From: Deltaproteobacteria bacterium
GTDB taxonomy: Bacteria; Desulfobacterota_D; UBA1144; Nemesobacterales; UBA2774
DNA: 64,000 nucleotides
Direction of reading: 5' to 3'
NCBI GenBank assembly: GCA_040223695.1
Contig: JAVKFU010000018.1
Location: 124,001-188,000 of the forward strand
This document shows positions 1 to 64,000 of this stretch, one piece after another (within the stretch, counting starts at the first letter, position 1; the number at the start of each line of letters is the position of its first letter). The notes under the pieces were generated by a model. The model saw nothing but the letters and a program-made list of their open reading frames with translations, did no database searches and was not told the DNA's origin. A program made the translations under genes and the position numbers.

Positions 1-117
1 AGCTCCATGAATGTGCTGGACGCACTTGAAAAATATATACAAACCAAGCCCGGACTAAAGAAGATAGGGAAGGATATGAAGACCTACGCGGAAAAGCTTA
101 TTCGCGAAAACGAATAA
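1..117 (+). CDS. C-terminal fragment of an unidentified protein
   Basis: An open frame runs from the first base to a TAA stop and encodes the last 38 residues of a protein that begins outside the window. The fragment is lysine-rich and looks helical (it contains LDALEKYIQTKPGLKKIGKD). I do not recognise a family from so little sequence. Its stop codon directly abuts the stop of the convergent cation transporter, so no spacer or terminator separates the two genes. Confidence 0.55.
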   Translation, partial: SSMNVLDALEKYIQTKPGLKKIGKDMKTYAEKLIRENE

Positions 118-1065
118 TTAGTTTTTATCACTACCGTAGGCGCCGTCTTCATAGCAGGTGTCGTTTGCGGTTTCACACTCCTCTGTCTCCAGCTGCAATG
201 TTACGTGGTTAATATGAAATGTCCCCGAGAGCAGTATCTTTATTTCGTCAATTAGCTTCTCGCTTTTAGACATATTATCTACTACCAGATGTGCGCTCAG
301 GGCCTCGAATCCCTGAGTAAGTGTCCACGCGTGAAGGTCGTGAACACTGATTACCCGTTCGTGGGAGCATATTGAGCTTTGCACCGCCTTCAGGTCGATG
401 CCCCTCGGGGTTCCCTCTAGCAGAATATGAACTGATTCCCTCAAAAGCACCCAGGCTCCCCTTATTATCAAAATCGCTACCAGGACGCTAATAATGCTGT
501 CCGCATAGTACCAGCCCGTCGTAAGCATAATGACACCCGCCGTTATAGCGCCTACGGAGCCTACGGCATCGCTCAGGACATGATACAGGGCACCACGGAT
601 ATTCAGATTCCCGCTTTGATATTTGTACAGAATATAGGCCGCTAAAATATTGATGAACAGGCCTGTTACGGCGACTATTGTCATCTCCAGGCTTTTTATC
701 TCATGGGGGATTTGTATCCTTTTATACGCCTCCACTAAGATTCCGAGCGATATTGCGAAGAGCAGTATTCCGTTTATGAACGCCGCCAGTATTTCCGCTC
801 TGTAAAATCCGAACGTGTTGGTGTGCGTGGCGGGTCTCATGGAAAACCAGAGCGCGAAGAATGCAATCGAAAGTGCGAAAACATCCGTCAGCATATGAGC
901 GGCGTCCGAGAGAAGCGCGAGACTTCCGGTGTAGAAGCCCGCCGCGGCCTCTATAACCATGAAAGACGAGGTCAGCGCGAGAACTATAATAAGCGCCTTT
1001 TTCTCTTTCGTGTTTTTCAGGTCGTGACCGTGATCGTGAGGTTCCATCTGAAATAAAAATACCAA
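118..1065 (-). CDS. Cation diffusion facilitator (CDF) metal efflux transporter
   Basis: This is an inner-membrane metal/proton antiporter of the CDF family (ZitB/CzcD type), probably exporting Zn2+ or a similar divalent cation. Six hydrophobic segments are visible. The two intramembrane metal-site motifs are present: HMLTD (H57, D61) in helix 2 and HVLSD (H162, D166) in helix 5. The cytoplasmic C-terminal domain has the conserved HDLHAW stretch (H242, H245). The N-terminus is histidine-rich (HDHGHD), as is usual for the family. The long form starts at a TTG; an ATG six codons further in (at 1047) gives the more typical MEPHDHGHD start, and neither has a clear ribosome binding site. The metal specificity cannot be read from the sequence. 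Confidence 0.93.
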   Translation of the reverse strand: MVFLFQMEPHDHGHDLKNTKEKKALIIVLALTSSFMVIEAAAGFYTGSLALLSDAAHMLTDVFALSIAFFALWFSMRPATHTNTFGFYRAEILAAFINGILLFAISLGILVEAYKRIQIPHEIKSLEMTIVAVTGLFINILAAYILYKYQSGNLNIRGALYHVLSDAVGSVGAITAGVIMLTTGWYYADSIISVLVAILIIRGAWVLLRESVHILLEGTPRGIDLKAVQSSICSHERVISVHDLHAWTLTQGFEALSAHLVVDNMSKSEKLIDEIKILLSGTFHINHVTLQLETEECETANDTCYEDGAYGSDKN

Positions 1066-1125
1066 GAGCCCGAATACCAGTCAAAGAGTAATCGGTGATC
1101 GGGGGTTTTGATTTATAACTTTGTG

Positions 1126-1416
1126 TTAGCCGGTTTCCTTGAAGTGTTTCTCTCTCAGGGGGTCATGATCGATTTCGGAAATCAGGTACGCGATGTGGTA
1201 TTGGTCGCCCGGGTAAAAGTACAATCTGATACCCTGGGGCGTGACAAAGTATAATCCGTCCTTTTTTGTATCATCCGGCAGTTCCACTTCATACACCGGA
1301 TATCCTACTGTGCCGGATCCCAAATTAACCGGTTTTCTGTCCTTCCTTAATTCCCTTACGTTATCTGCAATTTCCCATACCTTGGGAAAAATCTGTCCTT
1401 TTACTGTAAGCTTCAT
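1126..1416 (-). CDS. Hypothetical protein, 96 residues
   Basis: This is a small soluble protein that I do not recognise. It starts with ATG. It is charged at both ends, with a central stretch rich in glycine, tyrosine and proline (GSGTVGYPVYEVELPDD) followed by YFYPGDQYHIAYLI, which looks like a beta-rich fold. There is no signal peptide or membrane segment. It is the second of two small genes following the hybrid histidine kinase in the same direction, so it may belong to that transcription unit. Normal codon use and coherent composition support it as a real gene, but no function can be assigned. Confidence 0.6.
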   Translation of the reverse strand: MKLTVKGQIFPKVWEIADNVRELRKDRKPVNLGSGTVGYPVYEVELPDDTKKDGLYFVTPQGIRLYFYPGDQYHIAYLISEIDHDPLREKHFKETG

Positions 1417-1474
1417 TTTTCAGTCTCTCAGCAGTCGGAGTTGGGATGAGTAAAAGGGTTAACGTCGACTTGTA

Positions 1475-1846
1475 TCAATCTTCCGACACCTGAACCCTGG
1501 TAATCATTCCGATACAGGTGATTATCATATCCAATTTGCTGTTTCGTTCATAGAGGTAGCGCTGAGAGAGTTTTTCTCCGCAGTCCCCGCATTCCGCCCC
1601 GCCTTCGAGGTTAACCGATTTTTCGCAGTTCTCGCAGTAAGTCTCTTTGTCCTCGTACCACGCAAGATGCGAGTATATGAGCTCGTTTAATCCCCTTTTC
1701 CCCAGCGAGTTCGCCCATTCGGACAGATCGCGTTTTATTGTGTTTCTGAATTTAGGGGGAACCTCGTTCAGATCACCTGAATATATCTCGTCTTCATTCA
1801 CATAAATTTTGCAGGTAAAGGGGGTTGGTTCTTCTGTTCCCGCCAT
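1475..1846 (-). CDS. Small zinc-ribbon-like hypothetical protein
   Basis: This 123-residue protein carries two CxxC knuckles about 17 residues apart (CENC and CGDC, around residues 70-93), the pattern of a zinc ribbon. The N-terminal half contains an acidic YVNEDEIYSGDL stretch and is probably a separate small fold. It starts 9 bp after the stop of the hybrid kinase, so co-transcription with the kinases is likely. A zinc-stabilised accessory or nucleic-acid-binding role is possible but unproven. I do not recognise a named family. Confidence 0.65.
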   Translation of the reverse strand: MAGTEEPTPFTCKIYVNEDEIYSGDLNEVPPKFRNTIKRDLSEWANSLGKRGLNELIYSHLAWYEDKETYCENCEKSVNLEGGAECGDCGEKLSQRYLYERNSKLDMIITCIGMITRVQVSED

Positions 1847-1855
1847 AACAATGGG

Positions 1856-3775
1856 TTATCTGCTGACTGCCTCTGCGCCAAGCACCCTGGAAACCGCGTT
1901 TTGTATCTGATCGACTGAGAAGGGCTTTTTAATGATGTTATAAGCCCCTTCGTCCGACAGTTCGTCCGGGAGCTGTTCTTCCGGCCTTGCGCTTATAATC
2001 ACGATTGCCGAGTTCGGGTCTATCACTTTTATTTCCCTGAACAGCTCGAGGCCGTCTTTTTTAGGCAGGGAGAAGTCCAGAAATATTATATCGAAATGGT
2101 TTTTTTTGATAATTTCTACAGCCTGTTTCCCGTCTCCGGCGGACATAACGTTGTGACCCGTGCTCGACAGGCATTCGCTCACTATATCCCGGATGAATTC
2201 CTCATCGTCTACTATTAGCACGTTTCCTTTTCTTCTGAGTTCGATTACTTTTCCCGTGTCGTGAATCCTGGTAACAGGCTCAGCATCCTGTGTTCTCGGA
2301 GCGGACTGGACGTTCGGAAGGAGTATGGTAAAGGTTGTTCCCTTGTTCACTTCGCTTGAAACTTCGATGCAGCCGCCGTGTCTTTCAATAATGGCGTATA
2401 TCACGGAGAGTCCCAGTCCCGTTCCCGCTTTTGTTCCTTCGCTCTGCTTGGTAGTGTAAAAGGGCTCGAATATTCTCGACAGGTTCTCTTGAGGTATTCC
2501 GACGCCTGTATCGGAAAAGTCTATCCTGACATAGTTATCCTCAATCTTCGTGTTGATAGCTATGGCGCCTCCGCCGGGCATCGCGTGTTTCGAATTAATG
2601 GCCATATTGAGGAAGACCTGCTGGAGTTCTCCCAGGTTCATTCTGATTGCGGGGACTTTCTCGTAATTGCGGAGAATCCTTATCCCGTCGGTTTCGAATG
2701 TATGCTCAACTAGGCCGAGCGCATCCTCTATCACGCTCTCAATCTGGCCAACCTGGAACTTCTCTCCCTTCTGTCTGGAAAAAGAAAGAAGTTTGTTCAC
2801 AATCTCGACCGCCCTGTCACAGGCCTTTTCGATAATTTTAAGATCCTTCTTCACACTCTCCATATCTTCCCTCATTAAAGCAAGGCTCGTATAGCCTATT
2901 ATGCCGGAGAGTATATTGTTAAACTCATGGGCAACCCCTGCGGCCAGCTGTCCGACGCCCGACATCTTTGCCGAGTGTATCAGCTGCGCTTCAAGCTTCT
3001 TCTTCTCCGTAATGTTCTCAGTCGCCGCAATAACGCCGAATATCTCCTTTGATTCGAAGTCGATCAACGGGGAAAGCGTCACCTCCAGGAACTTTCCGTC
3101 ATGCCTCACTTCATGTTTCGTCGAATATGAGGGGTCGCTCAGTATCTTGGGAACAACGTTATTAAAGTTGATCCCGTCGAACAGGGAGGTTAACTTTTCT
3201 CCTGTACAGTCTTTGCTGAAAATTTCTGCGGTTTTGGGATTCGCGCTGATTATTACAAGCTCCTTGTCCGTGGTGATTATACTTTCATTCGTACTGTTCA
3301 GTGTGTTTTCAAGCTGTCTGTTTCTTTCCTTAACCTTTAGCTCGAGGTTTGAATTAAGCTCTTTCAGGTCTTTGAGGAGCCGCGTGTTTTCCTGATGCAG
3401 TTCATATCTGTCGACTGCGTGCTCGATGACGCTTTTTAGTTTTCCGTAATCGAGGGGTTTAATCATATAATCGAAAGCCCCGTTGTGGACCGCTTCGACA
3501 GCGGTTTCAAGAGAGGCGAAACCCGTCATCAGAATGACAGGTATATTCGGGTCTTTGTTCTTTATCTCCTCCAGAAGATCAATCCCGCTCTTAATCGGCA
3601 TTTTGATATCGGATAGTACGACATTGAAAGAAGCCGATTTTAAATTTTCAATCGCTTTCTCGCAGTTATTGGCGATGATTACCTCATAACCCTCTTTAGT
3701 TAATATGTCTGAGATGATTTTTAGAATTAGCTGCTCGTCATCGACTACCAGAACCCTTTTTGCTCTACCCTTCAT
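1856..3775 (-). CDS. Hybrid signalling protein: REC-PAS-histidine kinase-REC
   Basis: This is a cytoplasmic two-component protein with no membrane segments. The order is a receiver (residues 5-120, phospho-Asp D56 in LSDIKMP), a coiled coil, a PAS domain (about 155-260), HisKA with H283 in AHEFNN, HATPase_c (N box NMAINSKHAM, then DTGVGIP and GTGLGLS), and a C-terminal receiver (about 512-630, D567 in FLDFSLP). I chose the ATG at 3775 because a strong GAGGAGAGG ribosome binding site lies just upstream; the frame stays open 15 codons further but without one. The start overlaps the upstream membrane kinase by 11 bp, implying translational coupling. The N-terminal receiver may accept phosphate from that kinase. 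No DNA-binding output is present, so the output must act through another protein. Confidence 0.93.
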   Translation of the reverse strand: MKGRAKRVLVVDDEQLILKIISDILTKEGYEVIIANNCEKAIENLKSASFNVVLSDIKMPIKSGIDLLEEIKNKDPNIPVILMTGFASLETAVEAVHNGAFDYMIKPLDYGKLKSVIEHAVDRYELHQENTRLLKDLKELNSNLELKVKERNRQLENTLNSTNESIITTDKELVIISANPKTAEIFSKDCTGEKLTSLFDGINFNNVVPKILSDPSYSTKHEVRHDGKFLEVTLSPLIDFESKEIFGVIAATENITEKKKLEAQLIHSAKMSGVGQLAAGVAHEFNNILSGIIGYTSLALMREDMESVKKDLKIIEKACDRAVEIVNKLLSFSRQKGEKFQVGQIESVIEDALGLVEHTFETDGIRILRNYEKVPAIRMNLGELQQVFLNMAINSKHAMPGGGAIAINTKIEDNYVRIDFSDTGVGIPQENLSRIFEPFYTTKQSEGTKAGTGLGLSVIYAIIERHGGCIEVSSEVNKGTTFTILLPNVQSAPRTQDAEPVTRIHDTGKVIELRRKGNVLIVDDEEFIRDIVSECLSSTGHNVMSAGDGKQAVEIIKKNHFDIIFLDFSLPKKDGLELFREIKVIDPNSAIVIISARPEEQLPDELSDEGAYNIIKKPFSVDQIQNAVSRVLGAEAVSR

Positions 3776-6293
3776 TTTCCTCTCCTCTATTAATATTATA
3801 GTTATTTGTCGGAAGTTCAATTGTAAAGGTAGTTCCGTTACCCTCTTCGCTGCTCACTATTATTCTGCCCTTGTGTTTTTCGATTATCTTGTAAGCTATC
3901 GAAAGCCCCAGACCGGTACCCATGTCCTTCTTGGTAAAAAAGGGGTCGAAAATTTTGGAGATATCCTCCTTTACGATCCCCGTTCCGGTATCTTCAAAGT
4001 TGATGTACACGTGATTCGAATTGTCGTTTCCGTAATCCTCGTAATGAGTGGTTGTTTCTATTTTTAGATTGCCGCCTGTGGGCATCGCCTGAATAGCGTT
4101 CAGGATTATGTTGATAAATACCTGCCACAGCTGGTTCGGGTCAGCCATGATTTGGGGGATATTTTCATCAAAGTCCGTAGTGAGATTGACATTGTTGTCT
4201 GAAAGCTGCTTCCGGACCAGAATGACCACATTTTGAAGGACGCTGTTAATATTTACGTTCTCGAAATAAGGCTCCTCGGATTTCGAGAATTTAAGGAGAC
4301 TGTCTATAAGGCGGTTGGTTCTGTCTATTTCATGTTTGATGTAATCCAGATACTCTTCGACCATCTCGGAGTTTTTATCGTTTGTCATATAGGTTGAAAG
4401 ATAGTACCTCGCCCCTTCTATTATATTTAAAGGATTTCGTATCTCATGAGCGACGCCCGCCGCGAGCTGTCCGATCGCCGACATCTTCTCCGCATGCACG
4501 AGCTGTTCCTGGGTGTCCTTCAGCTCTTTATTCGTATTCTCCAGTTTTTTCGCGTAGTCCTCGACGAGTCTAAACGCAATAGCGTTCTCGATCGCGATTG
4601 CGCTCTGGTTGGCCAGGAGTCGGAGAAGCTTTACGTCGCGGGACGTGTAGGAGAGTCTCGATTTTTTATCCCCTAGAGCTATAAAACCTATAAGCTGTTT
4701 CTTGAACAGTAGAGGTATGAACAGGGACGCCTTAAACCTTTCGAACTCGTTCATCAGTTCTTGAGAATTATGTATGTATCTCTCATCTGCTATCAGGTCT
4801 TCTTTAAATATTTCCTTTCGGTAGTAATTAAGCTGCTGCACCAGGATGTTGTTTTCGTTAATTGTGCTTTCCGGATAGTATTGAACGTCTCCGTCTTTTA
4901 AATATTTCTCGTAAACACCCAGGTCCTGATTATAGATAGAAACCGAAACCGGGGAGGAAAACATCGTGCTTTCAATTATCCCGATAATCTTATCGACGAT
5001 TTTGTCGAGACTGAGAAGCGAAGTCATCGCATAGCTTACTTCTTCCACAGTGCCCCGGTAATCATATTTCTTTCTGAAAAAGGTAAGGTCCACCAGGTTC
5101 TGTATATGATTTTTCAGCGGGTTAAGGGCGATAACCAGAAAACCGCTCAGGATTACGAAAAAGGCAGGATTTTTCCACCCGCCGTACTTGGCAAACGCCA
5201 CATTGAAGCCGAATACTGTCACGGCGAAAATACCCCCGACAGCGCCGGTAAGGAGCCCGTATGTAAGGGCTTTTTCAAGTATCGCGTCGATGTCGAAGAG
5301 CTTATGCTTCAGAATGGCATATGCGATGGAGAGAGGGAATACTATCACCGGAAGCGCCATTAGATTAAAGGGCATGTTTATTTTGAATACGGTAATACAG
5401 GCAACCGCCAGAGCCGGCACCAGGAGGCCGAAAATACAACCGAGCAATATTATCTGAGCCCTTTGTTTCTCCAGCGATGAATGCGGTTTCAGATAAGTCC
5501 ATACTGAAGGGAGCGGGAATATGAGAGTGCTTAAAACAATGTATATCCAGATTGAGGCATTTAGGTACTTCCAAATATAATACGAATCAAAGAAAATGAA
5601 TTGCAATATGAAAAGTAAGGAGGATAATAACAAAAATAAGAGTGAGATTAAATTGTGCGTTGTCGCCTTTATATTGGTATCCGAAGGAAAAATGAACATC
5701 AGATAAATTCCGAAAAACGGGCTGAACGTCAATCCAAAAAATGTTAATTGATCGAGGATATATACTGCCTGCCCGTTAAACGAACCTACGAACCAGATAC
5801 ATATCGATGCGCAAAACAGGAAAAACGCCTTACTCGCTTTAAGGTAAGGCTTGTAATAAAGAACCAGTGTCCCTATAGTTAAAAAAACTATACCTATTAC
5901 ATATATGACACCGAACATTGTAAGTAAATCTTTTGCCGAGAATTTCTGTGTCGGTATCTTAAAGCTGAAAAGTTCCCCGCTTCTCTGTATCTTGTATTCG
6001 ACGGCAGTGCCGACAGGCAGAGGGTTTATTATTTCAAAAACATCTCCGGGAGTCTTTACCCTGGTTCCGTTGATCTCGTAAACCTTATCCTTGAATCTTT
6101 TCAAAATGCCGTCCTCGGATATGTCCGGGGAGATGTCAGTGATTACTAAATTTTTATAGAAGAAGAAACCCGGGTATGACCGGTTTACCCAATTCAAGCC
6201 GGAGAAAATATTCCCGATACAATATATCAGGAGGGCAAAAACGAGTATTGTAAATGCGGTCTTTTGGATGTCTTCAGGATTTTTAAATGACAT
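3765..6293 (-). CDS. Membrane histidine kinase with PDZ-like sensor, multiple TM helices and GAF
   Basis: This 842-residue sensor kinase has one N-terminal TM helix (12-31), an extracytoplasmic PDZ-like region (about 45-115, with VYEINGTRVKTPGDVF), about eight further TM helices (122-390), a GAF domain (about 420-575), a short coiled coil, HisKA with H616 in AHEIRN, and HATPase_c with N, G1 and G2 boxes. The PDZ-plus-polytopic layout and the KHKLFDIDAILEKALTYG segment recall Bacillus ComP, a quorum-peptide receptor; that likeness is inference. It begins 33 bp after the PilZ-synthase gene and overlaps the hybrid kinase, so all three probably share the riboswitch-led transcript. No strong ribosome binding site is visible before its ATG. 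Confidence 0.92.
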   Translation of the reverse strand: MSFKNPEDIQKTAFTILVFALLIYCIGNIFSGLNWVNRSYPGFFFYKNLVITDISPDISEDGILKRFKDKVYEINGTRVKTPGDVFEIINPLPVGTAVEYKIQRSGELFSFKIPTQKFSAKDLLTMFGVIYVIGIVFLTIGTLVLYYKPYLKASKAFFLFCASICIWFVGSFNGQAVYILDQLTFFGLTFSPFFGIYLMFIFPSDTNIKATTHNLISLLFLLLSSLLFILQFIFFDSYYIWKYLNASIWIYIVLSTLIFPLPSVWTYLKPHSSLEKQRAQIILLGCIFGLLVPALAVACITVFKINMPFNLMALPVIVFPLSIAYAILKHKLFDIDAILEKALTYGLLTGAVGGIFAVTVFGFNVAFAKYGGWKNPAFFVILSGFLVIALNPLKNHIQNLVDLTFFRKKYDYRGTVEEVSYAMTSLLSLDKIVDKIIGIIESTMFSSPVSVSIYNQDLGVYEKYLKDGDVQYYPESTINENNILVQQLNYYRKEIFKEDLIADERYIHNSQELMNEFERFKASLFIPLLFKKQLIGFIALGDKKSRLSYTSRDVKLLRLLANQSAIAIENAIAFRLVEDYAKKLENTNKELKDTQEQLVHAEKMSAIGQLAAGVAHEIRNPLNIIEGARYYLSTYMTNDKNSEMVEEYLDYIKHEIDRTNRLIDSLLKFSKSEEPYFENVNINSVLQNVVILVRKQLSDNNVNLTTDFDENIPQIMADPNQLWQVFINIILNAIQAMPTGGNLKIETTTHYEDYGNDNSNHVYINFEDTGTGIVKEDISKIFDPFFTKKDMGTGLGLSIAYKIIEKHKGRIIVSSEEGNGTTFTIELPTNNYNINRGEENEG

Positions 6294-6326
6294 TATCGAC
6301 TATCGGTCTTTATTCCCTGATGTCAG

Positions 6327-9080
6327 CTATTCAGGACCTTTTACATACATGTCCCAGTACAAGTCGACCTTTCCTCCTAGACTTTCTAGAATGCGCCGTG
6401 ACTTCGTGTTTTCCTCAAGCGCATAAGATAACGCTACCTTGTCGTAGCCCTTTTCAATCATGGCCTCACAAGCGCGGCCGAGAAGAACCGCTCCCAGCTT
6501 CCTGCCCTTGTACTTGTCCAGTAAACCGACTATCAATATCGCCCCTTCCCTGATTCTACGGAGCTGGAGCGGGAGCTTTAGCAGATTCTGGGGTTTGAGT
6601 TCTCCGTTCAGACCTCTGAAAACCGGCGAGTACTGAGGGAAGCCTCCGACAAAACCGATTGCCTCACCTTCAGCCTCCGCAACCAGCCAGAATTCGGGGT
6701 CGATTAGACTCTTGAATTCATCGGCGAACTCTATGAATTCATCGTAATCGAATGGGACATTTCCCCAAAGCTGGGCCAGTGATTCATTGAATATCTTCAC
6801 TACTCCCCGAACCTCCTGCTTCCAGTCCGATTTGTTAATTTTCCGAATCTTAACCTCGGCGAGGCTGAGCCCGCGGGAGTGATTTAATATACTCTCCACA
6901 TTTTCCGGTGATTTGAGGTCGATCGTATAATGAAGCAGCTTTTTGAACGGCCTGAAGCCCGAATCTCTAAAATATTCATGATAGTAAGGCTGTGTATATA
7001 CCTGCAGGAATGACGGGATTCTACCGAAATTACTCGAAAGGAAACCCCCGCCGTAAAGACCGAAGATACCGTTAACAGGACCCTGTATCTCGGCGCATCC
7101 TTCCCCGGCAAGGAAGTCGTTTGCTTCTTTAAGCAGAAGACCGATTGCTTCTTCTTTTTCGGGCAAGGCCTCGAAAAAGCCGAGGAACCCGACATTTGTA
7201 TTGTGATAGCGGTTGAAATAGTTATCGATGAAAGCGCTCACCGTGCCGACTATTTCTCCTCTTTCCTCAACTACGAACCTTTTACCGTAGACCTTTCTGA
7301 AATAAAAATAATCATTTGATATGAGTTTTACGTGATCCTTAATCAGAAAGTAAGGGACCCATGCGGGGAAATCCTTATAGACCTTCCAGGAGAACTTGAC
7401 GGACTTCTCTATTTCTTCCCTGGAAGATATCTCTCTCACATTGTATTTCCGCCCCTCTGGAATATTCATTGAAACCGGTTTGTCTATTATCCCGAATTCC
7501 CTTCCCAGCTTTTCCGTGACCTCGAGAGTCCTGTCCAGGTCCTCGCGCGTGTGGGTGGCCATGACGCTGAACCTGAATCTTTCCTGCCCCTTGGGTACGG
7601 CGGGGTGGGGGATTGCGTTTACATAGATACCCTCTTCGTGCATCCTCCTGCTCATCTTCTTTTGAGTAAGCTCGTCTCCGATCAGAACAGGGATAATCGC
7701 CGATTCTGTCCGTCCGGTATAGAATCCGAGGAGTTTTAGGTTCTCTTTCATATATTTGATATTTTCCCATAGCTTCCTGTGGAGCGACTCGTCCGTTTCC
7801 ATGATCTCCATGGCCGCGAGCACCGAGGCCGCCACGGACGGGGGGAAGTTCGATGAGAAGAAGAATGACCTCGTGTAATATCTCAGATAGTTGACTACTT
7901 CTTTTGTGGAAGCCACGAAGCCCCCGACTCCGCCAAGCGACTTGCTCAACGTTCCCACTACAATGTCTATGTCGCCCGGCCTCATCTTGAAATGGCTTGG
8001 AGTGCCCTTTCCCTTCTCTCCTATAACCCCGGTGGCGTGAGCCTCGTCCACCATAACCTTAGCGCCGTAGTTGTGCGCGATCTCGGTGATTTGACGAAGC
8101 GGCGCGATATCTCCATCCATGCTGTAAACCCCGTCTACGACAACTACCTTTCCACTGTAATTATCTTTAGCTCTCCTTAGGACGTTCTCCATGCTCTCCA
8201 TATCGGAGTGTTTAAAGGTCCTGAAGGTTCCCGAGGAGATCAGACAGCCGTCAATTATGCTCGCATGGGCAAGCCTGTCTATGATTGCTACATCTTCTTT
8301 CTTTACAAGGGCCTGTATGGTTCCGAGGTTGGTAACATAGCCGCTCGGGAAGATTATCGCGTCCTCACAACCTTTCAGCTCGGCAAGCTTTAATTCCAAT
8401 TGGCGGTGAATGTCGAATGTGCCGGCTAGAAGAGGTACTGACCCAGCTCCCACCCCGTATTTTTGAGTCATTTCTTTTGCTACCTTGATGACACTCGGGT
8501 GAGAGGTAATGCCCAAATAGTTATTGCTGCCCATCATGATCATCTCTTTCTTTCCGCCGGTAAAGTCGTCATCTATCACGACTTTGTGAGCGGAAGCGGA
8601 GGCAAGGGGCCTTCTATACCTTATATAGCCTTTTTCCTCCATATCCAGTTTGTACTGCCAGAATACTTCCGCCTTCTTAAAAAGGTCCTCATCCGGTATG
8701 TCAGCAAAGTCGGATAGATAGTAATCGTCGGAATTAAGTTTTGTCTGTGTGCCTTCCATGTAATTTACTAACTTGTCTCTGCCCGAATCGAAAATATTTA
8801 TAAATTCGACGCCGATTCCCCCGGGACCGTTACCGTTAGCCTCTATCCTCTTTACCTCGCAGTATGCCTTTACGGGCATAGCACTGCCCTTGAGCTCACA
8901 CTCCACGAGGAGTTTCGTGCCCCGTTTGTATTCGTCCTCTGTTACTATAAACAGACCTTCGGGGGAGAAGTCCCTGACCTGCCCTATAACCTTGCCGGTA
9001 TTCCTGGATAAGACGCTGAAGTCCGCCGGAATTCTCTCATGGGTTCTGCGGTCTTTCTTTTCCCTGATTACGATCCCCAA
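6327..9080 (-). CDS. PilZ / alpha-oxoamine synthase (serine palmitoyltransferase-like) / bCerS-like N-acyltransferase fusion
   Basis: This protein has three parts. Residues 8-110 form a PilZ domain with both c-di-GMP motifs: RRTHER (11-16) and DFSPEG (37-42). Residues about 125-530 form a fold-type I PLP enzyme of the alpha-oxoamine synthase family, with GSNNYLG (184-190), H272, DEAHATG (345-351) and Schiff-base K380 in GTLSKSLGG. These enzymes condense an amino acid with an acyl thioester; the context favours serine palmitoyltransferase, but the substrate is inferred. Residues about 545-917 match YghO/bCerS-type GNAT acyltransferases (GFLGFFE at 631-637, QGPVN at 666-670, and a C-terminal KGRKLGAVLL acyl-CoA loop). 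The start is a TTG six bases after AGAGAGGG. The whole would make and N-acylate a sphingoid base under c-di-GMP control. The PilZ, PLP and GNAT calls are firm; the ceramide assignment is inference. Confidence 0.93.
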   Translation of the reverse strand: MGIVIREKKDRRTHERIPADFSVLSRNTGKVIGQVRDFSPEGLFIVTEDEYKRGTKLLVECELKGSAMPVKAYCEVKRIEANGNGPGGIGVEFINIFDSGRDKLVNYMEGTQTKLNSDDYYLSDFADIPDEDLFKKAEVFWQYKLDMEEKGYIRYRRPLASASAHKVVIDDDFTGGKKEMIMMGSNNYLGITSHPSVIKVAKEMTQKYGVGAGSVPLLAGTFDIHRQLELKLAELKGCEDAIIFPSGYVTNLGTIQALVKKEDVAIIDRLAHASIIDGCLISSGTFRTFKHSDMESMENVLRRAKDNYSGKVVVVDGVYSMDGDIAPLRQITEIAHNYGAKVMVDEAHATGVIGEKGKGTPSHFKMRPGDIDIVVGTLSKSLGGVGGFVASTKEVVNYLRYYTRSFFFSSNFPPSVAASVLAAMEIMETDESLHRKLWENIKYMKENLKLLGFYTGRTESAIIPVLIGDELTQKKMSRRMHEEGIYVNAIPHPAVPKGQERFRFSVMATHTREDLDRTLEVTEKLGREFGIIDKPVSMNIPEGRKYNVREISSREEIEKSVKFSWKVYKDFPAWVPYFLIKDHVKLISNDYFYFRKVYGKRFVVEERGEIVGTVSAFIDNYFNRYHNTNVGFLGFFEALPEKEEAIGLLLKEANDFLAGEGCAEIQGPVNGIFGLYGGGFLSSNFGRIPSFLQVYTQPYYHEYFRDSGFRPFKKLLHYTIDLKSPENVESILNHSRGLSLAEVKIRKINKSDWKQEVRGVVKIFNESLAQLWGNVPFDYDEFIEFADEFKSLIDPEFWLVAEAEGEAIGFVGGFPQYSPVFRGLNGELKPQNLLKLPLQLRRIREGAILIVGLLDKYKGRKLGAVLLGRACEAMIEKGYDKVALSYALEENTKSRRILESLGGKVDLYWDMYVKGPE

Positions 9081-9085
9081 TATTA

Positions 9086-9094
9086 TCCCTCTCT
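9086..9094 (-). promoter_or_regulatory. Ribosome binding site of the PilZ-synthase gene, with possible anti-SD partner
   Basis: AGAGAGGG lies six bases before the TTG start of the PilZ-synthase gene and fixes that start. Its GAGGGA core (9086-9091) is perfectly complementary over six bases to UCCCUC (9288-9293) at the 5' foot of the riboswitch. That pairing could hide the ribosome binding site when the aptamer is unfolded. No U-tailed terminator hairpin is visible between aptamer and start, so translational control is the more likely mode. The pairing is found by eye and unproven. Confidence 0.5.
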
Positions 9095-9194
9095 AAAATA
9101 ATAGATTTTAGTAATGTTCTTTAACATACTTAAGAATATTGTTTACAGCTATCGTACAATTATCTTCTATTATTAGAAATATTGCAAGTAATTC

Positions 9195-9293
9195 TCTTTT
9201 CGGCAACTCAACCGCCATAGACTATAACTCGCATGTCCGTAGGCTTGAAGTTTTGCGTCCCATCCTTTCGGATAGTTTGCCTTTTCGGAGGGA
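9195..9293 (-). promoter_or_regulatory. c-di-GMP-I (GEMM) riboswitch aptamer
   Basis: On the minus strand the leader contains the GEMM-I signature elements in order. These are GGCAAAC (9281-9275), a P2 hairpin with a GAAA tetraloop (CUAUCC/GGAUGG), GGGACGCAAA, and a P3 stem whose GCCUACG...UAUGGC sides resemble the 11-nt tetraloop receptor. The closing AGUUGCC strand (9208-9202) pairs with GGC-AACU to form P1. By hand alignment to the Vibrio Vc2 aptamer, the positions of G20 (9281) and C92 (9203) are G and C, which favours c-di-GMP over cyclic AMP-GMP. It lies between a good promoter and the PilZ-synthase gene, about 115 nt from the start codon. Confidence 0.92.
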
Positions 9294-9310
9294 ACCAACC
9301 CTATATTAAA

Positions 9311-9339
9311 ATTCTAGTCCCATTTGTAATAATTTTCAA
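9311..9339 (-). promoter_or_regulatory. Sigma70-type promoter driving the riboswitch transcript
   Basis: TTGAAA (9339-9334) and TAGAAT (9316-9311) are separated by exactly 17 bases on the minus strand. Transcription would start near 9304, about ten bases before the riboswitch, giving a leader of about 220 nt. The surrounding DNA (9301-9400) is AT-rich. This separates the PilZ-synthase operon from aroC upstream. The stretch 9340-9572 between promoter and aroC holds nothing else that I can name. Confidence 0.75.
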
Positions 9340-9572
9340 TATATTAATTCTTATTAGGGTGAAATTGTAATTAATACAAATATTTTAAAAACATGGAATA
9401 TATCTGGGCTGTTAAGAGAGAAAAATCGTATTTATGCAGACGGCAAATTCGTTTCAAAAGGGTCCTTTGATAGACGGGGTAATCGATGGAGAAAAAGATT
9501 CACTGCCGTGACTTGGCTATAAGATTCAGATCCGAATTTGATTTTAATGAAGAAACACGGGATATAGGCGGC

Positions 9573-10643
9573 TTAAAGTTTCGATGCCTTTGAGAGCAGC
9601 AGGTGGTCGACAAGCACGAGGTTGACCATGGCCTCCGCAATCGGAACGGCTCTGGGGCAGAGGCAGGGATCGTGTCTTCCCTTGACCTTGAGCTCTTTCG
9701 GGTTGCCGAATTTGTCCACTGTATGCTGCGTCTTGGAAATCGAGGACGTAGGCTTTATAGCGATTCTCACTACGAGGTCTTCCCCGTTCGTGATACCGCC
9801 CAAAAGCCCTCCGGCGTTATTTGTTTTGAATCTTAGCTTTCCGGACTCGTCTTTATACATTACGTCGTTTACCTTGGACCCCTTCCGCTTTGAGGCCTCG
9901 AATCCCATCCCGACCTCGAACCCTCTTATTCCTCCCAGGCTCATGAGCGCGGCGGCGAGGTCTGCGTCGAGCTTGTTGAAAACGGGGCTGCCGAGACCTG
10001 CCGGGAGGCCGCTCGACACTACTTCAACCGTTCCCCCGATTGAGTCCCCCTCTCTCCTCACCTCATCTATGAGCTTAATCATTTCCTCTGCCTTTTCGGC
10101 GTCCGGGCATCTCACGATGTTCTTTTCTATTTCATCGAAATCCACCTTGCGGGCTACGATTTTTCCAACCTGCCTGACGAATCCGCGTGTGGTTATTCCG
10201 TGCATGTTCAGAATTTTCTTGGCAATCGCCGCGGCGGCCACTCTTCCCACCGTCTCCCTTGCCGAGGACCTGCCTCCGCCCCTGTAATCCCTGAGACCGT
10301 ATTTGGCGTCGTAGGTATAGTCTGCGTGGCCCGGCCGGTAAGTGTCCTTTATGTCTTCGTAGGATTTGGATATGGCGTCCGCGTTTCTTACCATAAGAGA
10401 AATCGGTGTGCCCAAGGTCTTGCCCTCGAATATGCCCGAGAGTATATCAATAGTGTCGGGCTCTTTTCTCTGTGTAGTAATCTTGCTCTGGCCGGGACGG
10501 CGGCGGTCGAGCTCGAATTGAATATCCCCGGGGGATATCTCGAGTCCGGCAGGGCAGCCGTCTACCACCACCCCCAGGGCGGGCCCGTGGGATTCTCCCC
10601 AGGTTGTTATACGGAACAGATTTCCAAAAGAGTTGCCTGGCAT
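9573..10643 (-). CDS. aroC: Chorismate synthase
   Basis: This enzyme converts 5-enolpyruvylshikimate-3-phosphate to chorismate, the last step of the shikimate pathway, using reduced FMN. The N-terminus (NSFGNLFRITTWGESHGPAL) is diagnostic, as are RPGHAD, YRGGGRSSARET and the C-terminal GRHDPCLCPRAVPIAEAM block. The length of 356 residues is normal and the protein appears complete. No other shikimate gene is nearby. It follows the SDR gene by 55 bp in the same direction and may be co-transcribed with it. No strong ribosome binding site precedes the ATG, but the start is fixed by the conserved N-terminus. Confidence 0.98.
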   Translation of the reverse strand: MPGNSFGNLFRITTWGESHGPALGVVVDGCPAGLEISPGDIQFELDRRRPGQSKITTQRKEPDTIDILSGIFEGKTLGTPISLMVRNADAISKSYEDIKDTYRPGHADYTYDAKYGLRDYRGGGRSSARETVGRVAAAAIAKKILNMHGITTRGFVRQVGKIVARKVDFDEIEKNIVRCPDAEKAEEMIKLIDEVRREGDSIGGTVEVVSSGLPAGLGSPVFNKLDADLAAALMSLGGIRGFEVGMGFEASKRKGSKVNDVMYKDESGKLRFKTNNAGGLLGGITNGEDLVVRIAIKPTSSISKTQHTVDKFGNPKELKVKGRHDPCLCPRAVPIAEAMVNLVLVDHLLLSKASKL

Positions 10644-10698
10644 AGGAAGAGTTTATATTAACGGGAAATACGTTGCAAAAAAAGATGTTGCCCCGAAA

Positions 10699-11679
10699 TT
10701 ACAGATAGCCGTTTTCCCTGAACCACTTAACAGTCTTTTCTATAGTCTCCTCAAGGGGCCGGGGTGAAAACCCAAGCTCCTTTACCGCCTTGGAATTGTC
10801 GAAATACCAGTAATGCCTGGTCCCTTTTATGGAGTCCACATCCATTGCGACGTAGTTCGGAGCGGGAATCCTTACAAGCTCCGCCAGATACGCTCCGGCA
10901 AGCGCAATGAAATACGGTATCTTTAATTTGGGCCGCGGTATCCCCGTAACCCTTTCCAGCACCTCGAAGAGCTCTTTAATAGTGATATTGCGGTTGCTCA
11001 GGATATAATGCTCCCCGACCTTTCCTTTTTCCTCGGCGAGAAGATGGCCGATCGCGACGTCTTCCGCATCCACAAGGTTGATCCCGCCGTCGGTATAGCC
11101 GGGCAGTCTCCTCTTGCAGTACCAGAGAATCATACCGCTCGTGGAGACGTAAACGTCCCCGGCTCCTATAACAATGGACGGGTTTACGATAACGAGCGGC
11201 AGGCCCTTTTCAACGAATTTGAGCGCTTCCCGCTCCGCGTAGTATTTCGATAATATATATTGAATATCCGTGCTTCCGGGATCAAACGGGGTTTCCTCGT
11301 CCGCCAGCTCCTTTCCGGGTTTTAGGCCGATTGCGGCAACGCTGCTGGTGTAAACGGCTTTTTTCACCCCGGCCTCCATGGCGGCCGTAAAAACGTTATT
11401 CGTCCCCTTAACATTGATGTCTTCCATCTTTTGGTAATCCGCCTGTTTGAAGGACACCATCCCGGCCGTATGAAAAAGCCTGTCGCATCCCTGGAGGGCG
11501 CTCCGTATGGAGTCTATATCGGTTACGTCCCCGTAAACCCTTTCCGCGTCAATGTCGTCGATGTTTATTGTCTTGCTGGTTTTTCTCAGAAGAATCCTGA
11601 CCTCATCCCCTCTTTCCACAAGTTTTCTGGCAATGTGGGAGCCTAAAAAGCCGGTCGCCCCGGTAACCAAAGTCGCCAT
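10699..11679 (-). CDS. NAD(P)-dependent epimerase/reductase (extended SDR, HpnA / CerR-like)
   Basis: This extended short-chain dehydrogenase has the Rossmann TGATGFLGS motif at residues 7-15 and the catalytic YxxxK as YILSK around residues 140-144. It is closest in pattern to the dihydroflavonol-reductase group that includes the hopanoid-associated epimerase HpnA. Bacterial ceramide reductase (CerR of Caulobacter) is also an NAD-dependent epimerase-like SDR. Its position near the synthase-acyltransferase fusion therefore makes a lipid-modifying role attractive, though aroC lies between. The ATG has a perfect AGGAGG eight bases upstream. The substrate is unknown. Confidence 0.85.
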   Translation of the reverse strand: MATLVTGATGFLGSHIARKLVERGDEVRILLRKTSKTINIDDIDAERVYGDVTDIDSIRSALQGCDRLFHTAGMVSFKQADYQKMEDINVKGTNNVFTAAMEAGVKKAVYTSSVAAIGLKPGKELADEETPFDPGSTDIQYILSKYYAEREALKFVEKGLPLVIVNPSIVIGAGDVYVSTSGMILWYCKRRLPGYTDGGINLVDAEDVAIGHLLAEEKGKVGEHYILSNRNITIKELFEVLERVTGIPRPKLKIPYFIALAGAYLAELVRIPAPNYVAMDVDSIKGTRHYWYFDNSKAVKELGFSPRPLEETIEKTVKWFRENGYL

Positions 11680-11724
11680 TTAGAGAGCCTCCTTGCAGGT
11701 ATAAAGAAACTCATATTACAACAC

Positions 11725-12540
11725 ATGCGAATTAAAAACAATGCGTTTCTATCTATAGTTACCTCCCGCGCCGTCCTTGACATGATAACTGCCGATTACG
11801 TCCGGAATACTTTGTTGATACCGGGTTTTATACAGGAGGCATTGAGAACCCCGTCTATCGGGGTATATTTTTACGACTACCCGGACTATTGGGGGGACAA
11901 GATGGATCTGGAAGAACTTTTAAGAGACAGGGAATATGAGGAAGGTGAAAAGAGGCTCGAGAGGGCGCTTGAGATAGCCCGGAGGGAATGGGGGAATGTC
12001 AGGGAGTCGCTTGAGCGCGCAGGCGATACAGGGGAATTCGAGAAAGAGGATTTTATGATAGGGATTATCGAGGAGGATGTGATAATCCGGGAGCCTATCG
12101 AAAGTCGCACAAAGTCCGTTTCATTTTACTCCCCCACCTTTTACCCGATGTATTTCGTTAAGAACCTCCTTACGATGGAGGAAAAATTTGAAGAGTGGGG
12201 CTACAGTACGAGCGAAGCCCTTTACGTATTTATCGAGCTTGCCGCCAGGGCATCCGAGAGGCTCGGCCTTCACGGTACCTTCGCCATGGCTTTCGGGGCC
12301 GGATACGGAAGCGTCCGCACCGGATGGATCGCTGAGAAGGGCTTCCCCGTAGAAAGAGAAATATTTGAAAAGATGTTTTTCAGGGGAAAAAAGAAGGCCT
12401 ACGACTGGGATTTCAACTGGGACTCCGTACAGAAAAGCCTTGCCGAGATATACGGCAGGTTCCATGCCTGGCAGGAAGACGAGAAGCTCTTTCACGAGGA
12501 AGTCAAGTCAGGCGCCGTCGTGGTTCCTATGATGGTATGA
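11725..12540 (+). CDS. Hypothetical protein, 271 residues
   Basis: I do not recognise this protein. It is soluble, rich in aromatic and acidic residues, and has no signal peptide. The middle (residues about 57-110) is a long charged helix (LLRDREYEEGEKRLERALEI). The C-terminal half has YGSVRTGWIAEKGFP and ends in a hydrophobic GAVVVPMMV tail. It is divergent from the SDR gene, with only 45 bp between them, so the promoters overlap or face each other there. Codon use matches its neighbours. No function can be offered. Confidence 0.7.
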   Translation: MRIKNNAFLSIVTSRAVLDMITADYVRNTLLIPGFIQEALRTPSIGVYFYDYPDYWGDKMDLEELLRDREYEEGEKRLERALEIARREWGNVRESLERAGDTGEFEKEDFMIGIIEEDVIIREPIESRTKSVSFYSPTFYPMYFVKNLLTMEEKFEEWGYSTSEALYVFIELAARASERLGLHGTFAMAFGAGYGSVRTGWIAEKGFPVEREIFEKMFFRGKKKAYDWDFNWDSVQKSLAEIYGRFHAWQEDEKLFHEEVKSGAVVVPMMV

Positions 12541-12595
12541 TCAACGGCCAACAGGTTCTTTTGCCGGCCTCCAAGGCAGTCCGTATAATCGATTA

Positions 12596-13948
12596 TCAGA
12601 AATCGTCTTCATATTCCTGAGCGAGATTCTCAAAGCTCGGAACGCCCATCTTATCGAGAAAAGCGAGTTTGATAGTGCCCACGGGACCGTTTCTCTGTTT
12701 GCCGATAATGAGCTCGGCAATGCCGTCCTTTTCCTCGGGGTTCTTTTTATAAACATCCGCCCTGTGTATGAACATAACCAGGTCCGCGTCCTGCTCGATT
12801 GCGCCGCTCTCTCTAAGGTCCGAAAGCTGGGGGCGCCTGTCCGCGCGCGTCTCCGTCTGCCTGCTCAGCTGAGATACGGCTATCACCGGAACGCTGAGCT
12901 CTTTTGCCAGCGCCTTGAGCGAGCCCGAAATCTCCGCTATCTCCCGCTCCCTCGTTTCCGTTCTTCTGCTGGATCTCATTAGCTGCAGGTAATCCACGAT
13001 AATCAGGTCGAGCCCTTTCTCCCTTTTCTGCCTTCTGGCCTTGGCGCGGATTTCCAATACGCTTATGGCCGGCGTGTCGTCGATATAAATTTTCGCCCTG
13101 CTGAACTCGTCCGCGGCCCTGACCAGCTTCTCAAGGTCTTCGTCCTTGATATACCCGCTTCTGATATTAGAGTAGTTCACCTTTGCCTTAGTCGAAAGCA
13201 TCCTGAGCATTAGCTGCTCCTTGGTCATTTCGAGCGAAAAGATGCCGATGGACATTCCGTAGTCGATTGCCGCGTGCGTGGCAACGTTAAGGCAGAACGA
13301 GGTTTTTCCCAAGCCGGGCCTCGCCGCCACAATTATCAGGTCGGAGGGCTGCATGCCGGAAGTCATATAATCGAGTTTCTCAAACCCGGTCGGCAGTCCG
13401 GTCACGAGCTCCTTTCTCGCATGAAGCGTTTCTATTATTTCGAGCGCCTTGGCCGCAAGCTCCCTTGAGCCGTAAAAGCTCGGTTTGATCTTGTTCTGGG
13501 CTATATCGAGAATTGTATGCTCGGCCCTGTCTATGAATTCATCTATGTCGACATTGCTCTCATTGCCCCTGTGGGCGATGTCGCTTGCGGCCATTACCAG
13601 GTTTCTTATTATGGATTTTTCCTTTACCAGCTTTGCGTAGTAACCCACGTTTTCCGTAGCCGGCACGAGTTCGGTGAGATAGGTTAGATAGTTGCTCTCT
13701 CCGACCTCTTCAAGCAGGTTGCCGTTGGCCTTCAGGTAGTCGAACAGGGTGAGGAGGTCTATGGGTTTATTGTCCTGGTCGAGATCGATCATGGCATTGT
13801 AAATCTTCCTGTGGGCTTCTTTATAGAAGTCTTCGGGTATAAGTATCTCCATTACCTGATTTATGGAGGAGCTCTCTATAAGGATTGCTCCAAGTACCGC
13901 CTGCTCGGCTTCTATATTCTGCGGAAGTGACCGCGTCAGCATTTCCAT
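12596..13948 (-). CDS. dnaB: Replicative DNA helicase DnaB
   Basis: This hexameric 5'-3' helicase of the replication fork has an N-terminal primase-interaction domain beginning LPQNIEAEQAVLGAIL. It also has a RecA-like ATPase domain with Walker A ARPGLGKT (209-216), Walker B IIVDYLQLM, and the C-terminal RESGAIEQDADLVMFIHR block. The length of 450 residues is standard and no intein interrupts it. The ATG lacks an obvious ribosome binding site. It stands alone: the gene upstream on the same strand is unrelated and the gene downstream is convergent. Confidence 0.98.
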   Translation of the reverse strand: MEMLTRSLPQNIEAEQAVLGAILIESSSINQVMEILIPEDFYKEAHRKIYNAMIDLDQDNKPIDLLTLFDYLKANGNLLEEVGESNYLTYLTELVPATENVGYYAKLVKEKSIIRNLVMAASDIAHRGNESNVDIDEFIDRAEHTILDIAQNKIKPSFYGSRELAAKALEIIETLHARKELVTGLPTGFEKLDYMTSGMQPSDLIIVAARPGLGKTSFCLNVATHAAIDYGMSIGIFSLEMTKEQLMLRMLSTKAKVNYSNIRSGYIKDEDLEKLVRAADEFSRAKIYIDDTPAISVLEIRAKARRQKREKGLDLIIVDYLQLMRSSRRTETREREIAEISGSLKALAKELSVPVIAVSQLSRQTETRADRRPQLSDLRESGAIEQDADLVMFIHRADVYKKNPEEKDGIAELIIGKQRNGPVGTIKLAFLDKMGVPSFENLAQEYEDDF

Positions 13949-14037
13949 GATAATCTATATTAAATCACTTACGGTGTTGATTTCAACCTCGGGAATTTAA
14001 AAGGATGTACGGTAATCCAATTTTTCCACGCGGCCGG

Positions 14038-14760
14038 TCAATAACCGTACGAAAGCCTTTCGGCGAGAATCCTGTTAAGTCCATTTTTTATTATCTTTTC
14101 TTGTGCGCCTTTAATATCGTATTCCACCCTTTTAAACGCCGCTTCCCCTTTCTCTCCGTCATATACGAGAAATGAGGCCCTCGGGTCTCCGTCCCGGGGC
14201 TGCCCCACGCTTCCGGGGTTAATCAGATACTTCACCCCGCTCTGTAACTCAAATATTTCATCTGTATTGCGGTCTATGCGGCTGTTTGCCTTTGCAAAGC
14301 ACACGGCTGTGTGCGTATGGCCGAAAAAACATAAATCACGTTCGCCGAAGAGATTTAATTCGTCCTCAGCGTCATATGAGGAGATTATATATTTGTCGGG
14401 GTCCGAGATTGCCCCGTGAACAATCATGAAATCGTCAACTATCTCTCTCGCGGTCAGACTTCTCAGAAACTCACTGTTCTCGTCCGTAAGCTCCCGCCTT
14501 GTCCACAGTACCGCTTCCCGTGCTACAGGATTGAAATCAAGGGGCTCGGAAATTCCGCACGCCGCGGCGTCGTGATTGCCTATGATCGCGGTAATATTTC
14601 GGTCTCTTATTATTTCAACGCATTCGTTAGGGTCTCCACCGTACCCCACTATATCCCCGAGACAGAGGATTCTGCCGGCTCCCGAAGCCTCGATATCTTC
14701 GAGCACCGACTGAAATGACTCCAGATTTGCGTGTATGTCTGAAATTATGGCGTATTTCAA
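14038..14760 (-). CDS. Metallophosphoesterase (YfcE/Metallophos_2 type)
   Basis: This is a calcineurin-like phosphodiesterase of 240 residues. The metal-binding motifs appear in order: SDIHANL, GDIVGYGGDP, GNHDAA, and GHTHT near residue 165, with a preceding MIVHG. I placed the start at a TTG giving LKYAIISDIH, the usual family start. The frame remains open for 64 more codons upstream, but those overlap the glycerate kinase gene and read as nonsense protein. The gene begins 26 bp after the kinase stop, so the two may be co-transcribed. The physiological substrate is unknown. Confidence 0.88.
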   Translation of the reverse strand: MKYAIISDIHANLESFQSVLEDIEASGAGRILCLGDIVGYGGDPNECVEIIRDRNITAIIGNHDAAACGISEPLDFNPVAREAVLWTRRELTDENSEFLRSLTAREIVDDFMIVHGAISDPDKYIISSYDAEDELNLFGERDLCFFGHTHTAVCFAKANSRIDRNTDEIFELQSGVKYLINPGSVGQPRDGDPRASFLVYDGEKGEAAFKRVEYDIKGAQEKIIKNGLNRILAERLSYGY

Positions 14761-14786
14761 TTGGATCGCCTGTGGCTCGATTCGGG

Positions 14787-16130
14787 CTATCCTATGAGCA
14801 CAATTCCGATATCCATTACGTTTGTGCCTGTGGGTCCGGTGATAATCAGGTCTCCGAGTTTTTCGAAGAAGCCGTAGGAATTGTTCTGGGCGAGGTGCTC
14901 CCTGGCGCTCACGTTGATTTCCCTCGCAAGAAGCCTGCTCCGCCCGTCGCATATCGCCCCCGCCGCGTCTATCTGGCCGTCTATGCCGTCGGTGTCGCAG
15001 AAAAGTCCCACGATATCGTGCCCTATTATTTCCATGCAGAATGAGAGCGCGGTCTCCGTGCTTCTTCCTCCCTTTCCCGAAGCGCTGTCATTATGGACGG
15101 TCACGGTCGTCTCCCCGCCGAAAATTATGCAGGACGGTTTTTCCATAGGTGTGTTGAATCTTTCTATGTCGAACGCGATTGCCGCCGCGACCTTGGCGAC
15201 TTCTCTTGCCTCGCCCCTTATCTGCGAGGAGAGCATAAGTGTATTGTATCCGAGTTCGTTTGCCTTTTTCTCGGCTGCGATGAGGGATTTAAAATTATTC
15301 CCCACAATAAGGCTCTGTACCTTTTCCGGATCGAACTCTCCTTTCTTCAGTGTCTCCTGCGCGTGCCCCCTCCTGCCCTCTTCCAGATGCACCACTACCT
15401 GGGGAGGGAGCTTGTGCTCGAGGTCCAGGGCTTCGATCACGCGCCAGGCGTCTTCGAAAGTAGTGGGGTCGGGCACGGTATGGCCGGACGCTATTGCGTC
15501 GAGCTTGTCGCTTACCACATTGGAGAGTAAGAGGGTGATGACTTGCGCCGGGAGGGCCTTCTTCAACAGCCCTCCGCCCTTGATCCCGGATATGTGCTTT
15601 CTCACCGCGTTCAATCCGTATTTATCGACACCCGATCTCAGTAGAGCCTCGGTGGCTCTCTCCTTGTCTTCGAGCGATATACCGGTTGCGGGCATTGCCA
15701 GAAGTGCGCTTCCTCCGCCCGAGATAAGAAATAATACAAGGTCCTTCTCTCCCGCTCCTTCCAGTATGGATACCACTTCTTTTGCGGCCGTCAGACTTCT
15801 CTCGTCCGGTACCGGATGACTTGAGAGGTAGAATCCGAGCTTGTTGAAAGGGTTTTGAGGCTGGGAATTGGAAACGACTAATCCACCCGCCACCCTGTCT
15901 CCAAGAACTTCTTCCACCGCTTCGGCCATAGACGGGGCGGCTTTACCGAAAGCGATGACGTATATGAACTCGAAATCATCTAGGTTATAAGATTTGGAAT
16001 CTACCGTAAGTATATTATCCGTCAGTCTGAAGTGGTCCTGGATGCATTTTTTCGGATTAGCCGCTTCTACGGCTTCCCGGTAAATCTCAAGTGCGCTTTC
16101 TCTTGCTTTCTGGAAATTCATGTAAGTCAA
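14787..16130 (-). CDS. Glycerate 2-kinase (GckA/MOFRL family)
   Basis: This protein belongs to the two-domain DUF4147/MOFRL family that phosphorylates D-glycerate to 2-phosphoglycerate using ATP. Family marks include AFGKAAPSMAEA near residue 60, LFLISGGGSALL near residue 130, LRSGVDKYGLNAVRKHIS, and the C-terminal GGETTVTV...GKGGRSTE and DGIDG segments. The length (447 residues) is typical. It probably feeds serine-cycle or glyoxylate carbon into glycolysis. The first start is a TTG with a weak AAGG upstream; an ATG three codons in (16121) is an alternative. Confidence 0.92.
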   Translation of the reverse strand: MTYMNFQKARESALEIYREAVEAANPKKCIQDHFRLTDNILTVDSKSYNLDDFEFIYVIAFGKAAPSMAEAVEEVLGDRVAGGLVVSNSQPQNPFNKLGFYLSSHPVPDERSLTAAKEVVSILEGAGEKDLVLFLISGGGSALLAMPATGISLEDKERATEALLRSGVDKYGLNAVRKHISGIKGGGLLKKALPAQVITLLLSNVVSDKLDAIASGHTVPDPTTFEDAWRVIEALDLEHKLPPQVVVHLEEGRRGHAQETLKKGEFDPEKVQSLIVGNNFKSLIAAEKKANELGYNTLMLSSQIRGEAREVAKVAAAIAFDIERFNTPMEKPSCIIFGGETTVTVHNDSASGKGGRSTETALSFCMEIIGHDIVGLFCDTDGIDGQIDAAGAICDGRSRLLAREINVSAREHLAQNNSYGFFEKLGDLIITGPTGTNVMDIGIVLIG

Positions 16131-16173
16131 CCGAGCCTTAGGTGTTTACGCCGCTCTCACGTCTAACCTTTTT

Positions 16174-16647
16174 TCAGTCCTTTCTGAGCTCTTCAATAAT
16201 TTTGTCGACTCTTTCCCTTGTCAAATTCTCTTCGAGTTTATCGTCAATCAGCATTACGGGGGCCGTACCGCAGGAAGCGAGGCACTCGGCCTCCATAAGC
16301 GTAATTTCCCCGTCTGCCGTTGTTTCCCCCGTTTTAATTCCCAGCTTGTCGCACATGTAATGCTCGACATGCTCGGCTCCCCTCAGGGCGCACGCCAGTG
16401 TCCGGCACAGCCATATGACGCGCTTTCCGACCGGCTTTCTGAAAAACATCGTGTAAAATGTAGCGACGTTCTGTACGCTTGAGGGTGAAATCTCGAGGAT
16501 CTTGGCCGTCTCTTCCATTGCCTCGTTCGTCAGGTATCCGTATTCATTCTGTACTTCCCTCAGCACCGGTATAAGGGCGGACCGTTTTGTTTCCGATGTG
16601 GAAACAATAGTATCTATTCTTCCTCTTAGGGATTCGGAAAACTGCAT
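16174..16647 (-). CDS. NuoE-like [2Fe-2S] thioredoxin-fold subunit
   Basis: This is the 24-kDa subunit family of NADH dehydrogenase I, hydrogenases and formate dehydrogenases. It has an N-terminal helical part (residues 1-70) and a thioredoxin-like domain with the four cluster ligands C81, C86 (CRTLAC), C122 and C126 (CLASC). The start at 16647 is chosen because GGAG lies nine bases upstream and gives the usual length of 157 residues; the longer open frame has a low-complexity N-terminus. No nuoF or nuoG neighbour is present, so its partner is unknown. It lies 43 bp upstream of the glycerate kinase in the same direction. Confidence 0.92.
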   Translation of the reverse strand: MQFSESLRGRIDTIVSTSETKRSALIPVLREVQNEYGYLTNEAMEETAKILEISPSSVQNVATFYTMFFRKPVGKRVIWLCRTLACALRGAEHVEHYMCDKLGIKTGETTADGEITLMEAECLASCGTAPVMLIDDKLEENLTRERVDKIIEELRKD

Positions 16648-16904
16648 AATGTCATACTCCGGATACTGAAAATTTGCACCGATAATGTTACATGGATTGA
16701 ACCTCTTATCAAGATATATCCGCGAGTGCGTGTGTTTCAGTCGTACCAGGGGCCGCGCCGGCGGCGGAATCGGCTGAAAAGGCTCCACCGACTCAAAAAT
16801 AGCCGCAGCCGGGAGGTAAGTATTGGAAATTTACGGAGGGTTTGTTAAATTAAAAGACTGTGCGGGAAGTTTAACTGATTAATTCCGCCGGAGAGAGCCC
16901 GATC

Positions 16905-17372
16905 ATGCTAAGCGTGTTTAAAAAATTTTTTGACGGATCGTCCGGTAATGCGGGCGGTATGGAGAAAGAGGACCGGGGGGCCAAATTGAGGACCGCTACA
17001 TGCGTACTGCTGCTCGAAGCGGCCACGGCGGACAACAATTTCTCGCCTGAGGAGCAAAAGAAGGTCATCGAAATCCTGCAGAAAAGGTTTCAAATGTCGG
17101 ACACCGAGGTAGGGGAATTAATCGACGAATCCAAAAAGGCGAGGGAAGACGCTACGGATCTCTGGTATTTCACCAATCTTATTAACGAGAGTCTAACAAA
17201 AGAGGAAAAGTACGACTTGATGGAGCTTGTATGGGAAGTTATTTATTCCGACGGCACTCTCGATAAATTTGAAAACTATATCGCGCATAAGCTCTTCAAT
17301 ATGCTTCGAATAGACCATTCTAAATTCATTGAGCTTAAAATGAAGGTGAAAAACGAATATCGAATAACCTGA
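16905..17372 (+). CDS. TerB-like (DjlA N-terminal-like) helical protein
   Basis: This 155-residue all-helical soluble protein follows the TerB/DjlA pattern, with two paired acidic repeats. The first is VLLLEAATADNNFSPEEQKK (residues 33-52) and the second is ELVWEVIYSDGTLDKFE (about 115-131). These A-D-G/N-x-F/L-x-x-E motifs resemble the metal-binding helices of TerB. A ribosome binding site (GGAG) lies about eight bases before the ATG. Proteins of this family occur alone in many genomes without tellurite resistance genes, and the function here is unknown. It is divergent from the NuoE-like gene. Confidence 0.8.
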   Translation: MLSVFKKFFDGSSGNAGGMEKEDRGAKLRTATCVLLLEAATADNNFSPEEQKKVIEILQKRFQMSDTEVGELIDESKKAREDATDLWYFTNLINESLTKEEKYDLMELVWEVIYSDGTLDKFENYIAHKLFNMLRIDHSKFIELKMKVKNEYRIT

Positions 17373-17552
17373 GTCTCTTCAGGCCGGGCGCGGTCTCACC
17401 TCGCAATATTGGATCAAGGGTTCTTCTTTGCTCGGGGCTGTGAGCTCGTTAATTATAACCTTCGGATTTTCTTTCATTCGGTTAGATGAGTGCTTTCCTA
17501 ACTTTGAAGTCGCAGATACAATAGATCAATTATCCTTTTGACGGAGTCTTTA

Positions 17553-18851
17553 GTGAGTCGATTTCAAAACGGCAGACGGGTCGCGGTAATAAGCGGACTG
17601 AGAACGCCTTTCATTAGATCCGGTACATCGTACGGAAATCTCACCTCACTGGACCTGGGCAAGTTAGTCACCGTTGAGCTCCTGAACCGTACTGAAATAG
17701 ACCCCGGTGAAATTGATAAGGTCTTTTTCGGCAATGTCGTTTCGTCCGTTCATACTCCCAATCTTGCGCGAGAGATCGCGCTCGGCTCGGGTATCCCCCC
17801 CACAGTGCCGGCTTTCACCGTCACAAGCGCGTGCGTATCCTCGGGCCAGGCCTTCACAAGCGCGGTTGACAGTATTATGTCGGGTGATTCCGATGCCGTA
17901 TTGACGGGAGGCGCGGACTCGGGCACGGACATTTCCATTCTCTCGGGCGCGGCGCCCGGATCAAAAATAATTCATTCGTCAAAGGGCGGGAATTTAATCA
18001 GCAGGGCAAAGCCCCTTTTCAAAATGAGGGGCGAAGAGGTTGTTCCCTCGGTCGCCTTTTTACCGGAACGCTACACGGGACGTATGATGGGAGAAGCGGC
18101 TGAGAAAGCCGCGCGCCGATACAAAATCAGCAGGGAAGAACAGGACGAGTTTGCGATGAGGAGCCACGCGCTCGCTTCAAGGGCCCAGGAGGAGGGTGTA
18201 TTCGAAGATGAATTAATACATACATACGTACCCCCTGATTTTTCGCAGGTCGTTTCGCGGGACAGCGGGGTGATGGATGATATAAGCCCTGAGTATCTCG
18301 CTCGGTACGAGCCTGTATTCGACAGCGAGTTCGGTACGGTTACAGTTGGAAACTCCTCGATCCTCTCAGACGGAGCGTCGGCGCTGCTCCTTATGTCGGA
18401 GGACAAGGCGAAGGCCCTCGGATACAAGCCTCTGGCCTACGTAAGGGCCTATGCTTACAGTGCCCTCGATCCTTCGGACGATCTTCTCATGAGCGCCGCC
18501 TTTTCCACGCCCGCCGCACTTGACCGCGCGCGGGTCTCCTTAAGCGATATCGACCTTGTAGAGATTCATGAGGCTTTCTCTTCGCAGGTTATCGCGAATC
18601 TGAGGGCCCTGGCCTCCAGGGGTTTTGCAAAAGAAAAACTCGGGAAAGCCCAGGCGGTAGGGGAAATAGACATGGAAAGATTGAACGTCTCCGGCGGGTC
18701 GATTGCGATTGGACATCCGCTTTCGGCTACAGGCGGAAGGATTATAATGACGCTCATATACAGGATGACCAAGAGGAGCGGCAAGCTCGGGCTTGTCTCC
18801 ATGCCCGCTTCGGGCGGTATCGGCGTATCTATCGTTTTTGAAAAGGAATAA
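17553..18851 (+). CDS. Thiolase-family protein (FadI-like) lacking the second catalytic cysteine
   Basis: This 432-residue thiolase pairs with the FadJ-like gene 23 bp downstream, as fadI-fadJ do. The acyl-accepting cysteine (C94 in TSACVSSG), the HEAFSSQ histidine loop and H388 in IGHPLSATGG are present. The second catalytic cysteine is not: where FadI reads TACAAGG, this protein reads SMPASGG, with proline 418 at the cysteine position. Thiolytic or condensing activity is therefore doubtful. I start it at GTG because GGAG lies six bases upstream; an earlier TTG (17538) has none. It may be a non-canonical acyl-CoA enzyme or a scaffold. Confidence 0.88.
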   Translation: MSRFQNGRRVAVISGLRTPFIRSGTSYGNLTSLDLGKLVTVELLNRTEIDPGEIDKVFFGNVVSSVHTPNLAREIALGSGIPPTVPAFTVTSACVSSGQAFTSAVDSIMSGDSDAVLTGGADSGTDISILSGAAPGSKIIHSSKGGNLISRAKPLFKMRGEEVVPSVAFLPERYTGRMMGEAAEKAARRYKISREEQDEFAMRSHALASRAQEEGVFEDELIHTYVPPDFSQVVSRDSGVMDDISPEYLARYEPVFDSEFGTVTVGNSSILSDGASALLLMSEDKAKALGYKPLAYVRAYAYSALDPSDDLLMSAAFSTPAALDRARVSLSDIDLVEIHEAFSSQVIANLRALASRGFAKEKLGKAQAVGEIDMERLNVSGGSIAIGHPLSATGGRIIMTLIYRMTKRSGKLGLVSMPASGGIGVSIVFEKE

Positions 18852-18874
18852 TAATGAATTTGGGATAATTATAG

Positions 18875-21031
18875 ATGAGCAGAATATCAATAAATATCGG
18901 TAGCGACGGCGTTGCCGAGATCAGGGTTGATACCCCTGAAAGCGCGGAGAATAGACTGAATCACGAGAGCTTTGTCGCGCTTGACGAATTTCTTAACGGT
19001 ATAGAGCGGCAGCTGGACATGGTTGAGAGCGATGACGAGATAAAGGCTGTCGTAATATCGAGCGGCAAGGAAAAGAGCTTTATAAACGGTGCCGACCCGT
19101 CCGAATTCCTCAACTTTACGCTCGCCGATGAGGGCAGGTCCTACAGTTTGAAAGCCCAGGAAGTAACGGAAAAGATTGAGAATTCGAGAGTGCCTTTTGT
19201 AGCGGCTATTAACGGAGCGTGCCTGGGCGTCGGACTTGAGCTCGCCGCAGCGTGCAAATACAGAATAGCGGCGGACGGAAGAGACGTGGTTTTGGGTCTC
19301 GATCAGGTAGATTTGGGGTTAATTCCCTGTGCGGGCGGCATGCCGAGGCTTGTAAGGCTTACGGGCTCAAAAGAAACGCTCGACATGATATTGAGCGGCG
19401 AAACCCTGGATCCTCATTATTCAAAACAGATAGGACTTGTGGACGAGGTCGTTCCGGGAGACCTGCTTCAGGACATAGCCCGCAAGCGCGCGAATGATCT
19501 TGCAAACAGGGAATTAGTCCCCAGGCGTCAGCGTTTCGGGGGTATGACAAACGCTCTCTTAAGGGAGAATCCCGTTTCACGGAGAATGTTTTTCGATAGA
19601 GCCAGGAAGCAGATAAAGGAGAATCGGGAGCATTATGTGAGCGCCCTGAGGATGACGGTTGAGGCCCTTGAAATCGGGGTTTCGAGCTTTAACCGGGGTC
19701 TCCACGTCGAGTCGGTTTACTTTGGCGAGCTTGCAGTCACCAACTATTCCAGGCAGCTGATAAGGACAAACATTTCTCTCGATGAAATTACCAACAAAAG
19801 CAAGTTTTCTAAACGCGCGCACAAATTGATAAAGCATGCCGAGAAGATTGCGGTGGTTGGCGAAGAGTACCAAGCTGCCGGCATAGCCTGCCTCGCCGCC
19901 GACAATGGAATACGTGTAAGAATGAAGGGGAGGGACAGTGAAGCCGCGGGGCGCACGCTCAAGGCGTGCTACGATTTTTTTAATGATAAGCTTTGCAGGC
20001 GGGAAATAGATGAGTTAGAAACGGAAAAAAGGCTTGATCTTATAAGCGCGGCCACCGATTATTCTGGTTTCAGAAGAGCGGATATCGTGATTGAAATGGC
20101 GGGGGAGGATGCTGAGGTTAAACGAGCGCTGCTAAAGGAGGCGGAAGCTCTGCCGGACGCGCATTTTATTTACGCCTCTAATTCTTTTGCCGTTCCGATA
20201 GCCAGGATCGCTGCGGGGGCCAGGCGACCGGATAAGGTTGTGGGAGTCAAGATTTCGAGCCCGGTGTTCGAGACCGAGCTCATGGAAATTTCTGCAGGTG
20301 AAAACGGTTCTCAGGAGACGGTCGGAGAGATGTTCGAATTCGCCAGGCGCCTTGGGAAGATTCCGCTTGTCATAAACGGCCAAACCGGTTTTTACACGAC
20401 CAGACTGCAGCTGACCTATTTCAATGAGTCGCTCAATCTCTTGAGTGAAGGCGTGGGCGCCGAAGATATCGAGGACGCTATGGTGTTGTTCGGATTCTTG
20501 GAAGGGCCTTTAAGCGCTATGGATGAAGTAGGCATCGATCTGGTCAGAAAGGGCTACGATAATATATACAAGCAGTCGGGAGAAAAGCCGAAAGCTCACC
20601 CTCTTCTCGACGAGCTTATTGCGGAGGGAAGGACCGGCGCCAGAGGAGGCAGGGGATTTTACAGATACGACAGGGATGAGAAGAGAATCGACAAGTCCCT
20701 TTATAAAATGCTTTCCGGCTACGAAGAAGGCTCAAAGGGTCTTTCTCACGAATACATACAGGACCGTCTGGTGCTTGCCCTTGTTAACGAGGCTATGGTT
20801 TGTCTCAATGAGGGAGTGATCGGAAGCGCCAAAGAAGGCGATGTGGGGGCCATGCTGGGACTCGGTTTTCCTGCTTACAGGGGAGGGCCGTTCAGATATA
20901 TGGATTCAGCGGGCGCGGGGGATATTCTAAAAAAGCTTCATAACCTGAGTGTCAGATACGGGACGCGCTATACCCCTCCGGTGCTCCTTAAAAGCATGGC
21001 GGTGGGGGGAGACAAGTTCTACGAAAACTGA
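18875..21031 (+). CDS. FadJ-like enoyl-CoA hydratase/3-hydroxyacyl-CoA dehydrogenase with degenerate active sites
   Basis: The full FadJ architecture is present: a crotonase domain (1-200), a linker helix, a Rossmann dehydrogenase domain (about 323-500) and two C-terminal helical HAD domains (500-718). Several catalytic positions are changed. In the crotonase half E122 (GLELA) is kept, but the second glutamate position is Q144 (LDQVDLGLIP). In the dehydrogenase half GxGxxG reads GEEYQA (329-334), the catalytic histidine of GLHFFSP is K459 (GVKISSP), and the asparagine of YVNR is T509. NAD-dependent dehydrogenase activity seems lost. The frame is intact over 718 codons, so it is not a decaying pseudogene. 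Confidence 0.9.
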   Translation: MSRISINIGSDGVAEIRVDTPESAENRLNHESFVALDEFLNGIERQLDMVESDDEIKAVVISSGKEKSFINGADPSEFLNFTLADEGRSYSLKAQEVTEKIENSRVPFVAAINGACLGVGLELAAACKYRIAADGRDVVLGLDQVDLGLIPCAGGMPRLVRLTGSKETLDMILSGETLDPHYSKQIGLVDEVVPGDLLQDIARKRANDLANRELVPRRQRFGGMTNALLRENPVSRRMFFDRARKQIKENREHYVSALRMTVEALEIGVSSFNRGLHVESVYFGELAVTNYSRQLIRTNISLDEITNKSKFSKRAHKLIKHAEKIAVVGEEYQAAGIACLAADNGIRVRMKGRDSEAAGRTLKACYDFFNDKLCRREIDELETEKRLDLISAATDYSGFRRADIVIEMAGEDAEVKRALLKEAEALPDAHFIYASNSFAVPIARIAAGARRPDKVVGVKISSPVFETELMEISAGENGSQETVGEMFEFARRLGKIPLVINGQTGFYTTRLQLTYFNESLNLLSEGVGAEDIEDAMVLFGFLEGPLSAMDEVGIDLVRKGYDNIYKQSGEKPKAHPLLDELIAEGRTGARGGRGFYRYDRDEKRIDKSLYKMLSGYEEGSKGLSHEYIQDRLVLALVNEAMVCLNEGVIGSAKEGDVGAMLGLGFPAYRGGPFRYMDSAGAGDILKKLHNLSVRYGTRYTPPVLLKSMAVGGDKFYEN

Positions 21032-21147
21032 ACGGGCTGGTCTATTCATCGTTGTCACGGTAAAAAATAATTCTCATCAGGAAACGCAATATATGTTAAT
21101 TCAGGCCGAGTGGTTATAATTTAAATATTAAACTTTCGGATACTACC

Positions 21148-22002
21148 ATGAGTGCTAAAAAACATAACGCGCCCAAATATTTCAAACCTGCGCTTTTAGT
21201 CCTGTCGGCTATCGGGATATTACTGTCCCTTTATCTCACATACCTTCATTTTACCGAAACGGAGGCCGCTTTTTGCGCCGCGGGTTCCGATTGCGAGGCC
21301 GTGAGGCAGAGCGGCTTTTCAACATTCCTCGGAATTCCGGTCGCGGCTTTAGGTGTACTCGGGTATTTGGTGATATTCATACTGACCCTGCTCACCACCC
21401 TTACCAAGCGCGCCAGATGGACAGCACTCTATATATTATCTTTGTCGGGCTTCATATTCTCGGCCTACCTCACCTATCTTGAGTTTTTCGTCATAAAGGC
21501 GATATGCACGTACTGCGTCGTATCGGCGGTCCTGATGACGATTATTTTTATTATCCTTCTCAGGGAAAAACCCGCTCTCTACCCGAAATTGTCGGCTTTT
21601 AAGACCCTTATTCTGAGCGTCTTTATCGCGTTGGTCGTCATTTTCAGCTCGGCTGCCGTGCAATATGGCAAGTTCGATGAAGCCCGCGACCTCGCCGGCC
21701 TCAATTCAACAGCCGACGCTTTCCAGACCGGTCTCGCTAAATATCTCGGAGGGAAAGGCGCGGTTATGTACGGCTCTTACAAATGCCCCCATTGCAATGA
21801 GCAGAAAAAGTTATTCGGAGGCGCGTTCAGGTATATCAAATATGTGGAATGTCATCCCAGGGGCGAGAACGCCAATCCCTCACTATGCTTTGCCAATGGA
21901 ATTACTAACTATCCGACATGGGAAATCGGAGGGAGATTTTATCAGGGCGCAATGTCGCTTGAAGAGCTCTCTGAGGTATCCGGCTATGACGGTTCTTTCT
22001 AG
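21148..22002 (+). CDS. Vitamin K epoxide reductase (VKOR) fused to a thioredoxin-like domain
   Basis: This membrane oxidoreductase re-oxidises periplasmic disulfide-forming partners and passes electrons to quinones, replacing DsbB. The four TM helices of the VKOR core occupy residues 15-137. C43/C49 form the loop cysteine pair and C120-TY-C123 the quinone-side CxxC. A fifth helix (about 152-172) leads to a periplasmic thioredoxin-like domain with CPHC at 213-216. VKOR fused to its own DsbA-like partner is a known arrangement in cyanobacteria and some deltaproteobacteria. A possible -10 (TATAAT, 21115-21120) lies upstream, without a convincing -35. Confidence 0.95.
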   Translation: MSAKKHNAPKYFKPALLVLSAIGILLSLYLTYLHFTETEAAFCAAGSDCEAVRQSGFSTFLGIPVAALGVLGYLVIFILTLLTTLTKRARWTALYILSLSGFIFSAYLTYLEFFVIKAICTYCVVSAVLMTIIFIILLREKPALYPKLSAFKTLILSVFIALVVIFSSAAVQYGKFDEARDLAGLNSTADAFQTGLAKYLGGKGAVMYGSYKCPHCNEQKKLFGGAFRYIKYVECHPRGENANPSLCFANGITNYPTWEIGGRFYQGAMSLEELSEVSGYDGSF

Positions 22003-22139
22003 CTCCCGCTCCCGGGATTACTGCCATTTAAAGTATCGCGGAGTTTCCTGAAGAATTATCCGGTCTCAAAATTTCGGTTCAGGTTGTATATTAAAAATGT
22101 TATTATTATTTATAAATCGTGTAATGGATGGTGATTTAA

Positions 22140-22433
22140 ATGGCGCAAGAAAAACTAAGTCAGGATATAGAAACACTAAGGGAAGACGTAACGAAACTTC
22201 GCTCGGACTTGTCACAGCTCGGCAAAAATCTGGTTGAGCGTGGTAAGAACGAGACGGATGCGGCCAGGGATAAAGTCCTTGAAGAGCTTAAATACGAGCT
22301 TCAGGCCGCCCGCCACAAGGGCAGGGAAACGGTTGAGTCGGTCGAGAGTCAAATTCAGGAAAAACCCTTTGTAAGTCTCCTGATAGCTTTTTTGGTTGGC
22401 CTGGTTCTGGGCAAGCTTTTTGATCGCGGGTAA
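22140..22433 (+). CDS. ElaB/YqjD-like membrane-anchored helical protein
   Basis: This 97-residue protein has a long amphipathic helix (1-70) and one C-terminal TM anchor (PFVSLLIAFLVGLVLGKLF) ending in arginine and glycine. That is the layout of the DUF883 ElaB/YqjD/ScsM proteins, tail-anchored proteins linked to stationary-phase ribosome attachment in E. coli. The next gene encodes a small holin-like membrane protein, resembling the yqjD-yqjE order. The family call rests on architecture more than on a specific motif. Confidence 0.75.
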   Translation: MAQEKLSQDIETLREDVTKLRSDLSQLGKNLVERGKNETDAARDKVLEELKYELQAARHKGRETVESVESQIQEKPFVSLLIAFLVGLVLGKLFDRG

Positions 22434-22439
22434 GCCGAA

Positions 22440-22910
22440 TTGAGCGGTATATTAAGCATTCTGTTCAGATCATTCAAGCCCGATTCCGAAGCGTTGCGTT
22501 CGATGCTTCTGAGGATACTCCTGTTATTGTTCGTCCTGTGTGTATCCTCTGTCGTCGCTTCTCTGGGTTTGGGATTTATCATCTGGTCCTCGTACCTGTA
22601 CTTGAAGACATCTGTTGACCCCTACTTGGCGGCGCTGATAAGCGGGGCGCTCGCCATAGTCACAGCCGCCTTGCTCCTCTTGATAACCGGCCTCTTTCTA
22701 GGATATTTTAAAGGCAAGCGGGGCGCTCGATTCGAAACCGCCGCCCCTCAGGCAGGGCAGATGCCCGACCCCGAGGCCCTGATCAAGCGGTATCCGCTCG
22801 AATCGGGCATTATAGCTGCGGTTGCGGGCTTCATCGCGGGTTCCTCCTCTCATACTCCGAGGACTCTGGCGGAGCTCATTATGCTGATTAAGGAGAGCGG
22901 AATCAAATAA
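22440..22910 (+). CDS. Small multi-spanning membrane protein (YqjE/holin-like)
   Basis: The protein has 156 residues with hydrophobic segments at about 22-48, 63-90 and 120-140. The first two helices, separated by a short polar turn, resemble YqjE-type phage-holin-like proteins, and the gene follows an ElaB/YqjD-like gene by six bases as yqjE follows yqjD. The start is a TTG overlapping the intergenic GGTAAG. The C-terminal part with PRTLAELIMLI is not explained by that family. It is probably co-translated with its upstream neighbour and may help organise the envelope. Confidence 0.65.
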   Translation: MSGILSILFRSFKPDSEALRSMLLRILLLLFVLCVSSVVASLGLGFIIWSSYLYLKTSVDPYLAALISGALAIVTAALLLLITGLFLGYFKGKRGARFETAAPQAGQMPDPEALIKRYPLESGIIAAVAGFIAGSSSHTPRTLAELIMLIKESGIK

Positions 22911-22933
22911 CGATACCTTTCTTCTTCCCCGTA

Positions 22934-23629
22934 TTAGAGCCTTTTTATGCATTCCTCTATAAAAGAATTCAATATGCGCTCGGATATTACGTTGTCTTCG
23001 AGTTCGGGGTGCCACTGAATTCCAAGCACGAAAGGGGGGTCAAGCGATTCAATACACTCCACTATCCCGTCGGGCGCCCTCGCCGAAACCCTTAAACCCC
23101 TGCCCGTCTCTTTAACGGCCTGGTGATGATAGCTTTTCGAGGAGAACCTGTCCGTTCCGGTTATTCTGAACAGGAGTGAGCCGGATTCTACCAGTATTTC
23201 ATGAGCCGCCCCCTTTTCGTGAGGCCCGGCGTCAGGAATAAAAGAGTGTATATCCTGATAGAGAGACCCCCCGCAGAAGACGTTTATGAGCTGCATACCG
23301 CCGCAAATTCCGAGGACCGGAATTCTTCTTTCCGTGACCTGCCTCAATACGGCAAATTCGGTCTCCGTTCTCTCCAGGCTCATGGGCCTCAGTTTCGGAT
23401 GGGGCTCCTCGTTGTAAAACCCGGGGTCCATATCCCGTGAGCCGGGAAGCAAAAGACCGTCGATCGCAGCGGCTGTGTCTTCTACCAAACGGTCATTTCC
23501 GGTTATGGACGGTATCAGGAACGGGATTCCCCCTGCCACCGCTACGGCGCGGGCGTACTTTTCCTCGATTAAGAAATTCCCCTCCTTGATATCCGTTGTA
23601 ATTCCGATAACAGGCTTGTGTCTTTTCAT
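22934..23629 (-). CDS. Class I glutamine amidotransferase-like hydrolase (PuuD/peptidase C26)
   Basis: This 231-residue protein is of the gamma-glutamyl-GABA hydrolase type. The nucleophilic cysteine sits in GICGGMQ near residue 105, and the histidine and glutamate of the triad are in QWHPE near residue 208. The N-terminal PVIGITTD and LLLPGSRDMDP segments are typical of PuuD. No putrescine-degradation genes are nearby, so the substrate could be another gamma-glutamyl compound. It converges with the preceding membrane protein gene. Confidence 0.9.
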   Translation of the reverse strand: MKRHKPVIGITTDIKEGNFLIEEKYARAVAVAGGIPFLIPSITGNDRLVEDTAAAIDGLLLPGSRDMDPGFYNEEPHPKLRPMSLERTETEFAVLRQVTERRIPVLGICGGMQLINVFCGGSLYQDIHSFIPDAGPHEKGAAHEILVESGSLLFRITGTDRFSSKSYHHQAVKETGRGLRVSARAPDGIVECIESLDPPFVLGIQWHPELEDNVISERILNSFIEECIKRL

Positions 23630-23800
23630 TTAATCCGAGCGGTTGAATATAGATTTCCGGCTTTAGCTAAAGATAAATATACGCGCGGAAAATGCAAGCC
23701 TCTGTCAATGAAATCCTTGTCGAGGCCCCCGTGGCTGGAGGTTGACCGTAAAAAAGAAATCTTTCTTTGAGAAGCCCCTTCCTGTATTATTCTTACCTTC

Positions 23801-24325
23801 ATGGCAAGCGGGAATAAAGAGATATACAAAGGGATTTACTTCGTTCTTCTCTCGACGCTGCTTGCGGGGTTGTTTTTTCTCCTGTTCGGACTTTTCTATG
23901 GATACGAGCACCCCTTTTTCAATCTGACACTGTTTCTTGTGTTTCTGGGAGCGAATTTAATTCTCAGCGCTGTTGTATATACGGTATCGATACGGGATGA
24001 TAAAAATGGCAGGTCCATGGGCATTACGGTCAGATTTCGGAATACTTTATTAATGCTGGTCGCGGCACTGTTACTCTCCGTTCTATTTCCCGCAAGCGCA
24101 ATCTTGGGCCTGTACCCTCTATCCATGGCCATGTTTCATCTGCTTATTCTATTTTGCGCGAGTCTCTCCCTGAGTGCGGTCAACTTGTCGGCAGTGGTTT
24201 TTTTGTGGAGAAACGGCACCGTCGTTAAAGGCTTTAACAGAATTGTTTTTGCGTTTGCTTTAATAATATCGCTTGGTATATCCTATACGACATTATATTT
24301 ATTCGGGGTACTGCCTGTTAGTTGA
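23801..24325 (+). CDS. Hypothetical membrane protein with five predicted helices
   Basis: This 174-residue protein is strongly hydrophobic, with segments at about 10-33, 42-64, 79-103, 108-136 and 146-170. The polar loops are short, and one carries SIRDDKNGRSMG. I do not recognise a family. It starts with ATG and is followed after 30 bp by a lipoprotein gene on the same strand, so the two may be expressed together. It is divergent from the PuuD-like gene. Confidence 0.7.
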   Translation: MASGNKEIYKGIYFVLLSTLLAGLFFLLFGLFYGYEHPFFNLTLFLVFLGANLILSAVVYTVSIRDDKNGRSMGITVRFRNTLLMLVAALLLSVLFPASAILGLYPLSMAMFHLLILFCASLSLSAVNLSAVVFLWRNGTVVKGFNRIVFAFALIISLGISYTTLYLFGVLPVS

Positions 24326-24355
24326 TAATATTCATGTTCGATAAGGAGACGGTGA

Positions 24356-24706
24356 ATGAGGAACTGCGTAAGAGTACTTCTGGTAATATCTTTTCTAGCC
24401 GCCCCGCTTGCGGGCTGTAATGTCATAAAGGGTCTTTTCAACCCTTTTGTGGGAAAATGGAAGTCGGGAATATTTACCCTGGACATGAAGAGCGACAACT
24501 CGTTTGAGTTTACAATAGGCAGCACGGTTTCGGTTAACCTCGAGGGCGAATATACTTACGATGAAAATAAATTGACGCTCAATTTCGATGGGAAAAGCAG
24601 TGTGATCTTTTCTTATGAATTCGGGGAAGATAAAAGAGAGCTGGTTCTTGTGCCCGAGACCGATTTCGATTACTTCAAGACCAAACTGGAATTTACGAAA
24701 GAATAA
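24356..24706 (+). CDS. Small lipoprotein with a beta-barrel-like (lipocalin/META-type) body
   Basis: The protein has 116 residues and a signal peptide ending in the lipobox LAGC (Cys21), so it should be lipidated and exported. The mature part reads as successive beta strands: FVGKWKSGIFTLDMKSDNSF, then VSVNLEGEYTYDENKLTLNF. That pattern is common in small lipocalin-like stress lipoproteins that begin with a G-K/T-W motif. The function is unknown. GGAG lies a few bases before the ATG. Confidence 0.8.
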   Translation: MRNCVRVLLVISFLAAPLAGCNVIKGLFNPFVGKWKSGIFTLDMKSDNSFEFTIGSTVSVNLEGEYTYDENKLTLNFDGKSSVIFSYEFGEDKRELVLVPETDFDYFKTKLEFTKE

Positions 24707-24742
24707 TTTTTTAATATCGGTATCATCCCGTTTTAACTTCAT

Positions 24743-26794
24743 ATGATCCAATTAAACGACATTTCACTCTCCTTCGGGTCGAGGGGAATTTTCAAGAACC
24801 TCGAATGGAACATAAAGGACGGCAAGAGGATAGGACTTTTCGGCCCCAACGGGGAGGGCAAAACGACGCTGCTCAATGTTATCTCCGGCTTGACCGGGCC
24901 TGACAGCGGCGCGCTGATAATCCCTCCCGACCAGGTAATAGGCTATCTCCCTCAGGAGGTCGAAGACTCGGCTTCCGAAAGGACGGTCGTGGAGGAAGCC
25001 CTGACGGCATTTCAGGATATACTCGTCCTTGAGAGAGACATGGAATCGGTCAGGGCCGGGCTGGGGCGGATAGGGGATAAAAATTCGGATGAATATAAAA
25101 AAGCCTTGCACAGGCTGGATGAGATACAGAACGAATTGAATACCCGCGAGGCCCATACGATCAGGTTTCGCACCGAGAAGCTTCTTATGGGTCTGGGCTT
25201 TGAGCCGGGCGATCTGGCCAAACCGATCAATACGTTCTCCGGGGGCTGGAGGATGAGGGTAGCGCTCGCGAAATTACTCTTGATAAAACCGGATTTCCTG
25301 CTTCTGGACGAGCCTACGAACCATCTGGATATTGAAAGCATAGACTGGCTCGAAACCTACCTTGAGGAATTTCAGGGTACTGTGATTCTGGTATCGCACG
25401 ATAAGTACTTTCTCGACCGCATGGTCGATACCATCGCCGAGCTCAGAGCGGGACGGATTACCGAGTATTCGGGGAATTATTCCTCCTATCTGGTCGGGCG
25501 CAGGTCCAGATACGAAATCCAGAAGTCCGCTTATGAGAACCAGCAGCGAAAAATCAGGGATACCGAGCGTTTCATAGAAAGATTCCGCTACAAGAACACC
25601 AAGGCGAAGCAGGTCCAGAGCAGAATTAAGATGCTCGAAAAGCTCGAGCGTCTGGACCCCCCTCCTTCGGATCAGGCGGCTATACATTTTAAGTTCCCCG
25701 AGCCCGAGCGCTCGGGCAAGGTAGTGCTTGAGCTGTCCCGGTTCTCGAAGTCGTACCCGAACGGTGACGGCGCCTTGCTCCGGGTATTCGAGAACGCGGG
25801 TCCCCTCACGGTATCGAGGGGCGACAAGATCGCCCTTATCGGCAAAAACGGAGCAGGTAAGAGCACACTGGCAAGGATACTGTTGAGAACGGAGCCTTTC
25901 GATGGAGAAAGGAAGGAGGGGTATAATGTCGAGGTTACTTATTTCGCCCAGCACCAGGCCGAGTCTTTAGCTCCTGCGAACACCGTTATTGAGGAGCTGG
26001 AATCCGAGGCCGCAGGTAAGAACGAGACTCAAATCAGATCTCTTCTCGGGGCTTTTCTATTTTCTGAGCAGGAGGTGTATAAAAAAGTAGCCGTTCTGTC
26101 GGGAGGGGAGAAGAGCAGGGTTGCACTTGCGAAAACCCTTCTCTCGCCCAGGAACTTTATGATCCTCGACGAGCCTACGAATCACCTGGACATTCAATCG
26201 AGAAATGTGCTTGTTGACGCGCTCAGACAATATAAGGGCACATTTATCGTCGTAAGCCACGACAGGCATTTCCTCGATAAGATCGCCAATAAGATCTGGT
26301 ACGCGGAAAGGGGGTCGATAATAACCTATCCCGGAACCTATTCGGAGTTCAGATACCATCAGTCGCAAAGGGAAAAGAACGGAGCCGAAACCGCCCCGCG
26401 CGCTGTTCCGGCACCGGGTAACGACTCATCAGGGATTTCGGAAATAGCCTCCGTCGATTCTTCAGCAAGTGAGAAAAAGAAGCTTGAGGCGGAAAAGCGG
26501 AACCGTCTGTACAGGGAGCTCAAGGAGCATGGAATTGAAAATATGGAAAGATGGGAGCAGCTTTCCCCTAAGCAGCTCGCGAGCGCATTGACAGAGCTTG
26601 AGGAAAGAATCCATAAAATTGAAGAGAAGAAAACGGAGATAGAGGCTTTTCTGGCCGACCCCGATAATTTCAACGACAACGTGCGCTCTCAAAAATTCAC
26701 CGAGGAGTACAGCCATCTCGACGATAAACTTAAAAAGTTGTACGAACGCTGGGAGGCCGTTTCAGCCTATATGGAAAATCACCGCGGCGATTGA
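24743..26794 (+). CDS. ABC-F family ATPase (Uup/YheS-like)
   Basis: This soluble tandem ABC ATPase has no membrane domain. The first cassette has Walker A GPNGEGKTTLL (around residues 34-44), signature FSGGWRMRVALAKLL and LLLDEPTNHLD. The second has GKNGAGKSTLA, LSGGEKSRVALAKTLL and MILDEPTNHLD. The ABC-F linker between the cassettes carries charged helices. A C-terminal charged coiled coil (about 570-683) resembles the DNA-binding tail of Uup. ABC-F proteins act on ribosomes, for example in rescue or biogenesis. At 683 residues it is slightly longer than E. coli Uup. The subgroup cannot be decided by eye. Confidence 0.95.
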   Translation: MIQLNDISLSFGSRGIFKNLEWNIKDGKRIGLFGPNGEGKTTLLNVISGLTGPDSGALIIPPDQVIGYLPQEVEDSASERTVVEEALTAFQDILVLERDMESVRAGLGRIGDKNSDEYKKALHRLDEIQNELNTREAHTIRFRTEKLLMGLGFEPGDLAKPINTFSGGWRMRVALAKLLLIKPDFLLLDEPTNHLDIESIDWLETYLEEFQGTVILVSHDKYFLDRMVDTIAELRAGRITEYSGNYSSYLVGRRSRYEIQKSAYENQQRKIRDTERFIERFRYKNTKAKQVQSRIKMLEKLERLDPPPSDQAAIHFKFPEPERSGKVVLELSRFSKSYPNGDGALLRVFENAGPLTVSRGDKIALIGKNGAGKSTLARILLRTEPFDGERKEGYNVEVTYFAQHQAESLAPANTVIEELESEAAGKNETQIRSLLGAFLFSEQEVYKKVAVLSGGEKSRVALAKTLLSPRNFMILDEPTNHLDIQSRNVLVDALRQYKGTFIVVSHDRHFLDKIANKIWYAERGSIITYPGTYSEFRYHQSQREKNGAETAPRAVPAPGNDSSGISEIASVDSSASEKKKLEAEKRNRLYRELKEHGIENMERWEQLSPKQLASALTELEERIHKIEEKKTEIEAFLADPDNFNDNVRSQKFTEEYSHLDDKLKKLYERWEAVSAYMENHRGD

Positions 26795-26852
26795 TTTCGC
26801 TGTTCCGGTGCGGCCGCTAAAACAGCGGGTATAGAATCAATGCTTGGTGGTT

Positions 26853-27200
26853 TTAGCCGGCTTCCTTTTCGTATTCCTCGATTTCAAGTTCGGGGTGATA
26901 TCCCGGCACAGCCACTCTGAACCAGATAAACGGCAAAAGGGGGTTTGGGAGCCAGTAGAGCCACCCGAGACTTTTAACCCTGTTTCCCTTATCCAATACC
27001 AAATCCATCCAGACGTAGAGGAATTTATAGGGACAAAAGCCGGGCATGTAATTCGCCTTGAATCTATCCGTAGTGAGATACTTGCCGCTTATATAAAAAT
27101 TACCCTCGAAAGGTGTGATACCCCAGCCGCGGGGTCCTTCCGCTATAAGCGTCCCGCTTGGTTTATGGATTATACGGATAAATTTTCGGGGTTTTGGCAT
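26853..27200 (-). CDS. Small DUF427-like protein
   Basis: This 115-residue protein begins with RIIHKPSGTLIAEGP and a following NFYISGKYL, reminiscent of the beta-tent fold of DUF427 proteins. The C-terminal half is rich in tryptophan, tyrosine and proline (SLGWLYWLPNPLLPFIWFR). No signal peptide is seen. The assignment is tentative because only short stretches match the pattern. It is convergent with the ABC-F gene and follows htpX by 56 bp in the same direction. Confidence 0.6.
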   Translation of the reverse strand: MPKPRKFIRIIHKPSGTLIAEGPRGWGITPFEGNFYISGKYLTTDRFKANYMPGFCPYKFLYVWMDLVLDKGNRVKSLGWLYWLPNPLLPFIWFRVAVPGYHPELEIEEYEKEAG

Positions 27201-27256
27201 CGATCATTCGACAGCCTCGAAAGATAACCGCTCAATTAGCGCTCTATAAAGGCCCT

Positions 27257-28120
27257 TTAAGCCGATCCCCCTCCCGCCATGGCCTCGAGTCTCCTTATGC
27301 GTTCCTCCATCGGAGGGTGGGTGCTGAATAATCCCGCAAGCCCTTTGCCGGAGAGCGGGCTTGCTATCAGCATATGCGAGGTGCTGTCCGCCACCTGCTC
27401 GCTTACCCGTAAAGGGATCCTTCCGGACGCCGCTCCCAGTTTCCTGAGCGCATTCGCAAGATAGACGGGATTGCCGCATATCTCGGCCCCGCCCTTGTCG
27501 GCGCCGTATTCCCTGGTTCTTGAGATGGCCAGTCTGATTACGGTTGCCGCCAGAGGCGCTACAATCGCCATTATTAAAAGCGCAAACGGGTTCCCGCCCC
27601 GGTCCCTGCCGCCTCCTCCGCCGAAGATAGCCGCGAACTGCGCCATGTAGGCCAGGTAGGTTATCGCCGTCGCGATTGTGGCCGCTATGGAGCCTATGAG
27701 GATGTCCCTGTTCTTCACGTGAGCGAGCTCGTGTGCGAGCACGCCTTTAAGCTCTTCCCGGCTGAGGAGCCTCATTATCCCCTGCGTTACAGCGACTGCG
27801 GCATGACTCGGGCTTCTGCCCGTGGCAAAGGCGTTCGGCTGCTCCTGAGGGGTGATATAGACCTTCGGCATTGGAAGCCCGGCGTTCTGTGCAAGCTCCT
27901 GTATGTCGCCGTAGAGCTCCAGGGCGTCCTCGTATTTCACCTCTTTTGCGCGGTACATCTTAAGAACTATTTTATCGCTCCACCAGTAACTTGCGAAGTT
28001 CATCACCATCGCGATACCGAAGGCTATAACGAGTCCGTTTTTCCCTCCGATAGCGCCCCCGATCCACATCAAAATCGCTGAAAGCGCAACAAGCAAAATC
28101 AAGCTTTTTAATGTATTCAT
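27257..28120 (-). CDS. htpX: Membrane metalloprotease HtpX (M48)
   Basis: This zinc endopeptidase of the inner membrane degrades misfolded membrane proteins. Two N-terminal TM helices (5-24 and 29-47) are followed by the protease domain, with HELAHVKNRD near residue 130 as the HExxH zinc site, two further hydrophobic segments, and the downstream REYGADKGGAEI glutamate motif. The C-terminal STHPPMEERIRRLEAM is typical. GGGAG lies nine bases before the ATG. Length and motifs are complete. Confidence 0.97.
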   Translation of the reverse strand: MNTLKSLILLVALSAILMWIGGAIGGKNGLVIAFGIAMVMNFASYWWSDKIVLKMYRAKEVKYEDALELYGDIQELAQNAGLPMPKVYITPQEQPNAFATGRSPSHAAVAVTQGIMRLLSREELKGVLAHELAHVKNRDILIGSIAATIATAITYLAYMAQFAAIFGGGGGRDRGGNPFALLIMAIVAPLAATVIRLAISRTREYGADKGGAEICGNPVYLANALRKLGAASGRIPLRVSEQVADSTSHMLIASPLSGKGLAGLFSTHPPMEERIRRLEAMAGGGSA

Positions 28121-28264
28121 TTTCTTTTCTCCCGGATTAAACCTTTAAGAATGTAAATCCTATCTACTGTAAAATTATATCTGATAGTTAAAAAAACCTG
28201 TATTTTATATAGAATTACCAACTGCAATAATAAGAAAATAATGATCCACGGTTAAATTTCAAGT

Positions 28265-28600
28265 GTGTACTTAGTCCCTGTAAACGGGAATTATAAAGAC
28301 AAAATGGATACTCTGATGATGTGGCGTCTCGTAGGCGCTTTCATAAATGTAACCATACTTTCACGGGCGGCGCAGTGGATTCTTAAGAGATGGGTGTCTA
28401 ATCCGTATAAGCGGGCCGCTCTTGTATTCGTAATAGTTGCGGCGATTGACTTTCTCGGAATGTGGTCTTTGTATGACGATCTCTCGACAGGGGCGTACGT
28501 GGTGCTCTTTTATTACATTCCCCTTCTCCTGATATGGCTTTTGAAAGATATAATCGACGAGGCGAGAAAAAAGAAAAGCGCCCCCGGCCCGGCTGATTGA
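28265..28600 (+). CDS. Small hypothetical membrane protein
   Basis: The protein has up to 111 residues with two or three hydrophobic segments (about 20-38, 53-72 and 80-96 of the long form). It ends in a basic cytoplasmic tail (DEARKKKSAPG). The long form starts at GTG; the ATG at 28304 is an equally plausible start, and neither has a strong ribosome binding site. I do not recognise a family. It is divergent from htpX. Confidence 0.6.
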   Translation: MYLVPVNGNYKDKMDTLMMWRLVGAFINVTILSRAAQWILKRWVSNPYKRAALVFVIVAAIDFLGMWSLYDDLSTGAYVVLFYYIPLLLIWLLKDIIDEARKKKSAPGPAD

Positions 28601-28946
28601 AATCAAATGGCAAACATGATCGCCAGGCGAAAGATGATTAATGCCGTAATTTCTAAATACGATGATTTTCTTTCGGAGCTGGTGGTGCCCTCAATGCAAA
28701 CGGCCTGAAGACCGATTTCCCGGGGCTCGGGTCTGTGGCTGTCTGCGTGCTTGATGAGCGTCTTTCGGAAAAATGAATTGTCCGCGCTCCTCCGGATAGA
28801 AGGTAAATTAAAGGGAAGCTTCCCCGGCGTCGGGAGTGGAATAAAAAAGCTGCTGCGAAAAGAAATAACGGATTCTCTCCTCAAACAAGTGCGGTAAACT
28901 GCACGCGGCGCGAAAGCTGTACCAGTCCTTATATGCCCGCCCTCTT
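28601..28946. other. Intergenic stretch without a supported gene
   Basis: About 345 bases lie between the small membrane protein gene and the purC promoter. A minus-strand open frame crosses most of it, but its protein is arginine- and serine-rich without a recognisable fold, and it would run through the purC promoter. I see no RNA gene, repeat or clear terminator here. Confidence 0.6.
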
Positions 28947-28975
28947 TTGACATATATTTTTATCTTTACTACTAT
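28947..28975 (+). promoter_or_regulatory. Sigma70-type promoter of purC
   Basis: A perfect TTGACA (28947-28952) and TACTAT (28970-28975) are spaced by 17 bases. The predicted transcript starts near 28982, leaving a leader of about 45 nt before the purC ATG. The position rules out the longer reading frame, which would begin inside the -35 box. Confidence 0.8.
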
Positions 28976-29027
28976 TTTCTGGCGACTGTTTGCTTTAGTG
29001 CATATACTTACAAGGGACGTTGACAAT

Positions 29028-29921
29028 ATGACTCAGGAAGGGGTTGTACAAGAGACAAATTTCGAAGGCGCCGGGACGCCCCGAAGAGGGAAGGTGAGGG
29101 ATATATATGATCTCGGGGCCGGGCTTCTCCTGGTGGCCTCCGACCGCATATCCGCCTTCGATGTGGTGCTGCCCGAGGGGATTCCGGGCAAGGGCAGGGT
29201 GCTGAACCGGATCTCTGAATACTGGTTCGGGAAGACAAAGGACATTATTCCCAATCATCTTATTTCCACAGTTGTAGATGATTACCCGGAGGTGTTCCAT
29301 CCGTACAGGGATGTGCTTGAGGGCAGGAGCATGCTGGTAAAAAAAACAAGGCCGCTTCCTGTAGAGTGCGTCGTAAGGGGCTATTTGGCGGGCTCCGGCT
29401 GGAAGGAATATCAGGAACAGGGGTCAGTATGCGGAATTCCGCTGCCCCCGGGGCTTGTCGAGTCCTCAAGGCTCGAGAACCCGATATTCACCCCGGCCAC
29501 CAAGGCCCTTGATGGCGAGCACGACGAAAATATCACGTTTGAGAAAGCCGAGGAATTAATAGGGAGGTACCTGGCCGGGAAGGTGAGGGATATAAGCGTC
29601 GCGCTTTATTTGAGGGCCGGGGACGTAGCCCGCGGGAAAGGCATCATAATTGCGGATACGAAGTTCGAATTCGGCATTGATGAGCAAACGGGGGAGCTCA
29701 TACTCATAGATGAGGCGCTCACTCCCGATTCTTCGAGGTTCTGGCCCGGGGACGAATATAAACCCGGAGGCCCTCAGAGGAGTTTCGACAAACAGTTCGT
29801 CAGGGATTATCTGAGCTCAATCGACTGGGATAAGAACCCGCCCGCGCCCTCTCTCCCGCCCGATGTGATTGAGAAATCAGCGGAGAAATACCGGGAAGCC
29901 TTGCGGAGGCTGGTTGATTAA
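29028..29921 (+). CDS. purC: SAICAR synthetase (phosphoribosylaminoimidazole-succinocarboxamide synthase)
   Basis: This enzyme ligates aspartate to CAIR in de novo purine synthesis, with ATP hydrolysis. Family marks are [11 protein letters not shown] near the N-terminus, [20 protein letters not shown], the [13 protein letters not shown] block, KFEFGID, and [15 protein letters not shown] near the C-terminus. The start at 29028 gives 297 residues, fits the promoter, and has AGGG about ten bases upstream. The gene stands alone; purA is in another operon 3 kb away. Confidence 0.97.
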
Positions 29922-30038
29922 GCGATATACTGATCAACCGTGCGTATTTTCCCCTTAGCGGATAAGAGGTATTGAGGCGGGATTCAATCCGGGCTGATCC
30001 GGCGGCCGGATATAAAATTTAATTTTCAAGCTTGTGAT

Positions 30039-30863
30039 ATGGAAACGATAAGCGTATTGGGATGCGGCTGGCTGGGTCTTCCCCTCGCCCGTTATCTCAT
30101 TGAAAAAGGTTACGATGTAAAAGGCTCTACCAGGACCCCGACTGAGCTGGAGGTAATGAGAGCTTCGGGCATAGAGCCGTTTTATCTGGTGCTCGACCCT
30201 GACCTGAGGGGCGATAACCTGGATGATTTCTTCAAAAGCGATGTGATTGTAATCAACTTTCCTCCCGAAAGGAGACCGGACATAGTCGATTATCATAGGG
30301 ATCAGATAAATGCGCTTTTGCCGCGGCTCGGAAACTCCCCTGCAGGCAAGGTTATATTTGCAAGCTCGACTTCGGTTTACCCCGAGCTCAACCGGGAGGT
30401 GTCGGAAGATGAGGAGGCCCTTCCCGCAAAACCCTCCGGGTTAGCCCTTATGGAAGCCGAAAGGCTCTTACAGGGCTGCCCCGAATTTGAAACCACTGTA
30501 ATCCGGTTCGGCGGGCTCATAGGTTACGACCGCAGGCCGGGCAGGTTCCTTGCCGGAAAAAAGGAGATCGCGAACGGCGATTCCCCGGTCAATCTGATTC
30601 ACAGAGACGACTGTATCGCCATCATTCTGAAGATAATCGAGAAGAGCGTATGGGGCGAGACCTTCAACGCATGCGCCGATTCACACCCGAAAAGAAAGGA
30701 TTATTATACGGCTCAGGCCGGGAAACTAGGACTCGAGCCCCCCGTTTTCAATAAGAGCGGCCAGAGTTCGTATAAAATAGTGACAAGCGATAAATTAAAG
30801 CGCCTTCTCGGTTACGAATTTATATATCCCGATCCCTCTTCTATAGACGACGGGCAAAAGTGA
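30039..30863 (+). CDS. NAD-dependent epimerase-like protein (YeeZ type)
   Basis: This 274-residue Rossmann protein has the motif VLGCGWLGLPLA (residues 6-17), which differs from the usual TGxxGxxG and is characteristic of YeeZ-type SDR proteins. The region FASSTSVYPE (about 108-117) matches the Ser/Tyr segment of the family. The YxxxK tyrosine-lysine pair is not obvious, as in other YeeZ-like proteins (the equivalent region reads SGLALMEAE). The C-terminal HRDDCIAIILKIIE is a typical SDR feature. The substrate is unknown. Confidence 0.85.
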   Translation: METISVLGCGWLGLPLARYLIEKGYDVKGSTRTPTELEVMRASGIEPFYLVLDPDLRGDNLDDFFKSDVIVINFPPERRPDIVDYHRDQINALLPRLGNSPAGKVIFASSTSVYPELNREVSEDEEALPAKPSGLALMEAERLLQGCPEFETTVIRFGGLIGYDRRPGRFLAGKKEIANGDSPVNLIHRDDCIAIILKIIEKSVWGETFNACADSHPKRKDYYTAQAGKLGLEPPVFNKSGQSSYKIVTSDKLKRLLGYEFIYPDPSSIDDGQK

Positions 30864-31157
30864 CTCCATGTTTGCTTTGCCTCTAATGAGCCCGGATGTT
30901 TGGAATTGAATTCCCTTCTGTTATACTATTTTCACGGCAGATTATTACAGCTTACAATCTGTCCACGCGTACACATTTGAGAATATTAAAACCACAAAAG
31001 TACTTTTATCTCTCTTCGGTCCATCCGAGTTTTAGGTTTTTCCGGATACTCAGGCATAAATGAATAATTTTACCGTACTTGAAATTTACGCGCCGGGACT
31101 GAAATTATATTCGACAGGCTCTGTCTGCGGGCGAAAAAGGGGAGACTCTACAATAAC

Positions 31158-32129
31158 ATGCAGGGAACGATAACAGCCGAAGACCGTATTTCCAGGGAAC
31201 TGGAATTCCATGATAACAACCTCGTTAAAGAGCTCTACGGTGAGCATAACGAGAATCTTAAGGAAATAGAGAATCTGTACGGAATAAAAGTCCACGCCAG
31301 GGGAGGGAAGCTGAGCCTCGAAGGGAGCGCTGGCGAGGTCGAGCCGGCCTACAGGTTCCTGATAGAGATTTATGGACTCCTTGAGAAGGGGTATGTGCTG
31401 GACCCGGCCGATATAGAGCTTGCTTCCAAAATAGTGGATGAGGGCAAAATCCCCCTTGAAGATGTCTTCCTGGATACCGTTTGCGTATCGACGAGAAAGA
31501 GGATAATCGCTCCGAAGAGCCTGGCTCAAAAGCTCTACATCGAGTCAATCAGAAAAAACGACATAGTATTCGGTATCGGTCCCGCCGGGACGGGAAAGAC
31601 ATATCTTGCGATGGCTATGGCTGTGTCTGCCTTCGTAAACAAGGAAGTAAACCGTATTATACTGACCAGACCCGCTGTAGAGGCTGGAGAAAAACTCGGA
31701 TTCCTCCCCGGTGATATAACTCAGAAGGTCGACCCATATCTCAGGCCGCTGCTGGATGCCCTCTACGATATGATGGACTACGACAAGGCTTCGCGGCTTG
31801 TGGACAAGGGAGCGATCGAAATCGCGCCTCTCGCGTTTATGAGGGGCAGGACGCTCAACGACGCCTTCGTTATACTCGACGAAGCGCAGAACACCACATC
31901 GATGCAGATGAAGATGTTCCTTACAAGGCTCGGATTCAGCTCCAAGGCGGTCATAACGGGGGATACCACTCAGGTGGACCTAGCTTCAGACGAAAAATCA
32001 GGGCTGCTCGAAGCGGAAAAGCTTATCAGGACGATAGATGGAATCTCCTTCGTGTACTTCTCTAAAAACGATGTAGTCAGACACCCTCTCGTCAGAAAAA
32101 TTATAGAGGCGTATGAGAAAATAAACTGA
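31158..32129 (+). CDS. phoH: PhoH-family ATPase (YbeZ-like)
   Basis: This 323-residue protein has an N-terminal KH-like region (about 20-85, with IENLYGIKVHARGGKLSL) and a PhoH P-loop domain. Walker A is GPAGTGKTYLA near residue 140 and Walker B is VILDEAQNTT near residue 240. PhoH/YbeZ proteins are RNA-linked ATPases, usually encoded beside ybeY, which is not here. The ATG is preceded by AGGGGAG at an unusually long distance (about 16 bases), so initiation may be inefficient. About 290 bases upstream hold no gene. Confidence 0.95.
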   Translation: MQGTITAEDRISRELEFHDNNLVKELYGEHNENLKEIENLYGIKVHARGGKLSLEGSAGEVEPAYRFLIEIYGLLEKGYVLDPADIELASKIVDEGKIPLEDVFLDTVCVSTRKRIIAPKSLAQKLYIESIRKNDIVFGIGPAGTGKTYLAMAMAVSAFVNKEVNRIILTRPAVEAGEKLGFLPGDITQKVDPYLRPLLDALYDMMDYDKASRLVDKGAIEIAPLAFMRGRTLNDAFVILDEAQNTTSMQMKMFLTRLGFSSKAVITGDTTQVDLASDEKSGLLEAEKLIRTIDGISFVYFSKNDVVRHPLVRKIIEAYEKIN

Positions 32130-32181
32130 AGATTGTGTTATAATTTAACATTAATTCGCACCCTGACCGGAGGCTCTTTTA

Positions 32182-32640
32182 ATGGGAAAAACATTATCTG
32201 TTTTGACTCTTGCGACCACACTTCTCCTCGCTGCCGCCTGTTCCCATACTTGGCAGGACCCCGATACGGCGCTGCCCGCGCAGGAAGTCTCGATTGCGAC
32301 TATACTGGCCAGTCCGGATGCCTATGATATGTCGGGGGTTTCAGTCATTGGTAAAATATGGCACCTGGAGTCCGTGCCGCTCGAAATAAATGAAGGGGGC
32401 GTGCAGAGAATGTACACGAAGTTTCTGCTTGCTGATAAAAGAGGTATCGGAATAGATGTCTATGTACCCGGAGAAGTCCCGGTTGTCGAAGGTGATTTCA
32501 TCAAAGTCGTAGGCCTTTACAGAAAAACATTCCAGCAGCAGGGCCAGGGCCAATATTTTTACAGCAGGATTGACGCTGTACGCCTCGAAAGCTGGAACCC
32601 CGGACTTGCCTACTGGATAAGAGAATACGAATTTGATTGA
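32182..32640 (+). CDS. Lipoprotein with an OB-fold-like domain
   Basis: The protein has 152 residues with an N-terminal signal and probable lipidation site at LLAAAC (Cys20). The mature part shows an alternating-strand pattern typical of an OB-fold or similar small barrel: VSVIGKIWHLESVP, then YTKFLLADKRGIGIDVYVPG and VVEGDFIKVVGLYRK. It may be a cytochrome-maturation or nucleic-acid-like OB protein in the envelope, but I cannot name the family. CCGGAGGC lies eight bases before the ATG. It converges on purA. Confidence 0.78.
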   Translation: MGKTLSVLTLATTLLLAAACSHTWQDPDTALPAQEVSIATILASPDAYDMSGVSVIGKIWHLESVPLEINEGGVQRMYTKFLLADKRGIGIDVYVPGEVPVVEGDFIKVVGLYRKTFQQQGQGQYFYSRIDAVRLESWNPGLAYWIREYEFD

Positions 32641-32653
32641 CCATGATTCCTAT

Positions 32654-33943
32654 TTAAAGGAGTTCGGTAAGAAATAGAATTTTTTCCCTCGAAGGACCCA
32701 AAGAAACCGCGTAAATGGTAACGCCTGTAGCCTCTTCGATCTTTTCGAGATACTTTCTGGCCTGCTCGGGAAGCCGGGAAATGTCTTTTACCTGAGATAC
32801 GTCTTCATCCCATCCCTCAATTTCTTCGTATACAGGTTCGCAGTCACCGAGAATATTAATATTTGACGGGAAGCCGGATAATAATTCGCCTTTATAACGA
32901 TACCCTACGCATATGCTTATCTTCTCAAATCCGGACAATACGTCGAGCTTCGTTATCGCCAGGCGGGATATACCGTTGGTCATGGCGGCGTACTTAAGAG
33001 CGAAAGCGTCAAACCAGCCGCATCTCCTCGGTCTCCCGGTCGTCGCTCCGTACTCGCCCCCGGCTTTTCTGAGCCGGTCGCTGGTCTCGCCCTCGATCTC
33101 CGTGGGAAAGGGTCCTTCGCCAACCCTTGTAGTGTACGCCTTTGCAATACCCAGCACGCCGTCTATCCTGGTCGGACTCACCCCTGTGCCGGTACATGCC
33201 CCTCCTGAGCTCGCGCTTGAGGATGTTACATAGGGATAGGTCCCGAGATCGATATCTAGGAGCGCTCCCTGCGCTCCCTCGAACAGTATATTCTTACCTT
33301 CCGAAATGGCTTTGTTGAGTAGGCTCGATGCGTCGCACGAAAAATCCTTCAGCTTTTTCCCGTATTCTATGTACTCCTCGTATATTTCATCAATATCGAG
33401 AGAGGGTCCGCCCAAAACCTTTGTCATATATATACTCCTTTCCTCAAACACCCTTCTCAGCCTCTCCCTGAAGGTGTCGGGATCGATGAGGTCGGATATT
33501 TTGATCCCTCTTCTCGCCGCCTTGTCTTCATAAACGGGTCCTATCCCCCTTCCGGTCGTGCCGATTTTATGATCGCCGCGCGAGGACTCGCGGGCAAGGT
33601 CTATCTCCCTGTGGTAGGGCATTATTATGTGAGCCCTGTCGCTTATTCTCAGGTTCTCCGGGTCCGCTTTGAATCCGGCTGAGCGGAGTTCCCGAAGCTC
33701 CTGCAGCAGCACCCCGGGGTCTATTACAACGCCGTTCCCTATTACGGACAGCTTCCCCTCACGGAGTATGCCTGAAGGGAGGTGGTGGAGTATTATTTTC
33801 TTGTCGCCTATGACTATTGTATGTCCCGCGTTGTTGCCGCCCTGGTAACGGGCTATGATGTCGACTTCTTCCGAGATGAGGTCGACGATTCTCCCCTTGC
33901 CCTCGTCTCCCCATTGAGCGCCTATAACTACTATATTTGGCAT
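32654..33943 (-). CDS. purA: Adenylosuccinate synthetase
   Basis: This enzyme makes adenylosuccinate from IMP, aspartate and GTP, the first committed step to AMP. The N-terminus VVIGAQWGDEGKGRIVDLI carries the P-loop and catalytic aspartate, and NNAGHTI holds the catalytic histidine. IGTTGRGIGPVYEDKA and the GRPRRCGWFDA block also match. The length of 429 residues is normal. It begins two bases after the hisZ stop, with the ribosome binding site inside hisZ, so it is translationally coupled as the last gene of a serA-hisZ-purA operon. Confidence 0.98.
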   Translation of the reverse strand: MPNIVVIGAQWGDEGKGRIVDLISEEVDIIARYQGGNNAGHTIVIGDKKIILHHLPSGILREGKLSVIGNGVVIDPGVLLQELRELRSAGFKADPENLRISDRAHIIMPYHREIDLARESSRGDHKIGTTGRGIGPVYEDKAARRGIKISDLIDPDTFRERLRRVFEERSIYMTKVLGGPSLDIDEIYEEYIEYGKKLKDFSCDASSLLNKAISEGKNILFEGAQGALLDIDLGTYPYVTSSSASSGGACTGTGVSPTRIDGVLGIAKAYTTRVGEGPFPTEIEGETSDRLRKAGGEYGATTGRPRRCGWFDAFALKYAAMTNGISRLAITKLDVLSGFEKISICVGYRYKGELLSGFPSNINILGDCEPVYEEIEGWDEDVSQVKDISRLPEQARKYLEKIEEATGVTIYAVSLGPSREKILFLTELL

Positions 33944-33945
33944 TC

Positions 33946-35193
33946 TCAGATTCCCCCTTTGAGGAGTTCCTCGAGATTCGAGAATTCTTTGCAGGCACCC
34001 CTTCTGGATTCGATCAGCTTGAGTTTGCGGGGTGTCTCAAGCAGAATGACGCCGTAGAAATTCGAGGCCCGGTTTTCCTTGATTCTCAGCTCTCTTTGTT
34101 CCGGGTTCAGATTCAGATCCAGCACCACCTTGAAACCGCTGGATCTGAGCCATTCGGCAAGCCTGATCGCCTCACGCCTCAGGCCTGATTTTTTAGGAAT
34201 AACAACGAAGTGTATCTGATTGTTCTCGAGGTCTTTCTTGTACGCGTTCAGGAGGGATTCTACATCCACGGCAAACCCGGTAGCGGGCGAGTCATGACCG
34301 TATTTCCCCATCAGCTCGTCGTATCTGCCCCCCCTTATCAGAGGAGCCGGGATATCACGGGAAAGGATTTCAAATGTGACGCCCGTGTAATAATTGAATC
34401 CCCTTATCTCGGCCAGGTCTATATTGATATCGCAATCGGACTGGTAGTCGCCTATAACGCTCAGTACGTTCTCCAGCTCGTTTATGTACTTGCTTATGGA
34501 TCTGATCTTTTTCGCTTCTTTGAGTATTTCCCTTCCGCCGAAGAGGGAGGGCAGGGACATTAATGTGTCCTTCGTGCCTTTGGGCGCCTTAGAATTTTTA
34601 ATTGCTCTCGAAAGAGCCTCCTGGTCTTTTTTTTTAAGCGCCTCTTCGATGTCCCCTCTCCGCTCACCTGTTTCCCTGAGCAAGTGTCTCAGTATCCCCG
34701 TATGTCCTATATCCAGGACCAGATTTTTTATGCCCGATTTACCGAGGGATTTGACGCCGAGCGCTATAATTTCCGCGTCCGCCTCCGCCGATTGGAGACC
34801 GATCAGCTCGCATCCGACCTGGAAAATCTCCCTCTCCTTGCCGCTCCCCTTTTCTTCGAACCTGACCACCCTGCCGTTGTAGCAAAGTCTCAGCGGAGAG
34901 CTGTGGTCCTTCATCTGCGTTGCTACTATTCTTCCTACCTGCGGCGTTATATCGGGCCTGAGGGCGACCACTTCGCCGGAGGAGGGGTCGACAAACTTCA
35001 TTACCTTATTCTTTAGCTCGTCTCCGAGGCCGATCGATAAAGGGTCTAGGTATTCGAAAAGCGGGGTGATTATTTTTCTGTACCCCCACCTTGCGAACTC
35101 TGCGAGCAGCCCTTCCTCTATTCTTCTGAGCTCTTCTGCTTTTTCAGGAGTGTAGTCCTTGACACCCTGGGGCAGACTGAGGCGGTTTATCAT
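33946..35193 (-). CDS. hisZ: ATP phosphoribosyltransferase regulatory subunit HisZ
   Basis: This 415-residue HisRS paralogue activates the short form of HisG in the first step of histidine synthesis. The class II synthetase-like core is visible: LPQGVKDYTPEKAEELRRIE at the start, then PLFEYLD, LRPDITPQVGRI, and GRYDELMGKYG in the late part. It is too divergent around the catalytic loops to be a HisRS. No hisG is in the window. The ATG follows the serA stop with no gap and purA follows after two bases, the order known from Geobacter-type deltaproteobacteria. Confidence 0.93.
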   Translation of the reverse strand: MINRLSLPQGVKDYTPEKAEELRRIEEGLLAEFARWGYRKIITPLFEYLDPLSIGLGDELKNKVMKFVDPSSGEVVALRPDITPQVGRIVATQMKDHSSPLRLCYNGRVVRFEEKGSGKEREIFQVGCELIGLQSAEADAEIIALGVKSLGKSGIKNLVLDIGHTGILRHLLRETGERRGDIEEALKKKDQEALSRAIKNSKAPKGTKDTLMSLPSLFGGREILKEAKKIRSISKYINELENVLSVIGDYQSDCDINIDLAEIRGFNYYTGVTFEILSRDIPAPLIRGGRYDELMGKYGHDSPATGFAVDVESLLNAYKKDLENNQIHFVVIPKKSGLRREAIRLAEWLRSSGFKVVLDLNLNPEQRELRIKENRASNFYGVILLETPRKLKLIESRRGACKEFSNLEELLKGGI

Positions 35194-36780
35194 TTAAATT
35201 TTGACCTGCGTGACGGAAATAATATCCTGAAGATTCATAATTTTCTCAATTACTTCCGGAGAAACGGGAGAGTCAACATTCGTAAAAACTATCGCCCGTC
35301 CGCCGATTGATTCCCTTCCCAGGTGGAGAAGCCCTATGTTCACCCCGTTTTCTCCTAGAAGCGAAGTCATTGATCCTATGAAACCGGGTCTGTCGTAGTT
35401 CTCGCTCACCAGGAGATATCCCTTGGGGACTACATCTATGGTAACGCCGTTAATTCTCACGAATCTCGGCTCTTCCTTCCCGAAAATCGTGCCAGCGACA
35501 TGACTTTCGCCCTCTTCCGTTATCACCTTCATCGAAATTAAGCTCGTAAAATCCTTGGTTTTTGAGGATTTAGCCTCGACTACCTTTATTCCCCTTTCCT
35601 TGGCTATTACCGGAGCGTTCACGTGGCTGACCACGACGTCCATCATGGGAGTTAGAAAGCCCTTTAAGGCGGATACGGTTATAGGAGAGGTGTCGAGCTC
35701 AGAAATCTCGCCGTCGTATTCTATGTGTATCTCCTTTACTCCTCCCTTGCACAGCTGTCCCTGGAGACTGCCGAGTTTCTCCGCCAGATTGAGATACGGT
35801 CTCATCGTCTTAAGGAGCTCCAGGCTTACAGAAGGCATATTCACCGCGTTTTTAACCACCCCGTTGAGTAAAAAATCCACTATTTGCTCGGCGATTGCCA
35901 CTCCCACCTTTGTTTGAGCCTCGCCTGTGGACGCGCCCAGATGCGGGGTGAAAACCACGTTATCCTCAAGCGTCAAGATGGGGTTTCCCTCTTCGGGCGG
36001 CTCGTTTACATATACGTCGAACGCCGCCCCCGCCACCTTCCCGGATTTTATAGCCTCGGTTATATCCTTTTCGTTTACGACTCCGCCCCGGGCGCAGTTT
36101 ATCAGAATCAGGCCGTCCTTTGTCTTCTCGAGTGATTTTTTATCTATGAGGTCTTTTGTCTCCGCTGTCAGAGGCGTGTGTATGGTTATAATGTCCGCTT
36201 TTTTCAACAGATCGTCGAGCGATACAAGCTCCACACCGAGTTTTTCGGCGGCGTCCTTCGACAAAAACGGGTCGTAGGCGATTACGTTCATCTTAAGCCC
36301 GATAGCCCTTTCGGCGACGAGCTTCCCTATGTTGCCGAGCCCTATACAGCCGAGCGTCTTTCCGTATATCTCTATCCCCTTGAATTTGCTTCTTTCCCAT
36401 TTCCCGGCTTTAAGCGATGCGTGGGCCTGGGGAATCTGCCTGGCGAGTGAGAGCATAAGCGTAACCGTATGCTCTGCTGTAGTTATTGCGTTGGCCTCGG
36501 GCGTATTCATAACCACTATCCCTTTCCTGGTGGCGGCCTCTACATCCACGTTGTCCACACCGATGCCCGCCCGCCCGATCGCTTTCAGGTTCTTTCCCGC
36601 TTCGATGAGGTCGGAGGTGAGTTTGGTCGCGCTCCTTATTATTACTGCGTCGTAATTACCGATTATTTCCATTAATTCTTCTTTGGGCGTGCTCTTTCTT
36701 ACATCAAGCTCAAGTCCCTTGGCGGATTTAAGGATGCTCAAACCTTCCTTGGCCATTCCGTCCGTAATCAATACTTTCAA
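35194..36780 (-). CDS. serA: D-3-phosphoglycerate dehydrogenase
   Basis: This enzyme oxidises 3-phosphoglycerate at the entry to serine synthesis. It has the substrate-binding domain, the NAD Rossmann domain with GCIGLGNIGKLVAERA near residue 145, the HTPLTAETKDLI loop, and catalytic H in FTPHLGAST. Its long C-terminal extension carries an ASB domain and a terminal ACT domain (RPGFIGSMTSLLGENGVNIG), as in the long form of serA. I moved the start to a TTG that has GGAGG five bases upstream, giving 528 residues beginning LKVLITDG; the longer frame starts within the ribosome binding site region. Confidence 0.97.
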   Translation of the reverse strand: MKVLITDGMAKEGLSILKSAKGLELDVRKSTPKEELMEIIGNYDAVIIRSATKLTSDLIEAGKNLKAIGRAGIGVDNVDVEAATRKGIVVMNTPEANAITTAEHTVTLMLSLARQIPQAHASLKAGKWERSKFKGIEIYGKTLGCIGLGNIGKLVAERAIGLKMNVIAYDPFLSKDAAEKLGVELVSLDDLLKKADIITIHTPLTAETKDLIDKKSLEKTKDGLILINCARGGVVNEKDITEAIKSGKVAGAAFDVYVNEPPEEGNPILTLEDNVVFTPHLGASTGEAQTKVGVAIAEQIVDFLLNGVVKNAVNMPSVSLELLKTMRPYLNLAEKLGSLQGQLCKGGVKEIHIEYDGEISELDTSPITVSALKGFLTPMMDVVVSHVNAPVIAKERGIKVVEAKSSKTKDFTSLISMKVITEEGESHVAGTIFGKEEPRFVRINGVTIDVVPKGYLLVSENYDRPGFIGSMTSLLGENGVNIGLLHLGRESIGGRAIVFTNVDSPVSPEVIEKIMNLQDIISVTQVKI

Positions 36781-36824
36781 TTTTGCCTCCAAGTGCTTTC
36801 AAGGGATTATTTTAACGGGATAAC

Positions 36825-36853
36825 AATATATGCGAGCTATGAATTGTTGTCAA
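36825..36853 (-). promoter_or_regulatory. Strong sigma70-type promoter of the serA-hisZ-purA operon
   Basis: A perfect TTGACA (36853-36848) and TATATT (36830-36825) are spaced by 17 bases on the minus strand. Transcription would begin near 36818, giving a leader of about 38 nt to the chosen serA TTG start. Confidence 0.8.
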
Positions 36854-36952
36854 TTTACCAGCTCTACCTGTGCGGATAAACTGCTTTTTTTAACCGGCTT
36901 ATTTATCTTCGAGCGCTACAAGCAATTACAGGACGGTTATTCGCGCGGATAA

Positions 36953-36981
36953 TTGAGAACATCAATCCGTTAAGTTAATAT
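36953..36981 (+). promoter_or_regulatory. Probable sigma70-type promoter of tatC
   Basis: TTGAGA (36953-36958) and TAATAT (36976-36981) are spaced by 17 bases. The predicted start site lies only a few bases before the tatC ATG, so the mRNA would be almost leaderless unless the ATG 15 bases further in (37009) is used. Confidence 0.5.
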
Positions 36982-36993
36982 TGTCCCGGCGCT

Positions 36994-37755
36994 ATGAAAG
37001 AATCTAAAATGTCGTTTCTGGATCACCTGGGCGAACTCCGGCTCAGGATATTGTGGTCGCTTATCGTGGTAGTGGTTTTATTCATTCCCGCGTACGTATA
37101 TTCAACCGCGATTTTCGATTTCCTGATGCGGCCGATAATAGACAATCTCCCCGAGGGCAGCTCCCTTATATTCACAAGGCCTGCCGAAGGGTTCATTACC
37201 TACCTGAAAGTGTCTTTATTCGTGGCGCTGTTCGCGGCAGTCCCGTTTATTCTCTATCAGGGCTGGAAGTTCGTTGCCCCCGCTCTTTACAAGCACGAAA
37301 AGCAGATAGTGATACCTTTTATCTTCTTCGGAACGTTATTCTTCGCCCTGGGCGCGGCATTCTGTTATTTCGTCGCCGCTCCCCCCGCGTTCAGGTTCCT
37401 TCTCAACGAGTATTCATCCGAGTATGTAAAGGCTTTCCCCTCCATAAGGGAAGCCCTTTCGTTTCTTATGGCTCTTATTTTAGGCTTCGGGATAATTTTC
37501 GAATTCCCGCTCGTAATTTTTGTCCTGGCCAGAGTAGGGGTCGTAACCAGCGCCTGGCTCAGGCAGAAAAGAAAGTACGCGCTGCTCCTGAGCGCCGTCG
37601 CGGCCGCCTTGCTGACGCCGACTACCGACGCCGTATCGATGATGTTCATGTTCGTTCCGATAATCGTATTCTACGAGCTCGGAATTCTGGTCGCGTGGAT
37701 GTTCGGAAAGAAGCGCGCGGAGGCGAATCCGGACGATTCCGGCGTCCCTGACTAG
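36994..37755 (+). CDS. tatC: Sec-independent protein translocase TatC
   Basis: This is the core receptor subunit of the twin-arginine translocase in the inner membrane. The N-terminal MSFLDHLGELRLRI signature, a conserved TatC motif, is present. About six TM helices follow (20-40, 68-95, 108-130, 148-175, 190-205 and 212-232), with the FVAPALYKHEK and LLTPTTDA conserved loops. The 253 residues are complete. No tatA or tatB is in the window. Its presence agrees with a Gram-negative envelope and cofactor-bearing exported proteins. Confidence 0.97.
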   Translation: MKESKMSFLDHLGELRLRILWSLIVVVVLFIPAYVYSTAIFDFLMRPIIDNLPEGSSLIFTRPAEGFITYLKVSLFVALFAAVPFILYQGWKFVAPALYKHEKQIVIPFIFFGTLFFALGAAFCYFVAAPPAFRFLLNEYSSEYVKAFPSIREALSFLMALILGFGIIFEFPLVIFVLARVGVVTSAWLRQKRKYALLLSAVAAALLTPTTDAVSMMFMFVPIIVFYELGILVAWMFGKKRAEANPDDSGVPD

Positions 37756-37987
37756 AAGATTGCGTTCTTACCCCCTCATAAAAGCGTTTTTGCGCATTCG
37801 AATTCAGATTAAACCGGGATTTACTTTCTTCCCTCAGGGGCGTTATATGATTCCCGTCCCGGAAGCTTGACTTTTCCTTATAAGAAAATAAAGTAGAAAA
37901 TGAAAATTGCGGGAGAACGAAATCCTTATTCCGGATTGATAGTCGTCCGCCTGAATTTTTTTGATCCCCGTTAAAGAGGTGACCGGT

Positions 37988-39706
37988 ATGGCTCGCAAGC
38001 CCGCCCGAAAAAAGACAAGGGATTTAAGGCATCCCATTAATTATAAAAGAGAAAACGGCAAGTTCGACGTTGAATGGTATCTGAATCAGGATAAAAGGAA
38101 TTGGGTACTTCCCAATATATTAAAGGAGCAGGCGAAAAAATTAGGCAAGAAGCCGTTTCTTCAATTCGGGTACAACAAACCGCTCAGCTTCTATCAGACT
38201 AATCAGCTCGTGAATAAGATCGCGAACGGCCTCCTGAAAATGGGGTACAAAAAAGGGGATAAAATAGCCGTCTATATGCCGAATTCGGACGATTACGTCA
38301 TTACGTGGTTCGGTATTTTGAAAATAGGCGCAGTAATGGTTCCTATAAACACAGCGTACAAAATGGATTTTCTCCAGTACATACTGGACAGCTCCGATTC
38401 AAAAGTGCTTTTCATAGCCGAGGAATATCTTGACAGAATGACGCCTATCGCCAAAAAGCTGCCGCAATTGATGAATGTAATAGTGTGGACCAGGAGCGGC
38501 TCCGGGAAATTCGACAAGCATGGGTTTAATTTCAGGAAGATGATCTCCTATTCCAAATTTATAAGTTCACAGAAAGGCTCGGACCCCGGGGTTGAGGTAA
38601 CATTCATGGACTACGCGCGCCTCATGTACACGTCCGGGACCACAGGAAGGTCGAAAGGGGTGATGAGGCCGTGCGCCGCCGATTATTCGAGCGCCAGGAA
38701 TTACGCAGAGATAATGGACGTGGGTCCCCGAGACGTATGCTTCACGTGCCTCCCGCTCTATCATTCGAACGCCATGGTCATGTCCGTCTACCCCGCCCTT
38801 ATTAAAGGGGCGAAGTCCGTTGTCGTTGAAAAATACAGCGCGAGCCAGTTCTGGAAATGGATCAAGGATTTCGGCGTTACGAAGTTCAATATCGTCGGCA
38901 CTATGGCGTATTTCATGTGGAATACCCCGCCTGTGCCGGAGGAGAAGCAGCACAATGTAAAGCTCGTGCTAGGCTCCCCGGCTCCTCACGATATAATCGA
39001 GGATTTTATGAAGAGGTTCAATATAAAATTTATGGAGGGGTACGGTCTCACCGAGATAGGGCAGTGCACGTGGATGAGGCCGGGCGAGCCGTTCAGGGTT
39101 GGGTCCTGCGGTAAGGAGGCTCCGGGTTACGAGATAATAATCGCCGACCCGGAGACAGACGAAGAAGTTCCCAGGGGGCAGATAGGGGAGATAATCGTCC
39201 GTCCGAGAACCCCTAATATCATGCTTCATTTCTACAACAAGATGCCCGAGAAAACCGTTCAGGACTTCAGAAACTTCTGGTTCCACACAGGGGACGCAGG
39301 CAGGATGGACAAGGACGGATACATCTATTTCGTCGACAGGGTAAAGGACTACATCAGAAGAAGGGGCGAGAACATCAGCTCCTTTGAGGTCGAGAAAATC
39401 GTAAACTCGCATCCCGACATAGAGGAATCGGGCACTATAGGCGTAAAGTCCGAGGGCGGAAGGTATGCCGAGGATGAGGTAATGATAGTAGTTGTGCCCA
39501 GGAAAGGAAAGAAGATAGACCCGAAGAAGCTCATGAAGTTTCTCGAGCCTAAAATGCCGCACTTCATGCTTCCGAGATTCATCCGTTTTGAAACATCCCT
39601 TCCAAAAACCGGAACCGAAAGGGTTCAGAAAAATAAGCTCCGCGAAAAGGGAGTTACCAAAGACACTTGGGACAGGGAAAAAGCGGGCTATAAGATTAAG
39701 CGCTGA
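37988..39706 (+). CDS. Acyl-CoA synthetase (AMP-binding, CaiC/FadD-like)
   Basis: This 572-residue ANL-superfamily enzyme activates a carboxylic acid with ATP and CoA. The P-loop-like motif YTSGTTGRSKGVM is near residue 213, followed by GYGLTEIGQ, HTGDAGRMDKDGYI, and DRVKDYIRRRGENIS at the hinge. At the C-terminal A10 motif the usual lysine position reads arginine (PKTGTERVQK), a variant seen in some CaiC-like proteins that leaves activity uncertain. The N-terminus is basic. I start it at the ATG preceded by AGAGGTG; an upstream TTG frame lacks support. The substrate is unknown. Confidence 0.93.
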   Translation: MARKPARKKTRDLRHPINYKRENGKFDVEWYLNQDKRNWVLPNILKEQAKKLGKKPFLQFGYNKPLSFYQTNQLVNKIANGLLKMGYKKGDKIAVYMPNSDDYVITWFGILKIGAVMVPINTAYKMDFLQYILDSSDSKVLFIAEEYLDRMTPIAKKLPQLMNVIVWTRSGSGKFDKHGFNFRKMISYSKFISSQKGSDPGVEVTFMDYARLMYTSGTTGRSKGVMRPCAADYSSARNYAEIMDVGPRDVCFTCLPLYHSNAMVMSVYPALIKGAKSVVVEKYSASQFWKWIKDFGVTKFNIVGTMAYFMWNTPPVPEEKQHNVKLVLGSPAPHDIIEDFMKRFNIKFMEGYGLTEIGQCTWMRPGEPFRVGSCGKEAPGYEIIIADPETDEEVPRGQIGEIIVRPRTPNIMLHFYNKMPEKTVQDFRNFWFHTGDAGRMDKDGYIYFVDRVKDYIRRRGENISSFEVEKIVNSHPDIEESGTIGVKSEGGRYAEDEVMIVVVPRKGKKIDPKKLMKFLEPKMPHFMLPRFIRFETSLPKTGTERVQKNKLREKGVTKDTWDREKAGYKIKR

Positions 39707-39762
39707 GAGTTTTTCTTCCCGATATAAAAGCTGGCGAATCTCAAGTTTTTTAAGTCACTAGT

Positions 39763-39802
39763 ATCCGGTCTGATTTCTGAATACCGGATGAGAATCTTTT
39801 TT
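39763..39802 (+). terminator. Probable rho-independent terminator after the acyl-CoA synthetase gene
   Basis: A perfect 7-bp stem (ATCCGGT at 39763-39769, ACCGGAT at 39783-39789) with a 13-base loop is followed, after seven bases, by a run of six T (39797-39802). The loop is large and the T run slightly displaced, so strength is uncertain. Confidence 0.5.
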
Positions 39803-39860
39803 ATTGAGCCCGGTTTTGGTAAAATGGGAAGGTGTACATGAATTTCAAGAGGAGGAAGAA

Positions 39861-40544
39861 ATGAAAAGGCTCTCATTATTTTTGGTAATCTCAGCATTTA
39901 TCACGTTTACGCCTGCCGTCGGCTCCCTGGCCGGAGAATCGCTCAACATCCAGGAGTTCAGAAAACTATACGACAGTCTCCTTTCAGGAAAGACCCTTGT
40001 TACTGAAGGCGAGGAGGACGGAATGTCCGTTAAGAAAGAGAGGCGTTACGGGAAAGCGCTTGATCTCGGAGACGGGGATTTCGAGATACCGGTCGAGCAG
40101 GTGATCACATATACCAAAGACGGGAAAACCGACCGCGAAATCACAATCGATATTGTGGATATGGTCAACGATCTGGGAGGCAGCGCTATGATACAGGAAG
40201 AGGTGAGGAGTGTCACCGTGCTCGAAGAGGGAGACGAAAAACCCGAAGAGTCGAAGGGTGTGGAGTTCGGCGGTGTCTACCGGGTCGGAAAAAACGACAA
40301 GGGCGGCTTTGAAGTGAACAACTTCTCCCTTATCCCCTCACTCAAGGTAGACGGCGATACCCTGACCCTTGCAGGCTCCATGATCTCCTATTCTTGCTAT
40401 CCCGAAAAAGAGAGAAGCGTATGCAGCCTTACCGTACGGGATTTCGATGTACAGGAGTATGAGCGTTTTAACGGGTACAAAATCGGCGAGCCTATAGGCG
40501 GTGATTTTGTCGAGGTATACGAAGAGGCCTCTGCCGCTAAATGA
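39861..40544 (+). CDS. Exported hypothetical protein, 227 residues
   Basis: A Sec signal peptide occupies about residues 1-22 (FLVISAFITFTPAVGSLAGE, with a likely cut after GSLA). The mature protein is acidic and beta-rich, with two cysteines near the end (SYSCYPEKERSVCSL) that may form a disulfide. I do not recognise a family. The ATG at 39861 has GAGGAGG six bases upstream; the longer frame is not supported. It is followed by another exported protein gene with an equally strong ribosome binding site, so the two likely form an operon. Confidence 0.75.
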   Translation: MKRLSLFLVISAFITFTPAVGSLAGESLNIQEFRKLYDSLLSGKTLVTEGEEDGMSVKKERRYGKALDLGDGDFEIPVEQVITYTKDGKTDREITIDIVDMVNDLGGSAMIQEEVRSVTVLEEGDEKPEESKGVEFGGVYRVGKNDKGGFEVNNFSLIPSLKVDGDTLTLAGSMISYSCYPEKERSVCSLTVRDFDVQEYERFNGYKIGEPIGGDFVEVYEEASAAK

Positions 40545-40589
40545 TCTGAGTATATGTTACGAAGCCGGAATAAAAAGGAGGGCATTCTT

Positions 40590-40967
40590 ATGAAAAATTT
40601 AATCTACCTTGTATTACTATTGATAATTCCCGCAAGCCACGCGCTTGCCGACCCCGTGATCGATCCCGCGAGCATAAAGAATGAAGATAAGTACTACAGG
40701 GATAACGCCGAATGTAAGGCAATCGCGAAGGATAGCGGCAAAGGCGCCGGGAATATTGCGAAAGACACGGCTATTGGGGCCGGGGTCGGGGCCGGGACGG
40801 GCGCGCTACTCGGAGTGATCGGCGGGAAAACGGGCAAAAAAGCGGGTATAGGCGCGGTTATCGGCGGCGTGGCCGGAGGGGGGATGAGCGTTTACAAAAA
40901 TAGCAAGGACAAGGACGAGGTTTATAAAAACTGTATGAGGGGCAGGGGCTACAAAGTGCTTAACTGA
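40590..40967 (+). CDS. Exported glycine-zipper protein
   Basis: This 125-residue protein has a signal peptide ending around SHALA (residue 19) and a central glycine-zipper segment with repeated GxxxG steps (GAGVGAGTGALLGVIGGKTG, then GAVIGGVAGG). Such segments insert in or associate with the outer membrane. Two cysteines (in NAECKA and KNCMRGRGY) flank the zipper. It starts at the ATG with AAGGAGGG eight bases upstream. The function is unknown; these proteins often accompany envelope stress systems. Confidence 0.82.
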   Translation: MKNLIYLVLLLIIPASHALADPVIDPASIKNEDKYYRDNAECKAIAKDSGKGAGNIAKDTAIGAGVGAGTGALLGVIGGKTGKKAGIGAVIGGVAGGGMSVYKNSKDKDEVYKNCMRGRGYKVLN

Positions 40968-40973
40968 GGCTAT

Positions 40974-41789
40974 TCAATAGTTGAAGTGCTTTATCTTCTC
41001 GCCCTTATCCCCGATCTCGGTCATGGCGTCTATCCCGATCTGAAGGTGTATTTCCGACCACTCCTTCGTCACCTTGAGGTCCAGCTCCCCCGTTTTAACC
41101 CCTTCCGGAGTAAGCGGGACGTCCGATACAAGTAAAAGCGCTCCGCGGGGTATATCGTTATGATGTCCGACGATGAAGATCGTAGCCGTCTCCATATCGA
41201 TTCCGATAGCTGTTATGGCTTTCAAATAATCCCTGAACTCTTCATCGTGCTCCCAGACCCTTCTGTTTGTGGTGTAGACCACCCCTGTTCTGTATTCGTA
41301 ACCGTGTCCTGCTATCTTTTCCGAGACGAACTTGTGCAGTTTAAACGAAGGCAGAGCCGGCACTTCCGGAGGGAAGTAATCCCCGCTCGTTCCTTCACCC
41401 CTGATTGCCGCTATCGGCAGAATGAAATGTCCCAGCTCGGTTGATTTTTTTAAGCCTCCGCACTTCCCGAGAAACAGCGCGCCCTTGGGTTTTGCAGCGG
41501 TCAGAAGGTCCATTACGGTAGCCGCGTTGGGAGACCCCATTCCGAAGTTTATTATGGAAAGTCCGTTTTTATTCGTGGCTGCCTGCATGGGCATTCCCTG
41601 CCCGTGAATCCTGCACTTGAATTTTTCGGCGAACCTTGTGACATAGTTATGAAAATTGGTCAGAAGAATGTACTCTCCGAACTCCTCAAGCGGCATCCCG
41701 GTATATCTCGGAAGCCAGTTCCGGGCTATCCCTGCTTTCACGTCCGGAGGCACACCGGCTCCCGGCAAAGAATTTCTGAATTTTTTCAT
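40974..41789 (-). CDS. amn: AMP nucleosidase, short form
   Basis: This enzyme cleaves AMP to adenine and ribose 5-phosphate. The protein matches the nucleoside phosphorylase-like catalytic domain: IHGQGMPMQAATNKNGLSII, FGMGSPNAATVMD, FLGKCGGLK, and the IGIDMETATIF segment that binds the sugar. At 271 residues it lacks the long N-terminal regulatory domain of the E. coli enzyme, like the short form found in several other phyla. It converges with the glycine-zipper gene, with six bases between the stops. Confidence 0.92.
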   Translation of the reverse strand: MKKFRNSLPGAGVPPDVKAGIARNWLPRYTGMPLEEFGEYILLTNFHNYVTRFAEKFKCRIHGQGMPMQAATNKNGLSIINFGMGSPNAATVMDLLTAAKPKGALFLGKCGGLKKSTELGHFILPIAAIRGEGTSGDYFPPEVPALPSFKLHKFVSEKIAGHGYEYRTGVVYTTNRRVWEHDEEFRDYLKAITAIGIDMETATIFIVGHHNDIPRGALLLVSDVPLTPEGVKTGELDLKVTKEWSEIHLQIGIDAMTEIGDKGEKIKHFNY

Positions 41790-41897
41790 GTTATATCTCT
41801 GTAAAGATGCCCTGGATTAACTTTAGCTTTGTGATTGATTTATTTCAAATTATAAAGTCCGTGATTCCGATAGCTGGACGGCGCATGCCGTAATATA

Positions 41898-41921
41898 AAT
41901 TTTAATCTCACGATTAAAATT
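41898..41921. repeat. Perfect 10-bp inverted repeat upstream of a promoter
   Basis: AATTTTAATC and GATTAAAATT are separated by TCAC, giving a perfect AT-rich dyad. It lies between the divergent amn and small exported protein genes, six bases before a predicted -35 box. It could be an operator or an RNA hairpin; it lacks a T tail for termination of either gene. Confidence 0.6.
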
Positions 41922-41927
41922 CAGGCA

Positions 41928-41956
41928 TTGTGGTTGAAAACGCCCGGTGCTAGAAT
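41928..41956 (+). promoter_or_regulatory. Predicted promoter of the small exported helical protein
   Basis: TTGTGG (41928-41933) and TAGAAT (41951-41956) are spaced by 17 bases. The start site would be near 41963, giving a leader of about 50 nt that ends in a strong AGGAGG ribosome binding site. Confidence 0.6.
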
Positions 41957-42011
41957 TATGCGGTGATTGAGTATTTAGCCTTGCTTTTCAAATGCAGCCA
42001 GGAGGAATGTA

Positions 42012-42275
42012 ATGTCAAAAATAATCAAGACTTCATTGCCTTTTTTTGCGGGTGTGTTCTTTGCCCTGGTGCTTTTCGGCACATTCAACATGTTCGGATC
42101 GGCAAATGCACGGTCGTATCAACCAAATATGGAACAGGCCCTCGGGTCTCTGCATTCCGCCCGGGTTAGTCTGGAAGTTTCCTCGCCCGATAAGGGCGGA
42201 CACAGAGTAAGGGCTCTTGAGCTTGTAAATCAGGCGATTGAGCAGGTCAGGCTCGGCATTGAATTTGCTGAATGA
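42012..42275 (+). CDS. Small exported helical protein with a DKGGHR motif
   Basis: The protein has 87 residues with a signal or anchor helix (7-30) followed by a short helical hairpin containing SPDKGGHRVRALELVNQAI and ending GIEFAE. I have seen the same K-G-G-H-R plus A-I-x-x-V-x-x-G-I pattern in small uncharacterised periplasmic proteins of proteobacteria; no function is known to me. AGGAGG lies seven bases before the ATG, and a predicted promoter and a perfect dyad lie upstream. Confidence 0.75.
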   Translation: MSKIIKTSLPFFAGVFFALVLFGTFNMFGSANARSYQPNMEQALGSLHSARVSLEVSSPDKGGHRVRALELVNQAIEQVRLGIEFAE

Positions 42276-42430
42276 GGATCTGTAGCCTATCTATTATTTC
42301 TTTTTTGATACTCACGGCGGGACTTAGCAGCAGTTTTTAATTATGCTAATATCCCTTGAAATCTGCTTGTTTGAAATAGCTCGAATTGAGATATTATCTT
42401 CAATTTTTGCAGGACCCTCGTAATTAATAT

Positions 42431-43159
42431 TTAATTGGTAAGGCTTTCGAGTATGAGTATCGAAAGGAATCCCACGAAGAACATAGCCGTTGTAAAGGCG
42501 GTATCGGGCCCGTCGTGCGCCTCAACTAGTAGCTCCTCTGTGACCAGATAAAGTAGCGCGGCTGTCGCAAACGCTATAATAACCTCGAGCCCTCCACCTG
42601 ACAGACCCTCGAGCAATGTGCCTCCGAGTGTAGCGCCTGCCAGTACCAGCAGCGCAAGAAGCGTAGTCGAAGCAATGATCCTCGCTTTGCCGGCGTTCTC
42701 CTTGGCGAGTGAGGAGGCGACGGAAACCGCGAGAAAGAGAAGCTCGATTGTAAGCGCGATCGTGATTATTATCCCTTCCCTCAAGCCTATATCGAAGCTT
42801 ATACCGACCAGAAGCCCGTCTATAAATACATCCACTCCCGACGCCACGAGAAGCCCTCCGGCGCCCTTTTTCCCCGTTTCTCTTTTTTTCTCGAGCCTTC
42901 CCATGGCCCATCTTACTGCGAGCATCAAGGCCACTCCGCTAGAGAACCCCAGGAGAAGCGGAATTACTCTCAGATTGGTCACCAGCTCCGGCAGCAGCTC
43001 CGCCGCTACGGCGGCAAACACAACGCCCGCGGCAAAGTGCTGTACCGATATACGTGTTTTTTCCCCCGGCGAGCGGAACGCGGCTATAATACCGCCCGCT
43101 ATAGTCGCAACAACAGGTATAAGTGTATAGGTCAGTACTTTCTCAAGCGGGTCAGACAC
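42431..43159 (-). CDS. ZIP-family metal transporter
   Basis: This 242-residue protein has about seven or eight TM helices. The ZIP metal-site residues are in HFAAGVVFAAVAAELLPE (helix 2), DVFIDGLLVGISF (helix 4 equivalent), ALTIELLFLAVS (helix 5 equivalent) and TEELLVEAH (near the C-terminus). ZIP proteins usually import Zn2+, Fe2+ or Mn2+; the HxxxE motif of the classical ZIP core is changed here, so specificity is open. A basic cytoplasmic loop (GRLEKKRETGKK) separates helices 3 and 4. Confidence 0.85.
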   Translation of the reverse strand: MSDPLEKVLTYTLIPVVATIAGGIIAAFRSPGEKTRISVQHFAAGVVFAAVAAELLPELVTNLRVIPLLLGFSSGVALMLAVRWAMGRLEKKRETGKKGAGGLLVASGVDVFIDGLLVGISFDIGLREGIIITIALTIELLFLAVSVASSLAKENAGKARIIASTTLLALLVLAGATLGGTLLEGLSGGGLEVIIAFATAALLYLVTEELLVEAHDGPDTAFTTAMFFVGFLSILILESLTN

Positions 43160-43341
43160 AGGCTGGCTCCTCGGTCATATAGGGAGCATTTTAACAGCAG
43201 AAAAATGTTAATTCGAGTATATTACAATTTAATATGCGGAACTTTACGAACCTTTTTAATATAAATTAAATCCATATACTTTATAGACGCGTCATAATTC
43301 AATGTTCGTCGGTATTGATTCGGCAAAAAAGAGGGTTAGAC

Positions 43342-44763
43342 ATGAAAAAGCTTGTCACAGCATTAATTGTTCCACTAGCGGTTATGCTCGGCTGCGGCAG
43401 GGGAGAGTACAACCCTCCCGATCTGGGGGGGATATATTCGAGCGCGGCAATGCGCACCCATGAGTTAGGAAACCCCGTAATAGTTATTCCCGGAATACTG
43501 GGGTCCAGATTGAGAGACGGTGAGAGCGGCCAGCTTGTCTGGGGGGCGTTCGATAAGGGCACCGCGGACCCGGAGAAACCCGAGGGAGCCAGGCTTGTCG
43601 CCATACCGATGAGAGAAGGCGTTCCTATCGAGGAGCTTACGGACGATGTTCACCCGGACGGCGCGCTCGACAGGGTGAAAGTCAGCCTGTTCGGACTGCC
43701 CATTGAGCTAAACGCCTATATTAATATATTGAGCACTCTCGGAGCGGGCGGTTATCTGGACGAATCCCTGGCGTCCAACAAGCTGAACGAGATAAACTAC
43801 GGGGACGATCATTTCACCTGCTTTCAGTTCGATTATGACTGGAGGCTCGATAATGTCCAAAACGCCAAAAGACTAAAGAAATTTATTCAGAAAAAGAGGG
43901 ATTACATAGCTGAGGAGTATAAAAAACGGCGTATCGAGAGGGACGAAATCAAATTCGATATAGTTGCCCATTCCATGGGAGGGCTGCTCACCAGATATTT
44001 CCTCCGCTACGGTGATGAGGACCTCCCCCGGGACGGCTCTCCGCCTGAAGTGACATGGGCTGGCGCCGAGTACGTGGAAAAAGTGATAATCATAGGCACT
44101 CCGAACGCGGGCGCTGTCGGTGCCGTAGAGACTCTGGCCCTCGGACGGGATATAGGTCTTTTCCTGCCGAAATACGAGCCCGCTGTAATAGGCACCATGC
44201 CCTCTCTCTATCAGCAGCTCCCGAGGACGAGACACGGGCTTGTCACGGATCAGGATGGAAACAGGATAGATTTATTCGACCCCGAAGTCTGGGCAAGGCT
44301 CGGCTGGGGCCTTGCGGATCCCGGACAGGACTATGTGCTCGAGTGGCTCCTGCCGGATGTGCCTGAAGCCCGGAAGAGACGTGAAATCGCCCTCGACCAT
44401 TTAACAAAATCCCTCGAAAGAGGGAAAGAGTTTCAGCGGGCGATAGACATCCCCGCCGAGCCTCCCGAGGCTTTGACGCTTTATCTCATCGCTGGCGACG
44501 CTATCCTTACCGGGTCCGAGGTAAAGGTGGATACCGGTAGCGGTAAGTTCGAAGTCTCGGATTACAGCCCCGGAGACGGCACCGTAACACGCTCAAGCGC
44601 GCTCATGGATGAGAGAGTCGGAAACTACTGGACGCCGGGCCTCGTATCCCCTATAAAATGGTCTAATGTGATGTTTCTTTTTACGGATCATCTCGGACTT
44701 ACCAAATCCCCTGCATTCAGTGATAACGTGCTTTTTATACTGCTCGAAGAACCGAGATCGTAG
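43342..44763 (+). CDS. LCAT-like acyltransferase/lipase, probable lipoprotein
   Basis: This 473-residue alpha/beta hydrolase is of the lecithin:cholesterol acyltransferase group. The oxyanion-side VIVIPGILGSRL (46-57) and WGAFDKGTAD are LCAT marks, and the serine nucleophile lies in AHSMGG near residue 213. The distal aspartate and histidine (DGTVTRSSA and DHLGL) are at expected places. The N-terminus is a signal with a slightly atypical lipobox (VMLGC, Cys18). GAGGG precedes the chosen ATG; the TTG nine codons earlier is less likely. The substrate is probably a phospholipid or acylated lipid in the envelope. Confidence 0.88.
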   Translation: MKKLVTALIVPLAVMLGCGRGEYNPPDLGGIYSSAAMRTHELGNPVIVIPGILGSRLRDGESGQLVWGAFDKGTADPEKPEGARLVAIPMREGVPIEELTDDVHPDGALDRVKVSLFGLPIELNAYINILSTLGAGGYLDESLASNKLNEINYGDDHFTCFQFDYDWRLDNVQNAKRLKKFIQKKRDYIAEEYKKRRIERDEIKFDIVAHSMGGLLTRYFLRYGDEDLPRDGSPPEVTWAGAEYVEKVIIIGTPNAGAVGAVETLALGRDIGLFLPKYEPAVIGTMPSLYQQLPRTRHGLVTDQDGNRIDLFDPEVWARLGWGLADPGQDYVLEWLLPDVPEARKRREIALDHLTKSLERGKEFQRAIDIPAEPPEALTLYLIAGDAILTGSEVKVDTGSGKFEVSDYSPGDGTVTRSSALMDERVGNYWTPGLVSPIKWSNVMFLFTDHLGLTKSPAFSDNVLFILLEEPRS

Positions 44764-44882
44764 TATTCGCGCTGTTCTCCCTGTAAGATTCTCCCACCGG
44801 CTCCGGAAATCGTTGAAACTTCCTGACCGTTCAGTAGATTATCAGGATAGTTTCTCAACTAACCTTCATAAGGAGAGGGAAT

Positions 44883-45842
44883 TTGGCGGCAAGTAAATCG
44901 CTCCGTGAAATAATCGGAAATACGAGTAAGGCAATCTTAATCGGTATAGGCGGCGGAGGGGATATAGTCGGAACCATACCCACTGCCGACCTGCTCGGTA
45001 TGTCCGGTATAGAGTGCGTACTGGGCGGGCTCTCGTGGGAGAGGTCCGTAATAGACCCCGCCCCCGGCCCGAGAAGATACGAGGAGACTAAAAATGCGCG
45101 TAAGCTGAACGATGTCGTATGGTCTGCCAACGCGAATACGGTTACAAGCACCGGCGTCAGGTTTGCGGAGGCGGGGGTGGCCGAGGTTCTGGGAGCGGAC
45201 ACACTGCTTATAGGCATACATTCGGGCCCGAAGGCTGTCGCCGAGGGTATTCTGGGCGCGGCAGAGGAGCTTGGCGCGGACTTAATAGTGGGCATAGATG
45301 TGGGTGGGGATTTCCTGGCCCGCGGTGACGAGCCCGGGCTGATGAGCCCTCTCGCCGATTCCATCATGACCGCCGCTTTTTCCATAATCGAAACCAGGAC
45401 GCCTGCGATGATGGGGCTTTTCGGTTTCGGCAGTGACGGTGAGCTTACTCAGGAAGAGCTGGAAAAATCAATGAAAATCATTGCAAGGGAAGGGGGTCTT
45501 CTCGGCGGCTGGGGAATCACCCGGGACGCCATGCGGCTCCTGGATAGGCTTATTCAGGTCGTTCCGACCGAGGCCAGCCGCATGCCCGCGCTCTACGCGA
45601 AGGGGGAATTCTCCGATACCACGATAAGGAGCGGCACGAGGCGGGTAAGGCTGTCCATGTCCTCTACCGTTACATTCTATTTCTCTCCCGGCGTAGTGTA
45701 TGAAAAATTATCGCGCATGGCTCGTTCCGTCATTAATACACGCAGTCTTGAAGAGGCGAATGAAGCCCTTCATTCCATCGGGATCCGCACCGAGCTTGAC
45801 ATTGAGCTGGACAGGATAAAGGAGGGAAAAGGCGCAGTCTGA
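44883..45842 (+). CDS. DUF1152 family protein
   Basis: This 319-residue soluble protein matches the DUF1152 pattern best known from archaea: ILIGIGGGGDIVGTIP near the N-terminus, GGLSWERSVIDP, and IVGIDVGGDFLA in the middle. Glycine-rich loops suggest nucleotide or phosphate binding, but the family has no assigned function that I know of. It starts at a TTG with AAGGAGAGGG closely upstream. It stands alone, 120 bp after the LCAT-like gene. Confidence 0.88.
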   Translation: MAASKSLREIIGNTSKAILIGIGGGGDIVGTIPTADLLGMSGIECVLGGLSWERSVIDPAPGPRRYEETKNARKLNDVVWSANANTVTSTGVRFAEAGVAEVLGADTLLIGIHSGPKAVAEGILGAAEELGADLIVGIDVGGDFLARGDEPGLMSPLADSIMTAAFSIIETRTPAMMGLFGFGSDGELTQEELEKSMKIIAREGGLLGGWGITRDAMRLLDRLIQVVPTEASRMPALYAKGEFSDTTIRSGTRRVRLSMSSTVTFYFSPGVVYEKLSRMARSVINTRSLEEANEALHSIGIRTELDIELDRIKEGKGAV

Positions 45843-45971
45843 GCGCCGGCCCCGGTTTTGAGTTCGTTTCGGCGTTTTCTTAAATGGGAGCTGGCCGTAA
45901 ATTCGGCGGTTTTTCGAGAACGGCGGCGCGAAGCATGGCTCTTCGCTGAAAAAACAGTTGCCGCGCCCTGT

Positions 45972-45999
45972 TTGACAGTATCTCTATTTCGGGTTAAAT
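45972..45999 (+). promoter_or_regulatory. Predicted promoter of the antiporter-atp operon
   Basis: A perfect TTGACA (45972-45977) is followed after 16 bases by TTAAAT (45994-45999). Transcription would start near 46006, about 40 bases before the antiporter ATG. No comparable promoter is visible just before atpF', which supports one transcript for antiporter and ATP synthase. Confidence 0.55.
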
Positions 46000-46044
46000 A
46001 CTTACGATTTTTTAATTTCTGCTCTTGAGGAATCAAACCCGTTA

Positions 46045-47316
46045 ATGAGTCTAGAACAAGTCGGTCATTACCCGGTAGAAAAATTTTTTATTGCATTTGC
46101 GCTCATACTTATTTTTTCCAAGGTTTTCGGAGAATTGGCGGAGCGTATCAAGCAGCCTGCAGTTCTGGGAGAGCTTGTGGCGGGGGTTATTCTCGGGGCA
46201 AGCGTCCTCGCCCTCGTCCCTTCACAGGCCGGGATGGCCGGATATGACATATTTCACCTACTTGCGGAGGTAGGGGTCGCTATACTGCTGTTTGAAATCG
46301 GTCTTGAGACGGACCTCAAGGACATGCTCAAGGTCGGAGTTGCTTCCGCATCCGTAGCCGTTGTAGGCGTAGTGGTTCCGTTTGTCCTCGGGTTCGGGAG
46401 TGTTCTGGCATTCGAAAAGTACGGTTTGATGGGGGATTTAGACCCGTCACTGATGATACTCATAGCTATAACCGCGGGGGCGACGCTTACGGCCACAAGT
46501 GTGGGTATTACGGCAAGGGTATTGTCGGATATGAATCGTCTTCAGACCGGAGAGGCGAAGATAATACTTGGGGCGGCCGTAATAGACGACATTCTGGGCC
46601 TTATAATCCTGGGTGTTGTGAGTGGAATCATAGAGTCATCCAAGGGCGGCGGTGAAGCTATGACCGCGGGCGGAGTCTTTATAATATTCCTTAAATCCTT
46701 CGGTTTTCTGGTAGCGGCCGTCGTAATCGGCAATCTCACCTCCAAGAGATTATTCGACCTGGTAAATAAGATGCGCGTACGCGGCGTGCTCCTTCTGAGC
46801 GCGCTGGCGTTTGCGTTTATTTTCGCCTTTCTTGCGAGCGCAGTCGGGCTTGCACCGATAGTGGGCGCGTTTGCGGCCGGACTGGTTCTGGCTAATACCA
46901 ATCAGTTCAAATCCATAGAAGAGCGTCTCAAGCCTGTCTCGGACGTCTTTACGCCAATATTCTTCATTATGGTAGGCGCCGCGGTGGACGTAACCGTGTT
47001 CAATCCCTTTGTGAGAGAGAATATTCCTATACTAATGATTGCCGGAATACTTTTCATTGTTGCTGTAGTGGGTAAATTTGTAAGCGGTTGGGCTGTATTT
47101 CAAAAAGGTATTAAGAAGAGCGTGATAGGCTATGGAATGATCCCGAGGGGCGAAGTTGGGCTTATATTCGCCCAGGTGGGTCTGACCTACGGTGTTTTTA
47201 ACTCACAGCTCTTTTCAGCTGTAACCGTAATGGTCATGCTGACTACCTTTATCGCCCCGCCTCTGCTTAAAATGGGGTTTGCGCAAAAAAGTGAAGCAGC
47301 TCAGGGGGCTGATTGA
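46045..47316 (+). CDS. CPA2 cation/proton antiporter (Kef/NapA type)
   Basis: This 423-residue inner-membrane antiporter has about 12 or 13 TM helices. The family signatures LGELVAGVILGASVL (helix 2), ITAGATLTATSVGITARVL and GAAVIDDILGLIILG are present; the last holds the paired aspartates (DD) of electrogenic Na+/H+ exchange. No cytoplasmic RCK/TrkA domain follows. It ends 22 bases before atpF' and shares its direction, so ion exchange and the ATP synthase are probably co-transcribed. Confidence 0.93.
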   Translation: MSLEQVGHYPVEKFFIAFALILIFSKVFGELAERIKQPAVLGELVAGVILGASVLALVPSQAGMAGYDIFHLLAEVGVAILLFEIGLETDLKDMLKVGVASASVAVVGVVVPFVLGFGSVLAFEKYGLMGDLDPSLMILIAITAGATLTATSVGITARVLSDMNRLQTGEAKIILGAAVIDDILGLIILGVVSGIIESSKGGGEAMTAGGVFIIFLKSFGFLVAAVVIGNLTSKRLFDLVNKMRVRGVLLLSALAFAFIFAFLASAVGLAPIVGAFAAGLVLANTNQFKSIEERLKPVSDVFTPIFFIMVGAAVDVTVFNPFVRENIPILMIAGILFIVAVVGKFVSGWAVFQKGIKKSVIGYGMIPRGEVGLIFAQVGLTYGVFNSQLFSAVTVMVMLTTFIAPPLLKMGFAQKSEAAQGAD

Positions 47317-47338
47317 TTTCAAAGGAGATATGTATCAT

Positions 47339-47854
47339 ATGAGGCGAACCAAATACGCAGTCCTTTTTACATTCATACTCATAATCTTGACCGCTGTTGA
47401 CGCCGCCGCGGCGGGAGAAGATTTGCTGAGCGTTAATAAAACGGTATTCATACAAATCGTCATTTTCTTAGCCGCGATCTTTGTCTTGAACGCCCTTGTT
47501 TTCAAACCCTTCATCAAGCTGATCGACCGCAGGGAAAAGCTGACCAGAGGAGCGATTGAAGAGGCCAGAGAGCTTGAGGAAAAGGTTAAGGAGATAATAG
47601 AGGAATACGATGCAAAGCTCTCCGAGGCGAGAGCCCGGGCTCAGGAGGAGCGCACCAAAATACTCCGTGAAGCGGAAACGGCAGCCGAAGGAATAATTTC
47701 CGAAGCGAGACAGGAGGCGTCGGGTGTTATAGAGGAGGCTAAGAGTAAGCTTGAAGCCGACACCGGACGGATAAAGGAAAAACTCAAGGGCGACGTGGAA
47801 TTGCTGGCCAGGGATATCGCGTCCAAAATTCTGGGCAAGGAGGCGGGAGTATGA
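47339..47854 (+). CDS. atpF': ATP synthase F0 subunit b'
   Basis: This is the first of two b-type stator subunits. It has a TM helix (about residues 36-58, preceded by a short signal-like helix with DAAAAGE) and then a long charged helix (60-171) rich in Glu, Lys, Ala and Arg. I start it at the ATG at 47339, 11 bases after AAAGGAG; an ATG nine bases earlier sits too close to that site. The leading hydrophobic segment (8-21) may be a cleaved signal, an occasional feature of b' subunits. It overlaps atpF by four bases (ATGA). Confidence 0.9.
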   Translation: MRRTKYAVLFTFILIILTAVDAAAAGEDLLSVNKTVFIQIVIFLAAIFVLNALVFKPFIKLIDRREKLTRGAIEEARELEEKVKEIIEEYDAKLSEARARAQEERTKILREAETAAEGIISEARQEASGVIEEAKSKLEADTGRIKEKLKGDVELLARDIASKILGKEAGV

Positions 47855-48405
47855 CGGACTTTGGAATAATAAATCTACTGATTACAGGAGCTTCAGAGGG
47901 CGGTGCTTTTAACTGGCGTTATGTTATGGAGCATGCCGTAAACCTGATAATCCTTCTCGGTGTGCTTGTCTACTTCCTTAAAACGCCAGTCAGGAATTTT
48001 CTGGTTGAAAGGCGCGGAAACATCGCACAGGAGATAGATGAGGCTCAGCAAACCATAACGGGGGCAAAGGCTAGGTATGAGGAATACGCGCAGAAGTTAA
48101 AGGCGATAGAAGGGGAAATAAACAGCATCAAGGATACCCTTACCAAGCAGGGTGAGACCGAAAGGGCTGAAATTATGAGACACGCCGAGGCGGCTTCCGA
48201 AAATATTAAAAAGGAGGCCAGGGAAACGATAGCGCTCGAGGTGGAGAGGGCGAGGCACGAGATCCAGACCGAGGTTGTAGATATTGCGCTTGGACATGCC
48301 GAAAGAATAATAAGAGAGAGCCTGGGGGAGTCGGACAAGGAAAGATTCATAGAAGAATTCACTAAAAATATAGAGGGACAAAAATGGCATCAATCGCAAC
48401 ACTGA
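47851..48405 (+). CDS. atpF: ATP synthase F0 subunit b
   Basis: This 184-residue stator subunit has an N-terminal TM helix (about 25-43, HAVNLIILLGVLVYFLKTP) and a long right-handed coiled-coil helix to the C-terminus. RNFLVERRGNIAQEIDEA after the membrane segment is typical. Start and stop overlap with both neighbours (4 bp with b', 22 bp with delta), so the three subunits are translationally coupled. Confidence 0.95.
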   Translation: MTDFGIINLLITGASEGGAFNWRYVMEHAVNLIILLGVLVYFLKTPVRNFLVERRGNIAQEIDEAQQTITGAKARYEEYAQKLKAIEGEINSIKDTLTKQGETERAEIMRHAEAASENIKKEARETIALEVERARHEIQTEVVDIALGHAERIIRESLGESDKERFIEEFTKNIEGQKWHQSQH

Positions 48406-48926
48406 GAGACCTCACTGAAGCGCTCATCGAAAGCGCTAAGGAAGAAGGAAGCCTTGAGCTGGTAACTTCCGACATGGAGGATTTCTTCCGTCTTCTGAGC
48501 GACAATGAAGAAGTAAGGAATATCCTCTGGAGTTCCACGTTTGATCTTTCTGAAAGAAAGGGAATTTTAGATGACGTGGGCTCGAAAAAGGGTTATGACA
48601 AACTGAGTGTGAATTTTCTGAACCTGGTGGTTGAGCTCGACAGGTTCAAGTCCCTTGTGAAATCCGAGGAGATTGTCATACAAAAGCTCAGAAGAGCGTC
48701 GGGGAAATTAAGGGCGGAAGTAATCATGGCAACCGAGCCTTCCGAATCCGATCTTGCGCGTATCAAGAGCGCGCTTACAAAAGTTATAGGTCAGGAAGTT
48801 GAAATTACCTCTAAAGTTGACCCGTCCATCATCGGGGGGATAATAACAAAGGTTGAAGATAAGGTGTTAGATGGTAGTATAAAAGCCCAGCTCGAAAGGG
48901 TAAGGGGAGTACTATCTCGATCATGA
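48384..48926 (+). CDS. atpH: ATP synthase F1 subunit delta
   Basis: This 180-residue subunit links the F1 head to the b stalk. The N-terminal helical bundle starts ATLRDLTEALIESAKEEG. The C-terminal part has GKLRAEVIMATEPSESDLARI and the conserved DPSIIGGIITKVEDKVLDGSIK ending. The start lies 22 bases inside atpF with GAGGG upstream, indicating coupled translation. Confidence 0.95.
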   Translation: MASIATLRDLTEALIESAKEEGSLELVTSDMEDFFRLLSDNEEVRNILWSSTFDLSERKGILDDVGSKKGYDKLSVNFLNLVVELDRFKSLVKSEEIVIQKLRRASGKLRAEVIMATEPSESDLARIKSALTKVIGQEVEITSKVDPSIIGGIITKVEDKVLDGSIKAQLERVRGVLSRS

Positions 48927-48958
48927 AATCCTTCTAATTTTTAAAGGAGCGAAGAAAT

Positions 48959-50476
48959 ATGCAGGAAATGAAAGTAGAAGAAATCGGAGAAATACTGAGA
49001 AATAGAATTAAAGGTTACGAAACCAAGATCGAAACATCTGAAGTCGGGACCGTTATATCGATCGGGGACGGCATAGCGCGCGCATACGGTCTGGATCAGG
49101 CGATGGCCGGAGAGCTGGTGGAATTCTCAAGCGGGACTATGGGGCTCGTGCTTAACCTCGAAGAGGACAACGTCGGTATCGCTCTTTTCGGCGAGGACCA
49201 GGAAGTCCAGGAAGGCGATATGGTAAAGCGGACCGGGAAAATCGCCGAGGTTCCCGTAGGGGATGATATGAAGGGGAGAGTGGTTAACGCGCTCGGGCAG
49301 CCTATAGACGGAAAGGGCGAGATCAAGACTTCGGAAACAAGACCGATCGAGGTTAAAGCCCCAGGCGTCGTGTACAGACAGTCCGTTAACGAGCCGCTAC
49401 AGACGGGGATCAAGGCTATCGACGCGATGATACCGATAGGAAGGGGACAGAGGGAGCTTATTTTGGGCGACCGCCAGATCGGGAAAACGGCTATTGCGGT
49501 CGACACGATCATCAATCAGAAGGAAGAAGACGTTTACTGTATTTATGTGGCGATAGGTCAGAAGCAGTCGACCGTGGCGCAGGTTGTCGATAAATTAAAA
49601 GAGCACGGCGCGATGGAGTATACGACCGTCGTGGCCGCAAACGCGAGCGATCCCGCGCCTTTTCAGTTCATAGCCCCTTACGCCGGGTGCGCGCTCGGAG
49701 AATATTTCCGGGATACCGGCAGACACGCGCTGATTATCTACGACGACCTCACCAAGCACGCATGGGCATACCGTCAGCTCTCCCTGCTCTTAAGGCGTCC
49801 CCCCGGGCGTGAGGCATATCCGGGTGACGTTTTCTATCTTCACTCGAGACTGCTTGAGCGCGCCGCCAAGATGAGGGACGAAGACGGAGGAGGATCACTC
49901 ACGGCGCTTCCGATAATCGAGACCCAGGCGGGCGATGTGTCGGCCTACATCCCTACGAACGTTATTTCCATTACTGACGGCCAGATTTACCTCGAGAGCG
50001 ACCTTTTTTACTCAGGCGTAAGACCGGCTATTAACGTAGGTCTTTCAGTATCCAGGGTAGGCGGCTCGGCGCAGGTAAAGGCCATGAAAAAGGTTGCCGG
50101 TACGCTCAGGCTTGACCTGGCGCAGTACAGGGAGGTGGAGGCGTTTTCTCAGTTCGCCTCTGACCTCGACAAGGCGACGCAGATGCAGCTTGCCCGCGGT
50201 AGCAGGCTTGTGGAATCCCTTAAACAGGGGCAGTACGAGCCTCTGGCAGTGGAAAAGCAGATACTGATAATTTTTGCGGTAACCAACGGCTATGTGGACG
50301 ATTATCCGGCCGATTCGGTCAAGAAGTATGAGAAAGAGCTCTATTCGTTCTTCGAATCCAAGTACCCGGATCTCCTCAAGGACATAAGAGCCAAGAAAGA
50401 GATTACCGATGATTTAAAAGAGGGTATCGTAAAGGCGCTTGACGAGCTCAAGAATCAGCTTGGGGATCTCACATAA
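48959..50476 (+). CDS. atpA: ATP synthase F1 subunit alpha
   Basis: This 505-residue non-catalytic nucleotide-binding subunit has Walker [12 protein letters not shown] near residue 170, the Q-loop-like [20 protein letters not shown] block, and the [11 protein letters not shown] and [12 protein letters not shown] segments, all standard. AAAGGAG lies about eight bases before the ATG. The protein appears complete. Confidence 0.99.
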
Positions 50477-50517
50477 ACGGCACTTAAAACCCTAACCGGA
50501 GAGACAGATTACATAAA

Positions 50518-52828
<2,311 letters not shown>

Positions 52829-52842
52829 TTGAAACCCGCGAG

Positions 52843-52871
52843 ACCCCGGGCATCCGATTTGACTCCGGGGT
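52843..52871 (+). repeat. Intercistronic GC-rich hairpin between atpD and atpC
   Basis: ACCCCGG (52843-52849) and CCGGGGT (52865-52871) form a perfect 7-bp stem with a 15-base loop. No T run follows, so it is not a simple terminator. It could slow mRNA decay or transcription and tune the amount of epsilon relative to beta. Confidence 0.6.
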
Positions 52872-52919
52872 AGCTTAAGTGTTTCTATTTGAGAGCTGAC
52901 GTAATTGAGGAGATAAAAA

Positions 52920-53177
52920 TTGGCGGAAATTCATCTTCAGGTAATCACACCAGTCAAGCTTGTTGTTGATGACAGGGTGGATGAAGTAGTGGCCCCGGGC
53001 GAGGTTGGTGAATTCGGAGTCCTGCCGGGCCACGTGCCTTTCATTACCACCCTGAGTGCGGGTGAGCTTAAGTACAAAAAAGACGCGGTTGAGAAAAAGC
53101 TCATCATTGAAGGCGGGCTCGCCGAGGTAAGAGACGACAAAGTAACGGTTCTGACGGATAGAGTGAGTACGGACTGA
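52920..53177 (+). CDS. atpC: ATP synthase F1 subunit epsilon, short form
   Basis: This 85-residue epsilon consists only of the N-terminal beta-sandwich, with LQVITPVKLVVDDRVDEVVAPG, FGVLPGHVPFITTLSAGEL and a final VTVLTDRV. The usual C-terminal pair of helices (about 45 residues), which inhibits ATP hydrolysis, is missing. No continuation is seen in any downstream frame, so this is a short form rather than a frameshift. The start is a TTG with GAGGAG seven bases upstream. It is separated from atpD by 91 bases containing a GC-rich hairpin. Confidence 0.93.
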   Translation: MAEIHLQVITPVKLVVDDRVDEVVAPGEVGEFGVLPGHVPFITTLSAGELKYKKDAVEKKLIIEGGLAEVRDDKVTVLTDRVSTD

Positions 53178-53234
53178 AACCCGCCCCCTGTTCGACTAAT
53201 CCATCCTGTTCCCGGTCCCTTTCTGAAAAACTGT

Positions 53235-53264
53235 TTGAACTAGCCGATACCTTCTTGGTATACT
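53235..53264 (+). promoter_or_regulatory. Predicted promoter of the ECHDC3-like gene
   Basis: TTGAAC (53235-53240) and TATACT (53259-53264) are spaced by 18 bases. The start site would lie near 53271, about 43 bases before the ATG. It gives this gene its own transcription apart from the atp operon. Confidence 0.6.
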
Positions 53265-53313
53265 ATATTATTAATATTCCCCATTAACATTCCCTGCACA
53301 TTGGAGGCTTTTA

Positions 53314-54111
53314 ATGCAGTTAATAAATACAAACGCAGAGGATCTTGTAATCAGGAGCGATAACGGTGCGATATGTGATCTGATAATTAACAGGCCTAAA
53401 TCGTATAACTCTCTTTCAATTGATTGCATGGAAGCTCTCATCGAGGAGTTCGAATCGCTGTCCGGTGACCCTTCTGTCAGGGTTGTAATTCTGTCAGGTT
53501 CGGGAAAGGGATTTTGCGCCGGCCACGATATGAGGGATCTGAGGGCAAATCCTGAAAAATCATTCTATGAGAAAACCTTTCAGACCAGCGCCAGGATGAT
53601 GCTTTCCATAATTAATTGCGCCAAGCCCGTGATTGCCAAGGTTCACGGTGTCGCCACGGCGGCAGGCTGCCAGCTGGTAGCTACGTGCGATCTGGCGGTT
53701 GCCGACGAGAGCGCGAGATTCGCCACCCCGGGCGTCAATATAGGCCTATTTTGCTCCACCCCTATGGTCGCCCTTTCGCGTAATATCGCCAGGAAACAGG
53801 CTATGGAGATGTTATTGACGGGTGACTTCATCTCTGCCGCCCGCGCCTATGAAATGGGGCTCGTTAACCGTGTTGCGCCGTCTCAGGAGCTCGATCAGGC
53901 GGCATATGAGCTGGCGGAGAAAATTGCCTCGAAATCCCCCCTTACGCTCAAGATTGGTAAAAAGGCCTTTTACGAGCAGCTGGATAAGGATTTGGGGGGA
54001 GCCTATGAGCACTGCTGCCGGGTAATGGTGGAGAATATGATGGCCCGTGACGCCGAAGAGGGTATAGACGCTTTTCTCGAGAAACGGGAACCGGTCTGGC
54101 AGGGCAAGTAG
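53314..54111 (+). CDS. Enoyl-CoA hydratase/isomerase family protein (ECHDC3-like)
   Basis: This 265-residue crotonase-fold protein has oxyanion-hole segments FCAGHDMRDL near residue 71 and GVATAAGCQLVATCDLAVA near residue 112. In the second, the position of the first catalytic glutamate reads glutamine (GCQLVA). The next segment, ATPGVNIGLFCSTPMVALSR, is the hallmark of the ECHDC3 subgroup, whose reaction is not well defined. GGAGG lies several bases before the ATG. It is probably a mono-functional acyl-CoA enzyme outside standard beta-oxidation. Confidence 0.88.
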   Translation: MQLINTNAEDLVIRSDNGAICDLIINRPKSYNSLSIDCMEALIEEFESLSGDPSVRVVILSGSGKGFCAGHDMRDLRANPEKSFYEKTFQTSARMMLSIINCAKPVIAKVHGVATAAGCQLVATCDLAVADESARFATPGVNIGLFCSTPMVALSRNIARKQAMEMLLTGDFISAARAYEMGLVNRVAPSQELDQAAYELAEKIASKSPLTLKIGKKAFYEQLDKDLGGAYEHCCRVMVENMMARDAEEGIDAFLEKREPVWQGK

Positions 54112-54539
54112 GATTTCTTATACCCTTAACAATTCAGGGTTAGAATCTGGCGGGTATCTGTTTTTCTCAGGATTTACCTGTTAGAGGGGGCATTCCGCGC
54201 TTTCGATACGCGGCTCGAATCTGAATCAATCCCGAAGTATAACAAAATTACGGGAAATTATGAACGGTAATACCCTGCCCCGTATCTCTGTTTTGAAAAC
54301 GACACGCTGGTTAAAATCGATGATTTGTGATAACGGGGTGAATCCTTATAGGGAGCAAAAAGGTGCTCGTCATCGGGGAATCCCGAATCCACTTTAATCT
54401 GTGACCATTACCGCATCACGTCCAAGCTCCATCCGTAATCCCGCTGCGGGATTATGCAATTCAGAACTGCTTCTTGCGGGCCGACCGTTACCCGTACCAG
54501 TCCGGGATACTATTGTATATTCTGGATATAGAAGCGGAT
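54112..54539. other. Intergenic stretch between convergent genes, with a short hairpin
   Basis: About 430 bases hold no supported gene. The clearest structure is a perfect dyad at 54436-54454 (TAATCCCG, CTG, CGGGATTA) that could fold in either strand but lacks a T tail. It may serve as a weak 3' end for the ffh-rplS transcript. I see no RNA gene or longer repeat. Confidence 0.5.
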
Positions 54540-54989
54540 TTACTCCGCGGTAGCTGTTTCTTCAGTTGCTTCGGGCGTAGCTTCCTCTGCTACCGGTTCA
54601 GCAGCCGCCGTTTTCGGGGATTTCTTTTCAGCGCCTATTTGATCGTATCTTGACCTTTCCCTGATTCTGCTGGCCTTCTTCGAGCGGCCTCTAAGGTAGT
54701 AGAGCTTCGCCCTTCTTACCTTACCCTTCCTCTTAACCTCGATCTTATCAATCAGCGGCGAGTGAAGCGGGAATATCCTTTCAACTCCGACGCCGTAAGA
54801 AACCTTTCTCACGATAAAGGTCTCCCGCACGCCTCCGCCCTTCTTAGCTATCACCACGCCCTCGAAGACCTGTATTCTCTCCCTGTCGCCCTCTTTAATC
54901 TTGTAGTGTATGGCGACCGTATCCCCCGCGCGGAAATCGGGAAGGTCCGTTCTCATCATGGATTTTTCAATTTCTATTACAAGGTTCAT
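54540..54989 (-). CDS. rplS: Ribosomal protein L19 with an acidic C-terminal extension
   Basis: This protein sits at the 30S-50S interface. The body is standard: [58 protein letters not shown] and [20 protein letters not shown]. The protein is 149 residues long instead of about 115; the added 30 residues are Ala/Glu/Thr-rich ([14 protein letters not shown]) and probably disordered. It is the last gene of the ffh-rpsP-khpA-rimM-trmD-rplS string, 15 bases after trmD. Confidence 0.97.
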
Positions 54990-55004
54990 CTTACTTCTCC
55001 CTTC

Positions 55005-56306
55005 TCATATTGCACATGAGAATAATCTGTCCATTATTATTGCTGCTGCGCTCCTGACCGAAAGGTGATTGTAATCCGTGTAGCCGCTCACCGGTTTTAA
55101 AGTATAATCGGCGCTTTTGAGTATATCTTCCGCCAATCCCCAGCCTGTTCCGAAGAGTATCAGGTACGGCTCGTTTTCCTTTTTAAACATCTTTTCCCTG
55201 AGCTCCCCGTAACCGATCATGTTTTCCCGCGGACGGGCGTCCGTTACCACGATCCTCGGTTTCTGTCCCTCGGCGCTTTCTATATCTTTCACCGCGTCTT
55301 GGAGTGTGTCTTTAATTTCGACAAACTCGAGTGCCCTCGACCGCGACCTGTTATGCGACGCCCCCTCACCATCGGTCCAATGTTTCAACACGCGTTCGGC
55401 CAGCCTCTGCTGTTCGGGATTGGGCTGCACGAGATAGAACTTCCTGATCCCGTACGTAGTTCCCGCCCTGGATATATCATGTACATCCAGGTTTGTGAAC
55501 GCGGTATTTATAACAGTAAGCCGATTATTGTATACGGGATAATGAATTAATGCAATATACGCCCTGAAAAAAGGGGAGTGCGTTCTTTTAAGGGTTTTTA
55601 TATGGTTTATGTCTTCGAGGGATATTTTCGCCCGGTCCAGTAGATCGGGCCTTTTGATATAGGTTTTTTCCAGACTCTGATCTCTTCTCCACTGGCTTAC
55701 GGCCTGGTGGTGTCCTGAAAGTAGAATCTCCGGGGCCTTCCTGCCCGCATAGCTCTCAGGCCTTGTATACTGAGGGTACTCCAGAAGCCCGTCTTTAAAC
55801 GATTCGCTTTCCGGGGACTGCGCGTTGCCCAGGACTCCGGGAATGAACCTTGCCACGCTGTCGACAATCACGGAAGCTGCGTACTCCCCGCCTGACAGCA
55901 CATAATCCCCGATTGAAATCTCCCTGTCGACATACGCGTCCCTTACCCTCTCGTCTATTCCTTCGTACCTGCCGCAAATGATAACGAGCTGATCGAATCG
56001 GGACAGCTCCCTCGCGGTCCGGTCCGTGAATATCTCCCCCCCCGGCGTGGTCAGAATTACAACCGATTTCAGGTCCTTCCTTTTTATGCTGTCTATCGCC
56101 TTCCCGATCGGCTCGGGCTTCATGAGCATCCCGCCCCCGCCTCCGTACGGTGTATCGTCAACGGTTCTGTGCTTGTTTTCGGTGAAATCCCTCAAGTCAT
56201 GCGCATTCATTTCCATCAGTTTTTTCTCCCGGGCCTTTTGAAAGATTCCGAAAGAAAAAGGGGACTCAAAGAATTCCGGAAATATTGTTATAATGTCGAA
56301 TTTCAT
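55005..56306 (-). CDS. trmD: TrmD tRNA m1G37 methyltransferase fused to a second SPOUT-like RNA methyltransferase domain
   Basis: Residues 1-240 are TrmD, which methylates G37 of tRNAs to prevent frameshifting. They contain MKFDIITIFPEFFESPFSFG, the knot region ICGRYEGIDERV, and IGDYVLSGGEYAASVIVDSV. Residues about 248-433 are a separate domain of the Methyltrn_RNA_4 type (ALIHYPVYNNRLTVINTAFT, DVHDISRAGTTYGI, LFGTGWGLAEDI, YNHLSVRSAAAIIMDRL). That domain is usually a stand-alone protein encoded beside trmD, so this looks like a gene fusion; the second domain's RNA target is unknown. The frame is continuous with no sign of a sequencing error. Confidence 0.94.
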   Translation of the reverse strand: MKFDIITIFPEFFESPFSFGIFQKAREKKLMEMNAHDLRDFTENKHRTVDDTPYGGGGGMLMKPEPIGKAIDSIKRKDLKSVVILTTPGGEIFTDRTARELSRFDQLVIICGRYEGIDERVRDAYVDREISIGDYVLSGGEYAASVIVDSVARFIPGVLGNAQSPESESFKDGLLEYPQYTRPESYAGRKAPEILLSGHHQAVSQWRRDQSLEKTYIKRPDLLDRAKISLEDINHIKTLKRTHSPFFRAYIALIHYPVYNNRLTVINTAFTNLDVHDISRAGTTYGIRKFYLVQPNPEQQRLAERVLKHWTDGEGASHNRSRSRALEFVEIKDTLQDAVKDIESAEGQKPRIVVTDARPRENMIGYGELREKMFKKENEPYLILFGTGWGLAEDILKSADYTLKPVSGYTDYNHLSVRSAAAIIMDRLFSCAI

Positions 56307-56333
56307 AACTTTAGGTAAGAAGGTGGAGTTTAT

Positions 56334-56849
56334 TTATTCCTGAATAATAAGCCCTTTTAAATTGGATGTTATTATTTTTGACTCTTTGAGGTTGATTTCC
56401 TTTACGAAAGGCTCCGTAAGCGGAATAAGGAGTTCTTTATCTCCGTCCTTTACGACGAGCACGCTTTGATATGCCCTGTCAATCAGCTCTTGAACCTCTC
56501 CCAAATAACGCCCGTCATCGGTATAAATATCAAGGCCTATAAGCTGGAACCAGTAGAATTCGTCCTCTTTAAGCGGGGGAAGCTGGGAATTGTCTATATA
56601 GACATTCTTCCCGGTTAGTTTATCCGCGTCGTCTACGGAATCTACACCTTCTAGTCTTACTATGGCCGAGCTCTTGTGAGGCCTGCATTGTAGAACTCTG
56701 GTCTCTACCGGACTCAGGCCGGGCCCCGTCTCAATGAAAATTGTCTTAAGTGAGGAAAGGCTATGAAGCTCGCGGCTGAAGGGTGTAAGTTTTACCTCCC
56801 CTGATATCCCGTGTGCCCTGGTGATCTTTCCGTATTTTATGAGACCCAT
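56334..56849 (-). CDS. rimM: 16S rRNA processing protein RimM
   Basis: This 171-residue assembly factor for the 30S head binds S19. It has an N-terminal beta-barrel (GKITRAHGISGEVKLTPFS) and a C-terminal PRC-barrel (YWFQLIGLDIYTDDGRYLGEV, LIPLTEPFVKEINL). It sits between khpA and trmD as in most bacteria. No unusual features are seen. Confidence 0.97.
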   Translation of the reverse strand: MGLIKYGKITRAHGISGEVKLTPFSRELHSLSSLKTIFIETGPGLSPVETRVLQCRPHKSSAIVRLEGVDSVDDADKLTGKNVYIDNSQLPPLKEDEFYWFQLIGLDIYTDDGRYLGEVQELIDRAYQSVLVVKDGDKELLIPLTEPFVKEINLKESKIITSNLKGLIIQE

Positions 56850-56869
56850 TTCAACGGATGGGGTATCAA

Positions 56870-57109
56870 TTATTCCAGGATCTCAAGTACGGCCCGCCTT
56901 CTCATTTTCGCGGCTGAGGCGCTAAGGATTGTCCTTATCGCTTTTGCGGTTTTCCCCTGTTTCCCAATGATCTTTCCGAGATCTTCCTGAGCAACCTTTA
57001 ACTCGAGAACAGCTGTCTGCTCGCCCGAAACCTCGCGTACCTCGACCTGGTCAGGGTTATCCACAAGAGATTTCGCAATAAGAGCAACAAGGTCTGTAAG
57101 CTTATCCAT
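56870..57109 (-). CDS. khpA: KH-domain RNA-binding protein KhpA
   Basis: This 79-residue single KH domain has the GxxG loop as [17 protein letters not shown] (about residues 46-62). KhpA/YlqC proteins bind RNA and are almost always encoded between rpsP and rimM, as here. The ATG at 57109 has GGGGAGG eight bases upstream; a longer frame of ten more codons has no ribosome binding site of its own. Confidence 0.96.
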
Positions 57110-57179
57110 AACTGATACCTCCCCTGTGTTGTGTAACAACTATCTTTAAGTATTTTCTATACCGTTTCAGTCTCAGCGG

Positions 57180-57413
57180 TTAGTTTAACTCGGAGATCAG
57201 TTTTCCTACTCTCTCGGATGTTTGAGCCCCTTTGGATATCCAGTCTTTTACCCTTTCGGTGTTGACTTCAAGAACATGCGGTTTTTTCTTGGGGTCATAA
57301 TAACCCAGAATCTCTAGAAATTTCCCGTCTCTGGGCGAACGTGAATCCGCAGCCACAATCCTGTAAAAAGGCCTTTTCTTGGATCCGATTCTCATAAGTC
57401 TGATCTTTACCAA
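57180..57413 (-). CDS. rpsP: Ribosomal protein S16
   Basis: This 77-residue small-subunit protein has the usual start KIRLMRIGSKKRPFYRIV, then ADSRSPRDGKFLEILGYYDP and the C-terminal RVKDWISKGAQ. The start codon is TTG with GGAGG about ten bases upstream. It lies 65 bases downstream of ffh and 70 bases upstream of khpA in the classical order. Confidence 0.98.
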   Translation of the reverse strand: MVKIRLMRIGSKKRPFYRIVAADSRSPRDGKFLEILGYYDPKKKPHVLEVNTERVKDWISKGAQTSERVGKLISELN

Positions 57414-57478
57414 AATACTTTTACCTCCTTAATTGCCTGATGATATTATATATTCTTTTGTTAGTAATGTTAACTTAA

Positions 57479-58813
57479 CTACATCATTTTCATCATTCTT
57501 TTGGCCATCTTTCCCATCTTCCCCATATTCTTCATCATGCCCCTCATCTGCATATAGTTTTTAATAAGTCGGTTAATATCCTGCACTTTAGTCCCGCTTC
57601 CTCCGGCTATTCTCTTCCGTCTGCTCCCGTTCAGTATTGTATGATTAAGTCTCTCTTTTTCAGTCATCGAGTCTATGATTGCGATACTTTTCTTTATCTC
57701 TTTTTCGGCCATATCGAGTGCTTTGGGGTCGTTGGCAATCTGCTTCATTCCCGGAATCATCTGGGTCATGCTGTCAAGCGGGCCCAGTTTGCCCATTGCC
57801 AGCATCGCTTCGCGGAAGTCAGCGAGTGTAAACTGATTCTTGAGGAGCTTCTTGGCCATTTGTTCGGCCTGCTTGTCCTCGAATGCCGTCTGCGCTTTCT
57901 CAACTAAGGTAAGCACATCGCCCATACCGAGGATTCTGGAAGCGATCCTGTCGGGATGAAAAACCTCAAGCGCATCGAGCTTCTCGCCCGTTCCGAAAAA
58001 TTTTATGGGTTTTCCGGTTACGGCCTTTATAGAAAGCGCCGCGCCGCCCCTCGCGTCCCCGTCCATCTTGGTCAGTACCACCCCGTCTATGTCCAGCGCT
58101 TCGTCGAAGCTTGAGGATACGTTAACCGCATCCTGTCCCGTCATGGCGTCCGCGACGAGGAGCACCTGATGAGGATTTACATCCGCCTTTATGCTTCTGA
58201 GCTCATCCATCAGTTCCTCGTCTATGTGTAGCCGCCCGGCCGTATCAATGATGACGGTGTCGTAACCGCCGTTCCGGGCTTCCTCCATTGCGTTCACGCA
58301 GATGTCGACGGGTTTTTCGCCGGGCTTTGTATCGTATATCCCCGCCCCCGTTTGTTTCGCCAGCACCTTGAGCTGATCTATGGCGGCGGGTCTGTACACG
58401 TCAGCGGGAACCAGATAAGGACTTCTGTTTAATTTTTCCTTGAGATGTTTTGCCAGTTTCGAAGCCGAAGTGGTTTTACCCGATCCCTGGAGTCCGACGA
58501 GCATTATTCCCACGGGAGGTGTGGATTTCAGGTCCAGTTCGGAGCTTTCCTCACCCAGCACCTTGATTAATTCTTCGTGTACGATTTTTACGAATTGCTG
58601 ACCGGGCGAGAGGCTCTGCATAACCTCCTGTCCGAGCGAGCGGTTTTTGACGGAATCTACGAATTCCCTTACAACCTTGAAGTTAACATCCGCTTCAAGC
58701 AGGCTCAGGCGTACCTCGCGGAGGGCGTCCTGAATATTGCTTTCGCTCAGCTTCCCGTAACCCCTGACTTTCTTTAAAGTAGAGTTTAATTTCTCGGATA
58801 TTCCTTCAAACAT
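57479..58813 (-). CDS. ffh: Signal recognition particle protein Ffh
   Basis: This 444-residue GTPase targets nascent membrane proteins with 4.5S RNA. It has the N domain, a G domain with LVGLQGSGKTTSASKLA (G1, near residue 105), DTAGRLHIDEELM and TKMDGDARGGAAL, and an M domain ending in a methionine- and lysine-rich tail (MRGMMKNMGKMGKMAKRMMK) that lines the signal-peptide groove. It is the first gene of the six-gene ribosome/RNA-modification string and has its own promoter. The 4.5S RNA gene is not recognised in this window. Confidence 0.98.
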   Translation of the reverse strand: MFEGISEKLNSTLKKVRGYGKLSESNIQDALREVRLSLLEADVNFKVVREFVDSVKNRSLGQEVMQSLSPGQQFVKIVHEELIKVLGEESSELDLKSTPPVGIMLVGLQGSGKTTSASKLAKHLKEKLNRSPYLVPADVYRPAAIDQLKVLAKQTGAGIYDTKPGEKPVDICVNAMEEARNGGYDTVIIDTAGRLHIDEELMDELRSIKADVNPHQVLLVADAMTGQDAVNVSSSFDEALDIDGVVLTKMDGDARGGAALSIKAVTGKPIKFFGTGEKLDALEVFHPDRIASRILGMGDVLTLVEKAQTAFEDKQAEQMAKKLLKNQFTLADFREAMLAMGKLGPLDSMTQMIPGMKQIANDPKALDMAEKEIKKSIAIIDSMTEKERLNHTILNGSRRKRIAGGSGTKVQDINRLIKNYMQMRGMMKNMGKMGKMAKRMMKMM

Positions 58814-58858
58814 AACGCTCTAAAGACACAACTCCCCTGTTTAAAATCCAAACGATAA

Positions 58859-58887
58859 TTATTAGCACAGGAGAGGTCTCTTGTCAA
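58859..58887 (-). promoter_or_regulatory. Sigma70-type promoter of the ffh operon
   Basis: A perfect TTGACA (58887-58882) and TAATAA (58864-58859) are spaced by 17 bases on the minus strand. Transcription would start near 58852, about 39 bases before the ffh ATG. Confidence 0.75.
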
Positions 58888-59228
58888 ACCTAAAAGCGCT
58901 TTCCAGAGGGGGTTTTCACAAATTTCCATCTATGTGTAATTGATGGGTCCGCTGAAAGACGAGACCGCTTCCGGAATGAATTTTTAAGAATAGGTGTAAA
59001 AGGAATTCGGGGCAGTTTTCTCCTTCCTCGATAGAGAATTCCGCGGTGAGTACACGTTCGAGCCTCGCCTCTACCTGCTTGTCTCCCTTGCCGGAGAGCC
59101 CGAATCGCGCGACGCCGTCGTTTATGCGCGGCAAATAACAAGTGTAAATAAAATTATGAATTTGATTGGCGCGGTCGATTTCCCATCTCTGTTATGAATT
59201 GCGGAAGACTCAATGTTATGTCGCGATG
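58888..59228. other. Intergenic stretch upstream of the ffh promoter
   Basis: About 340 bases separate the ffh promoter from the stop of the metallo-hydrolase gene. A 72-codon minus-strand frame (58916-59134) has a protein-like composition (GEGNCPEF-like acidic middle, HLFLKIHSG) but no ribosome binding site or recognisable family, and I leave it uncalled. No RNA gene, repeat or terminator is evident. Confidence 0.45.
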
Positions 59229-59948
59229 TCAGCTCAGTGTATCACCTGGCTTGAGTTCTATGATTTCGAGTCCTTTAATGTCCCCTGTCAGCTCTCTTAA
59301 TTTGGCCGGCGTGCCCGTGAGCGCGGGAAAGGTGGCGTAATGCATGGGTATGACGTATTTCGCGGACAGGAATCTGCATGCGTGCGATGCCTCGAGAGGG
59401 GACATCGTGTAAAGATCGCCTATCGGTATCATTGCCAGTTCCGGTTTGTATATCTCCGCTATCAGCTTCATATCGCCGAATACGGCCGTGTCGCCTGCGT
59501 GATATACCTTAAAGCCGTTTTCAAACTCAATTACATATCCCGCCGCTTCGCCGCCGTAGATTATAGATCCGTCTTCTTCCTGTATTCCGCAGCTGTGGTC
59601 CGCGTGCACCATGGTGAACTTTATTCCGTCCACTTCCTGAGTGCCCCCTTTGTTCATGGGCGATATGTTTTCGACCCCCTTCGAATTGAGCCATACGCAA
59701 GTCTCGAATATTCCTACCACCTTCGGCTGATGCTTTTTCCCTATCTCTACTGCGTCGCCTATATGATCGAAGTGTGCGTGTGTGACCGCAATTATGTCGA
59801 CGTCGCAGACTTCCTTCAAATCCTCGGGACAGGCCGGATTGTTCATAACCCAGGGGTCCACTATTGTCACTTTCCCGCCGGGCGATTTGATTTTAAAGGT
59901 TGAATGTCCCAGGTACGTCAGTTCGATTTCTTTATTGAGCCTTCCCAC
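59229..59948 (-). CDS. Metallo-beta-lactamase-fold hydrolase (UPF0173/YtkL type)
   Basis: This 239-residue protein has the metal-binding motif THAHFDHIGD near residue 56, with further ligands in VHADHSCG, YHAGDTAVFGD and MIPIGDLYTM...PMHYATF. The LGHSTFKI segment near the start is typical of the UPF0173 subgroup, whose substrates are unknown. It is divergent from the archease gene, though an open extension of the archease frame overlaps its 5' end by about 45 bases. Confidence 0.92.
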   Translation of the reverse strand: MGRLNKEIELTYLGHSTFKIKSPGGKVTIVDPWVMNNPACPEDLKEVCDVDIIAVTHAHFDHIGDAVEIGKKHQPKVVGIFETCVWLNSKGVENISPMNKGGTQEVDGIKFTMVHADHSCGIQEEDGSIIYGGEAAGYVIEFENGFKVYHAGDTAVFGDMKLIAEIYKPELAMIPIGDLYTMSPLEASHACRFLSAKYVIPMHYATFPALTGTPAKLRELTGDIKGLEIIELKPGDTLS

Positions 59949-60089
59949 TGTTTCCTCCGTAATCGTTTATTACAACTGTGTATGATAACCGCTTTTATTA
60001 CAACTGTTTCTTCCGGCAACCCGATAGATGTCGTTTTTGCAAATCCCCGAAGGCCCGTGTGCCGGGGGTTCATGTTAGAATATCGGGAT

Positions 60090-60503
60090 ATGCCATTCAA
60101 GATACTCGACCACACGGCCGACATCCGTGTGGGGATCTCCGGGAAAACATTTGAAGAGCTGCTCAAGAGCGCGGCGCTAGGGCTGATGAGTCTCATAACG
60201 GATAGAGAGAGTGTGGAAGCAGCGGAGAAAATCGGATTTGAAGTCGAGGGCGAAAACGGAGAAGAGATTCTTATAAGGATGCTTGGCGAGATACTTTATC
60301 TCCATCAGGCTGAAAAAAAGGTTTTCAGGGACATAGATATCAAATTAATCGCGACAAATAAATTACAGGCTGTATTGCACGGGGAAAAAACCGATCCCCG
60401 GAGGCACGAGCTTGAGCTGGATATTAAAGCCGCAACCTACCATAATTTGAAAATAGTCGGAGCGAATGATAGATTAATGGCCGAAGTGGTTTTTGACATA
60501 TGA
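60090..60503 (+). CDS. Archease, activator of RtcB RNA ligase
   Basis: This 137-residue protein begins FKILDHTADIRVGISGKTFEELL, the archease signature that includes the metal-binding Asp in HTAD. The C-terminal YHNLKIVGANDRLMAEVVFDI is also typical. Archease promotes guanylylation and multiple turnover of RtcB, encoded 53 bases downstream in the same direction. I start at the ATG giving MPFKILDH; an ATG six codons earlier (60072) has a slightly better ribosome binding site (GGGGG) and may be used instead. The much longer open frame upstream overlaps the hydrolase gene and is not supported. Confidence 0.93.
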   Translation: MPFKILDHTADIRVGISGKTFEELLKSAALGLMSLITDRESVEAAEKIGFEVEGENGEEILIRMLGEILYLHQAEKKVFRDIDIKLIATNKLQAVLHGEKTDPRRHELELDIKAATYHNLKIVGANDRLMAEVVFDI

Positions 60504-60556
60504 TGATTAAATATTCCTTTATTGTTACTGGCTTACGCGTACGGTAGATACTTTGC

Positions 60557-61990
60557 ATGAGACTGGAAAAGGTTAGGGAAAATCTTTGGGAGATACCCAG
60601 GACGGACGGTATGCTCGTCCCCGCGAGGCTTTACGCGAGCGAGAGGATGCTCGAAAGGATAAAAGAGGACAAGGCCCTTGAACAGCTCGTAAACGTGGCC
60701 TGTCTGCCCGGAATAAAAAAGTACTCTCTGGCTATGCCCGATATACACTGGGGATACGGGTTTCCCATAGGAGGTATAGCCGCGGTGGATTCCGAGGAGG
60801 GGGTCATTTCTCCGGGCGGGGTAGGATACGATATCAACTGCGGCGTCAGGCTTATGACTACCGACCTGGCCGAGGCGGATGTAAGACCACGGTTGAGGCA
60901 GCTGGTCGGGGCGCTCTTCAACCGGATACCCTGCGGCGCGGGTGTGAGCGGGAGTATAAAGCTCTCGGAGGAGGATTATAAAAGGCTTTTTTCCAAGGGC
61001 GCGCGCTGGATAGTCGACCGCGGGTACGGAGAAGAAGATGATCTTGAAAAAATCGAGGACGGGGGCGCTTTTCCCGGCGCTGACATCGGTGCGGTAAGTG
61101 AAAAAGCCCTTAAGAGAGGCGGGGACCAAATCGGCACCCTCGGGTCTGGCAATCATTTTCTGGAGATTAATGTGGTAGACACAATTTATGACCCGGCCGT
61201 GGCCGATGCCTTCGGCCTCCACGAGGGGCGCGTCTCGGTGCTGATACACTCCGGCTCAAGGGGCTTCGGTCATCAGATATGCACGGACTATATAGATACG
61301 ATGCTCTCATATATGAGACGCGCCGGGATAGAGCTCCCCGACAAGCAGCTCGCGTGCGCGCACATCGGTTCTCCTGAAGGGCGGGAGTATCTCCGGGCCT
61401 TTGCGGCGGCTGTCAATTACGCGTGGGTGAACAGGCAGGTAATGATGGATTCTGCGAGGAAGGCCTTTTACGAGGTGTTCGACATAGGTCCGGCAGAGCT
61501 GAACGGCCGCCTTGTATATGACGTCAGCCATAATATAGCAAAATTCGAGGAGCATAATATTAACGGCGAAAGTAAAGTCGTCTGCGTTCACAGGAAGGGG
61601 GCTACGAGGGCGTTTCCAAAAGGGCACGAGCTGATACCGGAGGCTTACAGGGAGGTGGGGCAGCCGGTATTCATTCCCGGGGATATGGGCAGGGGGTCGT
61701 TTGTCCTCGTGGGTACCGAGACCGCGCTCGATGAGACTTTCGGCACATGCTGTCACGGGGCGGGGCGCGTGCTTTCGAGGAGAAAGGCTCTAAAGGAGGG
61801 AAGGGGGCGGGATCTTCTCTCCGAGCTGGAGCGGGAGGGTGTGATAGTGATGGCGAGGGGAAGGAAAACGGTGGCTGAAGAGATGCCCGACGCCTACAAG
61901 GATGCGGAGGAGGTATGCGACGTGGTTCACGATGCCGGCATTGCAAAAAAAGTGGCGAAACTTAGACCCATGGGTGTCATAAAGGGGTAA
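60557..61990 (+). CDS. rtcB: RNA-splicing ligase RtcB
   Basis: This 477-residue GTP- and Mn2+-dependent ligase joins 2',3'-cyclic phosphate and 5'-OH RNA ends. Metal-binding and guanylylation motifs are seen in order: MPDIHWGYGFPIGGIAA, GGVGYDINCGVRL (cysteine ligand), GSGNHFLEI, LIHSGSRGFGHQI, DVSHNIAKFEEH, and the terminal CHGAGRVLSRRKA block with its histidine. The protein is intact and paired with archease, so an RNA-repair unit seems functional. No rtcA is present. Confidence 0.98.
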   Translation: MRLEKVRENLWEIPRTDGMLVPARLYASERMLERIKEDKALEQLVNVACLPGIKKYSLAMPDIHWGYGFPIGGIAAVDSEEGVISPGGVGYDINCGVRLMTTDLAEADVRPRLRQLVGALFNRIPCGAGVSGSIKLSEEDYKRLFSKGARWIVDRGYGEEDDLEKIEDGGAFPGADIGAVSEKALKRGGDQIGTLGSGNHFLEINVVDTIYDPAVADAFGLHEGRVSVLIHSGSRGFGHQICTDYIDTMLSYMRRAGIELPDKQLACAHIGSPEGREYLRAFAAAVNYAWVNRQVMMDSARKAFYEVFDIGPAELNGRLVYDVSHNIAKFEEHNINGESKVVCVHRKGATRAFPKGHELIPEAYREVGQPVFIPGDMGRGSFVLVGTETALDETFGTCCHGAGRVLSRRKALKEGRGRDLLSELEREGVIVMARGRKTVAEEMPDAYKDAEEVCDVVHDAGIAKKVAKLRPMGVIKG

Positions 61991-61996
61991 ACGAAT

Positions 61997-63286
61997 ATGC
62001 TCGATTCAAAATACCTTGAAGAGAATCTTGAAAACGTAATAGTAAAGCTCAAGGCGCGCGGGACTGAAATAGATTCCGAAAAATTCAGGACTCTCGACAG
62101 TGAAAGAAAAGAAATCATAAAGACTGTGGAAAAGCTTGAGCACGAGAGGAATCTTGGCTCGAAAAAGGTCGGCGCTCTCAAGAGAGAAGGGAAGAACGGG
62201 GAAGCCGACAGGCTTCAGGCCGAGCTTAAGACACTTTCCGAGAAGATTAAGGATCTTGGAAACAGGAGGGCGGGGATCGAGGAGAATTTCAGGGCTTTCA
62301 TGCTGGAAATACCTAATATCCCGCACGGGTCTGTACCGGTGGGAAAGGATTCCTCGGACAACGTCGAGGTGAGGAAGTGGGGAGAGCCTCCGGTTTTCGA
62401 CTTCGAGCCCAGGGATCACGTGGAGCTCGGAAAGGACCTTGACATTATCGACCTCGACAGGGCCGCCAAGATTACAGGGGCCAGATTCGCTCTTTACAAG
62501 GGCCCGGGAGCGAGGCTCGAGAGGGCTCTTATCAATTTCATGCTCGACCTCCATACGAAAGAGCACGGATACACCGAGGTGCTTCCGCCCTTCATGGCTA
62601 ACAGCGAGAGCTTTATCGGTACGGGGAATCTGCCCAAGTTCGAAGAGGACCTCTTTAAGATAGACGGCACTGATTATTACCTGGTGCCAACTGCCGAGGT
62701 CCCCGTGACGAACATACACCGGGACGAGATACTGAGCGAAGACCGGCTGCCTGTAAAATACGTCGCGTACACCCCTTGTTTCAGAAGCGAGGCGGGATCT
62801 TACGGAAAAGACGTCCGGGGGATAATCAGGCAGCATCAGTTCAATAAGGTTGAGCTTGTAAAATTTTCAGGCCCCGAAAGCTCTTATGAGGAGCATGAGT
62901 CCCTGACCTCAGACGCGGCGAGGGTGCTTGAGCTTCTCGGGCTTCCTTACAGGATCGTGGTTCTGTGTACGGGGGATATGGGCTTCTCCTCCGCAAAGAC
63001 CTACGATATCGAGGTCTGGGTGCCGAGTGAGAAAACCTACAGGGAGATTTCGTCCTGCAGTAACTTCGAGGATTTTCAGGCGAGGAGGGCTTCTATCCGA
63101 TTCAGGCCAGCAGGCGGGGGTAAACCCCGACTCGTGCATACCCTGAATGGCTCCGGTCTCGCGGTGGGCAGAACGGTGATTGCGATACTGGAGAATTTCC
63201 AGGAAGAAGACGGGAGTATTAAAGTCCCTCCGGTCCTCGTGCCTTACATGGGTGGAATCACGAAGATTACGCCCCGCTCACGCTGA
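61997..63286 (+). CDS. serS: Seryl-tRNA synthetase
   Basis: This 429-residue class II synthetase has an N-terminal coiled-coil arm (about 27-100) that reads the tRNA(Ser) variable arm, motif 2 around [20 protein letters not shown], and motif 3 in [19 protein letters not shown]. It starts six bases after the rtcB stop and is likely co-transcribed with the archease-rtcB pair. All expected segments are present. Confidence 0.98.
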
Positions 63287-63339
63287 TTTGCTCACTCAAA
63301 TGTCGCGAGTGGATCGAATCCTCTTGAATACGAGCTTTC

Positions 63340-64000
63340 TCAGACCGGCAGGTCGATAAAAAAAGTGACCCCCTTTTCCTCGTTCGGTCTCGCGTAGATT
63401 TCCCCGCCGTGCTCCTTGATAATTCCGAACGATACTGAAAGTCCGAGTCCCGTGCCTTTCCCTTTGTCTTTTGTCGTGTAGAACGGATCGAATATTTTTT
63501 TCATAATTTTCTCGGGAATTCCGGGTCCGTTGTCCTCAAATGAAATTTCGATTACCGGAATCATGCCTGGTTTGCCCGGGGACTGTTTCTCTTTAACCTT
63601 TGTTCTCACGGTGAGCTGCCTATCGTCCCCGGTTTCCATCATTGCATGCTGTGAATTTATGATCAAATTGAGAAACACCTGCTGGAGCTGATTCGGATCC
63701 CCCACCGTATCCGGCAAATCAGGGTCCAGTTCTTTTATCACTTTTACGGAATGCTTCTTTAGCTCGTATTCCGTAAGCCCGAGTGTTTTTTCCAGAATGT
63801 CGTTAATCTCTATGACCTCTTTCTCCGGGCTGTGCTTCCGTGCGAAAGAGAGGAGGTTCTGGATGACCTTTCTTGCCCGTTCGGCTTCGCCGTGGATTGA
63901 TTTAATCGCCTCTCTGGATTCTTCATTGTTCATATCCTGCTCCGAAAGCAGCATTTCGGCGTACCCTATTACGACCGCAAGCGGGTTGTTCACCTCATGG
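63340..64000 (-). CDS. Sensor histidine kinase, C-terminal part (cut by the window end)
   Basis: The frame continues past the last base of the window. The visible 220 residues begin at HEVNNPLAVVIGYAE, where the histidine is the phospho-acceptor of HisKA, and run through the dimerisation helices and HATPase_c: N box NLIINSQHAM, G1 EDNGPGIP, F box FDPFYTTKD and G2 GTGLGLS. The sequence resembles the kinase halves of the two kinases at the other end of the window. The sensor region lies outside, so its signal is unknown. It converges on serS with about 50 bases between. Confidence 0.95.
   Translation of the reverse strand, partial: HEVNNPLAVVIGYAEMLLSEQDMNNEESREAIKSIHGEAERARKVIQNLLSFARKHSPEKEVIEINDILEKTLGLTEYELKKHSVKVIKELDPDLPDTVGDPNQLQQVFLNLIINSQHAMMETGDDRQLTVRTKVKEKQSPGKPGMIPVIEISFEDNGPGIPEKIMKKIFDPFYTTKDKGKGTGLGLSVSFGIIKEHGGEIYARPNEEKGVTFFIDLPV

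Follow-up and report, generated by a model that had tools for sequence, protein, structure and literature searches.

In the 64 000-nt stretch of a deltaproteobacterial genome analysed here (hereafter, the window), a complete c-di-GMP-I (GEMM-I) riboswitch aptamer lies upstream of a gene for a 917-amino acid protein in which a PilZ domain, an alpha-oxoamine synthase domain and a YghO-type N-acyltransferase domain are fused. With a riboswitch on the mRNA and a PilZ domain on the protein, a single signal appears to act on the enzyme twice. The explanation of the entire arrangement that we consider reasonably probable is that c-di-GMP controls the PilZ-synthase-acyltransferase at both the RNA and the protein levels, and that the product is a ceramide-like or N-acyl-aminoketone lipid.

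The aptamer occupies positions 9199–9291 of the minus strand, matches the Rfam model RF01051 over its full length (1–87) with 74.1 bits (E 1.1e-12; gathering score, 35 bits) and is the sole Rfam match within the 64-kb window. The significant match in this covariance-model search bears out the original prediction, that of a GEMM-I core on the minus strand, and the elements are as it described them, namely, the GGCAAAC motif (9281–9275), a GAAA-capped P2 helix, GGGACGCAAA and the closing GUUGCCGAA. In the alignment of 13 aptamers (that of the window, seven from relatives, taken at this locus or next to it, and five from other sites in the same genome), 93.7% of the structure cells are paired and both sides have changed in 15 of the 22 pairs, a level of covariation that was matched in none of the 500 shuffles and was not nearly approached in slid registers. 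A chance match to RF01051 is ruled out by the score together with the covariation. The tetraloop-receptor-like P3 that had been predicted is there as regards the GAAA loop and the receptor strand (9238–9243, minus strand) but the receptor, CCUACG/UAUGG, shows one departure, with the strand reading CCUACG in the window and CCUAAG or CCUAAA in the other seven aptamers of the locus. The CCUACG receptor may make for a weaker fold of the window aptamer, which scores 74 bits compared with 77–82 bits for its five orthologs in the same family (L008–L012). By itself, the window riboswitch is an ordinary member of the known class.

With positions numbered as in the Vibrio cholerae Vc2 aptamer, the equivalents of the ligand-contact bases G20, A47 and C92 are 9281 (G), 9254 and 9203 (C), respectively, and those of G20 and C92 are invariant across the 13 aligned aptamers. 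G at position 20 marks the c-di-GMP form of GEMM-I, and this base is present in all six aptamers of the genome. These findings agree with the prediction that the G20 and C92 equivalents favor c-di-GMP over cyclic AMP-GMP (cGAMP), and the two bases and the family membership suggest that the aptamer binds c-di-GMP. Sensing of 3',3'-cGAMP instead of c-di-GMP in the cell is very improbable, given the G at position 20 and the PilZ domain on the controlled enzyme. The presence of cGAMP in this organism is nevertheless conceivable because one of its own GGDEF proteins, encoded at G000:C18:347810-348277 (L148, G000:C18:347300-349500), carries a Hypr-type serine (GHLIGS, with GGDEF) and is a candidate cGAMP synthase. 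Serine at this position of GGDEF proteins marks the Hypr cGAMP synthases (PMC6456294), and the related GEMM-Ib RNAs of Geobacter are cGAMP sensors (PMC8835794).

The aptamer is preceded, as predicted, by a promoter of its own with the 17-bp spacing, P1 (TTGAAA-17-TAGAAT, 9339–9311, minus strand). By pattern alone, this site does not rise above chance, with 4 such sites found in the stretch vs 3.2 expected; its hexamers are, however, conserved in relatives, the −35 element being identical and the −10 element nearly so in all six family members, compared with 12% identity in the preceding 26 nt. The hexamers are kept in the five close relatives (L008–L012), and a distant relative (L014) has TTGCAA-17-TAGAAT at the same position. 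A second promoter-like site, P2 (TTGCAA-17-GATAAT, 9159–9187, minus strand), which was absent from the original prediction, starts 12 nt past the aptamer, between it and the gene, and is conserved as strongly as P1, with an identical −35 element in six of the six family members, a −10 element of the form GAT[A/T]AT and only 10% identity in the preceding 10 nt. If this site is a real promoter, it could yield a riboswitch-free transcript, and the switch would then control only part of the message; if it is not a promoter, the site is part of the expression platform. In the extreme case, the aptamer would be a relic and expression would proceed from promoter-like site P2 alone, which would fit the equal conservation of the two sites as well as the changed receptor of the window aptamer and its score below those of the five family orthologs. 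We consider such decay highly unlikely: the compensatory changes in helices P2 and P3, together with the invariant ligand-site bases, show that the aptamer is still under selection, and P1 is conserved as well.

From the aptamer to the TTG start, the leader spans about 118 nt, with the ribosome-binding site AGAGAGGG (9087–9094, minus strand) located 6 nt before the start codon. No terminator-like site was found on the minus strand between the aptamer and the start codon, and a platform that acts by transcription termination was rejected on this ground, so that ribosome access or RNA stability is the likelier mode of control. Folding predictions give no consistent picture of ribosome-site masking across the six orthologs: pairing of the leader with the ribosome site is predicted in only two of the six (L009 and L010), and sequestration of this site by the 5' leader is not predicted in the window.

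The link between the riboswitch and the fusion is conserved. The search for the locus covered 40 relatives, among which complete fusions were identified in five members of the same family (L008–L012) and in two genomes from a different family within the order (L013 and L014), the others being cut by contig ends. The family has six complete fusions (window and L008–L012), each with the riboswitch about 120 nt upstream of the gene and in the same orientation, and an RF01051 match of 53.9 bits was detected upstream of the distant fusion L014. In this latter GEMM-I element (L014:1083-1237), the P3 loop is enlarged by about 70 nt. At two other loci, a GEMM-I element is found 3' of the PilZ-synthase gene, either directly before the kinase (L018:1319-1405) or before a methyltransferase gene that itself precedes the kinase (L019:3376-3462), and a weak possible remnant of RF01051 (24.7 bits, E 0.02) follows the PilZ-synthase in L017. 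In the L019 element, U replaces G at the position-20 equivalent. No riboswitch was found at the locus in four genomes (G022, G029, G021 and G025), and none beside alpha-oxoamine synthase genes in the 80 loci examined from other phyla. When 44 genomes of the order are compared, RF01051 is present in 18 of the 18 with the locus (three seen as fragments) vs 3 of the 26 without it (Fisher p 1.3e-9, with no correction for shared ancestry, of which the counts are not independent); this association is one at the level of lineages rather than the outcome of many independent gains.

The fusion gene (6327–9080, minus strand) begins with TTG at 9080, which aligns with ATG in relatives. The original prediction named an alpha-oxoamine synthase/N-acyltransferase as the riboswitch target, and both domains are present, but it missed the PilZ domain at the N-terminus (residues 10–109; 8754–9053, minus strand). 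The match of this domain to PF07238 reaches 45.5 bits, compared with the Pfam cut-off of 22.5, and both its motifs are intact (RxxxR, R12–R16, and DxSxxG, D37–G42); among the PilZ-synthases of the order for which the N-terminus is available, none lacks RxxxR or [D/N]xSxxG. These are the motifs named for c-di-GMP binding by PilZ (PMC5013675), and because the fusion begins with such a domain, the target of the riboswitch is itself a predicted c-di-GMP receptor. The alpha-oxoamine synthase domain (residues 147–532; 7485–8642, minus strand) was delineated by PF00155 (200 bits), TIGR01825 and alignments, and conserves the Schiff-base (PLP) Lys380 and the catalytic His272, Asp345 and His348; the 424 bits against TIGR01825 are under the cut-off of that family, and all other curated cut-offs are missed as well. 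The N-acyltransferase domain (residues 546–917; 6330–7445, minus strand) was recognized by homology to Escherichia coli YghO, of the bCerS/Aca family: its 372 residues are 24% identical to YghO of E. coli BL21 over 369 aa (E 1.8e-36; 1.1e-45 with a profile), and Pfam alone yields only a generic GNAT match in this region. The AlphaFold model of the fusion, built with six sequences, has a mean pLDDT of 57 and a pTM of 0.35 and was not used as evidence.

The label of lipid synthase, which the original prediction applied to the fusion, is likely on the strength of family membership, but any particular product is conjectural, the synthase domain being placed outside the Spt+bCerS clade. The synthase is 35% identical to E. 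coli Spt over 350 aa (2e-74), and this similarity, along with that to YghO, would be accounted for if the fusion were an ordinary sphingolipid enzyme, that is, serine palmitoyltransferase joined to bacterial ceramide synthase, that acquired c-di-GMP control. Fusions of Spt and bCerS that lack PilZ do exist, in a Syntrophaceae MAG (L068:5851-8226) and an FCPU426 MAG (L069:5989-8385), and a gene for a distant CerR-like reductase (28% identity over 218 aa) is located two genes upstream of the fusion (10702–11679); the reductase, however, is nearest to HpnA. Against the serine palmitoyltransferase families NF047600, NF047599 and NF047603, the fusion synthase scores 386, 349 and 291 bits, respectively, compared with cut-offs of 640, 500 and 670. 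In trees of 110 and 44 synthases, the PilZ-synthases of the order cluster with synthases of Bacillota and Omnitrophota that lack a known function, and forcing them into the Spt+bCerS clade costs 49 log-likelihood units (AU test p 0.00015). Identification of the domain as a serine palmitoyltransferase was rejected, as neither the curated scores nor the tree supports it. The fused acyltransferases likewise form a single clade, separate from the stand-alone bCerS, and keep only 36 of the 66 columns that are conserved in the latter; furthermore, several members of the order have a PilZ-synthase without an acyltransferase. An ordinary sphingolipid enzyme is, on these grounds, unlikely. Because neither fusion domain is placed within the Spt+bCerS clade, 'sphingolipid synthase' would be only a guess, and a ceramide-like N-acyl-aminoketone lipid is the best guess for the product.

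The genes that follow the fusion bear on what this product might be for. A membrane sensor histidine kinase with a PDZ-like loop, a multi-TM region and GAF, HisKA and HATPase_c domains is encoded 33 nt after the fusion gene (3765–6293, minus strand), its gene is overlapped by that for a hybrid REC-PAS-HisKA-HATPase-REC protein (1856–3820, minus strand), and two small conserved genes, for a zinc-ribbon-like protein of 123 aa (1475–1846, minus strand) and a protein of 96 aa (1126–1416, minus strand), neither with a Pfam match, come next. The predicted lipid-synthase operon is therefore right for the synthase gene after the aptamer but not for the remainder, which consists of kinases and small proteins and contains no lipid genes. 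The synthase, the membrane kinase, the hybrid kinase and the two small genes occur together in four families of the order (f1, f4, f6 and f7), and the block persists even where the acyltransferase is missing. MAGs from three phyla or more show this pairing of a PilZ-synthase with a membrane sensor. In a Clostridia MAG, the PilZ-synthase (L077:5977-9135; PilZ identified by Pfam) is directly followed by a membrane sensor protein whose gene runs past the end of the contig piece, and in an Elusimicrobia MAG, the synthase (L079:5440-9236), with an N-terminus that is PilZ-like although below the reach of Pfam, is directly followed by a HisKA_7TM membrane kinase; in their membrane regions, these sensors can be aligned with the window kinase (hhalign probability 95, E 2.5e-8).

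The conserved kinase block and the recurrence of the sensors in the Clostridia and Elusimicrobia MAGs leave room for a signaling role similar to that of CqsA/CqsS. The enzyme would then make a diffusible or membrane lipid signal for the adjacent membrane kinase, c-di-GMP would gate its production through the RNA and the protein, and the hybrid kinase would relay the response, a scenario that we regard as rather unlikely yet the strongest of the alternatives. CqsA/CqsS and LqsA/LqsS each combine a PLP synthase with a sensor kinase (PMC3376566), and the position of the window synthase outside the Spt+bCerS clade is compatible with such a role. The synthase is, however, far from CqsA, with 203 of 428 bits against NF005526 (CqsA) and 117 bits against CqsA structures vs about 300 for those of Spt and Kbl, and an N-acyltransferase of the ceramide synthase type fits a membrane lipid better; besides, membrane kinases are common, and the link between kinase and ligand is, in this case, putative. 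A tentative and somewhat improbable version is a c-di-GMP-gated lipid-signaling module in which the riboswitch and the PilZ domain jointly set how much N-acyl-aminoketone lipid is made, with the adjacent membrane kinase and the hybrid kinase as its sensors. If this version is true, an intracellular second messenger is linked to a secreted or membrane signal. The PilZ-synthase-kinase neighborhood offers a concrete and testable starting point in the search for a lipid signal that may be new.

The source genome (3.03 Mb in 23 contigs) contains six RF01051, six GGDEF and four PilZ matches. Another of its RF01051 riboswitches precedes the gene for a PilB (L054:4727-6750) that bears an MshEN domain (80.7 bits); of the two 24-residue motifs of this domain, inspected by eye, the second is intact and the first is degenerate. 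In other proteins, MshEN binds c-di-GMP. The remaining riboswitches precede a PilM-led pilus operon and the genes for a PKD protein, a CBM96/beta-helix protein and a glucose/sorbosone-dehydrogenase-type protein, some of these targets being secreted proteins. Judging by these genes, a GEMM-I regulon of the known kind is present in the genome, and at least two of the riboswitch targets, PilB and the fusion, are themselves predicted c-di-GMP receptors, so that the riboswitch before the MshEN-bearing PilB is a second RNA-plus-protein pairing in the same genome.

Under the explanation favored here, transcription from P1 would yield a leader in which the c-di-GMP-I aptamer is the first element with a structure, and binding of c-di-GMP would alter the amount of the 917-aa protein through that leader, by way of ribosome access or RNA stability. 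The alpha-oxoamine synthase domain would carry out the condensation of an amino acid and an acyl thioester, and the bCerS-type acyltransferase domain would N-acylate the resulting product, giving what the family suggests to be a ceramide-like or N-acyl-aminoketone membrane lipid. In this manner, c-di-GMP would set the amount of the enzyme via the RNA and its activity via PilZ, and the control of the fusion would be coordinated with that of the genes for the type IV pilus and for surface proteins that follow the other c-di-GMP riboswitches of the genome. Against this proposal count the potential bypass at promoter-like site P2, the inconsistent folding, the synthase outside the Spt+bCerS clade, the 36 of 66 conserved columns and the loci without a riboswitch.

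To date, c-di-GMP has been linked mainly to pili, motility, polysaccharides and electron transfer. If the proposal is true, one second messenger hits the same enzyme twice, via the mRNA and via an attached receptor domain, and the synthesis of a ceramide-like lipid joins the processes under c-di-GMP control. The literature searched, with many subscription papers outside the search, contained no report in which this enzyme is connected with PilZ or with c-di-GMP riboswitches, which is consistent with the prediction that the fusion is not a standard regulon member; both the riboswitch target and the double, RNA-plus-protein control by c-di-GMP look new within that literature.

The complete aptamer, the GAAA loop of P2, the ligand-site bases, the position in the leader and the own promoter are those of c-di-GMP-I riboswitches (RF01051), as is, one departure aside, the receptor; the window riboswitch differs from other members in its PilZ-synthase-acyltransferase target, the CCUACG receptor and the promoter-like site after the aptamer. 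PilZ-bearing enzymes, such as BcsA and Alg44, are known c-di-GMP effectors, and the fusion resembles them in carrying RxxxR and [D/N]xSxxG on an enzyme for an envelope component, although its product is deduced from homology and the partner of its PilZ domain is, in place of a polysaccharide synthase, a PLP-dependent alpha-oxoamine synthase. Both the synthase and the N-acyltransferase are homologous, over the full domains, to the products of the dihydroceramide genes spt and yghO/aca, which in E. coli BL21 and Caulobacter accompany epi, with yghO clustered with spt and epi in BL21 (PMC9386255); in the window, in contrast, the two domains belong to one protein together with PilZ, and neither is placed in the clades that the known genes form. 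As in the alpha-hydroxyketone quorum-sensing systems CqsA/CqsS and LqsA/LqsS (PMC3376566), a PLP-dependent acyl-condensing synthase adjoins a membrane histidine kinase but, compared with CqsA and LqsA, the window synthase is only distantly related, comes with the additional PilZ and acyltransferase domains and is placed under riboswitch control.
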